Assembly: GCA_900321255.1 (NCBI GenBank)
Contig: ONVK01000040.1
Span: 1-37,496 of the forward strand
Length of the DNA: 37,496 nt
Direction of reading: 5' to 3'
Origin: an uncultured Lentisphaerota bacterium
Lineage (GTDB): Bacteria > Verrucomicrobiota > Kiritimatiellia > RFP12 > UBA1067
The position numbers and the translations under genes were made by a program. Of this stretch, positions 1 through 37,496 are shown piece after piece. A model generated the notes under the pieces. That model saw only the letters and a list, made by a program, of their open reading frames with translations. It was not told the DNA's origin and did not search any database. How positions within the stretch are numbered: the first letter of the stretch is position 1; each line of letters begins with the position of its first letter.

Positions 1-1
1 C

Positions 2-52
2 TACGCGACGCACGGCTGGCGGCTCGCGAAGACGGCGGAAAGGGCGTCGTGA
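2..52 (+). CDS. possible 3' end of an upstream gene (partial)
   Basis: Frame 2 is open from the window edge and ends at TGA 50-52, giving the tail YATHGWRLAKTAERAS. It would be the last 16 residues of a gene lying mostly outside the window. Too little is present to identify it. The opposite strand is also open here (stop at 3-1), so this is a weak call based only on the absence of a better explanation and on the promoter that follows at 137-145. Confidence 0.2.
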   Translation, partial: YATHGWRLAKTAERAS

Positions 53-136
53 AAGGCGAAGAGGCGATGACAGCCAATAAAATAGGGGCATTCGTGGGGC
101 CTGTCCCCGCGACGGCAGGCATCGTTACGTCGATTG

Positions 137-145
137 TGGTATAAT
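137..145 (+). promoter_or_regulatory. extended -10 promoter for the peptide/radical SAM operon
   Basis: TGG followed by TATAAT (140-145), a perfect extended -10 hexamer. No good -35 is visible, which is typical for extended -10 promoters. Transcription would start near 152, leaving a 5' UTR of about 32 bases that contains a purine-rich AAAGGCGG ribosome site before the ATG at 184. Confidence 0.65.
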
Positions 146-183
146 GTGCCGCGGACGGACATCATAAACGAAAGGCGGCGGAC

Positions 184-564
184 ATGAAACTCTCGAAGAA
201 AAGCCAGGCCCGGCAGAGGGCAATCGCGAAGATGGTCGCGTCTGGAAAGGCGCTCGGCGGGCTCCTCGCGGGACTTGTCGCAGCGGCGATTCCCGGCTGC
301 CGTGACAATTCTCCTGGCGCGCGGATGGGCGAGGTTCCCTGTCCCCAGCAGGAACAGAAGCCGAACTCCGGCAACGAGAAGCATGGCAGGAATCCCGCCG
401 TACGCGGCAAATACCTTATCGAGCCGGAGAAGCCGAACGAGACGAACGAAAACAGCGAAGACTTTAGGACGATGGGCGAAATCGCGGAGCCAGAGCCCAA
501 CGCCAAGAACGAAAAGGAGCCCATTTTCGAGGAAGGCGGAGACATCCAGATTTCCGACGAATGA
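184..564 (+). CDS. small exported or RiPP-precursor-like peptide
   Basis: A 126-residue protein with a strongly basic N-terminus (MKLSKKSQARQR), a small-residue hydrophobic segment (about residues 22-38) ending in IPGC, and an acidic, Pro/Asn/Glu-rich tail. The IPGC stretch resembles a lipobox, so a short lipoprotein is possible. The GG inside the hydrophobic stretch could equally be a leader-peptide cleavage site. Its stop overlaps the ATG of the next gene (ATGA, 561-564), so the two are translationally coupled. The neighbour is a radical SAM enzyme with an incomplete SPASM-like cysteine set, the classic arrangement of a ribosomally made peptide and its maturase. Function is inferred from context only; I do not recognise a named precursor family. 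Confidence 0.6.
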   Translation: MKLSKKSQARQRAIAKMVASGKALGGLLAGLVAAAIPGCRDNSPGARMGEVPCPQQEQKPNSGNEKHGRNPAVRGKYLIEPEKPNETNENSEDFRTMGEIAEPEPNAKNEKEPIFEEGGDIQISDE

Positions 565-1373
565 CGCGCTTCCCGCACCACATGACGCTGGAGCTGACGG
601 CGAAGTGCAACTTCCGCTGTCCCTACTGCTACTGCGTCTGGCACGAGCGCCCGGAGCTTGCGAAACCTGAGCTCGACGCCGCCGGATGGAAGCGCGTCCT
701 CGACAAGTGCGCCGCAGACGGAGTCGATGAGATTCTCTTCACCGGCGGCGAGGCGCTCCTCAGGAAAGACCTTTTCGAGATCATCGACTACGCGCGGCAT
801 GCAATGCCCGAGGCGCGTCTTTCGCTTTTCACGAACGCGAGCCGACTCGACGAGAGCATGATCCGCAAGTTCAAGCGGCGTCGCGTACATCTCGCCGCGT
901 CGCTCCAGGGACTTCGCACCTACGCCGAGATGACGGGGACGCGGCGCAGCTTCCGGCGGCTCCTCGCTGTCGTTGCGCGCGCTGCGGAGCTCAAGTGGCC
1001 GATATCGGTTTCGATCACAGTAACGCGCGCGAACATGTCCGAGGCCGCGGATATCTTCGCCGCCGCCGCGCTTTCCGGGGCCAAGTCGATACAGCTCGGG
1101 CCCATGATGGCCGGCGGACGCGCACGGACGCGTCCGGACCTCATGATCACGCGCGGCGAGTTGGAATCGGTGAAGGAGAGCATCCGCTCGCTTCCGGACG
1201 GACGCGTCCCCTACACGTTCTGCGACGAGTTCATCTGCGAATGCCGAACGGACCTTCCGGACGCATTGCGCGAAAAATGGCGCGACCCGAACCACAAGCC
1301 GTGTCCGGCCGGCAGGGATTTCGGCACAGTCGGCCCCAACGGCCGCTACCGCACTTGCCTGCATTCGTTGTGA
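561..1373 (+). CDS. radical SAM protein with truncated SPASM/twitch-like C-terminus
   Basis: A 270-residue radical SAM enzyme. The AdoMet [4Fe-4S] cluster motif CxxxCxxC is at C16, C20 and C23, followed by TGGEALLRKDL (glycine-rich AdoMet-binding motif). The C-terminus carries additional cysteines at about 221, 226, 228, 248 and 266. The last two frame CPAG...PNGRYRTC, which matches the opening of a SPASM domain (CxAG...PdGxxxxC). The protein stops four residues later, so a full SPASM domain is absent. Such enzymes usually install crosslinks or other changes on peptides, and the four-base overlap with the small peptide gene upstream makes that peptide the obvious candidate substrate. A stand-alone role in another pathway cannot be excluded. 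Confidence 0.85.
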   Translation: MTRFPHHMTLELTAKCNFRCPYCYCVWHERPELAKPELDAAGWKRVLDKCAADGVDEILFTGGEALLRKDLFEIIDYARHAMPEARLSLFTNASRLDESMIRKFKRRRVHLAASLQGLRTYAEMTGTRRSFRRLLAVVARAAELKWPISVSITVTRANMSEAADIFAAAALSGAKSIQLGPMMAGGRARTRPDLMITRGELESVKESIRSLPDGRVPYTFCDEFICECRTDLPDALREKWRDPNHKPCPAGRDFGTVGPNGRYRTCLHSL

Positions 1374-1399
1374 CGCGGGTGGAAGCCGACAAGACATCA

Positions 1400-1411
1400 T
1401 TACCATGGTAA
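1400..1411. promoter_or_regulatory. 12-bp palindrome, candidate operator
   Basis: TTACCATGGTAA is a perfect 12-bp palindrome centred about 45 bases upstream of the start site predicted from the -10 at 1438-1443, and is followed by a repeated half-site TTACCA (1413-1418). The position suits a repressor or activator of the heparinase unit. Based on sequence symmetry only. Confidence 0.35.
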
Positions 1412-1434
1412 ATTACCACAGTGTCGGGAGGTTA

Positions 1435-1443
1435 TGATATACT
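1435..1443 (+). promoter_or_regulatory. extended -10 promoter for the heparinase unit
   Basis: TGA followed by TATACT (1438-1443), an extended -10. Seven bases separate it from the ATG at 1451, so the transcript would begin at or beside that ATG (leaderless). Confidence 0.55.
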
Positions 1444-1450
1444 GTCTGGC

Positions 1451-1564
1451 ATGAGACGTTGCAGGATAAATCTTCCAAATCGGTGCCAGCGCTTGATCAG
1501 CCGAGTGGCACACCGCGCGTTTGAAGGGGGCAAGCGGCGAATCGAAAGGGTCGCGCCGCTATGA
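1451..1564 (+). CDS. 37-codon upstream ORF overlapping the heparinase gene
   Basis: An Arg-rich 37-residue ORF (MRRCRINLPNRCQRL...) whose ATG lies 7 bases after an extended -10, the spacing seen at real leaderless starts elsewhere in the window. Its TGA (1562-1564) overlaps the next ATG at 1561 as ATGA, so translation would be coupled to the heparinase-like gene. There is no signal peptide and no recognisable family. It may be a leader peptide or a remnant of a former N-terminus; the heparinase-like protein lacks the export signal usual for such enzymes. Real translation is uncertain. Confidence 0.4.
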   Translation: MRRCRINLPNRCQRLISRVAHRAFEGGKRRIERVAPL

Positions 1565-3351
1565 CAAGGAAAACCTACTGTGGCAATTTACTGTTCGACG
1601 ACGCGATCGGCGTCGCCGTGGAGAAGGGGCACCCGAGGCTCTTCGCAGGGGCCGACGGGTTCGCCGGGATAAAGCCCGCCGCAAAGAAGGGGTCGCTGTG
1701 CGAGCTCGCGCTGAAGCGCCTCATCGAGCGCTCCGACCTGCTTCTCGGGACGCAGCCGGTCGAGCGCAGGATGACGGGGCGGCGTCTGCTCCACGTCTCG
1801 CGCACCGCCCTCTACCGCATATCGACGCTCTCGATGGCGTACCGCGTCACCGGCGAGCGCAGGTACCTCGAGCGCGCCTTCGCCGAGCTGAATACCGTCT
1901 GCGCGTTCTCTGACTGGAACCCGAGCCACTTCCTCGACACGGGCGAGATGTCGCTCGCAGTGGCGATCGGATACGACTGGCTGTACGACGGGCTTTCCGA
2001 GGACGAGCGCCGCGGGATACGCGAGGGACTCGCGAGGAACGGACTCGACGCCGGCAAGAAGGGCGGATGGTGGGCTAAGGCGAGCAACAACTGGGGGCAG
2101 GTGTGCCGCGCCGGGATGATCGCCGCCGCGCTCTCGCTCGCGGACGACCCTGCGCTGCGCGCAGACTGCGCGAAGATGCTCAAGGAGAGCGTCGAGGCGC
2201 TGCCGATATCCATGAAGGCGATGTCTCCCGACGGATGCTATCCGGAGGGAACCGGCTACTGGCACTACGGCGTCAGCTTCAACGTCTTCGCGATCGCGAT
2301 GCTCGAGTCCGCGTGCGGGACCGACTTCGGCCTCTCGGACCTTCCGGGATTCTGGGAGACTGCCGACTACCCCAACCTCGTGACGGGTCCGACCGGACTC
2401 ACCGTCGGCTATTCCGACTGCGGCTCTGGACGCTCCGCGATGCAGATACTGTGGTGGTTTGCGCGCAAGCTCAATCGCCCCGACGTCGTCTCCGCGAAGG
2501 AGGTGTGGGAGTGGAACAACCCGCCGCCGAAGAACTTCTCCGGATGGCAGCCGCCGGTCGAGCTCCTCTGGATGGACGACAGGAAGCTCGAGACCTTCCC
2601 CGGCCGCGCGCCGCTCGTGTGGTGCGCGAAGGGCGTGGTCCCGATCGCGACACTCCGCTCCGGATGGGGCAAGGGCGATTCGTTCGCGGGGCTCAAGGGC
2701 GGCAGCCCGAGCGCGAACCACGGACACATGGACGGCGGCAACTTCGTCCTCGACATGGCCGGGGTGCGCTGGGCGTGGGAGCTTCCGCACGAGGAGTACA
2801 ACCGCATCGAGCAGATGAAGACTGTCTCGCTCTGGAGCATGTCGCAGGAGTCCTCGCGCTGGTCGCTCCTCAGGCTCAACACGTTCGGACACAACGTGCC
2901 GCGCATCGGCGACGCGCAGCAGTCCGTCAAGGGCTTCGCCAAGTTCGTGAACGCCGTCGACTCTCCCTCCCCCTCGGCCATAATCGACCTGACGTCCCTG
3001 TATCCGGACGCGACGAACGTTACGCGCGTCGCGACGCTTTCCAGGGACGGCAAGACGTTTGAGGTGTCCGACTCGTTTTATGGGCTCAAGCCCGGCACTG
3101 ATGTCCACTGGCAGTTCGTCCTGAAAGCGAGGGCGGAGGCAAAGGGCGGTTTGCTGTCGCTAGTGGACGGAGACCATGTGCTCAGCGTGGCCCGCGAGGG
3201 CACGCAGGCGACTTCGTGGTTCGTCTCCGAGGCGGAGGGCCCGAAGCCCCTCAACTCGCCGAATCCCGGCTTCTCCATCGCTTCCTTCGTGGTGCGTGCG
3301 GGAGATGACGGCAAGGCATCCGCGAAGGTCAGGTTCGCGCTCGCAAAGTGA
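1561..3351 (+). CDS. heparinase II/III-like polysaccharide lyase family protein
   Basis: A 596-residue protein with the architecture of heparinase II/III and alginate-lyase-like enzymes. An alpha-helical toroid covers about residues 20-330, with HPRLF near the start and the ASNNWGQV and TGYWHYGVSF motifs near residues 177 and 234. A beta-sandwich domain carrying NHGHMDGGNFVLD (about 384-396) and a PHEEYNR segment follows. The His and Tyr residues in these motifs are the usual catalytic positions in this fold. It would cleave uronic-acid-containing polysaccharides by beta-elimination. No signal peptide is visible from the ATG at 1561, which is unusual for the family; the overlapping upstream ORF may be connected with that. 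It is convergent with the GH16 gene. Confidence 0.85.
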   Translation: MTRKTYCGNLLFDDAIGVAVEKGHPRLFAGADGFAGIKPAAKKGSLCELALKRLIERSDLLLGTQPVERRMTGRRLLHVSRTALYRISTLSMAYRVTGERRYLERAFAELNTVCAFSDWNPSHFLDTGEMSLAVAIGYDWLYDGLSEDERRGIREGLARNGLDAGKKGGWWAKASNNWGQVCRAGMIAAALSLADDPALRADCAKMLKESVEALPISMKAMSPDGCYPEGTGYWHYGVSFNVFAIAMLESACGTDFGLSDLPGFWETADYPNLVTGPTGLTVGYSDCGSGRSAMQILWWFARKLNRPDVVSAKEVWEWNNPPPKNFSGWQPPVELLWMDDRKLETFPGRAPLVWCAKGVVPIATLRSGWGKGDSFAGLKGGSPSANHGHMDGGNFVLDMAGVRWAWELPHEEYNRIEQMKTVSLWSMSQESSRWSLLRLNTFGHNVPRIGDAQQSVKGFAKFVNAVDSPSPSAIIDLTSLYPDATNVTRVATLSRDGKTFEVSDSFYGLKPGTDVHWQFVLKARAEAKGGLLSLVDGDHVLSVAREGTQATSWFVSEAEGPKPLNSPNPGFSIASFVVRAGDDGKASAKVRFALAK

Positions 3352-3424
3352 GAGGAATCAAGTGAGGCGGGTCAGGCGAAGGGACACGTCGCAAGCGCGG
3401 TGGGGACGGACCCCATGGTAAACG

Positions 3425-4273
3425 CTACTTCGTCGGCTTCAGGAATTCGGTGAAGGTCTTGCCGTTGCGGGAGCCGGAGTAGATCTTTACCCAGTCGACG
3501 TGCATGGCCGTCGGAAGCGTCGATTCGTCCACCGCGCCTACCCATTGGCCGCCGAGCTGCATGTCGATCATGAGGTAGAAGGGCTCCGTCCAGGGGTAGC
3601 GCTTCGGGTCGTCGTCGACCTTTTCGTACACGTGGGTCGCCTTTCCGTTCACCGACCACGTGACCTTCTCTGGCGTCCACTCGATCGCGTAGACGTTCCA
3701 GTCGTTCGGCTTTATGTCGCCCTTGCCGCCGCTGGGTGGGTCGTTCTTGTGCTCGGCGGTCCAGCCGGAGTGGACGGTATGGTAGACGAAGCCGTCGGAA
3801 TTCAGCCGCTCGATGATGTCGATCTCTCCGCAGTCCGGCCATTTGGCCGTGGGCTTCTCGGGCATCATCCAGATTGCGGGCCATGCGCCTTTCTGCGCCT
3901 CCAGCTTGCAGCGGATCTCGACCTTTCCGTACTTGACGGCGAGATGCCCGTGTGTCGAGACTCCCCCTGTGAGGACGCTGCGCTTGTCCGCGGCGAGATC
4001 GTCGTTCTTCACGCCGTAGGCATGGAGCTGGCCGTCCTTGACCGCAACGAGATCGGGCCTCTCGGACATGTTCCTGTTCCAGTCGGAGGTCCCCGGCCCT
4101 ATGCGCGTCCAGAGCTTGCCGTTCAGCTTCGTGCCTTTGAAGTCCTCGGTGAACTTGAGCTTCCACACGACGGGCGCGGTCGCCGCGCCGCCGGACTTCC
4201 GAGGCGCATCCTTTGCCGCGAAACACGCCGAGGCACATGCCAGGAATGCGATTGCCGCCAGTTGTGCTTTCAT
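3425..4273 (-). CDS. secreted glycoside hydrolase family 16 protein
   Basis: A 282-residue protein from the ATG at 4273, chosen because it starts a clear signal peptide (MKAQLAAIAFLACASACFA) and is preceded by an AAGGGG ribosome site. A longer open frame to 4360 reads through the promoter and is unlikely. The GH16 signature EIDIIE (about residues 148-153) supplies nucleophile and acid/base. WPAIWMMP and DWVKIYSG are typical flanking strands of the jelly-roll fold. The family hydrolyses beta-1,3 or mixed beta-1,3/1,4 glucans and marine galactans; which one cannot be told here. Its promoter is divergent from that of the M3 peptidase operon. Confidence 0.92.
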   Translation of the reverse strand: MKAQLAAIAFLACASACFAAKDAPRKSGGAATAPVVWKLKFTEDFKGTKLNGKLWTRIGPGTSDWNRNMSERPDLVAVKDGQLHAYGVKNDDLAADKRSVLTGGVSTHGHLAVKYGKVEIRCKLEAQKGAWPAIWMMPEKPTAKWPDCGEIDIIERLNSDGFVYHTVHSGWTAEHKNDPPSGGKGDIKPNDWNVYAIEWTPEKVTWSVNGKATHVYEKVDDDPKRYPWTEPFYLMIDMQLGGQWVGAVDESTLPTAMHVDWVKIYSGSRNGKTFTEFLKPTK

Positions 4274-4322
4274 GTTCTGCCCCTTTGCCTTGCCGCAAGG
4301 CGGTTCCCGCCATGCCAGCGAT

Positions 4323-4331
4323 ATGATACCA
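4323..4331 (-). promoter_or_regulatory. extended -10 promoter of the GH16 gene
   Basis: Read leftwards, TGG followed by TATCAT. The start codon is about 49 bases downstream, so this is one of the few transcripts here with a conventional leader. The leader contains the inverted repeat GCCTTGCGGCAAGGC directly before the ribosome site. Confidence 0.5.
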
Positions 4332-4373
4332 TTTCCCCGACGGCCGCGCAATCGCCGCACAGCCGAAACGGTG

Positions 4374-4403
4374 CTGACAAATTAAAGGGCAATATGGTAT
4401 AAT
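4374..4403 (+). promoter_or_regulatory. promoter of the M3 peptidase operon (leaderless)
   Basis: CTGACA (4374-4379), an 18-base spacer, then TGG-TATAAT (-10 at 4398-4403). The ATG begins six bases later at 4410, so +1 should fall on or next to the A of the start codon. No ribosome site fits in between. Confidence 0.7.
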
Positions 4404-4409
4404 TGCCCC

Positions 4410-6305
4410 ATGAAGAAAAGCATGTTTCCGGATTGGTCGTCGTTGACGCCAGAAAAGGCCGCGGCGGATTTGCCGCGCCTCCTCGAAGAAGCCGAGAAGG
4501 GCGTGGCGAAGATAGAGGCATCGTCTCCACAGACTTTCGAAGACCTCGAGTGGGCCCTTGCGGACGCGACTCGCCCGCTGTGGGACCTCTGGGGAATGGT
4601 CGGCCACATGATGTCGGTAATGAACTCCGACGAGTGGCGCAAGGTCGACGAGGAGTTCCGCCCGAAGATCGTAGAGTTCTCCCTCAGGGTTTCGCAGTCG
4701 AAGCGGCTCAACGACCTTGCCAAGGAGGTCCTTATGCGCCTCAAGTCGTGCGGCGGCGAAGGGCCGAACGCGACGAAGATACGCATACTCGAGAAGTCGA
4801 TCCAGGGAGCGGAGCTCTCGGGCGTCTCGCTCGAAGGCGAGAAGAAGAAGCGCTTCAACGAAATCTCCCAGCGCCTCTCGAAGCTTTCGATGGACTACTC
4901 CAACGCCGTCCTCGACGCGACGGATGCGTTCAAGTTCGAGAAGGATGGCAAGACCTACACGATCGACGACGCGAACTATCCGCAGACGATGAAGCACTGC
5001 GCCGACCGCGAGGTGCGCGAGAAGCTCTTCCGCGCCCGGTCGACGCGCGCGCCAGAGAACACGGCGAGGATCGACGAGATTCTCGCCCTCCGCTTCGAGA
5101 AGGCGAAGCTGCTCGGCTTCAGGAACCCGGCGGAGCTCTCGATCGCCGTCAAGAGCGCGCCGTCCGTCGCGGCGGTGATGAAGATGATCGACGACCTCGA
5201 TGCGGCGACCGAGAAGATAGCCGCCGAGGAAAAGGCGGAGCTCGTCGAGTCCGCGAAGGGCGCGGTGGAGAAGCTTGAGCCGTGGGACCAGTCGTACTAT
5301 GCGACGCGGCTGCGCGAAAGCAAGTACTCCTATTCCGAGGAGGAGCTGAAGAAGTACTTCGAGGTGGAGGATGTCGTCGCGGGGCTGTTCAAGATGGCGA
5401 ACTTCCTCTACAACGTGGACATCCGCGAGCTGAAGGGCGACGAGAAGCCGTCCGTATGGCATCCCGACGTCAGGTTCTTCGAGGTGTCTGAGGGCGGGAA
5501 GCCGATCGCCCACTTCTACTTTGACCCGTATGTCCGGAACGGCCAGAAGCGCGGCGGCGCGTGGATGAACTCCTTTGAAGACCGCTGCGACCGCAGGGGC
5601 GTCCTCCCGCTTGCCCTCGTCGTCACGAATTTCCCGCAGCCCGACGAGAACGGCAAGTCGTATCTCCCGATGCGCGAGGTCGAGACTGTCTTCCACGAGT
5701 TCGGCCACGCGACGCAGTGCATGTTCACGAGGATCGGCGAGGAGGGCGCCGCTGGGCTTTCGCTCGTCGAGTGGGACGCGGTGGAGGTCGCGAGCCAGTT
5801 CAACGAGAACTGGTGCCTCGACGACCGCACCGGAATCAGCGTTCCCGCCGACCTCAAGAAGAAGGTGCTCGCCGCGAAGAACTTCCGCGCGGCGACGGTG
5901 TGCCGCGCCCAGCTCGCGCTCGCCAAGATCGACATGCTGCTGCATATCGGCGAGAACGGCGGCAAGAAGCCCCGCGAGATCAAGGAGGAGATATTCCGCC
6001 ACTTCGACATGCCGATGGTAAAGGAGGATCTCTTCCTCTGCGCGTTCGGCCACATCTTCGCGGGCGGATATTCCGCCGGCTACTACGGCTACAAGTGGGC
6101 CGAGGTGATGAGCGCCGACTGCTACGGCGCGTTCGAGGAGGCGGGGCTTTCCGACGACGCCGCCGTGAAGCGCGTCGGCAAGGCGTACCGCGACACCGTC
6201 CTCGCGCTCGGCGGCAGCGAGTCGGCCTACGAGGTGTTCCGGCATTTCCGCGGCCGTGCGCCGACGATTGACGCGCTTCTCCGCCAGCGGGGCCTCAAGC
6301 GATGA
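4410..6305 (+). CDS. M3 family metallopeptidase (oligopeptidase A / thimet-like)
   Basis: A 631-residue cytosolic zinc peptidase. HEFGH at residues 429-433 gives the two His ligands and catalytic Glu. The downstream EWDAVEVASQFNENW segment (about 453-467) holds the third zinc ligand Glu and matches the EWDAVE-x-SQ pattern of the oligopeptidase A branch. The helical N-terminal half is normal and overall length is slightly below the usual 680. It degrades short peptides, including cleaved signal peptides in other bacteria. No signal peptide is present. The start is leaderless. Its stop overlaps the ATG of the CAAX-protease-related gene by four bases (ATGA). Confidence 0.93.
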   Translation: MKKSMFPDWSSLTPEKAAADLPRLLEEAEKGVAKIEASSPQTFEDLEWALADATRPLWDLWGMVGHMMSVMNSDEWRKVDEEFRPKIVEFSLRVSQSKRLNDLAKEVLMRLKSCGGEGPNATKIRILEKSIQGAELSGVSLEGEKKKRFNEISQRLSKLSMDYSNAVLDATDAFKFEKDGKTYTIDDANYPQTMKHCADREVREKLFRARSTRAPENTARIDEILALRFEKAKLLGFRNPAELSIAVKSAPSVAAVMKMIDDLDAATEKIAAEEKAELVESAKGAVEKLEPWDQSYYATRLRESKYSYSEEELKKYFEVEDVVAGLFKMANFLYNVDIRELKGDEKPSVWHPDVRFFEVSEGGKPIAHFYFDPYVRNGQKRGGAWMNSFEDRCDRRGVLPLALVVTNFPQPDENGKSYLPMREVETVFHEFGHATQCMFTRIGEEGAAGLSLVEWDAVEVASQFNENWCLDDRTGISVPADLKKKVLAAKNFRAATVCRAQLALAKIDMLLHIGENGGKKPREIKEEIFRHFDMPMVKEDLFLCAFGHIFAGGYSAGYYGYKWAEVMSADCYGAFEEAGLSDDAAVKRVGKAYRDTVLALGGSESAYEVFRHFRGRAPTIDALLRQRGLKR

Positions 6306-6907
6306 CGTACCGCGCAAAGAAGAGCTTCGTCTCCATCCTGCCGTACGCGGTCTGGATGGCGATGATGCTTCTTCTTCCCGCGACGCCCGAATGCTACGCC
6401 GCGCGCACTTTCGTGACGCTCGTGGTGCTTCTGCCGTGCCTCGTGTATCTCGAGCACCACCACGGCGTGATACACCGCAACTCGAAGATGCTGCCGGAAC
6501 TCGTGTGGGGAGTCCTTGTCGGGCTACTTGTCCTCGCGATATGGGTGTGGCCTGAGCAGTTCGGATGGTACCGCAGATGGTGCATCTACGGCGACGGAGG
6601 AACGGCCGCAGTCGACGAGAGCGAGATGATCTTCAAGATAGTGCGCCTCCTCGGGAGCGCGTTCGTCATCTCCGTCGCCGAGGAGCTTTTCTTCCGCCGT
6701 TGGCTTATGCGCTTCGCGGGCTTCTGGTGGATGGTCGCGCTCTTTGCCGTTGAGCACGACCGCTGGCTCGTCGGCGCGATAGCTGGCGTCCTTTACGGCT
6801 GGCTCGCCCTCAGGAAGGGGCTTCTCTCGGCGATAATCGCCCATGTCACGACTAATCTCGCGCTCGGGCTGTATGTTCTCGAGACCGGCAACTGGCAGTT
6901 CTGGTGA
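6302..6907 (+). CDS. CPBP family (CAAX prenyl protease-related) membrane protein
   Basis: A 201-residue polytopic membrane protein with the three CPBP motifs: EELFFRR (E127, E128, R132 area), FAVEH (H152) and HVTTN (H181, N185). These line an intramembrane glutamate protease site. The pattern resembles the CAAX-protease-related proteins that accompany exosortase-type systems, but no exosortase is in the window. Substrate unknown. It overlaps the M3 peptidase gene by four bases and is followed 16 bases later by the methyltransferase, so the three form an operon. Confidence 0.85.
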   Translation: MTYRAKKSFVSILPYAVWMAMMLLLPATPECYAARTFVTLVVLLPCLVYLEHHHGVIHRNSKMLPELVWGVLVGLLVLAIWVWPEQFGWYRRWCIYGDGGTAAVDESEMIFKIVRLLGSAFVISVAEELFFRRWLMRFAGFWWMVALFAVEHDRWLVGAIAGVLYGWLALRKGLLSAIIAHVTTNLALGLYVLETGNWQFW

Positions 6908-6923
6908 ATTTTCCGGAAGACAC

Positions 6924-7742
6924 ATGAAAGACGACTACGAACTTCTCGATTCAGGCGACGGGCGAAAGCTCGAGCGCTTCGGAAAGTATGTGCTCGCGCG
7001 GCCGTGCTCGCAGGCGCTTTGGCGTCCTTCGCGCCCCAAGCAGGAATGGGACCGCGCAGACGCCTCGTTCGACCGCGAGGACGGCAACCGCTGGCATGGC
7101 CGCACCAATCTCCCGAAGGAATGGACGATCGAGACGGCGGACATAAAGTTCAAGCTTGGCGGAACCGACTTCGGACACCTCGGGATCTTCCCCGAGCAGC
7201 GCGCGCAGTGGAAGTGGATACGCGGAATGGCGAAAGGCGCGCGGGTGTTGAACCTCTTCGCCTACTCCGGCGGCTCCACGATGGCGTCGGCGCTCGGCGG
7301 CGCGGAAGTCTGCCATCTCGACGCGTCGAAGGGGATGGTGGAGTGGGCGCGCGAGAATGCGCGGCTGAACGGCCTCGGCGACGCGCCGATCCGCTGGATC
7401 GTCGACGACGCGCACAAGTTCATGAAGCGCGAAATCCGCCGCGGGCGGCGATACGACGCGGTGATTCTCGACCCACCGACATTCGGGCGCGGCGCAGGCG
7501 GCGAGATGTACAAGATCGAGCGCGACCTCAAGGAGACTCTCGGCCTCGTGCGCGATCTTATGAGCGACGGGCCGCGATTCGTCCTCTTCTCGAGCCACAC
7601 GCCTGGACTTTCACCGATTGTAGCCGAGAACATCCTCGGCCAGCTTTGGCCTGACGCGCGGCTCGAATCTGGCGAAATGACGCTTGACGGCGCCGGCCTC
7701 AAGTGCCCGAGCGGAATCTTCTGCCGCGCCGTCTGGGGCTGA
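6924..7742 (+). CDS. class I SAM-dependent rRNA methyltransferase (RlmI/YccW-like)
   Basis: A 272-residue enzyme from the ATG at 6924, preceded by a CGGAAGA ribosome site. It has the AdoMet motif I VLNLFAYSGGSTMASALGGA, an acidic motif II (HLDASKGMVEWA), and the catalytic motif ILDPPTFGRG, which is characteristic of the RlmI/RlmK group that makes 5-methylcytosine or N-methylguanine in 23S rRNA. The N-terminal PUA domain of full-length RlmI is absent; a short beta-rich leader occupies residues 1-75. It is the third gene of the M3 peptidase operon. The exact target base cannot be assigned. Confidence 0.85.
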   Translation: MKDDYELLDSGDGRKLERFGKYVLARPCSQALWRPSRPKQEWDRADASFDREDGNRWHGRTNLPKEWTIETADIKFKLGGTDFGHLGIFPEQRAQWKWIRGMAKGARVLNLFAYSGGSTMASALGGAEVCHLDASKGMVEWARENARLNGLGDAPIRWIVDDAHKFMKREIRRGRRYDAVILDPPTFGRGAGGEMYKIERDLKETLGLVRDLMSDGPRFVLFSSHTPGLSPIVAENILGQLWPDARLESGEMTLDGAGLKCPSGIFCRAVWG

Positions 7743-7786
7743 CCGCTTCGAAAAAATCGACAATGCGGCGCCGCCTGCCGTGCTCC

Positions 7787-7817
7787 GCCGAATCCTCGGC
7801 AGCAGCGGCTGTTTTTT
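7787..7817 (+). terminator. weak candidate intrinsic terminator
   Basis: GCCGA-ATCC-TCGGC (7787-7800) and an overlapping CAGC/GCTG stem (7800-7811) precede six T residues (7812-7817). Stems are short. The last T doubles as the TGG of the next promoter, so terminator and promoter would be fused. Confidence 0.25.
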
Positions 7818-7825
7818 GGTATAAT
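7817..7825 (+). promoter_or_regulatory. extended -10 promoter of the DUF1080 fusion (leaderless)
   Basis: TGG-TATAAT with the hexamer at 7820-7825, and the ATG six bases later at 7832. This predicts a leaderless mRNA. Confidence 0.7.
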
Positions 7826-7831
7826 AGCCGC

Positions 7832-10135
7832 ATGAAAAACTGCCATACTCTGCTGGCGGCCGTCGCGTTCGTCGCGATAGCCGGTTGTGTCTGCGTTGAA
7901 TCGCAGGATTCCGCGTATCCGTCCGAGATCGACGAGGGCTTCGTCTCGCTCTTCAACGGCAAGGATCTGACCGGTTGGGAAGGCGCCACGATGATGTACG
8001 GCGTCAGCGAGAAGGAGCCGGGCGTCCTGCAGTGCTTCCCCGACCGCAAGCTCCCGGAGGGCGTCAGGGGCGATCTCTGGACGGCCCGCAGCTTCACCAA
8101 CTTCGTCCTCCGCTTCGAGTTCGTGATGCCCGAGAACGGCAACAACGGCCTCGGCATCCGCATGGAGCCCGGCAAGGACGCCGCGTACTACGGGATGTGC
8201 GAGCTGCAGCTCCTCGACGACGGCGGCAGCGCTTACTACGACAGCGAGAAGAAGGCGGACAAGCTCAAGCCCTATCAGTACACCGGCTCGATCTACGGCG
8301 TCGTTCCGTCTCTGCGCGACAACGTCGACAAGCAGATCTGGGGCAAGGAGAAGAACTTCACCGGCGGCGGCAGCTACGTCAGGAGGCCGGGCTTCTGGAA
8401 CTTCGAGGAGGTCAAGGTCATCGGCAGCGAGATCGAGGTCTACCTGAACGGCTATCTTGTCACGAAGGGCGACGTCTCGAAGTTCAAGGGCGACGGCGAC
8501 ACGCCCGACGGGAAGAAGCATCCGGGGCTGCATAACGCGTCCGGCCCGATCGGCTGGCTTGGCCACGGCTGCAACGTCAAGTGGCGCAACATCCGCGTGA
8601 AGGATCTGCCCGCCGACGCGAAGATGGGCGAAGTCTGCCCGAAGCAGCGCATGGCGTGCCCCAAGGGCTTCACGGCCTACTTCGACGGCGACGAAACCGA
8701 TCTCGCCGAGTTCTGGAAGGGCGTCACGACCGAGCAGAAGTTCGACAACCCGGTCGTCCGCCAGGCGGCGACCGCGGAGAAGCGCGCCGAGATGCAGAAG
8801 ATCGCCGACAAGGGCCGCGACGAGCACTGGCACGTGAGGAACGGCAACCTCTACTTCGACGGCTACCGCGGCGGCTACTCGCTCGCGACGAAGGAGGACT
8901 ACGAGGACTTCGAAATGTGGGCCGACTGGCGCATCATGTCGGTGACTGGCGACTCCGGGCTCTATCTCCGCGGTTCGCCGCAGGTGCAGATCTGGGACGC
9001 GCACAACCAGTGGCACATCGGCTCGGGCGGTCTCTACAACAACCAGAAGAACCCCTCGAAGGCGCTCAAGATCGCAGACAGGCAGGTCGGCGACTGGAAC
9101 CGCTTCCACGTGATCATGCGCGGCGACAAGGTGACGGTGTGGCTCAACGGCGAGCTCGTCGTCGACAACGTCACGCTCGAGAACTACTGGGACAGGAAGC
9201 GCCCGATCTTCTTCAAGGAGCAGATCGAGCTCCAGTGCCACGGCGACCCGACCGAGTGGCGCAACGTCTTCATCCGCGCGCTTCCCGTCCAGACGGTTCC
9301 CGCAGACCGCGTGGGCGTGTGCAGCTGGAGCTGGCGCAAGCCGCTTGTCGAGGTCGCGGCCGCGATGGAGAAGGCGGGCGTCAAGGGCATCCACCTCGCG
9401 CTCGGGCCGTTTATAGCCCCGGACGAGCGCCACGGCGCGGCCGAGTCGAAGGAGACGTGGGAGTTCGTGAAGTCGCAGGTCAAGTCGGGCAAGTGGAATC
9501 TCATGTCCACCATGGTCGGCACGATCGGCGAGGACTATTCGACGCTTGAGACGATCAAGAAGACCGGGGGCATCGTTCCAGACGCGAACTGGGAGGGCAA
9601 CAAGAAGATCGTGACCGCGGGCGCGAAGCTCACGAAGGAGCTCGGCTGCAAGTACATGTCGCTCCACGCGGGCTTCCTCGACGAGAGCGACCCGAAGGCG
9701 TTCGCCACGTTCGTCGAGCGCGTCACGTGGATGCGCGACGAGGCGAAGAAGTACGGCGTTACGATCCTCCTTGAGTCCGGGCAGGAGACGGCGGCCGATC
9801 TCGTGAAGTTCCTCGAGAAGGTTCCAGGAGTCTACGTCAACTTTGACCCCGCGAACATGATCCTCTACGGGAAGGGCGAGCCGCGCGAGGCGGTCGCGCT
9901 TCTTGCGCCCTGGGTCCGACAGGTCCATGTCAAGGACGCGCTCTTCACGGAAAAGCCCGGCACCTGGGGAACCGAGGTTCCGTGGGGCGACGGCGCTGTC
10001 GGTGTGCGCGCCTTCATCGCTGAGCTTGAGAAGGCCGGCTTCACCGGCAACTACGTCATCGAGCGCGAAGGCGGCGACAGCCGCGCGTCGGACATCGGCC
10101 TTGCCGCCGAACGCCTTATGGCGGCCGGCCGCTAA
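7832..10135 (+). CDS. lipoprotein: two DUF1080 domains fused to a sugar isomerase/epimerase TIM barrel
   Basis: A 767-residue exported lipoprotein. The start at 7832 gives a lipoprotein signal ending in IAGC (Cys 19) and follows a -10 by six bases. Domains: DUF1080 (3-keto-disaccharide hydrolase-like concanavalin fold), about 35-245, opening with FVSLFNGKDLTGWEG; a second DUF1080, about 270-485, opening with FTAYFDGDETD and containing GLYLRGSPQVQIWD; and a xylose-isomerase-like TIM barrel, about 490-765, with ILLESGQET and VNFDPANM metal-site strands and HVKDAL. DUF1080 proteins have been linked to hydrolysis of 3-keto-glycosides. The barrel would epimerise or isomerise the released sugar. 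Fusing all three on one surface lipoprotein suggests channelling. Its stop overlaps the convergent response-regulator stop by four bases. Confidence 0.9.
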   Translation: MKNCHTLLAAVAFVAIAGCVCVESQDSAYPSEIDEGFVSLFNGKDLTGWEGATMMYGVSEKEPGVLQCFPDRKLPEGVRGDLWTARSFTNFVLRFEFVMPENGNNGLGIRMEPGKDAAYYGMCELQLLDDGGSAYYDSEKKADKLKPYQYTGSIYGVVPSLRDNVDKQIWGKEKNFTGGGSYVRRPGFWNFEEVKVIGSEIEVYLNGYLVTKGDVSKFKGDGDTPDGKKHPGLHNASGPIGWLGHGCNVKWRNIRVKDLPADAKMGEVCPKQRMACPKGFTAYFDGDETDLAEFWKGVTTEQKFDNPVVRQAATAEKRAEMQKIADKGRDEHWHVRNGNLYFDGYRGGYSLATKEDYEDFEMWADWRIMSVTGDSGLYLRGSPQVQIWDAHNQWHIGSGGLYNNQKNPSKALKIADRQVGDWNRFHVIMRGDKVTVWLNGELVVDNVTLENYWDRKRPIFFKEQIELQCHGDPTEWRNVFIRALPVQTVPADRVGVCSWSWRKPLVEVAAAMEKAGVKGIHLALGPFIAPDERHGAAESKETWEFVKSQVKSGKWNLMSTMVGTIGEDYSTLETIKKTGGIVPDANWEGNKKIVTAGAKLTKELGCKYMSLHAGFLDESDPKAFATFVERVTWMRDEAKKYGVTILLESGQETAADLVKFLEKVPGVYVNFDPANMILYGKGEPREAVALLAPWVRQVHVKDALFTEKPGTWGTEVPWGDGAVGVRAFIAELEKAGFTGNYVIEREGGDSRASDIGLAAERLMAAGR

Positions 10136-10752
10136 AGCCGGATCAGCTGCTTCCTGATTGCAGTGGCGACGGCCTCGGTGCGGTTTGCCGCGCCGAGTTT
10201 GGCGAGAATTGCAAGCACGTGCTCGTTCACGCCGTCGGTGCGGATCCCGAACATTTTTGCGATATCCTTGTTCGTGAGCCCTCTTGCCATTGCCTGGAGG
10301 ATCTCGAGCTGACGCGGCGTGAGTTCCGGCGCGGGAGGGTCGGTCGAAATAAGCTTCCTGACGGCGGGCGAGATGACGCGTCCGCCGCTTGCGACCGTGC
10401 GTATCGCCGAAAGGAGTTCGCGGTCTTCGGCAGTCTTCATCAGTGCACCCGTCGCGCCTGCCTCGATGGCGCGTGATATCTTGTCGGACGTGCCGAACGA
10501 CGTCAGCACGACGATCTTCGCCTCCGGCATGGCCGAGCGAATCTCGGCCGTCGCCTCGACGCCGTCCTTGCGCGGCATGACGATGTCCATCACCACGACG
10601 TCCGGGGCGAGCTGCTTTGTGCGCGCGACCGCCTCGTTGCCGTCCTTTGTCTCCCCGACGACCTCAATCCCGCGTTCCGTGCCGAGAAGGGCGCAGAGGC
10701 CGTGCCGGACTATCGCATGGTCGTCCGCGATGAGCACCCTGATGTTCTTCAT
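10132..10752 (-). CDS. NarL/FixJ family response regulator
   Basis: A 206-residue regulator. The receiver domain (1-120) has the acidic pair D10/D11, phospho-acceptor D56 in MDIVMP, T84 and K106. A LuxR-type HTH (about 142-205) starts with LTPRQLEILQAMARGLTNKDIAKMFGI. It lies four bases (ATGA) into the end of the sensor-kinase gene, so the pair is one transcript. The C-rich/G-rich boxes found upstream of the two-component system, the serine hydrolase and the first TIM-barrel glycosidase are its natural candidate targets, but no binding has been shown. Confidence 0.94.
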   Translation of the reverse strand: MKNIRVLIADDHAIVRHGLCALLGTERGIEVVGETKDGNEAVARTKQLAPDVVVMDIVMPRKDGVEATAEIRSAMPEAKIVVLTSFGTSDKISRAIEAGATGALMKTAEDRELLSAIRTVASGGRVISPAVRKLISTDPPAPELTPRQLEILQAMARGLTNKDIAKMFGIRTDGVNEHVLAILAKLGAANRTEAVATAIRKQLIRL

Positions 10753-12548
10753 TCTGGCTTGTCCTCCTCCTCGCCTTCAATTGCGACTGTCACGTCAACG
10801 CGCGTGCCGTGTCCGGGCGAGCTGTCGATGGAAATCGATCCGCCGAAAGTGTCGACGCGTTCGCGGATTCCCTGAAGCCCGAAGTGACCCTGGTCGATGC
10901 TCGGCGCGGACTCAGGGTCGAATCCGCGGCCATCGTCCGAGACGGAGAATCTGAGGAGGTCTCCGTCGATGCATCCCGCGATCCTGATCGTCTTTGCGCC
11001 GCCGTGCCGAATGGCGTTGATGGTGAGTTCGCGGACGATTCTGAGCGTCGCGTGCGCGAGGGCGTCCGAAAGCCGCGCGCGCGGAACGCGGAACCTGATC
11101 GCGACCGACGTGTCGCCGACGTGGGGCCGGATGGAGAATTCGACCGCCTTCTCCATGTCCGGCTGGTCCAGCGCCTCTCCGCGCAGGTCCCAGAGGCAGT
11201 TCCTCAGCTCGTCGCGGCTTGAGGCGATTGCGTTCGACGCGAATTCGAGATGCTGCATGGCCGCTGGCGGAGCGCTCTCGGGGAGAAGCCGCTGCGCGGC
11301 GCTTATCTCCATCGAGACGCCGGTGAGGTTCTGCGCAAGCGTGTCGTGAAGCTCCGCCGCGAGCCGCGTGCGCTCGCTGACCTTGAGAGTCGACTTGATC
11401 TGGCCGAGCTGCGCGCGCAGAAGCGCGCGGCCGCGTTTCTCGGCGAGGGTTTTGAGAGAACGGTTCCAGATGAGAACCGCGGCGACGGCGGCGAGGAGGA
11501 TCGCGATGACGGCGAAGAGCCGTCCGCTCGTCCACCACGGGGGACGCGCGACGATGCGCAGGCCGTCTGCCCCGCAGACCACGAAGAATCCCCTGATCTG
11601 CGGGAACGCGGCGTTCGGACGCCAGTTCTCCACGTCGAGAACGCAGATGCCCGTTGCCTCCACCACGCTTCCGGGTTCTATGTCCGGGTTCGCCTCCGGT
11701 GCGACGACCGGCACGACGAAGGAACCATCTTCGACGTTCAGCGTGTCGCCGTTGCGGTTTCTCAGCGTGCCGCGCAGAACGATTGTCTTTCCGAGGAACT
11801 GCGGCTTGACCTGCACCTGCCCGTTTTCTCTAAGCATGATGTCGCGTGCGGTGACGTTGGTCGCGGCCACGTCGGCAAAGTCGTATGGTTCTGCCGGACG
11901 CCACCTTGCGCGTTCGAGGTTGACGCGGTAGACGTCCGACACGGGGCGCCCGGCGACTTCGGCGAACGATCCGCCCTTCGGCGCCGGGCGGTTCGCAAAC
12001 GAGACGCGCACGAGCCTCCCGGAAGGCGTCTCGAGAAGCGATTCCGTGTCCGACCACGACGCGAGGATCCTGCCGGCGATTCTGCGGCGGTCGAGCCGTG
12101 ATATCTCGGCCGGCGTCATCAGTTTCGTGTCGCCGAGTTCCGGCACGTCGAAGGGGTCGCTTGGCGCGGGCCGCAGAACCTTGATGTCGCCCAGGCCTGC
12201 GATGAAGAGCTGACGGCCAAGCTGGCGCCTTGGCTCTGGAACGTATGGGTCGCAGACTCCTGCCGCGCGGATTCTCGCTCCGACAAGCTGTTCGACTGAA
12301 GACATGTTGTCGTTGCCGCATTTCACCGGCGCGTAGATCGTCTCTCCGTCCGCATCAAGGACGAGGAATACGAATTTAGGGTCAGTCTCGTCGCTTAGCG
12401 CGTCGGAGACTGTCGCTTCCATCTCGACGCGCTGCGAGTCGACCGATCCGCCGAGGAACTCTGCGGCTGACACGACTCGCGGCGTATCCGCCGCGCACAT
12501 TGGCGCGGCGAACACGGCGATGGAAAGAAGCGAGAGCAACTTCAACAT
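10749..12548 (-). CDS. membrane sensor histidine kinase (HisKA_3 / NarX-like) with periplasmic OB-like domains
   Basis: A 599-residue kinase. It has a signal peptide (MLKLLSLLSIAVFAAPMCA), a periplasmic region of about 310 residues with repeated beta-rich segments of the kind VxGTLRNRNGDTLNVEDGSFVVPV (OB-fold-like), and one transmembrane helix (about 339-358, RLFAVIAILLAAVAAVLIW). A HisKA_3 dimerisation domain with phospho-acceptor His in ELHDTLAQN (about residue 400) and a HATPase_c domain with N-box ELTINAIRHGG and G1 box DDGRGFDPE complete it. It phosphorylates the downstream NarL-type regulator. The ligand is unknown; the surrounding glycosidase genes suggest a glycan signal. Translation probably starts on a leaderless mRNA. 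Confidence 0.92.
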   Translation of the reverse strand: MLKLLSLLSIAVFAAPMCAADTPRVVSAAEFLGGSVDSQRVEMEATVSDALSDETDPKFVFLVLDADGETIYAPVKCGNDNMSSVEQLVGARIRAAGVCDPYVPEPRRQLGRQLFIAGLGDIKVLRPAPSDPFDVPELGDTKLMTPAEISRLDRRRIAGRILASWSDTESLLETPSGRLVRVSFANRPAPKGGSFAEVAGRPVSDVYRVNLERARWRPAEPYDFADVAATNVTARDIMLRENGQVQVKPQFLGKTIVLRGTLRNRNGDTLNVEDGSFVVPVVAPEANPDIEPGSVVEATGICVLDVENWRPNAAFPQIRGFFVVCGADGLRIVARPPWWTSGRLFAVIAILLAAVAAVLIWNRSLKTLAEKRGRALLRAQLGQIKSTLKVSERTRLAAELHDTLAQNLTGVSMEISAAQRLLPESAPPAAMQHLEFASNAIASSRDELRNCLWDLRGEALDQPDMEKAVEFSIRPHVGDTSVAIRFRVPRARLSDALAHATLRIVRELTINAIRHGGAKTIRIAGCIDGDLLRFSVSDDGRGFDPESAPSIDQGHFGLQGIRERVDTFGGSISIDSSPGHGTRVDVTVAIEGEEEDKPE

Positions 12549-12554
12549 GCCACT

Positions 12555-12563
12555 ATTGTACCA
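12555..12563 (-). promoter_or_regulatory. extended -10 promoter of the two-component operon (leaderless)
   Basis: Read leftwards, TGG-TACAAT with the hexamer at 12560-12555, and the ATG of the kinase six bases on. It is divergent from the serine-hydrolase promoter, with a shared C/G box between the two. Confidence 0.65.
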
Positions 12564-12585
12564 TAAAGAACTCGTCTTCGCCCAT

Positions 12586-12603
12586 CCCCCTAATTTAGTG
12601 GGG
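12586..12603. promoter_or_regulatory. C5-TAATTT-G4 box, copy 1 (candidate activator site)
   Basis: CCCCCTAATTTAGTGGGG, a partial dyad. The last G is 24 bases upstream of the first base of the -10 hexamer at 12627, identical to copies 2 and 3. On the other strand its G-run ends 26 bases from the -10 of the two-component operon, so one box could serve both promoters. Confidence 0.6.
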
Positions 12604-12623
12604 TGTGAAACTCAGGGGCCGTT

Positions 12624-12632
12624 TGATAGAAT
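12624..12632 (+). promoter_or_regulatory. extended -10 promoter of the serine hydrolase (leaderless)
   Basis: TGA-TAGAAT, hexamer at 12627-12632, with an ATG seven bases later at 12640. That ATG opens a signal-peptide-like reading frame, not the frame of the hydrolase body. Confidence 0.55.
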
Positions 12633-12653
12633 ACGCACCATGAAAAAGATAAT

Positions 12654-13760
12654 ATGCATAGCGACCGTGCTTGCGGCGCTCATTTTGTGGACGACGCGGT
12701 TGCGCGGGGCGAACATTGCGGGGTGCAGTTCTGCGCCTACAGCCACGGGAAGAAAATCGTCGACGTGTGCGCGGGGCGGCTCTCAACCCGCCTAGACGCG
12801 CCGGCTGTGAAGGGCGATTCCCTCTTCCCGATCTTCTCGACCGAAAAGCCGCTTCTCGCGACTGCCGTGCACCGGGTGGTCGAGAAGGGGCTTATGGACT
12901 ACGACAAGCCGCTCTGCACCTGGTGGCCGGAGCTGAAGGGCGACGGCAAGGAGAAGCTGACCCTTCGGGAGACGCTAGGCTACAGGACGGGGCTCCCCGG
13001 GGGATGTCCAACGCGGCTTTCCACCCACGACCTCGCCGACTGGGATCTTGTTGTCAGGGAGGCGGCCGCCGACAAGCCGGAGAAGACGCCAGGAACCGTC
13101 CAGCGCTACATGCCGTATGCCTACGCGTGGATGCTCGGGCATCCGCTTGAAGTCGCCTGCGGCAAGCCGCTCAAGGAAGTTCTCGACGAAGAGGTTCTGA
13201 TTCCATCCGGAATCGAGCGCGAATTCTACTTCGTCGTTCCGCACTCGGAATATCCGCGCGTCGCAAAGTTCTACAGAAGCATCTTCTGCGAAGTGATGAA
13301 CGAGGACTGGGCGCGCGAGGCGTGTCTGCCGAGCGCGTGGGCCGTGTCGAGCGCGCGGGCGCTCTGCCGCTTCTACAACCGCCTGTGCGGATTCGACGGC
13401 GAATCGCCGCTCATACGCCGCGAGACGCTCGACGCCGCGCTCAAGCCGTGCCGGCACGAGAGCGATCCTCTGCCGTCCCCGCAGGAACTCAAGGACGACT
13501 GGCACATGATCTTCGGAATGGGCTACGGACTCTGGGGCGAGGCAGAGAGAATGGACCGCGTGTTCGGACACGGCGGCGCAGGCGGATCGGAGGCGCTTGT
13601 CGACCGCGACAACGAACTTGTCGTCGCCTACACCTGCAACTTCAGCCAGAACCACGACAAGCTCCGCGAGGCGCTTTACGAAGTCGTCGGCATGCGCTGG
13701 CGGTACTGGAAAGACAAGAAGAGTCTTCAGGACCTGCAGATGAAAACTGCCGGCAAGTGA
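12654..13760 (+). CDS. serine hydrolase (beta-lactamase / family VIII esterase fold), signal peptide out of frame
   Basis: The 368-residue open frame holds a class C beta-lactamase-like fold: SxxK as STEK (S62, K65), a tyrosine motif YAY near GTVQRYMPYAYAW, and a HGG triad motif in RVFGHGGAGGS. Such proteins are esterases or peptidases more often than true beta-lactamases. The promoter and the best start point to ATG 12640, which encodes MKKIICIATVLAALI, a good signal peptide, but in another frame. The frame change falls near the ATTTTG run at 12683-12688, where the hydrolase frame begins FVDDAVARGEHCG. Either a small indel has disabled export, or the assembly has an error, or slippage is used. 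The cytosolic start at 12654 is the longest in-frame option. Confidence 0.75.
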   Translation: MHSDRACGAHFVDDAVARGEHCGVQFCAYSHGKKIVDVCAGRLSTRLDAPAVKGDSLFPIFSTEKPLLATAVHRVVEKGLMDYDKPLCTWWPELKGDGKEKLTLRETLGYRTGLPGGCPTRLSTHDLADWDLVVREAAADKPEKTPGTVQRYMPYAYAWMLGHPLEVACGKPLKEVLDEEVLIPSGIEREFYFVVPHSEYPRVAKFYRSIFCEVMNEDWAREACLPSAWAVSSARALCRFYNRLCGFDGESPLIRRETLDAALKPCRHESDPLPSPQELKDDWHMIFGMGYGLWGEAERMDRVFGHGGAGGSEALVDRDNELVVAYTCNFSQNHDKLREALYEVVGMRWRYWKDKKSLQDLQMKTAGK

Positions 13761-13770
13761 CAATCCCCCC

Positions 13771-13788
13771 CCCCCTAATTTAGCGGGG
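13771..13788. promoter_or_regulatory. C5-TAATTT-G4 box, copy 2
   Basis: CCCCCTAATTTAGCGGGG, preceded by six more C residues (an 11-C run, 13765-13775). The last G (13788) lies 24 bases upstream of the -10 hexamer at 13812, exactly as in the other two copies. The long C-run could vary in length by slippage. Confidence 0.6.
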
Positions 13789-13808
13789 TTCAACTCAATT
13801 AAACCATT

Positions 13809-13817
13809 TGGTACAAT
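13809..13817 (+). promoter_or_regulatory. extended -10 promoter of the first TIM-barrel glycosidase (leaderless)
   Basis: TGG-TACAAT, hexamer at 13812-13817, and the ATG six bases later at 13824. Confidence 0.65.
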
Positions 13818-13823
13818 AGCGAC

Positions 13824-15515
13824 ATGAAAAACACAGCAAGACTGTTCGGAACGGCAATCGCCGCCATCATTGCATCGGAAGCCATTGCCGAATCTACTGT
13901 AGGCAGACACTACGTGGACGACTCGCTTGTCATCGACCTGGGCGCCACGCCGGTGAAGGACCAGCGCCAGTCGACAACGGCTCCCGACCTCGGCTACGCC
14001 GGCTGTCTGACCGAGGGCTACGGTGACTGCGCATGGTTCTACAACCCCGCGCGCGACAAGACGACGTGGAAGCTGTTCCAGGAGGCCGGGGACTCCGTGA
14101 TGACTTGGCAGCGCGGACGCCACGAGTCAAAGGACGGCAACCCGAATCCCAAATGGTGCTTTGACTTCTGGAAGAAGCACAGCGTGAAGGTTCTCCTTAC
14201 GCTCGAGCACCACAAGGTTTATGAGGACTCGGGCTGTACGAAGAAGACCGACGACCTCGAAACGGTCAAGAAGACGATTCTCGAGTACGTGCGCTGGATA
14301 GTCAAGAACGGCTACAAGGACGTTGTCGGCGGTTTCGAACTCGGCAACGAACCCTACTGGGGAAGCGATCCCGAGGGCTACGCCGCGCGCTGGGTGGCGA
14401 TCGTTCCCGAGATCAAGAAGATATTCCCCGAGGCGAAGATCGGCATTCCGCTCGCCGAATACCGGCCGAATGATCCAGACATCGCCTCGGTCCGCGCCCG
14501 CGCGACTGGGCTCGAATGGGTGCAGGGCGGCGGCGAGTTCTCGTTTTCGAAGCTCAACCAGTGGTCAGGCCGCTTCATCGTCGCGATGAAGCCGGTGATG
14601 GACGACATCTCGCACGTGATCTACCACTTCTACGGCGCAGACCGCGCCTATGGATGCAGCCAGTCGGGATTCAGCCGCATCCACAACTTCGCCAAGGTGT
14701 TTCCCGAGGTCGCCGACAAGCGCGTGTGGATCACCGAATGGCGCGAGCGTGCCGACGAAGACCTACGCTGCCACCAGCGCTTCTTTTCGACGCTCTGGAA
14801 GGGACACTACATGCTGGGCGTACTCATGCAGCCGGAGATCGACGGCATTTCGCTCCACAACCTTGCGACGCTTGCGGGGGGAATCTACGTGACGACTTCA
14901 AAGAAGACGTGGTGCGTGCAGCGGGACGCGAACGACCGCGAGTATCCCTACGTCGGCAACTCGTCCACCCCCGTCGCGGAAGTGGGCCCCGCAGGTCCTG
15001 TGTTCCGGCTGTTCACTGAAGGCCTGATGTCGCATCCGCTCGTAATTGAGCATGTCGTGCCCGGGAAGGACAGCGAAATCGTCCATGGAAAGGGGACCCA
15101 CGGGCAGTGGCACGGAATCTGGGGCGGGACGCTCTTTTACGAATCGGGGCTACGTGCGCAGAAGGCGGCGGAGTCAGGTACGCCGCCTGACCAGTGGCCC
15201 GAAATCCAGTCCCTGTGGGAATGCGTCGTCGCCCTGAGCCCTAAGCGCGATTCGGTTGCGCTCCTTATGGTCAACACGCATCCCAAGGAGGATGTCGTCC
15301 CGGTGAAGCTCGTGAACGGGAAGGCGTTCGCGGGCGAGGCGGTGATCCGCTCGGCGTCCATCGACAAGGCGCATCTGTTCAAATGCCAGGTTCCTGGTAC
15401 GCCGCGCCTCTGGACAGAATCGACCACTAAGGAGAAGGTCTCCGGGAAAACGACTTTCAACGTCAAGCTCCCTGCGTACAGCATCCAGACCGTTGTCGTG
15501 GGCGTGAAGAAATAA
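13824..15515 (+). CDS. secreted TIM-barrel glycoside hydrolase (clan GH-A-like), paralog A
   Basis: A 563-residue exported protein with signal peptide MKNTARLFGTAIAAIIASEAIA. The barrel carries GGFELGNEPYWG (acid/base candidate E176) after strand 4 and VWITEWRER (nucleophile candidate E305) after strand 7, the clan GH-A arrangement. A small beta domain follows from about residue 465, containing VALLMVNTHP and ending AYSIQTVVVG, as in GH39/GH79-like retaining glycosidases. I cannot assign a CAZy family. The next gene is a diverged paralog sharing the ELGNE motif, the DLGATPVKD/DLSADPIKD N-terminal strand and the ISHVIYHFYGA segment. Expression is probably under the C/G box upstream. Confidence 0.85.
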   Translation: MKNTARLFGTAIAAIIASEAIAESTVGRHYVDDSLVIDLGATPVKDQRQSTTAPDLGYAGCLTEGYGDCAWFYNPARDKTTWKLFQEAGDSVMTWQRGRHESKDGNPNPKWCFDFWKKHSVKVLLTLEHHKVYEDSGCTKKTDDLETVKKTILEYVRWIVKNGYKDVVGGFELGNEPYWGSDPEGYAARWVAIVPEIKKIFPEAKIGIPLAEYRPNDPDIASVRARATGLEWVQGGGEFSFSKLNQWSGRFIVAMKPVMDDISHVIYHFYGADRAYGCSQSGFSRIHNFAKVFPEVADKRVWITEWRERADEDLRCHQRFFSTLWKGHYMLGVLMQPEIDGISLHNLATLAGGIYVTTSKKTWCVQRDANDREYPYVGNSSTPVAEVGPAGPVFRLFTEGLMSHPLVIEHVVPGKDSEIVHGKGTHGQWHGIWGGTLFYESGLRAQKAAESGTPPDQWPEIQSLWECVVALSPKRDSVALLMVNTHPKEDVVPVKLVNGKAFAGEAVIRSASIDKAHLFKCQVPGTPRLWTESTTKEKVSGKTTFNVKLPAYSIQTVVVGVKK

Positions 15516-15571
15516 GTTTGATGTTTACGGTTTGATGTTTGAAGGTTATAAAGCTGAAAGGTTGAAAGGGT
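15516..15571. repeat. heptamer-phased intergenic repeat
   Basis: Eight consecutive 7-base units fill the whole gap between the two glycosidase genes: GTTTGAT, GTTTACG, GTTTGAT, GTTTGAA, GGTTATA, AAGCTGA, AAGGTTG, AAAGGGT. The last unit also provides the ribosome site for the ATG at 15573. The same 7-base periodicity recurs at 30071-30161. Confidence 0.6.
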
Positions 15572-15572
15572 T

Positions 15573-17330
15573 ATGAAAACACACACTGGGATTTATCTTG
15601 CAGCGGTTCTTTGCTGCGCGGCAAGCGTGGGACTGGCAGATTTCGCGATCGATGTCGATCTCTCCGCAGATCCGATAAAGGACGTTCGCACTTCGACCTG
15701 CGGACCGGAGGTCGGCTACGCCGGCTGCCTCTTCCCCATCGACGGACCGAACGAGATCGCCGACACCTACTGGTTCAAGACGCGCGCGGCGGAGACCTCG
15801 CGCGCCATGCGCGAGGCGGGTGCGTGGTTCCAGCGCATGTGGCACGCCGCCGATTGGTTTGCCCGCCGCCTTCCTGCGGAGGAATATCGCGCGAAGTGGA
15901 ATATCGACGATGAGACATGGAAGAGGAAATTCCGCCGTTACGAGCGGACCGACCCGGACGCCGCATTCGCGTTCTGGAAGGCGAACGGCTTCAAGGTGCT
16001 CTTCACGCTCGAGGCATGGGGACACGAGAGGTCGAAGAAGGAAATCATCGAGCTTGTCGACTATATCGTCGCCAACCACTACGAGGACGTCGTCGCCGGC
16101 TTCGAGCTCGGCAACGAGTCCTATTACGACAAGAACTACGCCTCGCTCGCGCCCGTCTGGTGCGAAATAATCCCCGAGATCAAGAAGCGCATGCCGAAGG
16201 TGAATCTCGGCATCAACCTCGCCGAGCTCTTCGAGCTCAACCCCGACATCACGCAGGTACGAAACCGCATGCTCGCCGCTGGCGAGATCAAGCGCGACAC
16301 ATACTTCGCCGCGGGCGACTTCAACCGCTATTCGGCGCAGTTCGTGACGGCGATGTCGAATTGCATCAACCAGATCACACACGTCATCTACCATGCCTAC
16401 GGCGCGGAGACGCCCTACAGCTGCTCCTACTACGGGTTCCAGCGCTTCCGCAATTTTCTTCAGGCATTTCCCGAACTCAAGGGGAAGAAGATGTGGCTCA
16501 GCGAGGTTCGTCCGCGCTCCGACGAGGACAACTACTGCCAGCGCATTTTCCGCGAGGCGCTTATAATGGCGCACTACTCGCTCATGGCGATTTGCCAGCC
16601 GGATATGGATGGATTCAACCACCACCAGATCTACGCCATATCCGGCGGCATCTACCAGTCCGACGGAAAGAACTGGCGCATCCAGTGGCGCGACGCAGGG
16701 CGCGAATACGTCGACTGGCGCGCGCCGATGGGCGAGCCGCGGCTTGAGATCGGCGCGTGCGGCGTGATGTACCGCATCCTCGCGGAGGCGATCAAGGAGC
16801 ATCCGCTCATCCTGCGTCACGGCACTTCGAAGGAGGCCGACACCGAAGATGCGTTCTTCACCTCGGCCCGCGTGATGGATCAGGTCTACGCCCGCCGCCG
16901 CGCGCTCAAGGAGGGCAAGAGCGGTTGGCGGCTTCCGAAGGTCGATGGCGAGGTAGAATGGGTCGTACTCGCCGACGCACGTCGCGAGGAAATGTGTCTC
17001 TTGATGGTGAACACGAAATCCGAACCTGCGAAGGTGACGATCACCGCGCGCGGCAAGGTCAAGGACGGAGTCAAGGACAAGATCTTCGCCGCGCCGACCT
17101 ACCGCACGCTGAGCTGCCCCGAGAAGTTCCTCGACTGCCGCGCAGTTCCTGGCGAGGGCCATCCATGGACGCAGCTCAGCTGGGAGGAGACGCAGTCTGG
17201 TTTCGGCACAATCCCGATGGCGGCCTACGAGGGCATGAAGCCCGCCGCTTCCACTCTTACGGTCGAAATCGCCCCGCACACAGTGCAGTCCGTGACCGTT
17301 CTCACCCGCAATGCACCAGACGGCAAGTAG
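15573..17330 (+). CDS. secreted TIM-barrel glycoside hydrolase (clan GH-A-like), paralog B
   Basis: A 585-residue exported protein with signal peptide MKTHTGIYLAAVLCCAASVGLA. Acid/base candidate E182 is in GFELGNESYY and nucleophile candidate E311 in MWLSEVRPRSDEDNYCQR. It resembles paralog A along its whole length but has a longer N-terminal insertion (ADWFARRLPAEEYRAKW) and a substituted nucleophile loop, so substrate preference has probably diverged. The C-terminal beta domain contains EMCLLMVNTKSEPAKVTI. It lies 57 bases after paralog A with no clear promoter, so the two are probably cotranscribed. CAZy family not assignable by eye. Confidence 0.85.
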   Translation: MKTHTGIYLAAVLCCAASVGLADFAIDVDLSADPIKDVRTSTCGPEVGYAGCLFPIDGPNEIADTYWFKTRAAETSRAMREAGAWFQRMWHAADWFARRLPAEEYRAKWNIDDETWKRKFRRYERTDPDAAFAFWKANGFKVLFTLEAWGHERSKKEIIELVDYIVANHYEDVVAGFELGNESYYDKNYASLAPVWCEIIPEIKKRMPKVNLGINLAELFELNPDITQVRNRMLAAGEIKRDTYFAAGDFNRYSAQFVTAMSNCINQITHVIYHAYGAETPYSCSYYGFQRFRNFLQAFPELKGKKMWLSEVRPRSDEDNYCQRIFREALIMAHYSLMAICQPDMDGFNHHQIYAISGGIYQSDGKNWRIQWRDAGREYVDWRAPMGEPRLEIGACGVMYRILAEAIKEHPLILRHGTSKEADTEDAFFTSARVMDQVYARRRALKEGKSGWRLPKVDGEVEWVVLADARREEMCLLMVNTKSEPAKVTITARGKVKDGVKDKIFAAPTYRTLSCPEKFLDCRAVPGEGHPWTQLSWEETQSGFGTIPMAAYEGMKPAASTLTVEIAPHTVQSVTVLTRNAPDGK

Positions 17331-17353
17331 CCCAAATACGGCAGGAGGGGGGA

Positions 17354-17383
17354 TTGACAGGGGTCCGCCTATAGGCGTATAAT
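17354..17383 (+). promoter_or_regulatory. sigma-70 promoter of the toxin-antitoxin pair
   Basis: Perfect TTGACA (17354-17359), 18-base spacer, perfect TATAAT (17378-17383). The ATG is eight bases on at 17392. This is the only full consensus promoter in the window and lacks the TGG extension seen elsewhere, consistent with an acquired module. Confidence 0.8.
17366..17377. promoter_or_regulatory. operator palindrome between -35 and -10
   Basis: CGCCTATAGGCG, a perfect 12-bp palindrome that abuts the -10. A protein bound here would block RNA polymerase. The HTH protein encoded second in the operon is the obvious candidate, giving the autorepression typical of toxin-antitoxin pairs. Confidence 0.6.
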
Positions 17384-17391
17384 ATGCGCCG

Positions 17392-18069
17392 ATGAAGCGG
17401 GTTCTCTATCATGGGTCGAAGGACAGGATTGTAAAGCCGTTGTTCGGGGCGGGGCGCCTCAACAACGACTATGGGCGTGGTTTCTACTGCACTGAGAGCG
17501 AGGATCTTGCGAAAGAGTGGGCCGTTGCCAACGATCACGACGGATGGGCGAATGTCTATTCACTTAATGACGACGGTTTGAATGTTCTCAACTTGAATTC
17601 GAATAAATACTGCCTTCTTCACTGGCTCGCAGTGCTGCTGGAGAATCGCCAGTTCGAAACAGAGTATGGATTGCCTTTGGAGGCCAAGGCGTACCTGACA
17701 ACGCGATTTGCCGTCCCGTACAAAGAAGCGGACGCCATCATCGGCTATAGAGCGGACGACAGCTACTTTACCTTTGCCCAGGACTTCATATCGGGAGCGA
17801 TTTCCTATTCGCAGCTCGCGTCCGCAATGCGCCTTGGTCATCTCGGCGACCAGTATGTTCTCAAGAGCCGGAGGGCATTCGGCAGGATCAGACATGTCGA
17901 GTCGCGGCCTGCGCTTCGCTCTGAATGGCTTGACCGGAAGAATGCCCGGGACCATGCCGCCCGTCAGGAGTATCTGGGCGCATTAAGGCATCGGAGAGTG
18001 CCGGGGGACTTGCGCATCGACCGCATAATCGACGAGGAGATCGGACCTGATGACGAACGCCTACGATAG
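17392..18069 (+). CDS. DUF3990 family protein, probable ADP-ribosyltransferase-like toxin
   Basis: A 225-residue protein. VLYHGSKDRIVKPLFGAGRLNNDYGRGFYCTES is the DUF3990 opening, whose YHGS and DYGxGFY elements resemble the NAD-binding core of ADP-ribosyltransferases. The family tail YRADDSYFTFAQDFISGAISYSQLASAMRLGHLGDQYVLKSRRAF is also present (about 120-165). Such proteins commonly sit beside HTH or DUF3791-like partners and are predicted toxins. The 3' end overlaps the HTH gene by 20 bases. Base composition is lower in GC than the flanking glycosidases, suggesting transfer. The C-terminal 50 residues are Arg-rich and not part of the core. Confidence 0.8.
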   Translation: MKRVLYHGSKDRIVKPLFGAGRLNNDYGRGFYCTESEDLAKEWAVANDHDGWANVYSLNDDGLNVLNLNSNKYCLLHWLAVLLENRQFETEYGLPLEAKAYLTTRFAVPYKEADAIIGYRADDSYFTFAQDFISGAISYSQLASAMRLGHLGDQYVLKSRRAFGRIRHVESRPALRSEWLDRKNARDHAARQEYLGALRHRRVPGDLRIDRIIDEEIGPDDERLR

Positions 18070-18697
18070 AGCGTATCTTCTGCATGCCCGGCAGTCGCTC
18101 GGACGTATGCTGGATTTCTCCTGTCATGCCCTCGGGCATTCCGCAAGAGGTTTTTGGGATTTGTTTCTCGCCTCGGGCGTCGCCGCGTCATTCGGAGAGG
18201 GTGATGCGCATTTCATTGCCGGCATGAGCGGGTATGAACTCGCCTACGAGGTCCTTGAACGCTGCGGGGTGAAGTTTAGTCGCGTCGTCGATCCTTCGCC
18301 TCCGGACGGAAAGTCCCCGGAGTTCTGGGCGGCATGGTCCGTCGCCCATTATCAATGGTTCAGGGGGCTGTCCTTCGCACGCATAGACGCGTTCGCCCCG
18401 ATAGACGACATCGTGGCGATGTATCATCCATATCACGAGATGGACATCTCGCGGTTCTGCGACGAGATGGACAGGCTTTACCGGCTGAAATATCCCGAAC
18501 GGAATCTGCAGCGCATTCGGCGCAGCATCAACTTGAGCCAACGCGAGCTTTCCGAACGCTCCGGCGTGTCGATAAGGACGATACAGGAACTTGAACAGGG
18601 TCGAAAGGACATCAACCGTGCGGGTATAGACACGCTTATGCCGCTTGCCGCCGCGCTTTCCGTTGACGTTGAGTCCCTTGTTGAGCGAGTAGTATGA
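18050..18697 (+). CDS. HTH (XRE-type) protein, probable antitoxin to DUF3990
   Basis: A 215-residue protein. The N-terminal helical region (about 8-75, FWDLFLASGVAASFGEGDAHFIAGMSGYELAYEVL) resembles the DUF3791-like partner domain found with DUF3990. A middle region contains SPEFWAAWSVAHYQWFRGLSF and YHPYHEMDISRF. A C-terminal XRE helix-turn-helix follows (about 155-213, IRRSINLSQRELSERSGVSIRTIQELEQGRKDINR). Fusing partner domain and DNA-binding domain fits an antitoxin that both binds the toxin and represses the operon through the palindrome at 17366-17377. The start at 18050 lies inside the toxin gene and has a GGAGAT ribosome site upstream. Confidence 0.8.
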   Translation: MTNAYDRAYLLHARQSLGRMLDFSCHALGHSARGFWDLFLASGVAASFGEGDAHFIAGMSGYELAYEVLERCGVKFSRVVDPSPPDGKSPEFWAAWSVAHYQWFRGLSFARIDAFAPIDDIVAMYHPYHEMDISRFCDEMDRLYRLKYPERNLQRIRRSINLSQRELSERSGVSIRTIQELEQGRKDINRAGIDTLMPLAAALSVDVESLVERVV

Positions 18698-18715
18698 CCC
18701 CCTAATTTGAGGGGG
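18698..18715. promoter_or_regulatory. C5-TAATTT-G5 box, copy 3
   Basis: CCCCCTAATTTGAGGGGG, the most symmetric of the three copies. It begins at the stop codon of the antitoxin gene. The last G (18715) is 24 bases upstream of the -10 hexamer at 18739. Confidence 0.6.
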
Positions 18716-18735
18716 TGGGAGATCGATGCGTGAAC

Positions 18736-18744
18736 TGATATAAT
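18736..18744 (+). promoter_or_regulatory. extended -10 promoter before a 30-codon ORF
   Basis: TGA-TATAAT with a perfect hexamer (18739-18744), and an ATG six bases later at 18751. Confidence 0.6.
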
Positions 18745-18750
18745 ACCGGC

Positions 18751-18843
18751 ATGAACATGAGACTTGCTGTACGTGCGGCGGCGTTTGCCCCGTCCTTGGT
18801 AATTCCGGGCGCGAAGATATACAAAGCCCGCTGGGTGAAATGA
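18751..18843 (+). CDS. 30-codon leaderless ORF
   Basis: MNMRLAVRAAAFAPSLVIPG... followed by AKIYKARWVK and TGA. It sits at the standard six-base distance from a perfect extended -10, below a C/G box. The N-terminus looks like the start of a signal peptide, so it may be the stump of a deleted secreted-protein gene whose promoter survives. It may also act as a short leader for the GH2 gene 57 bases on. No family recognised. Confidence 0.3.
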   Translation: MNMRLAVRAAAFAPSLVIPGAKIYKARWVK

Positions 18844-18884
18844 TGCCGTCGTGATTTGTGTGATTGCAAGGTAGGTAGGATTCT

Positions 18885-18893
18885 TGGTAAAAT
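18885..18893 (+). promoter_or_regulatory. extended -10 promoter of the first GH2 gene (leaderless)
   Basis: TGG-TAAAAT, hexamer at 18888-18893, and the ATG seven bases later at 18901. Confidence 0.6.
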
Positions 18894-18900
18894 ACCTGAA

Positions 18901-21627
18901 ATGAACACGACAAAGAAAACGACGATGTTGATGGCGGCCGCGTTCGCGGCGTTTGTTTCCTGCGCGGGGGCGATTCCGCTCCCCGAGCATCCGCGTCCCG
19001 ACTGGGAGCGCGCCGAGTGGGTGAACCTTAACGGCGAATGGGACTTCGCCTTCGAGGCGAAGGGCACGCCCGTCGACGCACCGGCGCGTCCGGCGCAGTT
19101 CGACCAGAAGATCGTCGTGCCGTTCGGATGGGCCGCGCCGCTTTCGGGAGTGAAGGGCGAGGGGGACAGCGCGTGGTACAGGCGCGAGGTTGAGATTCCG
19201 GCGGACTGGAAGTCGCCGCGATTCTTCCTCGTTGTCGGCGCCTCGGACTGGCAGACAGACGTCTTCGTGAACGGGAAGTTCGTCGACAGGCATCAGGGCG
19301 GATACGTTCCGTTCGAGGTGGAGCTCACCCCCTTCGCGAAGAAGGGCGGCAAGGCGACTGTCGAACTGCGCGTATGGGACGCTCCGGCGTCAATCTCCGG
19401 CAAGGACTGGCGGCTCTACGGCAAACAGGGCTACGGCAACGCGCGCGGCGTCTGGCAGACCGTATATCTCGAAGGGCGCGGCGAAAGCTATATCGAGTCC
19501 GTGCGCATCACGCCTTATTTCGCGACGAGCCTCTGCGAAGACCACGTCCTTGTCAACGTCACGCTGGGCGCACCTGCGAAAGCGCCGCTCGATGTCACGA
19601 TCGCCTTCAAGCCGGAGGACGGCGGCGCTAAAGTCAGCGAGACTTTCGGAGTCGGGGAAATGGAGAGGGACATCAGCATACCAATAAAGGATGCGAAGGT
19701 CTGGGATCTCGACAATCCCTATCTCTACGAAGTGACGGTGAAGGCGGGCGATGACGAGGTGTCCACGTATTTCGGTTTCCGCGAAATCGGCGTGGGGAAG
19801 AATCCGAACGGACACCCCTACGTGACGCTCAACGGCAAGCCGGTCTATCTCCAGCTCACGCTCGACCAGAGCTACCATCCGGAGGGATTCTACACCTTTC
19901 CGACGGACGAGTTCATGAAGAACGAGATCATGATCTCCAAGAAGCTCGGGCTAACCGGCAACCGTGTCCACATAAAGGCGGAGATCCCGCGCAAGCTGTA
20001 CTGGGCCGACAAATTGGGGCTTCTCATCATGGCCGACGTGCCGAACTGGTGGGGGCATGCAAGCGAGACGGCGTTCCGCGAGCACTGGGCGTGCTTCGAG
20101 GGTATGCTCAAGCGCGACTTCAACCATCCGTCCGTCTTCGCGTGGGTGCTGTTCAACGAGACGTGGGGGCTCTTCTCCGAAGGGCACGTCTACTCGGACG
20201 CGACGAAGCGCCGCGTGGCGGACGTATGGCGCAAGGCGAAAGATGCAGATCCGACGCGCATAATCGAGGACAATTCTCCGTGCAACAACGACCATGTCGT
20301 AACCGACGTCAATACATGGCATTCCTATCTCCCCGGCTGGAAATGGGAGACGAGACTCGATGAATTCTGCGCGAAGACGTTCCCTGGCTCAAAATGGAAC
20401 TACAAGGGCGGTTTCGTGCAGAGAGACGAGCCGATGATGAACTCCGAGTGCGGCAATGTCTGGGGTTACGATGGTTCGACGGGAGACTGCGATCTCACGT
20501 GGGACTACCACATGATGATCAACGCCTTCCGCCGCCACATGAAATGCGCGGGATGGCTCTACACCGAGCACCACGACGTCATCAACGAATGGAACGGCTA
20601 CGTTCGCTTCGACCGCACCGAGAAGGAGTTCGGCATCGAGGAGCTCTTCCCCGGGATGACCTTCCGCGACTTCCATGCCGACGCATACATGCCGCTCGAT
20701 AAGGAGCTCTGCCGCGAATTCAAGGCGGGCGACGTCTATGTCGTTCCTGTGGAATGCATCTCGCTGACGACCGACCGATATGCCGGCAAGAAACTCTCGT
20801 TCAGGCATTCGCTAAGGTACATCGACGGAGAGGGCAAGGTCGTGCAGAACGATGGCGCACCGACTCGCCGCGCCCGGTACGACGAGCCCGCCGAGGCGTG
20901 GCAGGAGAAGGGGAGCATCATCTCCTTCGCAGCGCGGCTCCCCGACTGCGACGCCTGCGGAACCGTGAACGTCACGCTCTATGCAGACGACGAGCCGATT
21001 GCGCGCAACTTCACGTGCTTCGTCACCCGCAAGGAAGAGCCGAAGGAGGTGCGCCCGGTGAAGGCCGAGTGGTCGCACGGCAGGTGGGATGTTCTCGGCG
21101 GCAAGAAGGACTGCGGCGCGGGCACGGGGTTCTTCGAATACGAGTTCGACGCGCCGAAGGGAGAGTGCGTGTTCCGTGCCGAGGTCTCGTCCAAGCGACT
21201 TAATGCGAAGGACTTCAAGAAAGACGCGTCATCCAGCTCTGACCTCGACTACATGCTCGGCGGACTCACCGACCGCTCGCAGAATCCGAACAGCTATCCG
21301 CAGACGACAGTCGCGCACAAATTCCCGGGCTCGGTCAAGGTGTACGCGAACGGCACTCTTGTCGCGACGGTCGAGCTTCCGGACGATCCCGCTGACCACC
21401 GCGGCATACTGTCGTGGTTCTCGCAGGAACGCGCGAAGGACGGCAAGAACAAGCTTCACGAGGCCGGCAGCTACGGCTACCTCGTCGAGGCGAAGGTTCC
21501 GGCCGAAGTCGCCGCGGCGTCGAAGGACGGGAAGATGACGATCCGCCTCGCCGCAGAGAAGACAGGCCTCGCCGTGTACGGTCCGCGCTTCGGCCGCATG
21601 CCGTTCGGGCCGCATCTCGCAGAGTAA
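18901..21627 (+). CDS. secreted glycoside hydrolase family 2 protein
   Basis: A 908-residue exported enzyme. ATG 18901 gives the signal peptide MNTTKKTTMLMAAAFAAFVSCAGA and is seven bases after a -10; the open frame extends 15 codons upstream without support. It shows the GH2 plan: sugar-binding jelly roll (about 30-190), immunoglobulin-like domain (about 195-300), TIM barrel (about 305-600) with acid/base E420 in LFNETWG and nucleophile E516 in MNSECGNVWG, then C-terminal beta domains to 908. Family activities include beta-galactosidase, beta-glucuronidase and beta-mannosidase. The sequence is nearer to uncharacterised GH2 proteins of polysaccharide loci than to LacZ, so the substrate is left open. 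Confidence 0.9.
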   Translation: MNTTKKTTMLMAAAFAAFVSCAGAIPLPEHPRPDWERAEWVNLNGEWDFAFEAKGTPVDAPARPAQFDQKIVVPFGWAAPLSGVKGEGDSAWYRREVEIPADWKSPRFFLVVGASDWQTDVFVNGKFVDRHQGGYVPFEVELTPFAKKGGKATVELRVWDAPASISGKDWRLYGKQGYGNARGVWQTVYLEGRGESYIESVRITPYFATSLCEDHVLVNVTLGAPAKAPLDVTIAFKPEDGGAKVSETFGVGEMERDISIPIKDAKVWDLDNPYLYEVTVKAGDDEVSTYFGFREIGVGKNPNGHPYVTLNGKPVYLQLTLDQSYHPEGFYTFPTDEFMKNEIMISKKLGLTGNRVHIKAEIPRKLYWADKLGLLIMADVPNWWGHASETAFREHWACFEGMLKRDFNHPSVFAWVLFNETWGLFSEGHVYSDATKRRVADVWRKAKDADPTRIIEDNSPCNNDHVVTDVNTWHSYLPGWKWETRLDEFCAKTFPGSKWNYKGGFVQRDEPMMNSECGNVWGYDGSTGDCDLTWDYHMMINAFRRHMKCAGWLYTEHHDVINEWNGYVRFDRTEKEFGIEELFPGMTFRDFHADAYMPLDKELCREFKAGDVYVVPVECISLTTDRYAGKKLSFRHSLRYIDGEGKVVQNDGAPTRRARYDEPAEAWQEKGSIISFAARLPDCDACGTVNVTLYADDEPIARNFTCFVTRKEEPKEVRPVKAEWSHGRWDVLGGKKDCGAGTGFFEYEFDAPKGECVFRAEVSSKRLNAKDFKKDASSSSDLDYMLGGLTDRSQNPNSYPQTTVAHKFPGSVKVYANGTLVATVELPDDPADHRGILSWFSQERAKDGKNKLHEAGSYGYLVEAKVPAEVAAASKDGKMTIRLAAEKTGLAVYGPRFGRMPFGPHLAE

Positions 21628-21685
21628 ACCGCGAGACCATTGGTCAGGCGAGAGGTCTGCCCGGCGAAACATGGGTTTCCCGCAA

Positions 21686-21715
21686 GTGACAGACTGTCGG
21701 TAATTATGGTAAAAT
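21686..21715 (+). promoter_or_regulatory. promoter of the LacZ-type gene
   Basis: GTGACA (21686-21691), 18-base spacer, TGG-TAAAAT (-10 at 21710-21715). The spacer begins inside a GACAGACTGTC palindrome (21688-21698). The start codon is 24 bases after the -10, and the leader carries AAAAGGAGGAAA (21725-21736), the strongest Shine-Dalgarno site in the window. Confidence 0.6.
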
Positions 21716-21739
21716 ATTCTCCTCAAAAGGAGGAAAGAT

Positions 21740-24565
21740 ATGCATCGCTTAGGTAGTTTTGCAGTTGGAGTCGCTTTGTTCGCCGTTGCCGGGGTTGCGA
21801 CGGCAAAGGAGGTGTGGCGAGATCCTGGTGTGGTTGAGCAGAACAGGCTCCCCGCCCGTTCGATCATGGTTCCGTGCGAGAGCGCAAAAACAGCGCTTGC
21901 CGTCGCGAAGGGCGAGAAGCCGCGCACGGAGTCGAAATGGCTCCAGTCGCTCAACGGAGACTGGGGCTTCAAGTGGAAGCACGACTTCTACGCGAAGGAA
22001 TGGGAAAAGACGGCCAAGATCGCCGTTCCCGGCTGCTGGCAGCTGCAGGGCGAGTACGATCCCGCGCTCTACACGAACGTGACGTACCCGATCCACGGAT
22101 GGAACGAGGGTGATCCCTACGTCGAGCCCCCGAAAGACTACACGAGCCACTACTACCGCAATCCGGTCGGTCTCTACTCGCGCTCGTTCTCGATCCCCGC
22201 CGACTGGAAGGGCCGTCGCGTCGTCATCCACTTCGGCGGCGTGTCGTCGGCGATGTTCCTCCGCGTCAACGGCAAGGAAGTCGGATATTCGCAGGACAGC
22301 CGCCTCCCGGCCGAGTTCGACATCACGCCGTTCCTGAAGGACGGGGACAACGCGCTCGAGGTAGAGGTCCTGAAGCACTGCGACGGCTCTTTCCTTGAAG
22401 ACCAGGACTTCTGGCGCTTCTCCGGTATTTTCCGCGACGTGTGGCTCGTCGCCGAGGGGAAGGACGCGCCGTACGATCTCGTCGTCGACGCTAAGCTCTC
22501 CGACGATTTCAAGACCGGCACGCTCGCCGTCAGGGATGCGGAGGGCAAGACGCTTCTCGAGAAGAAGTACGAGAGCCCGAAGCTCTGGAGCTGCGAGGCC
22601 CCCAACATGTACTACGAGACCGTCTCCGCCGGAGGTTCCGTCTATCCCGTCGCGTTCGGTTTCCGCAAGGTCGAGATCAGGGACGCCGTCATCTACATCA
22701 ACGGCAAGCGAGCCCTCTTCATGGGAGCAGACCGCCACGAGATGGAGCCGGGGACGGGCTACACCGTCACGCTCGAGGGGATGAAGAAGGACATCGAGAT
22801 CTTCCACGACCTCAACATCAACGCCGTCAGGACGTGCCACTACCCCGACGACCCGACCTGGTACGAGCTCTGCGACCGCGAGGGCATCTACGTCGTCTGC
22901 GAGGCGAACATCGAGGCCCACGGCGCCGGCATCTACGGCGAAGGGAAGGATGCCCTCCCGAAGAACCCGATCTACCGCGACGCCATTGTTTCGCGCGGCG
23001 TCAACATGGTGAAGACCTTCCGCAACCATCCGTCCATCGTCACATGGTCGCTCGGCAACGAGACGGGCGACGGCCCGGCGATGAAGGACGAGTACGACGC
23101 GATGATGGCGATCGACTCGACGCGCCCGATCCAGTACGAAGGTGCGCAGGATTCCGACCACAGCGACGTGAAGTGCCCGATGTACACGCATCCGTGGGAC
23201 GTCGAGAAGTACGTGAAGAACAATCCGAAGAAGCCGTTCGTCCTCTGCGAGTATACGCATGCGATGGGCAACTCGAACGGCGACATCCAGGACTACTGGG
23301 ATCTTGTTAGGAAGTATCCGTCCATGCAGGGCGGCTTCATCTGGGACTTCGTGGACCAGGCCGTCTGGAAGACCGACAAGCGCGGCACTTACCTCGCCTA
23401 CGGCGGCGACTTCGGCGACAAGCCGAACGACGACAACTTCAACTGCAACGGAATCGTGGCGGCGGACCGCTCGTATCACCCTGGCGCCTACGAGGTCAAG
23501 CACGCCTACCAGCCAGTCCACGTCGACTCGTGGGACTGGGAGACGAAGACCGCGAAGATATGGAACGCCTACCGCTTTTCGACGCTCGACCACCTGAACG
23601 CCCACTGGATCGTCACGAAGGGCGGCAAGATCGTCAAGGACGGGCTTCTCGACGTCAAGGGCTTCGAGCCCGACACGGTGAAGGAGTTCAAGGTCGCGGA
23701 CGCGCCTGACGGCGACGCGATCGTGTTCCTCTTCGTGCGCGGAGACTGGGACCTGAACCAGGACGGGCGTCCCGACGTCGCCGCGATGGACCAGTTCGCG
23801 AAGCCGTTCGTGCCCGTCGCGGCGCCTGCGGCGGAGGCGGTCAAAGAGCATCCGTTCAAGATGAACTTCTGGCGTGCGCCGATCGACAACGACCGCGGCT
23901 GGAATATGCCGAACGTCTGCAAAGTGTGGAAGTCCGCGACCGAGGCGCAGGAACTCCCCGAGGGATGCACGGCCGAGCTCAAGGTCGGCAAGACCGAGAA
24001 GGGCTACCTCGTCGACCTCAGGGTTACCGTCGGCGACAAGCTGCCGCCTGTCCCGCGCATCGGCGTCACGTTCACGATCCCGAAGGAGCTGACGAACGTC
24101 GAATGGTACGGAATGGGCCCGTGGGAGAACTACTCCGACCGCAGCACGGCCGCGCTCCTCGACGTGTGGAAGGCGTCTGTCGGGCTCGTCAGCGGCCTTG
24201 CGTGCGACGACGGCTGCATCGACTATCCGGATTTCCGCCTCAACCCCGACAACTACATCGAGCCGGGAGAGCAGGGCTACCGCACCGGCTGCCGCTGGAT
24301 CGAGTTCGCCGACGGCAACGGCAAGGCCGTCAAGGTCACCGCGCTCGGCGCGCCAGTCGGCTTCAACGCCTGGCCCTACTCGCAGGACGCGCTCGAGAAG
24401 GCGCGGCACCAGTGGGATCTCTCGGTCGGGGACTCGATCACCGTCAATGTCGACGCAGTCCAGATGGGCGTCGGCGGAGACAACAGCTGGGGCGCCCGTC
24501 CGCACGGCGACGACATGGTCGGCAAGGGCGAGTATCGGCTTTCGTTCCTTGTCGAAGGCCTGTGA
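21740..24565 (+). CDS. secreted GH2 beta-galactosidase (LacZ-type)
   Basis: A 941-residue exported enzyme with signal peptide MHRLGSFAVGVALFAVAGVATA. It has the five-domain LacZ plan: jelly roll with VPGCWQLQGEYDPALYTNVTYPI (about 90-115) and YSQDSRLPAEFDIT, barrel motifs GADRHEMEPGTG and NINAVRTCHYP, acid/base E441 in GNETGDGP, nucleophile E504 in LCEYTHAMGNS, and a C-terminal beta-sandwich with WYGMGPWENYSDR. These are the diagnostic LacZ signatures. It probably removes terminal beta-galactose from an extracellular glycan. An exported form and a slightly short length (LacZ is about 1,020) differ from the enteric enzyme. The oxidoreductase gene follows after 43 bases. Confidence 0.93.
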   Translation: MHRLGSFAVGVALFAVAGVATAKEVWRDPGVVEQNRLPARSIMVPCESAKTALAVAKGEKPRTESKWLQSLNGDWGFKWKHDFYAKEWEKTAKIAVPGCWQLQGEYDPALYTNVTYPIHGWNEGDPYVEPPKDYTSHYYRNPVGLYSRSFSIPADWKGRRVVIHFGGVSSAMFLRVNGKEVGYSQDSRLPAEFDITPFLKDGDNALEVEVLKHCDGSFLEDQDFWRFSGIFRDVWLVAEGKDAPYDLVVDAKLSDDFKTGTLAVRDAEGKTLLEKKYESPKLWSCEAPNMYYETVSAGGSVYPVAFGFRKVEIRDAVIYINGKRALFMGADRHEMEPGTGYTVTLEGMKKDIEIFHDLNINAVRTCHYPDDPTWYELCDREGIYVVCEANIEAHGAGIYGEGKDALPKNPIYRDAIVSRGVNMVKTFRNHPSIVTWSLGNETGDGPAMKDEYDAMMAIDSTRPIQYEGAQDSDHSDVKCPMYTHPWDVEKYVKNNPKKPFVLCEYTHAMGNSNGDIQDYWDLVRKYPSMQGGFIWDFVDQAVWKTDKRGTYLAYGGDFGDKPNDDNFNCNGIVAADRSYHPGAYEVKHAYQPVHVDSWDWETKTAKIWNAYRFSTLDHLNAHWIVTKGGKIVKDGLLDVKGFEPDTVKEFKVADAPDGDAIVFLFVRGDWDLNQDGRPDVAAMDQFAKPFVPVAAPAAEAVKEHPFKMNFWRAPIDNDRGWNMPNVCKVWKSATEAQELPEGCTAELKVGKTEKGYLVDLRVTVGDKLPPVPRIGVTFTIPKELTNVEWYGMGPWENYSDRSTAALLDVWKASVGLVSGLACDDGCIDYPDFRLNPDNYIEPGEQGYRTGCRWIEFADGNGKAVKVTALGAPVGFNAWPYSQDALEKARHQWDLSVGDSITVNVDAVQMGVGGDNSWGARPHGDDMVGKGEYRLSFLVEGL

Positions 24566-24608
24566 GGGCATTTGTCGCGAAACCCCTAAAAGACAAAGGA
24601 TTCTGAAG

Positions 24609-25988
24609 ATGAACATGAATAGGCGCGGATTTCTTTCCGCAATGCTTGCGGCGGGCGCGTATCCGCTTCTGCCTGGGTGCTTCTCGTCGAAGGCGTATGT
24701 CGCCAACGGCAAGGTGCGGCTCGCGGCGATTGGCTGCGGCGCACAGGCGTGGTTCGACCTGAAGAAACTCGCGGGGAACAAGGACATCTGCGAAGTCGTC
24801 GCGCTCTGCGACACCGACATCGGAGCTCCCCATACGGAAGAGGCCCTGAAGCGCTTCCCGGACCTTCCGCGCTTCCAGGATTTCCGCAAGATGTTCGACA
24901 AGATGGCCGACCAGATCGACGCCGTTCTCATCGGCATCCCCGACCATTCCCACTTCTGCGCGGCGATGCACGCGATGCGTCTTGGCAAGGCGGTATACGT
25001 TGAAAAACCACTTGCACATTCGTTCCGCGAGTGCGAGCTTCTCATGGCGGCCGAGGAGAAGTACGGCGTCGTCACGCAGATGGGCAACCAGGGGCACAGC
25101 GGCGCAAACTACTACCAGTACCGCGACTACGTCCAGAACGGCGTCATCAAGGACGTGAAGAAGGTCGTCGCGCACATGAACATGCAGCGCCGCTGGCACA
25201 AGTGGGGCGGCAAGACGTCGTCGTACCCGAGGGGCGAGGTTATGCCCGAGACGCTTGACTGGGAAGTCTGGTGCAACGCCGCGCCATACCACGACTTCTC
25301 GAAGGATCTCGCGTACGGCGAATGGCGCTGCTGGTACGACTACGGCAACGGCTGCATGGGCGACTGGGGCGCGCACATCCTCGACTGCGTCCACCGCTTC
25401 ACGCTGAGGGGCGCGCTTCCTACGGAAGTCTCTATATCGAACGTGACCGGCTGGAACCAATACGTGTTCCCGATTCAGGACACGCTGACGATGAAGTTCG
25501 ACGACGTGACGCTCGAATGGTACGAAGGGCTCGACAACAAGCCGCCGCTCCCGGAGGGCTTCCGCTACGCCGACAACAAGGGGCTCTTCCCGGCGTCGAC
25601 CGCGAACGACGGTCTCATCGACCCGCCGCTCAAGCCGGGCAAGGAGATATACCTCGCCGACGGCACCGTCTGGCAGGGGCTTTCGCACGCCGCGACGCTC
25701 GTGCGCGTAGGAGCCCAGGACGAGAAGGTGCCGGCATTCGAGAAGGCGGGGAGCGACCACTGGCGCAACTTCCTTCTCGCCGTGAAGGGCGAGGAGGAGG
25801 CGAGGAGCCCGTTCCGCGTCACCGCGCCGCTTTCCGAGGTCTTCTGCCTTGGCGTGATCGCGCAGCGGCTCAACCGCGGCTTCAAGTTCGACCCAGTCGC
25901 GAAGAAGGCCGTCGGCGACGCCGAGGTGGGAATTCTCCTCAAGGGGCCTGCGCCGCGCGAGGGCTGGGAAGAATACTACCGCGTCTGA
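24609..25988 (+). CDS. Tat-exported Gfo/Idh/MocA family oxidoreductase
   Basis: A 459-residue protein. The N-terminus MNMNRRGFLSAMLAAGAYPLLPGC combines a twin-arginine motif (RRGFL) with a lipobox-like LPGC, so it is probably exported folded with its cofactor and lipidated. The Rossmann fold starts at VRLAAIGCGAQAWF (about 36-50), and the family signature EKPLAH is present (about 138-143). GDWGAHILDCVHRF matches the C-terminal domain of periplasmic members. Related enzymes oxidise sugars at C3 or act on glycosides with tightly bound NAD(P). Together with the DUF1080 fusion at 7832-10135 it suggests a keto-glycoside route. An AAGGA ribosome site precedes the ATG, and it is cotranscribed with the LacZ-type gene. 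Confidence 0.9.
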   Translation: MNMNRRGFLSAMLAAGAYPLLPGCFSSKAYVANGKVRLAAIGCGAQAWFDLKKLAGNKDICEVVALCDTDIGAPHTEEALKRFPDLPRFQDFRKMFDKMADQIDAVLIGIPDHSHFCAAMHAMRLGKAVYVEKPLAHSFRECELLMAAEEKYGVVTQMGNQGHSGANYYQYRDYVQNGVIKDVKKVVAHMNMQRRWHKWGGKTSSYPRGEVMPETLDWEVWCNAAPYHDFSKDLAYGEWRCWYDYGNGCMGDWGAHILDCVHRFTLRGALPTEVSISNVTGWNQYVFPIQDTLTMKFDDVTLEWYEGLDNKPPLPEGFRYADNKGLFPASTANDGLIDPPLKPGKEIYLADGTVWQGLSHAATLVRVGAQDEKVPAFEKAGSDHWRNFLLAVKGEEEARSPFRVTAPLSEVFCLGVIAQRLNRGFKFDPVAKKAVGDAEVGILLKGPAPREGWEEYYRV

Positions 25989-25994
25989 CGGTCT

Positions 25995-26696
25995 GTGAAC
26001 CGAATCCTCTTCGAGAGTTCCGAAATCGCGGACGGAGTCGCAACGTGCTCCGACGCGAGGGCGGAGCACATCCTCGCGGTTCTCCACGGCGAAGTCGGCC
26101 AGACGCTGAAAACAGGCGAGCTGGACGGCCGCATCGGCACCGGCGAGATCGTCTCCATCGAGGGGCGGACCGTCGCCGTAAAGGTGTCGCACACAGAGGA
26201 GTCGCTGCGGCCATGGTGCGACCTTGTGCTCGCCCCGCCGAGGCCGCGCGTCATGAAGCGGCTTCTCCCGCAGCTTGCGTCGCTCGGCGTCGGCACGATA
26301 GTCCTCGTCGGCGCGAAGAAGGTCGAGAAGGACTTCTGGGGCGCGACGCTTCTCAAGGAGGAGAACTACCGCCCGCTTCTCGTCGACGGGCTTATGCAGG
26401 CGGGGACAAGCGTCGTGCCGCGCATGGAGACGCGCAGGAACTTCAGGCGCTTCGTCGGCGACGAGCTTGATTCCCTCTTCCCGACGGCTAACCGCGTAGT
26501 GGGGCATCCGGGCGGGGCGCCCAATGCGCCGGCGCAGAAGCCAGGCCGGCTTCTTCTTGCAGTCGGTCCCGAGGGCGGCTGGACCGACGACGAAGTCTCT
26601 CTTCTCGAATCCCACGGCTTTTCGCGCTATTCCCTCGGCTCGCGCATACTGCGCACCGACACGGCGCTCGTCGCGCTCCTCGCGCGTTTATGGTAA
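25995..26696 (+). CDS. rsmE: 16S rRNA (uracil-1498-N3)-methyltransferase RsmE
   Basis: A 233-residue SPOUT-class methyltransferase. The N-terminal PUA-like part includes DARAEHILAVL, and the knot region contains LAVGPEGGWTDDEV and LGSRILRTDTALVAL, the RsmE signatures. It methylates U1498 of 16S rRNA. The start is GTG at 25995, six bases after the stop of the oxidoreductase gene, so it is probably at the distal end of that transcript despite the unrelated function. An insertion around VGHPGGAPNAPAQKPG (about 172-187) lengthens one loop. Its stop codon TAA is part of the -10 of the next promoter. Confidence 0.93.
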   Translation: MNRILFESSEIADGVATCSDARAEHILAVLHGEVGQTLKTGELDGRIGTGEIVSIEGRTVAVKVSHTEESLRPWCDLVLAPPRPRVMKRLLPQLASLGVGTIVLVGAKKVEKDFWGATLLKEENYRPLLVDGLMQAGTSVVPRMETRRNFRRFVGDELDSLFPTANRVVGHPGGAPNAPAQKPGRLLLAVGPEGGWTDDEVSLLESHGFSRYSLGSRILRTDTALVALLARLW

Positions 26697-26699
26697 AAT
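26691..26699 (+). promoter_or_regulatory. extended -10 promoter of hisH-hisF-recJ, overlapping the rsmE stop codon
   Basis: TGG-TAAAAT with the hexamer at 26694-26699; the rsmE stop is TAA 26694-26696. The start codon of hisH is 24 bases downstream. The leader has a CCGCC-AA-GGCGG inverted repeat (26703-26714) that includes the likely ribosome site AAGGCGGA. Confidence 0.55.
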
Positions 26700-26723
26700 A
26701 TCCCGCCAAGGCGGATACAGACA

Positions 26724-27293
26724 ATGACAGCGATAATCGACTACAAGGCCGGGAACCTTACGAGCGTGAAGCTTGCCTTCGCCGCGCTTGGCGCGGAGAC
26801 GCTCGTCACGAGCGACCCCAGGGCGATTGCGGCGGCAGACCGCGTAGTGTTCCCCGGCGTGGGCGCAGCGCGAAGCGCGATGGAGAACCTGAAGGCGTTT
26901 GGCCTCGTGGACGCGGTTAAGGAAGCGGCGGCCACCAAGCCGTTCCTCGGCATCTGCCTCGGCATGCAGATACTCTTCGACCACAGCGAGGAAGACGGCG
27001 GAGTGGAATGCCTCGGCATCATCCCCGGCCGCGTACGGCGCTTTCCTTCCGTGCCGGGGTTCAAGGTCCCCGAAATCGGCTGGAACGGCGTGGAGGGGCT
27101 CGACGGGAAGGAGTTCTACTTCGTCCATTCCTATTATGCGGAGGTCGTCCCGGAGACCACTGGCGTTGCCGAATACGCCGGCGTTAGGTTCACGGCGATG
27201 GTGAGGAAGGGTCGCCTCTGGGCATGCCAGTTCCATCCCGAGAAATCCGGACGCATTGGCCTTGAACTGCTGAAGGAGTGGTTGTCATGCTGA
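26724..27293 (+). CDS. hisH: imidazole glycerol phosphate synthase subunit HisH (glutaminase)
   Basis: A 189-residue class I glutamine amidotransferase. The nucleophile Cys is in GICLGMQ (about residue 77) and the catalytic His/Glu in QFHPEKSG near the C-terminus. FPGVGAARSAM and WNGVEGLDGKEFYFVHSYY are typical HisH segments. It supplies ammonia from glutamine to HisF in histidine synthesis. It overlaps hisF by seven bases. Only these two his genes are present here; the rest of the pathway must lie elsewhere. Confidence 0.96.
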   Translation: MTAIIDYKAGNLTSVKLAFAALGAETLVTSDPRAIAAADRVVFPGVGAARSAMENLKAFGLVDAVKEAAATKPFLGICLGMQILFDHSEEDGGVECLGIIPGRVRRFPSVPGFKVPEIGWNGVEGLDGKEFYFVHSYYAEVVPETTGVAEYAGVRFTAMVRKGRLWACQFHPEKSGRIGLELLKEWLSC

Positions 27294-28057
27294 CTAAACG
27301 AGTGATCCCCTGCCTCGACGTGCGCAACGGCCTTGTCACGAAGGGCGTCAAGTTCAAGAACAACGTCGATCTCGGCGATCCCGTGGAGATGGCTGTCAGG
27401 TATTCCGACGGCGGCGCGGACGAGCTCGTCTTCTACGACATCACCGCGAGCGCCGAGCGCCGTCCAATCGACATCAAGATGGTCGAGGCCGTCGCAAAGG
27501 CCATCCGCATCCCGTTCGCCGTGGGAGGCGGCATATCGTCCGTAGCGGACATGGAGCGCGTGATTCTCGCCGGCGCCGAGAAGATATCGGTCAATTCCCT
27601 CGCTGTGAGGAACCCGCAGATAATCGCGGAGGGAGCCAGGGCGTTCGGCGCGCAGTGCATAGTCCTCGGCATGGATCCTGTGAAGAGCGGCGCGACGGCG
27701 AGCGGCTACGAGATAACGACGAGGGGCTTCCGCGAGCATACGGGGATCGACGCGGTGGAGTGGGCGAAGAGGGCGGCCGGCCTTGGGGCCGGCGAGATCG
27801 TCGTCAACTCGGTTGACGCGGACGGCACGCGCGAGGGGTTCGAGCTTGAGATAACGCGCCTCATCGCCGAAGCGGTTGACGTGCCTGTAGTCGCCTCCGG
27901 CGGCGCGGGGAGGCCAGAGCACCTCGTCACGGTGTTCGAGAAGGCGAAGGCCGATGCCGCGATAGTCGCGGGCATGATCCATTTCGGCGACTACACCATT
28001 TCAGACATAAAGGCGGCCATGCACGCGGCGGGCGTACCGACGCGCATGAGCTGGTGA
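27287..28057 (+). CDS. hisF: imidazole glycerol phosphate synthase subunit HisF (cyclase)
   Basis: A 256-residue (beta/alpha)8 barrel starting MLTKRVIPCLDV. ATG 27287 is preferred over the upstream GTG 27278 because AAGGAG (27273-27278) sits eight bases before it. Catalytic Asp residues are in CLDVRNG (D11) and NSVDADGTREG, with phosphate-binding loops VGGGISS and VVASGGAGRPEH. With HisH it converts PRFAR to IGP and AICAR. Its stop overlaps the next start as GTGA. Confidence 0.97.
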   Translation: MLTKRVIPCLDVRNGLVTKGVKFKNNVDLGDPVEMAVRYSDGGADELVFYDITASAERRPIDIKMVEAVAKAIRIPFAVGGGISSVADMERVILAGAEKISVNSLAVRNPQIIAEGARAFGAQCIVLGMDPVKSGATASGYEITTRGFREHTGIDAVEWAKRAAGLGAGEIVVNSVDADGTREGFELEITRLIAEAVDVPVVASGGAGRPEHLVTVFEKAKADAAIVAGMIHFGDYTISDIKAAMHAAGVPTRMSW

Positions 28058-29697
28058 CGGCAGGCCTTCGCGGTATGGCAGGGATTCCAGAGCTCGTCGG
28101 GCGCATTCTCGAAAAACGCGGCATATCCGCCGCGGAGATCGACGACTTCCTGTCGCCGTCGATTCGCGACCTCGCGCCGGCTCGGGAGCTGCCGAACGTC
28201 GAGGCCGCTGCCGAGGCGATACTCTCGGCGGTCCGCGCCAGGCGCAGGATCGTCGTCTTCGGCGACTATGACTGCGACGGAGTCTGCGCGACCGCCATAC
28301 TCGTCAGGACTCTCGCCGCCTTCGGCGCGGACGTGTCGCCGTTTCTCCCGGAGCGTCTGAGCGAGGGCTACGGCATGTCCGAGGCGTCGGTCGCGAGGAT
28401 GCTCGCCGAGAATCCCGGCGTCGGTCTCGTGGTGACTGTCGACAACGGAATAAACTCCGTTGAGAACATCGCGTTCCTGAGGGGGAAGGGCGTTGATGTC
28501 GTGGTCACTGACCATCATCTTCCCGGAGAGGTTCTTCCCAACTGCGTGGTCGTCAACCCGAAGGTCTCCCACCCCGACGTCTTCGAGAACCTCTGCGGAG
28601 CGGGCGTCGCGTTCCTCCTCGCAGGAGAGCTTGTATCCCGCGCGAAGTCGGCGGGGCTCTATTCCGGGCCGTCGCTCGCGGGGCCGCTTCTCGTTCTCGC
28701 GGGGCTTGCGACAGTCACCGACGTCATGCCGCTCCTCGGGCAGAACCGCATACTTGTCGCGGAGGCGCTCAACCGCTTCGACGCGCTCGCGCCCGTCGGA
28801 CTCAGGGCTCTCTTCGCAAAGGCGGCGAAGCGCGGGGTCGCGCGCCACACGTCGAGGGACTTCGGCTTTCTTCTCGGGCCGCGCATCAACGCCGCCGGGA
28901 GAATCGCATCAGGCGCCGAGGCGCTGCGGCTGGTTCTCGCGGACGACCAGGACGAAGCCGGCGAGGCGGCGCGCATCGTCAACGGACGCAACGACGAGCG
29001 GAAGTCCATCGAGCAGAAGATGCTCGAGGACGCGCTCGCAAAGGTCGTGCCGGGAGCGGCCGCGCAGGTCATAGACCTTCCGGACGGACATCAGGGCGTG
29101 GCGGGGATCGTCGCGGCACGCGTTATGGAGCGCATGGAGCCGAAGGTCCCAGTCTGCGTGGTCGTAGGCGGGCATGGTTCCGCGCGGGCGCCCGACGGAA
29201 TCAACGTGCGCGACGCGCTTGCAGCGTCGGGAGATTTCCTCGACCGCTTCGGCGGACACGCCGCGGCAGCCGGGTTTTCGGTGAAGGCGGGGATGGTCGA
29301 CGCGTTTCGCGCGAGGTTCGCCGAGGTCTGCTCTGGATTCGCGGCCGGGGCGCGTTCGGATGCGCGGGACGACGGAGTGGACGCCTGGGTGACGCCCGAA
29401 GACCTTACTCTCGATGTCGTCGGGTGGATGTCGAGGCTCGAGCCGTTCGGAGAGGGCAACCCCGAGCCGCTGTTCGGGATGAAGGACGCCGTTCTCTGCG
29501 ACATCCGGCCTCTTGGGCAGGAAGGGCGACATCTCGCGCTCACGGTCAACGGGATGCGCGGAGTGTGGTGGGGGCGCGGCGACGTCGTCGAGGATCTGCG
29601 CCGTGGCTCGTCCGCTTCGCACGACGTTATCTTCACGGTCGCCGAGTCGGAATACGGCGGTCCCCATGTCGAGCTCCGCGTAGTCGAAATACGCTGA
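28054..29697 (+). CDS. recJ: single-stranded-DNA-specific exonuclease RecJ
   Basis: A 547-residue DHH-family nuclease. Motifs: VVFGDYDCDGVCA (about 67-79), VVTVDNG, VVTDHHLPGE (DHH), GPRINAAGRI, and the DHHA1 motif GGHAAAAGFSV, followed by an OB-like C-terminal domain (FGEGNPEPLF). It degrades single-stranded DNA 5' to 3' in recombination and mismatch repair. The GTG start at 28054 overlaps the hisF stop by four bases; an ATG at 28075 (MAGIPELV) is a plausible alternative start. The nearest strong hairpin downstream is at 29846-29873. Confidence 0.95.
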   Translation: MTAGLRGMAGIPELVGRILEKRGISAAEIDDFLSPSIRDLAPARELPNVEAAAEAILSAVRARRRIVVFGDYDCDGVCATAILVRTLAAFGADVSPFLPERLSEGYGMSEASVARMLAENPGVGLVVTVDNGINSVENIAFLRGKGVDVVVTDHHLPGEVLPNCVVVNPKVSHPDVFENLCGAGVAFLLAGELVSRAKSAGLYSGPSLAGPLLVLAGLATVTDVMPLLGQNRILVAEALNRFDALAPVGLRALFAKAAKRGVARHTSRDFGFLLGPRINAAGRIASGAEALRLVLADDQDEAGEAARIVNGRNDERKSIEQKMLEDALAKVVPGAAAQVIDLPDGHQGVAGIVAARVMERMEPKVPVCVVVGGHGSARAPDGINVRDALAASGDFLDRFGGHAAAAGFSVKAGMVDAFRARFAEVCSGFAAGARSDARDDGVDAWVTPEDLTLDVVGWMSRLEPFGEGNPEPLFGMKDAVLCDIRPLGQEGRHLALTVNGMRGVWWGRGDVVEDLRRGSSASHDVIFTVAESEYGGPHVELRVVEIR

Positions 29698-29845
29698 CGG
29701 CGCTGCAACCGCGGCAAATCCACCATGCCTTCTTGGCAGGGGCGCATCTCCGAGGCGCCCGCATCCCCGCGGCATATGTGTCGGGCCGTCAGATGTATAG
29801 CGGCGGCGCGTACGCGGAGGGGCGAGTTTCGGCTTAGGGCTCGCT

Positions 29846-29873
29846 AGCTTTGCCGCGGATACGCGGCAAAGCT
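29846..29873. repeat. perfect 12-bp inverted repeat, possible terminator after recJ
   Basis: AGCTTTGCCGCG - GATA - CGCGGCAAAGCT. There is no T-run after it on either side, so a Rho-independent role is uncertain. It is followed by a second small CCGG...CCGG repeat. Confidence 0.55.
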
Positions 29874-29898
29874 CCGGCGAAAAAACCGGTGGCGACAT

Positions 29899-29969
29899 CG
29901 ATTTCGCGGTCTTTCACATTTTGCCAGTGCCGTCAAGCCTCTCGGCAAAATGACGACGCGTCGAAATCG
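29899..29969. other. nested inverted repeats, candidate structured RNA
   Basis: Outer arms CGATTTCG (29899-29906) and CGAAATCG (29962-29969) enclose inner arms CATTTTGCC (29917-29925) and GGCAAAATG (29944-29952). The interior loops are nearly equal (10 and 9 bases) and the apical loop is 18 bases. ATTTTGCC recurs at 30001-30008. No known RNA family recognised. Confidence 0.35.
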
Positions 29970-30070
29970 GGTCGCTTCCGTCTTTCCGCACTATAATCTC
30001 ATTTTGCCGCGCTTGATTTCCGTGCGGCGTTTTCGCTATAATACTCCCATCCCGCGAGGCGAGGGGCGAG

Positions 30071-30161
30071 TGTAAAGTGTAAAACGTAAAGTGTAAAGTT
30101 GTGGAGGTTGCGGCTTAGCCGCTCCATAACTTTCAACTTTCCACTTTCAACTTTAAACTCT
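30071..30161. repeat. inverted arrays of heptamer repeats
   Basis: Four units of the type TGTAAAG (30071-30098) face five units of the type CAACTTT (30127-30161), each exactly 7 bases. The arms between them pair closely: AAAGTTGTGGA (30095-30105) with TCCATAACTTT (30123-30133), one G-T apart, and a GCGGC-TTA-GCCGC hairpin (30110-30122) at the tip. The arms would form a long imperfect cruciform or RNA hairpin. Confidence 0.65.
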
Positions 30162-30246
30162 TCCACGCGGCGCGGGGTCATAGTCCGGAAAACGAGAGCA
30201 ATCTCCGCCGGGCGCTTGTCAATGTAGCATCAACGCTACACGTCGT

Positions 30247-30366
30247 TCAAGAGAAATACTTCCACAAATCTCTCAAGATCAAAACGACATGTAAGCGAGG
30301 ATGCGCCAAGCTGGGCGCATTTTCTCTTCGTGCATTTTGATCGGCCTGTGGAAGGGCTTCTCTTGA
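30247..30366 (+). ncRNA. candidate structured or switching RNA upstream of the EcoRI-type methyltransferase
   Basis: Three paired segments line up on one axis: TCAAGAGAA (30247-30255) with TTCTCTTGA (30358-30366), CTTCCACA (30259-30266) with TGTGGAAG (30347-30354), and GATCAAAA (30277-30284) with TTTTGATC (30335-30342). That is 25 perfect pairs interrupted by a 3x3 and a 10x4 interior loop. The top holds an ATGCGCC/GGCGCAT hairpin (30301-30320) followed by TTTTCTCTT. The sequence TTTCTCTT at 30321-30328 can instead pair with AAGAGAAA (30249-30256), giving a mutually exclusive fold. CTCTCA in the large loop (30270-30275) is complementary to TGAGAG downstream (30372-30377), a possible pseudoknot. 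Read as + strand leader RNA of the methyltransferase this resembles an attenuator or riboswitch, but no family is recognised. Confidence 0.45.
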
Positions 30367-30425
30367 GTGCATGAGAGGAAGTGCGCTCTTTTTCATGCAT
30401 GCGAGGCGGTCTCCGCGACGATTTA

Positions 30426-30461
30426 TGCGCGGCAAGAAATTCCGCATTGAATTTTCGCGCA
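30426..30461. repeat. inverted repeat directly upstream of the methyltransferase
   Basis: TGCGCG (30426-30431) and CGCGCA (30456-30461) enclose AAATTC (30437-30442) and GAATTT (30449-30454). It ends 27 bases before the start codon. The inner arms overlap GAAATTC and GAATTTT, AT-rich sequence close to the GAATTC site methylated by EcoRI-type enzymes. It could be an autoregulatory site. Confidence 0.4.
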
Positions 30462-30488
30462 GAGGTGCGGAGTTTTGGGGGGAGAGTA

Positions 30489-31505
30489 ATGAATGATGCG
30501 AAAGCGTTGCTTGCTGCAAAACGGGCGAAGAAGGACGAATTCTACACACAGCGTGTGGATATTGAAAACGAGTTAAAGCACTATAAACCACATTTCAAAG
30601 GAATGACGGTTCTTTGCAACTGCGACGATCCGCGGCAGAGCGAGTTTTTCAAGTTTTTTGTTGAGAACTTTGAGCGACTTGGGTTAAGAAAGCTGATAGC
30701 GACTTGTTATAAGTCGCAGGATGTAGATCTCTTTTCTCAAGGAGATTGCGAGCGCGCTATTTGTCAGGTGTATGAGGGCGACAAGAACGGAAACATGATT
30801 TTGGATGATGACGAGATTGGCGTTAGGGAACTCAAGGGCAATGGTGACTTTCGGAGTGAAGAGTGCATAGGCATTCTGAAGGACTCCGACATAGTTGTAA
30901 CCAATCCGCCTTTCTCTCTCTTTCGTGAGTATGTCGAGCAACTAGCCAAATACAAAAAGAAGTTTTTGATAATTGGGAACGTTAATTCGTTGACATACAA
31001 AGAGGTGTTTCCGCTTATCAAGGGAAATGAATTGTGGCTTGGCGCTTCGATTCATAGCGGAGACAGAAAATTCGGCGTTCCTGCCGACTATCCGCTCAAC
31101 GCCACATCATGTGGGGTTGATGAAAACGGGCAGAGATTCATAAGGGTGAAAGGCGTTAGGTGGTTCACCAATCTTGATTATCCACAACGCCATGAGAAAC
31201 TGCCTCTCTATAAGAAGTATTCGCCAGAAGAGTTCCCAAAATATGATAACTATGATGCGATAGAAGTCGCAAAGACATCTGACATTCCATATGATTATGA
31301 CGGTGTTATGGGTGTGCCAATTACATTTATGGACAAATACAATCCTGAACAGTTCGAGTTGATTGGCTGTAGTGATAATGGGGCGGTGGACGATCGATAC
31401 AAATTGCCGCATTTCAAGCGACACAACGAACCATACATAAATGGCAAGAAGATGTATAAGCGGATATTCATTCGTCACAGAAAAGAAGAGGGGAAGCAGT
31501 CGTGA
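30489..31505 (+). CDS. EcoRI-type adenine-specific DNA methyltransferase
   Basis: A 338-residue protein matching the EcoRI methylase family: the N-terminal segment KKDEFYTQRVDIENELKHYKPHFKGMTVLCNCDDPRQSEFFKFFVENFERLGL and the catalytic NPPF motif in VVTNPPFSLFREYV (about 139-142). It would methylate adenine in a short palindromic site. No restriction endonuclease of the EcoRI type follows. Codon use is AT-rich relative to the rest of the window, which points to horizontal acquisition. ATG 30489 follows GGGGGGAGAG; the open frame runs upstream to 30381 through structured DNA and is probably not translated. A DUF262 gene lies 5 kb on and may be its former nuclease partner. Confidence 0.88.
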   Translation: MNDAKALLAAKRAKKDEFYTQRVDIENELKHYKPHFKGMTVLCNCDDPRQSEFFKFFVENFERLGLRKLIATCYKSQDVDLFSQGDCERAICQVYEGDKNGNMILDDDEIGVRELKGNGDFRSEECIGILKDSDIVVTNPPFSLFREYVEQLAKYKKKFLIIGNVNSLTYKEVFPLIKGNELWLGASIHSGDRKFGVPADYPLNATSCGVDENGQRFIRVKGVRWFTNLDYPQRHEKLPLYKKYSPEEFPKYDNYDAIEVAKTSDIPYDYDGVMGVPITFMDKYNPEQFELIGCSDNGAVDDRYKLPHFKRHNEPYINGKKMYKRIFIRHRKEEGKQS

Positions 31506-31566
31506 CAAGATTTCGTTCGCACCATAATCTTATGCTTTGTGTCGTTGATGCTTTGTTTTAAAATGC

Positions 31567-31600
31567 AATCCTGTCAATCATGTTAATCCTGTCTAAAAAA
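31567..31600. repeat. AATCCTGTC nonamer repeat, left copy
   Basis: Three contiguous 9-base units, AATCCTGTC, AATCATGTT and AATCCTGTC, followed by TAAAAAA. The same layout and orientation occurs at 36496-36529, so the three genes between are bracketed by direct repeats. Confidence 0.7.
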
Positions 31601-31678
31601 CAAGCGAGAGACTTACCTCATGCAAATCACTCTTTTGATTGTGTTGCGGGCTTGTCGCGGATTCGGCAACTGAGTTTT

Positions 31679-31687
31679 TGGTAAAAT
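31679..31687 (+). promoter_or_regulatory. extended -10 promoter of the exported-protein cassette
   Basis: TGG-TAAAAT, hexamer at 31682-31687, fifteen bases before the ATG at 31703. The short leader has only a weak purine stretch (GCGAAAG). Confidence 0.55.
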
Positions 31688-31702
31688 ATCTGGTAGCGAA
31701 AG

Positions 31703-34645
31703 ATGTTGGATCTTGAGGCAGTCAAGGAGTTGTTGGGCGGGTTGCTCTTGCGGCCTTGCCTTGTGGGGGCGTTTGCCTTTCTTGGGGCTGGCGTGCTCTG
31801 CTGCTTGTGCAGGTTCTGCCGGAAGCACCTTGTCGGGCTGTGGCTTCATTCGCGTTCCCAATTTGTGGCGCTTGTGATTGCTGCGGGGATTGCGACTGGT
31901 GTTGCGCAGAAAACGACGAACAACGTACCGCCGAACCTTAATTCGCCGTTGCCGCAGATGATGCAGGGCGGGATTTCTCAGGCAGGATTTGTGGGGGAGG
32001 GTAGTCTTGTAAATCCTGTCCAAACATCTCTTGACGACATCGCTCGCGGCTATCGACAGGAAAGCATGACGACCAATCTGGAGTCGTTTGCCGAAATGCC
32101 GTCAAATGCAGTCGAATACACGCGGTGGTCGTTGCGCGGCGGATTTGCCGCAGACTTTGCGCTGCATCTCGGCAATTTTGTTTTTCCGGTCGGCACAAAC
32201 CGCGTAAGCCGCTTCGACGTTCTTTCCGGTGGGGCGGTAGAGCCGCTTCCGCGCGGCACATCCGCCGCGATATATGCTGCCCGCGAACAGGCGTCGCTTG
32301 TCCCTGGCGTGAGCCGGTTCTGGAGCGCGGACGCGGACGACGGCGCGAAGGTGCTGCGCTGGGATCGCGTGTTTGAGGGCCGCGACAGCACGGGCGAATA
32401 CACGGCGGAGATGCGGTTCTTCCAAAACGGAGACTTCACGACACGGAGCAACGAGGTGGAAACCGCGTATCGCCGCGTCAACCCCGACGACTGGGATGAC
32501 GACGGGATTGCCAACGAGCGAGACGCGAATCCGACAAGCTATGACGGTGATTTCTTTGGCGTGGCGAATGCGCTGCCATCCAATGCGAACATGAATGCCT
32601 ACTACTGGCTTGACCTTTCGGTGACAGGGCTTCTCGATTGCGCGACGATCCGCGTCACTTGCGACGGACCGAGCGACCTTGGCGACCATCTGATAGTCGC
32701 CCGCACGAACGAGGTCTGCCACATTCCGCTTCTTGTTGGCGCGACCTACGCTGTCGAAAGCGACCTGCCGATTGACCATTCAGCCGTGTCCACAGAACAC
32801 GCCGAAATCGTGACGAACTCCGAGAACCGCTTGACTGTTTCGCTGCCTCTGGAGCTTTATTTTGAGCGCGTTCAGATGAGGTCGGGCGGGGGGTCTGGCG
32901 ATGCACTTACTGCCAACTACGCGCTTCATTCCTCGCCGATAGACGTTGGTGCGTCGCTTGCTTCGCTCTCCGGAGGGTGCTGCTCCTGTGAGACAAACGC
33001 ATTCGGCTTTGCGTGGCTCTGCTCTGAGAATTGCCTGTGCGACGGTGAGCATCGGCTGTATGCCGTGGCAGCGTGGGATGGCTATTGCCGCGCATTCAGC
33101 TGGCATGGCCCGTGCAGTTGCACAATGTACGAGCCAGAGCCGAGCACTTTCACTGGTGATGGGATCAGCCTGTCGATAGAAATGCCGTCCACGTTCATTG
33201 CGAACGACGACGACGACAACGACAATGGTTTGGTGGATGCCGAGCCGCCGTTCGCGGACAAGGACGACGAAATCACGGAGGGGCACGTGTCGTTCTCTTC
33301 AATCTTGCCGACCAGCGGGGCCGTCAAGCTCCAGAGATTGACGGGGCTTGAGCAGGGCACGAACGGAACGCGTCGCGTTTATGCCGACAAAAACGGCCTC
33401 TCGCCAATTGACGAAGGGCATGAGTACGCCGTATCGGGCTCATCTTCGCTGGAGCGGGATTTCTTTGTCAACCCCGCCGTGACGAGTTCGCATTACCAGG
33501 ACGGGCGCGTACGCGTCCTGTGGAAGCCGAACTCCGGAGCTTGCTCCTCCGTGAGCAAGCGCTTTACAATCGTTGAGCCGACAGCCGAGCCGATCACCGA
33601 CGAGTCGTGGTCGCTCGCCGATTTCGCGGGCGACGGACGGCTGCATTCCTACCTCTACAACCCATGTGCCGTCGTCGTGGGGAAGATGGCGACATTCAAA
33701 GTCGATGTTCTGCCCGAGGACTATCCCGACAGCAAGATAATCTGGACGACCAACATGTGCGAAGGTGCGGTCAACTTTGTCGGCTCGAATGTCAACACCG
33801 GAAGAGTCGTGACGGTCGAGGGGGAGTCGGCGGGGTCTCTTTTTCTGGTGGTCAACATTGGTGATTCCGAGGCGGTCCCTCCTGTCTTTATGGTAAATGT
33901 TGTCGAGGAATCGACTGTTAAGCTGCGGGCGTGGATTATCGGAGGGGATTCTCAGTGGCCCAAGGATGAAACGAGCATCAGTAACATGGTTAGCGTTGCG
34001 AATGACATATGTTCTCAGGTTGGCGTCGTGATTGACTTGGTTGACCCAATTGTTAAAACCAACATACCAAATGCCTACAACCCGACTATAGAGGGTGTGG
34101 AAACCAATAGATGGCAAATTGGGCGGTTAGTGTCAATCGCCGAGGGTACGGATGGTCTGGAATGTTATTTCGTAAACGGTTTTTATGATCAACCAGGGAC
34201 GGCTGGCGTAAACTGTCCGTCTGGTATGGTTCTGACTGCATTTGCGGATGGCGTTACGCTTGCACATGAGATTGGCCATGCCTTTGGCCTTAACGATATA
34301 TTCATTTCTAATGAAGACTATACCAATGATGTCGTGACGCTAAGGACAATTACACCAGAAGAAAGGCCAAGAGAGGCGTATATGGAGGCAGACTGGAACG
34401 GAGGTTGTAAAGGACACGGGGCTGGTGGCGTTCGATACTATGGGAAAGATATCACCCATTCAGAGGTTATTGGAAGGATGCTGATGAATGGATGTGGAGG
34501 GTCTGGACGAGACATCTCCTGTGGCCAGGTGCATGGCATCTGGTATAGTGGAGATGGAAAGCAAGACGAAGATTGGCACATCGATTTGGCCCCTGTTGGC
34601 TTTTGGGATGGCACAATCAATACGCGTAGTCCGGTTCATCAATAG
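31703..34645 (+). CDS. large exported or membrane-anchored protein with C-terminal metzincin-like zinc motif
   Basis: A 980-residue protein. Hydrophobic segments lie at about 11-35 and 52-68, so it is membrane-anchored or exported. The body is beta-rich, with Cys-rich stretches (GGCCSCETNAFGFAWLCSENCLCDG, about 427-450) and acidic calcium-binding-like repeats (WDDDGIANERDANP; NDDDDNDNGLVDAEPP). The C-terminal 220 residues hold HEIGHAFGLND, with H855, E856, H859 and D865. This is the HExxHxxGxxD form of the metzincin motif, with Asp as third ligand as in snapalysin-type peptidases. Together this suggests a surface zinc protease or adhesin with a protease domain. It is first in a three-gene unit of exported proteins. 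No close family recognised. Confidence 0.75.
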   Translation: MLDLEAVKELLGGLLLRPCLVGAFAFLGAGVLCCLCRFCRKHLVGLWLHSRSQFVALVIAAGIATGVAQKTTNNVPPNLNSPLPQMMQGGISQAGFVGEGSLVNPVQTSLDDIARGYRQESMTTNLESFAEMPSNAVEYTRWSLRGGFAADFALHLGNFVFPVGTNRVSRFDVLSGGAVEPLPRGTSAAIYAAREQASLVPGVSRFWSADADDGAKVLRWDRVFEGRDSTGEYTAEMRFFQNGDFTTRSNEVETAYRRVNPDDWDDDGIANERDANPTSYDGDFFGVANALPSNANMNAYYWLDLSVTGLLDCATIRVTCDGPSDLGDHLIVARTNEVCHIPLLVGATYAVESDLPIDHSAVSTEHAEIVTNSENRLTVSLPLELYFERVQMRSGGGSGDALTANYALHSSPIDVGASLASLSGGCCSCETNAFGFAWLCSENCLCDGEHRLYAVAAWDGYCRAFSWHGPCSCTMYEPEPSTFTGDGISLSIEMPSTFIANDDDDNDNGLVDAEPPFADKDDEITEGHVSFSSILPTSGAVKLQRLTGLEQGTNGTRRVYADKNGLSPIDEGHEYAVSGSSSLERDFFVNPAVTSSHYQDGRVRVLWKPNSGACSSVSKRFTIVEPTAEPITDESWSLADFAGDGRLHSYLYNPCAVVVGKMATFKVDVLPEDYPDSKIIWTTNMCEGAVNFVGSNVNTGRVVTVEGESAGSLFLVVNIGDSEAVPPVFMVNVVEESTVKLRAWIIGGDSQWPKDETSISNMVSVANDICSQVGVVIDLVDPIVKTNIPNAYNPTIEGVETNRWQIGRLVSIAEGTDGLECYFVNGFYDQPGTAGVNCPSGMVLTAFADGVTLAHEIGHAFGLNDIFISNEDYTNDVVTLRTITPEERPREAYMEADWNGGCKGHGAGGVRYYGKDITHSEVIGRMLMNGCGGSGRDISCGQVHGIWYSGDGKQDEDWHIDLAPVGFWDGTINTRSPVHQ

Positions 34646-34656
34646 GAGGAGTGGTT

Positions 34657-35910
34657 ATGGTAAGAACATGGTTGAGTGTTGTGACGTTGCTTATTTGCGC
34701 TGAGTGTCTGTCGGCACAAGGCATGGGATCGTCTACAAACGTCGTGGCGCGACGTTGCGGGACTGTTCAGAATGTTGACTACATAGATGTCCTTGCGAGG
34801 CGCCAAAGGAACAGTGGGGAACTTGCCAGAAAATATGCCAAGCTTGCAAATGGTGATTCGCGGTATGTTCATCATGCGATTTCAGCAAATGGATTGTCCT
34901 CTTCAATTGACAACCTCGGGTTCCTGTACGCATTCACCAACAGCCCCAAATATGCGGCTCATGCAACGGTATCAATTGTGAGAATATTGGGGGTAAACGC
35001 TGATTCAATACAGGTCGCGGAGCATGTTTTTTCGATGGAGGCAGTCCCAAAGGAGGACAAAGTTGCTGTTTGCAAGGCAATTGCTGAGATGGCAAGCAAA
35101 AGCAATGTGCAGTTAGACGACAGGCTGTTCGCAAAGAATTTACTCCGAAGCTACGAGGCCAAGGTCGCAGGTGCGGCTCGTTTTGCGGATGAAATCCCTT
35201 TGGTGGTGTCCAATATTGTGCATAATGGAAAGCATGAGCGCAGAACAGACGGCTCTGATTCGGACGAAAAGATAAAAGGAGCTTTTCTCTTGTCATCTGA
35301 TTCTACTTCTTGCGGGAACATCCCGTCGTTGGCCTATGAGCATGCTTTTAAACTTTGCGGAGCAGACAACCGACGGCGCTCACGCATCGTGGTCGAGATT
35401 GCGCGGGAACACCCTGATCGCGTGCCGTGGGCTTTGTCCGAATTGTCCGTGTGTGGCTCTCGTGAAGATATTCCGTTTATTTGCGAATGGACGAACGACG
35501 TGCGCTGCGTCGCGAATGCAGCGCATGCTCTATTATGCATTGAGGGGGTAACGAGCAACACGATTGCATGTGTCAATACGGCAATATCCACGGAGGGCAT
35601 TGACCCCGTAAAACGCTATGCGCTTTGTTCGGCGATTGCAAGAATGGCTAAAGCCGAGAAGGATGATCCATCGTGCAAGGCACTTGCCATTTCATCGCTC
35701 AAGCGGTATTCAAGGACAATCCCAGCGACGGCGCTTTGGGCGGACGGGTTTCTGCTTTCGCTTGACCCCGACTACGAGACGAGCGATGACAGGAAAGCAT
35801 TGCTTCGCGAAGTCGCCGAGCGCCGCGTCAACGACTACCAGATTGATTACGCGACAAATGCACTGAAGAGGATCGACGCCAAAATTCAAGCAGAGAGGAA
35901 GGGGGATTGA
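34657..35910 (+). CDS. exported helical-repeat protein, uncharacterised
   Basis: A 417-residue protein with signal peptide MVRTWLSVVTLLICAECLSA; ATG 34657 is favoured by the AGGAGGAG ribosome site at 34644-34651. The mature part is almost entirely alpha-helical, with recurring segments such as DKVAVCKAIAEMA and KRYALCSAIARMAKAE, reminiscent of HEAT/armadillo-type repeats. It follows the metzincin-motif gene by 11 bases and precedes a third exported protein by two, so the three act together. Base composition is more AT-rich than the left half of the window. No function assigned. Confidence 0.65.
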   Translation: MVRTWLSVVTLLICAECLSAQGMGSSTNVVARRCGTVQNVDYIDVLARRQRNSGELARKYAKLANGDSRYVHHAISANGLSSSIDNLGFLYAFTNSPKYAAHATVSIVRILGVNADSIQVAEHVFSMEAVPKEDKVAVCKAIAEMASKSNVQLDDRLFAKNLLRSYEAKVAGAARFADEIPLVVSNIVHNGKHERRTDGSDSDEKIKGAFLLSSDSTSCGNIPSLAYEHAFKLCGADNRRRSRIVVEIAREHPDRVPWALSELSVCGSREDIPFICEWTNDVRCVANAAHALLCIEGVTSNTIACVNTAISTEGIDPVKRYALCSAIARMAKAEKDDPSCKALAISSLKRYSRTIPATALWADGFLLSLDPDYETSDDRKALLREVAERRVNDYQIDYATNALKRIDAKIQAERKGD

Positions 35911-35912
35911 GC

Positions 35913-36470
35913 ATGGTGGCGTCAGTGCTATTGTCGTCACTTTGTCTTGCCGCGGTCTTCGCCGTGCCGGAGATGCCGGAGGCGGAGTGGGACGACACTG
36001 AGGTCGTCACGAACGCCGCGCTTCCGGCGGCGCGCGCCGATTCGCGCGTGTTCGCGTTCACGCTTGAACTCGACGCGACGGCAAGCAACAACGTCGAGGT
36101 TGCGTTCGGGCACGACGCGGATCACGACGGCGTTCTTTCGCGGGGCGAGGCAGGACTGCTCGTCGGCTGGGACTGCGGAGAGTGGAAGGTCGTAGACTGC
36201 GCCACGGGCGACGAGATGGTAGAGCAAGGAACAGAAGGGCGCGTGTCGCTTGACTGGCGGCTCGTGTTCAACGCGGCAGATGTGCCGCGCTCGCTTTCGG
36301 CCACGGCGAGCGGCAACCCCGCATTCGCCGCGCTCGCGGCAAATCCGCCGCGCTTCCTTTATTCGACGGACTGGGATATGATGCGAGTGGTCTGTCGTGG
36401 GATGGATTCGCCAAGCCCGTCGATTTCTGGTTCGATCGACAACATTCCGCTCTCGATAAGAATACGGTAG
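35913..36470 (+). CDS. small exported protein with EF-hand-like loop, uncharacterised
   Basis: A 185-residue protein starting at ATG 35913, two bases after the previous stop, with GGGGGA as ribosome site. Signal peptide MVASVLLSSLCLAAVFA. The loop HDADHDGVLSRGEA (about 70-83) fits an EF-hand or dockerin-type calcium loop (DxDxDG), and WDCGEWKVVDC and VSLDWRLVFN suggest a beta-rich fold. It ends the three-gene exported cassette. GC content returns towards the window norm. No family recognised. Confidence 0.6.
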   Translation: MVASVLLSSLCLAAVFAVPEMPEAEWDDTEVVTNAALPAARADSRVFAFTLELDATASNNVEVAFGHDADHDGVLSRGEAGLLVGWDCGEWKVVDCATGDEMVEQGTEGRVSLDWRLVFNAADVPRSLSATASGNPAFAALAANPPRFLYSTDWDMMRVVCRGMDSPSPSISGSIDNIPLSIRIR

Positions 36471-36495
36471 AGTCATAAGTGTTTACCTGAAACCT

Positions 36496-36529
36496 AATCG
36501 TGTCAATCCTGTAAATCCTGTCAAAAAAG
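36496..36529. repeat. AATCCTGTC nonamer repeat, right copy
   Basis: Units AATCGTGTC, AATCCTGTA and AATCCTGTC followed by AAAAAAG. Same orientation, unit number and A-tract as the left copy at 31567-31600. It lies directly upstream of the DUF262 start and its GAGAAAGG ribosome site. Confidence 0.7.
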
Positions 36530-36546
36530 AGAAAGGCCGAATCGCC

Positions 36547-37131
36547 ATGAAGATTGAACTTCATCGAATCAAGATACGCGATCTTGTGGATGGATATGTC
36601 GATGACGCGGAGTCCGGTGTCAGAGGGTTCCTCGGACTTCTGGACATCAGGCCCGCCTACCAGCGCGAGTTCGTCTACAAAGAGAAGGAACGAAACGCCG
36701 TGATCTCCACCGTGATGAAGGGCTTTCCGCTCAATGTCATGTACTGGGCCAAGAACCCGGACGGAACATTCGAGGTGATGGACGGCCAGCAGCGGACGAT
36801 TTCGCTTTGCCAGTACTTCAACGGCGACTTCGCGTGGGGCGAGCTCGACCTCGCGGCAAAGTACTTCCACCGCCAGCCGGAGGACATCCAGCGGAAGTTC
36901 CTCGACTACGAGCTGATGGTCTACTTCTGCGAAGGCGAGCCGTCCGAGAAGATAGACTGGTTCAAGGTCATCAACATCGCGGGTCTTAAGCTCACAGCGC
37001 AGGAGATGCGCAACGCCGTCTACTCGGGCCCGTGGGTCGCGGACGCGAAGCGCTACTTCTCGAAGTCTGGCTGCGTCGCGCAGAAGATCGGCTCGCCCTA
37101 CCTAAGCGGAAACGCGGACAGGCAGGAGTAA
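36547..37131 (+). CDS. DUF262 protein, N-terminal half, interrupted by a 26-bp duplication
   Basis: The 194-residue N-terminal part of a DUF262 (ParB/GmrS-like) protein. Family motifs: IRPAYQREFVYKEKERNAVISTVMKGFPLNVMYW (about 37-69) and EVMDGQQRTISLCQYF (about 77-92), which form the NTP-binding or nicking core. Many DUF262 proteins continue into an HNH-type nuclease and act in defence against modified or foreign DNA. The frame ends at TAA 37129-37131 created by a 26-bp tandem duplication. Without it the protein would continue as GNADRQEYLETAISW into the frame at 37131-37496. Codon use matches the host genome. The gene may be switched off reversibly or be a recent mutation. Confidence 0.8.
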   Translation: MKIELHRIKIRDLVDGYVDDAESGVRGFLGLLDIRPAYQREFVYKEKERNAVISTVMKGFPLNVMYWAKNPDGTFEVMDGQQRTISLCQYFNGDFAWGELDLAAKYFHRQPEDIQRKFLDYELMVYFCEGEPSEKIDWFKVINIAGLKLTAQEMRNAVYSGPWVADAKRYFSKSGCVAQKIGSPYLSGNADRQE

Positions 37132-37155
37132 GCGGAAACGCGGACAGGCAGGAGT
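37104..37155. repeat. perfect 26-bp tandem duplication inside the DUF262 gene
   Basis: The unit starting AAGCGGAAACGCGG and ending AGGCAGGAGT occurs at 37104-37129 and again at 37130-37155 with no mismatch. Twenty-six is not a multiple of three, so one copy restores and two copies break the reading frame. Confidence 0.9.
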
Positions 37156-37496
37156 ATCTCGAGACTGCGATTTCGTGGATGGTCAACTCGCAGAAGGACA
37201 AGGCGATCGAGGAATACATGGCGATCCACCAGGGCGACGGCGAGGCGACGGAGCTTTGGCTCCACTTCCAGAAGGTCGTGAACTGGATTGAGACCCTTTT
37301 CCCGAAATACAGGCGCGAGATGAAAGGGCTTGAGTGGGGGCGGCTCTACAGGGAGTTCTCCGCGAAGAGCTACAACCCGAAGGAATTGGAGCGCCGCGTC
37401 GTCGAGCTGATGACGGACAAGGAAGTGCAGAACAACAAGGGGGTCTACGAATTCCTGCTTTCCGGCGAGTCGCGGCGCGAGAAGTTGAACCTGAGG
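37131..37496 (+). pseudogene. DUF262 protein, downstream part in shifted frame (runs off window)
   Basis: Open for 122 codons to the window end in the +2 frame relative to the upstream half. It encodes SGNADRQEYLETAISW, then a helical region (KAIEEYMAIHQGDGEATELWLHFQKVVNWIETLFPKYRREM), as expected for the body of the DUF262 protein after the N-terminal core. There is no plausible independent start, so it is the detached continuation of the gene at 36547. The C-terminal nuclease domain, if any, lies outside the window. Confidence 0.8.

What the first reader, a model, noticed from the sequence alone, without database searches (positions are those of the whole stretch)
30247..30377. Possible RNA switch upstream of the EcoRI-type methyltransferase
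Twenty-five perfect pairs in three collinear blocks form a 120-base stem topped by an ATGCGCC/GGCGCAT hairpin with a T-rich tail. The left arm AAGAGAAA has two alternative partners, TTTCTCTT at 30321 and TTCTCTTGA at 30358, which are mutually exclusive, and a loop segment CTCTCA can pair with TGAGAG at 30372. Competing folds around a terminator-like hairpin are the hallmark of attenuators and riboswitches. It could also be a stand-alone RNA or a palindromic mobile element. I recognise no described family.
Basis: partly seen in the sequence, partly recalled or inferred. Interest (0 to 1): 0.65.

Follow-up and report, generated by a model that had tools for sequence, protein, structure and literature searches.

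The report
Shared RNA leader of defence genes
The hairpin is part of a large, previously uncatalogued folded RNA that these gut and rumen bacteria place, with its own promoter and a stop signal, directly in front of many unrelated virus-defence genes, so it probably works as a common on/off switch for them.

Summary
The hairpin at 30247-30366 is real and far stronger than chance (z = -6.1). It is one part of a structured RNA of about 350-400 nt. The parts in order are an extended -10 promoter (TATAAT 30037-30042), a 5' domain, a small hairpin, a pseudoknotted long hairpin, an intrinsic terminator (30365-30393), a conserved post-terminator segment, and then the methyltransferase ATG at 30489. 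Related copies occur 1-9 times per genome in 49 of 61 genomes of the genus, and more weakly across the phylum. Of 43 helix pairs, 40 show changes on both sides across 102 sequences, and a pseudoknot helix is also supported. Rfam 15 has no match. The first downstream gene is on the same strand in 109 of 112 assessable copies, at a median of 56 nt. At most about 60 of 99 downstream genes scanned encode DNA methyltransferases; others are restriction or helicase genes, surface and TPR proteins. Of 28 assessable EcoRI-type methylase genes in the genus, 24 carry the RNA. I read it as a new family of cis-acting attenuator leader. The signal sensed, and transcription itself, are untested.

The parts
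30013..30042 (+). Promoter: TTGATT, 18 nt, TATAAT, with TG one base before the -10 in most relatives (extended -10)
   Evidence: 10/12 consensus match. All 45 copies with the 5' core have a TATAAT-like box within 14 nt before it.
30048..30215 (+). 5' domain of the RNA: CATCCCGCGAGGCG ... GCGCGGGGTCATAGTCCGGAAAACG, helices CCCGCG:CGCGGG and GTCCGG:CCGGGC; a window-specific repeat-rich insert lies at about 30068-30165
   Evidence: Sequence conserved among copies; pairing read from the sequence and the window fold; no covariation count made for this part
30223..30240 (+). Small hairpin TGTAGC-ATCAAC-GCTACA
   Evidence: Kept across copies, with alternative stems in distant members
30242..30288 (+). 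Pseudoknot helix GTCGTT (30242-30247) with AACGAC (30283-30288)
   Evidence: 95.7% of cells paired, 5 of 7 pairs with both-side changes, falls to 28-50% when slid
30247..30366 (+). Long imperfect hairpin (the finding)
   Evidence: z = -6.1. The 43 model pairs, which include the terminator stem: 40 with both-side changes, 816 cells against 216 in shuffles.
30365..30393 (+). Intrinsic terminator GAGTGCAT...GTGCGCTC + TTTTT
   Evidence: present as a helix plus U-rich tract across the family
30393..30430 (+). Conserved post-terminator segment: TCATGCAT (complementary to the terminator 5' arm), small hairpin 30403-30413, CGRCG, TGCGC (30426-30430)
30489..31505 (+). EcoRI-type adenine methyltransferase, the gene led by this copy
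   Evidence: PF13651 E = 6.7e-141; PADLOC MTase_II

Best explanation
This is one copy of an undescribed family of structured 5' leader RNAs that act in cis. Transcription starts at a dedicated extended -10 promoter, the pseudoknotted domain folds, and RNA polymerase meets an intrinsic terminator before reaching the gene. Expression of the downstream gene or operon therefore depends on how often the terminator is read through. In read-through RNA the terminator's 5' arm, purine-rich loop and U-tract re-pair with the segment just downstream, an alternative hairpin that excludes the terminator stem. Shown by comparative sequence: conserved structure, pseudoknot, promoter, terminator, alternative helix, strict co-orientation, and enrichment before restriction-modification genes. 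Inferred: that it is transcribed, that termination is regulated, and that the fold senses a factor or ligand.
For: Strong covariation on 102 distinct sequences, 40 of 43 pairs with both-side changes, and a pseudoknot helix. Promoter present in 45/45 copies with the 5' core. Terminator just before the gene. First downstream gene on the same strand in 109 of 112 copies, median 56 nt, 95 of 109 within 120 nt, while upstream genes are 63 same / 35 opposite; that spacing leaves little room for another promoter. Similarity between leaders ends within 60 nt after the terminator in 2486 of 2689 pairwise alignments. One pair, G000:C65 and G058:C84, shares a 98.8% identical leader and flank but carries different methylases. 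Terminator arm: post-U-tract pairing was reached by 0 of 500 reshufflings among variant copies. The RNA is upstream of 24 of 28 assessable EcoRI-type methylases against 3 of 30 N6_N4 methylase loci.
Against: No transcript data. The alternative partner lies downstream of the U-tract, so it cannot form before the termination decision as a classical antiterminator would. In distant members downstream genes are not always defence genes: glycosyltransferase, sigma factor, trypsin-like protease. The covariation permutations do not fully remove relatedness.
Confidence: 0.62

Rival explanations
1. A free-standing small RNA gene with its own promoter and terminator that acts in trans (for example on phage or host transcripts) and merely travels with defence genes.
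For: A complete promoter-to-terminator unit, many copies per genome, and sequence variation concentrated in paired strands.
Against: Conservation and pairing continue past the terminator. The strict short co-oriented spacing to the next gene is not needed for a trans-acting RNA.
Confidence: 0.2
2. The structured end of a mobile cassette or a recombination site working as folded single-stranded DNA (attC-like), with defence genes as cargo.
For: Dispersed copies with different cargo; a near-identical leader with swapped cargo; fast-changing stems with a kept shape.
Against: No integron integrase over the family cut-off in 59 genomes; no attC core boxes seen in the sequence; one copy per gene at the 5' side only; a conserved promoter and terminator; G-U pairs common in the helices, which fit RNA.
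Confidence: 0.08
3. A passive leader: a strong promoter plus a folded RNA that insulates or stabilises the mRNA, or keeps acquired genes at a constant low level, without regulation.
For: A constitutive-looking extended -10 promoter; a terminator that would simply dampen expression.
Against: A pseudoknot and alternative helices kept by compensatory change over the order and beyond suggest more than an insulator.
Confidence: 0.1

Closest known systems
Transcription attenuators and terminator-type riboswitches
   Same: Leader RNA between promoter and gene, intrinsic terminator, mutually exclusive pairings, conserved fold
   Different: No Rfam family matches. The alternative partner lies 3' of the U-tract. 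Cargo is chiefly restriction-modification, not a metabolic pathway. No ligand known.
Processive antitermination and leader elements of acquired operons (ops/JUMPstart with RfaH, EAR, put RNA); from my own knowledge
   Same: One element in front of many unrelated acquired operons (defence, surface)
   Different: Here a terminator closes the element; no Rfam match; no partner protein identified; a literature search on these terms returned nothing
Known regulators of restriction-modification genes: RptR repressor (PMC12255303), antisense RNA and reverse promoters in EcoRI-type systems (review PMC3874152; found by search, text not read)
   Same: Control of restriction-modification expression
   Different: Those are a DNA-binding protein and antisense transcripts; this is a large sense-strand structured leader shared by several restriction-modification types
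Integron attC sites
   Same: Long imperfect hairpin with variable stem, associated with changing cargo
   Different: No integrase over cut-off, no core boxes, has promoter and terminator, position at the 5' side of each gene

Membership tests
Any Rfam 15 family | Covariance-model score above gathering cut-off | tested here: not met
   No match in the window. At permissive E-value only chance-level hits, best E = 1.8. No family hit at the element in 12 relatives' loci; only a tRNA elsewhere.
Terminator-type attenuator leader | Promoter, leader, intrinsic terminator, then co-oriented gene | tested here: met
Terminator-type attenuator leader | Conserved alternative pairing that excludes the terminator | tested here: met
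   Terminator 5' arm pairs with the post-U-tract segment with covariation. The partner is downstream, so classical timing is not met.
Terminator-type attenuator leader | Read-through changes with a signal | not testable with these tools
   Needs expression data
Riboswitch | Direct binding of a small ligand | not testable with these tools
   No ligand candidate; the cargo gives no single metabolite
Integron attC site | R'/R'' core boxes and a cognate IntI in the genome | tested here: not met
   0 of 59 genomes over the TIGR02249 cut-off; boxes not seen at the hairpin ends
Miniature inverted-repeat mobile element | Near-identical scattered copies without regard to gene orientation | tested here: not met
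   Own-genome copies 74-79% identical; 109 of 112 co-oriented with the next gene
Retron msr-msd RNA | Adjacent reverse transcriptase | tested here: not met
   No reverse transcriptase among the window genes scanned downstream. Not among the 25 commonest Pfam families of 99 downstream genes, where rarer families are not listed.

The most novel reading that the evidence does not exclude
A shared RNA attenuator that couples many unrelated defence systems to one infection-linked signal. For example, polymerase modified by an invading phage, or a metabolite changed during infection, would read through the terminator and so switch on a defence regulon controlled by RNA rather than protein.
Probability: 0.18. 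Interest if true: 0.92.

Novelty: new variant of a known kind. Interest (0 to 1): 0.73.

Why it matters
How bacteria control restriction-modification and other defence genes is poorly understood, and the known cases are mostly DNA-binding proteins. A single large, pseudoknotted, conserved RNA in front of type I, II and III modification genes would be a defence regulon run by a leader RNA. It would also be a new structured RNA class in a poorly cultured lineage, ready for structure probing and ligand or factor hunting.

Tried and rejected
Rfam search gave nothing. Phages and plasmids had no match by distant blastn, and IMG/VR had no exact-pattern match. The integron attC idea was dropped. Literature searches for a described RNA leader of restriction-modification genes or a Verrucomicrobia/Lentisphaerae RNA motif found none; subscription papers and large candidate lists such as PMC8040213 could not be compared sequence by sequence. 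Weak model hits of about 36-45 bits may be chance and are not relied on, except L228 (44.8 bits), which is counted among the 24 of 28 because it sits directly upstream of the gene. Model E-values are rough.

Full report
Observation. The stem is real: RNA energy -62.9 kcal/mol on the + strand, z = -6.1, 0 of 200 shuffles as good; the - strand is weaker. No Rfam family reaches its cut-off anywhere in the window, and permissive matches over 29690-30560 are at chance level.

It is not unique. A search of the window's own genome found four more full-length copies at 74-79% identity on other contigs. Their alignment shows variable stems with kept pairing, and the neighbouring genes encode other DNA methyltransferases. 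Among relatives, 26 of 58 genomes had a match by blastn. A covariance model from 36 copies (R1) matched 49 of 61 genomes of the genus with 1-9 matches each, 105 of 161 genomes of the order and 38 of 288 across the phylum at E <= 1e-6. Named records with a core match are rumen or gut Kiritimatiellae/Verrucomicrobia assemblies and uncultured-bacterium assemblies of the RUG series.

Structure. On 36 genus-level and order-level copies, 21 of 43 pairs had both sides changed and kept. On 102 distinct sequences including distant members, 40 of 43 did, 96.8% of cells paired against 77.4% in shuffles and 33-47% when slid, and 816 doubly changed cells were seen against 216 expected. Four pairs near the base of the hairpin use all four Watson-Crick types. 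A seven-pair pseudoknot helix (consensus GUCGUUC with GAACGRC) pairs in 95.7% of cells, has both-side changes in 5 of 7 pairs, and falls to 28-50% when slid; in the window it has six pairs, 30242-30247 with 30283-30288. That strand also pairs inside the long hairpin, so the two are mutually exclusive in part. The alignment for these counts was fitted to R1, which favours the 43-pair fold but not the pseudoknot.

The RNA unit. Upstream lies TTGATT-18-TATAAT at 30013-30042. In all 45 copies where the 5' core CATCCCGCGAGGC was found, a TATAAT-like box lies within 14 nt before it, usually as TGnTATAAT. Downstream of the long hairpin is an intrinsic terminator, 30365-30388 plus TTTTT, about -10.5 kcal/mol on average in 59 copies. 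Conservation goes on past the U-tract through UCAUGCAU, a small hairpin and a UGCGC element, and then stops. The UCAUGCAU segment is complementary to the terminator's 5' arm. Where that arm is altered the partner is altered too, for instance GUACAG/CUGUAU, CACGGGA/UCCCGUG and GUGCAG/CUGCAU, and 0 of 500 reshufflings reached the observed helix score. In the window's read-through RNA, folding predicts that this alternative hairpin, which also takes up the U-tract, replaces the terminator stem.

Position and cargo. The first downstream gene is on the same strand in 109 copies and on the other in 3 (12 not called), at a median of 56 nt from the model end and within 120 nt in 95; upstream genes are 63 same and 35 opposite. 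Of 99 downstream proteins scanned, 37 match EcoRI_methylase, and others match D12, N6_N4, Eco57I, N6_Mtase and C5 methylases, HsdM, type III helicase subunits, Z1 and SacI nuclease families, with a minority of leucine-rich repeat, TPR and acyltransferase proteins. In distant members the list includes a type ISP restriction enzyme, a SNF2 helicase and an N6_N4 methylase, but also a glycosyltransferase, a sigma factor and a trypsin-like protease. Of 30 EcoRI-type methylase loci in the genus, two are cut off upstream; 24 of the other 28 have the RNA directly upstream. For N6_N4 methylases the figure is 3 of 30. The association is therefore strong but selective.

Movement. Leader and gene often move together: from the small hairpin through the methylase, the window copy matches G030:C3 and G007:C51 at 87% while most of the sequence outside does not match. 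In most other pairs similarity stops within 60 nt past the terminator (2486 of 2689 alignments). G000:C65 and G058:C84 share a 98.8% identical leader and flank but carry different methylases.

Mechanism. The most economical reading is a cis-acting attenuator: a dedicated promoter, a complex fold, a terminator, and little room for another promoter before the gene. What decides read-through is unknown. The conserved alternative partner lies after the U-tract, so it can act only on read-through RNA or a polymerase already past the U-tract. I therefore do not call it a classical antiterminator. It may stabilise or expose the read-through message, which I have not tested. The 3-of-112 exceptions, the non-defence cargo and the lack of expression data keep confidence at about 0.6.

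Known systems. No literature found here describes such a leader for restriction-modification genes. RptR (PMC12255303) is a protein repressor of a restriction-modification island. The review PMC3874152 came up for antisense RNA, reverse promoters and the EcoRI system (text not read). An attC reading fails for lack of integrase and core boxes.

Noticed in passing
window 31703-36470: Between the methylase and its presumed restriction enzyme lie three ORFs (980, 419 and 187 aa) without any Pfam or PADLOC match; in several relatives the second gene follows the methylase directly.
   Followed up: partly
window 36547-37496: The partner type II restriction enzyme (GmrSD_N; PADLOC REase_II) appears as two pieces in different reading frames, the second cut by the contig end: frameshifted or an assembly fault.
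   Followed up: partly
window 29732-29985: A dispersed repeat just upstream of the RNA has many other copies in the genome, the best at 85-100% identity, most of them away from the RNA.
   Followed up: no
window 30068-30165: Insertion of direct repeats (GTAAAGTGTAAA; ACTTTCAACTTTCC) inside the 5' domain of this copy; other copies carry different inserts at nearby places, so this part tolerates insertion.
   Followed up: no
L068 5278-5458 and 5905-6085: Two copies of the RNA in divergent orientation about 450 nt apart in genome G017; one leads an acyltransferase-like gene, the other a short fragment that clusters with EcoRI-type methylases.
   Followed up: no
L158, L166, L171: A divergent subfamily (56-73 bits with R1) leads a second, longer type of EcoRI-like methylase in several genomes and keeps the ATAGTCCGGAAAACG-type motif upstream.
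   Followed up: partly
L190, L193: In two distant genomes the RNA precedes related proteins with TSP3 repeats and a shared PPAEDFILRQP motif, function unknown.
   Followed up: no
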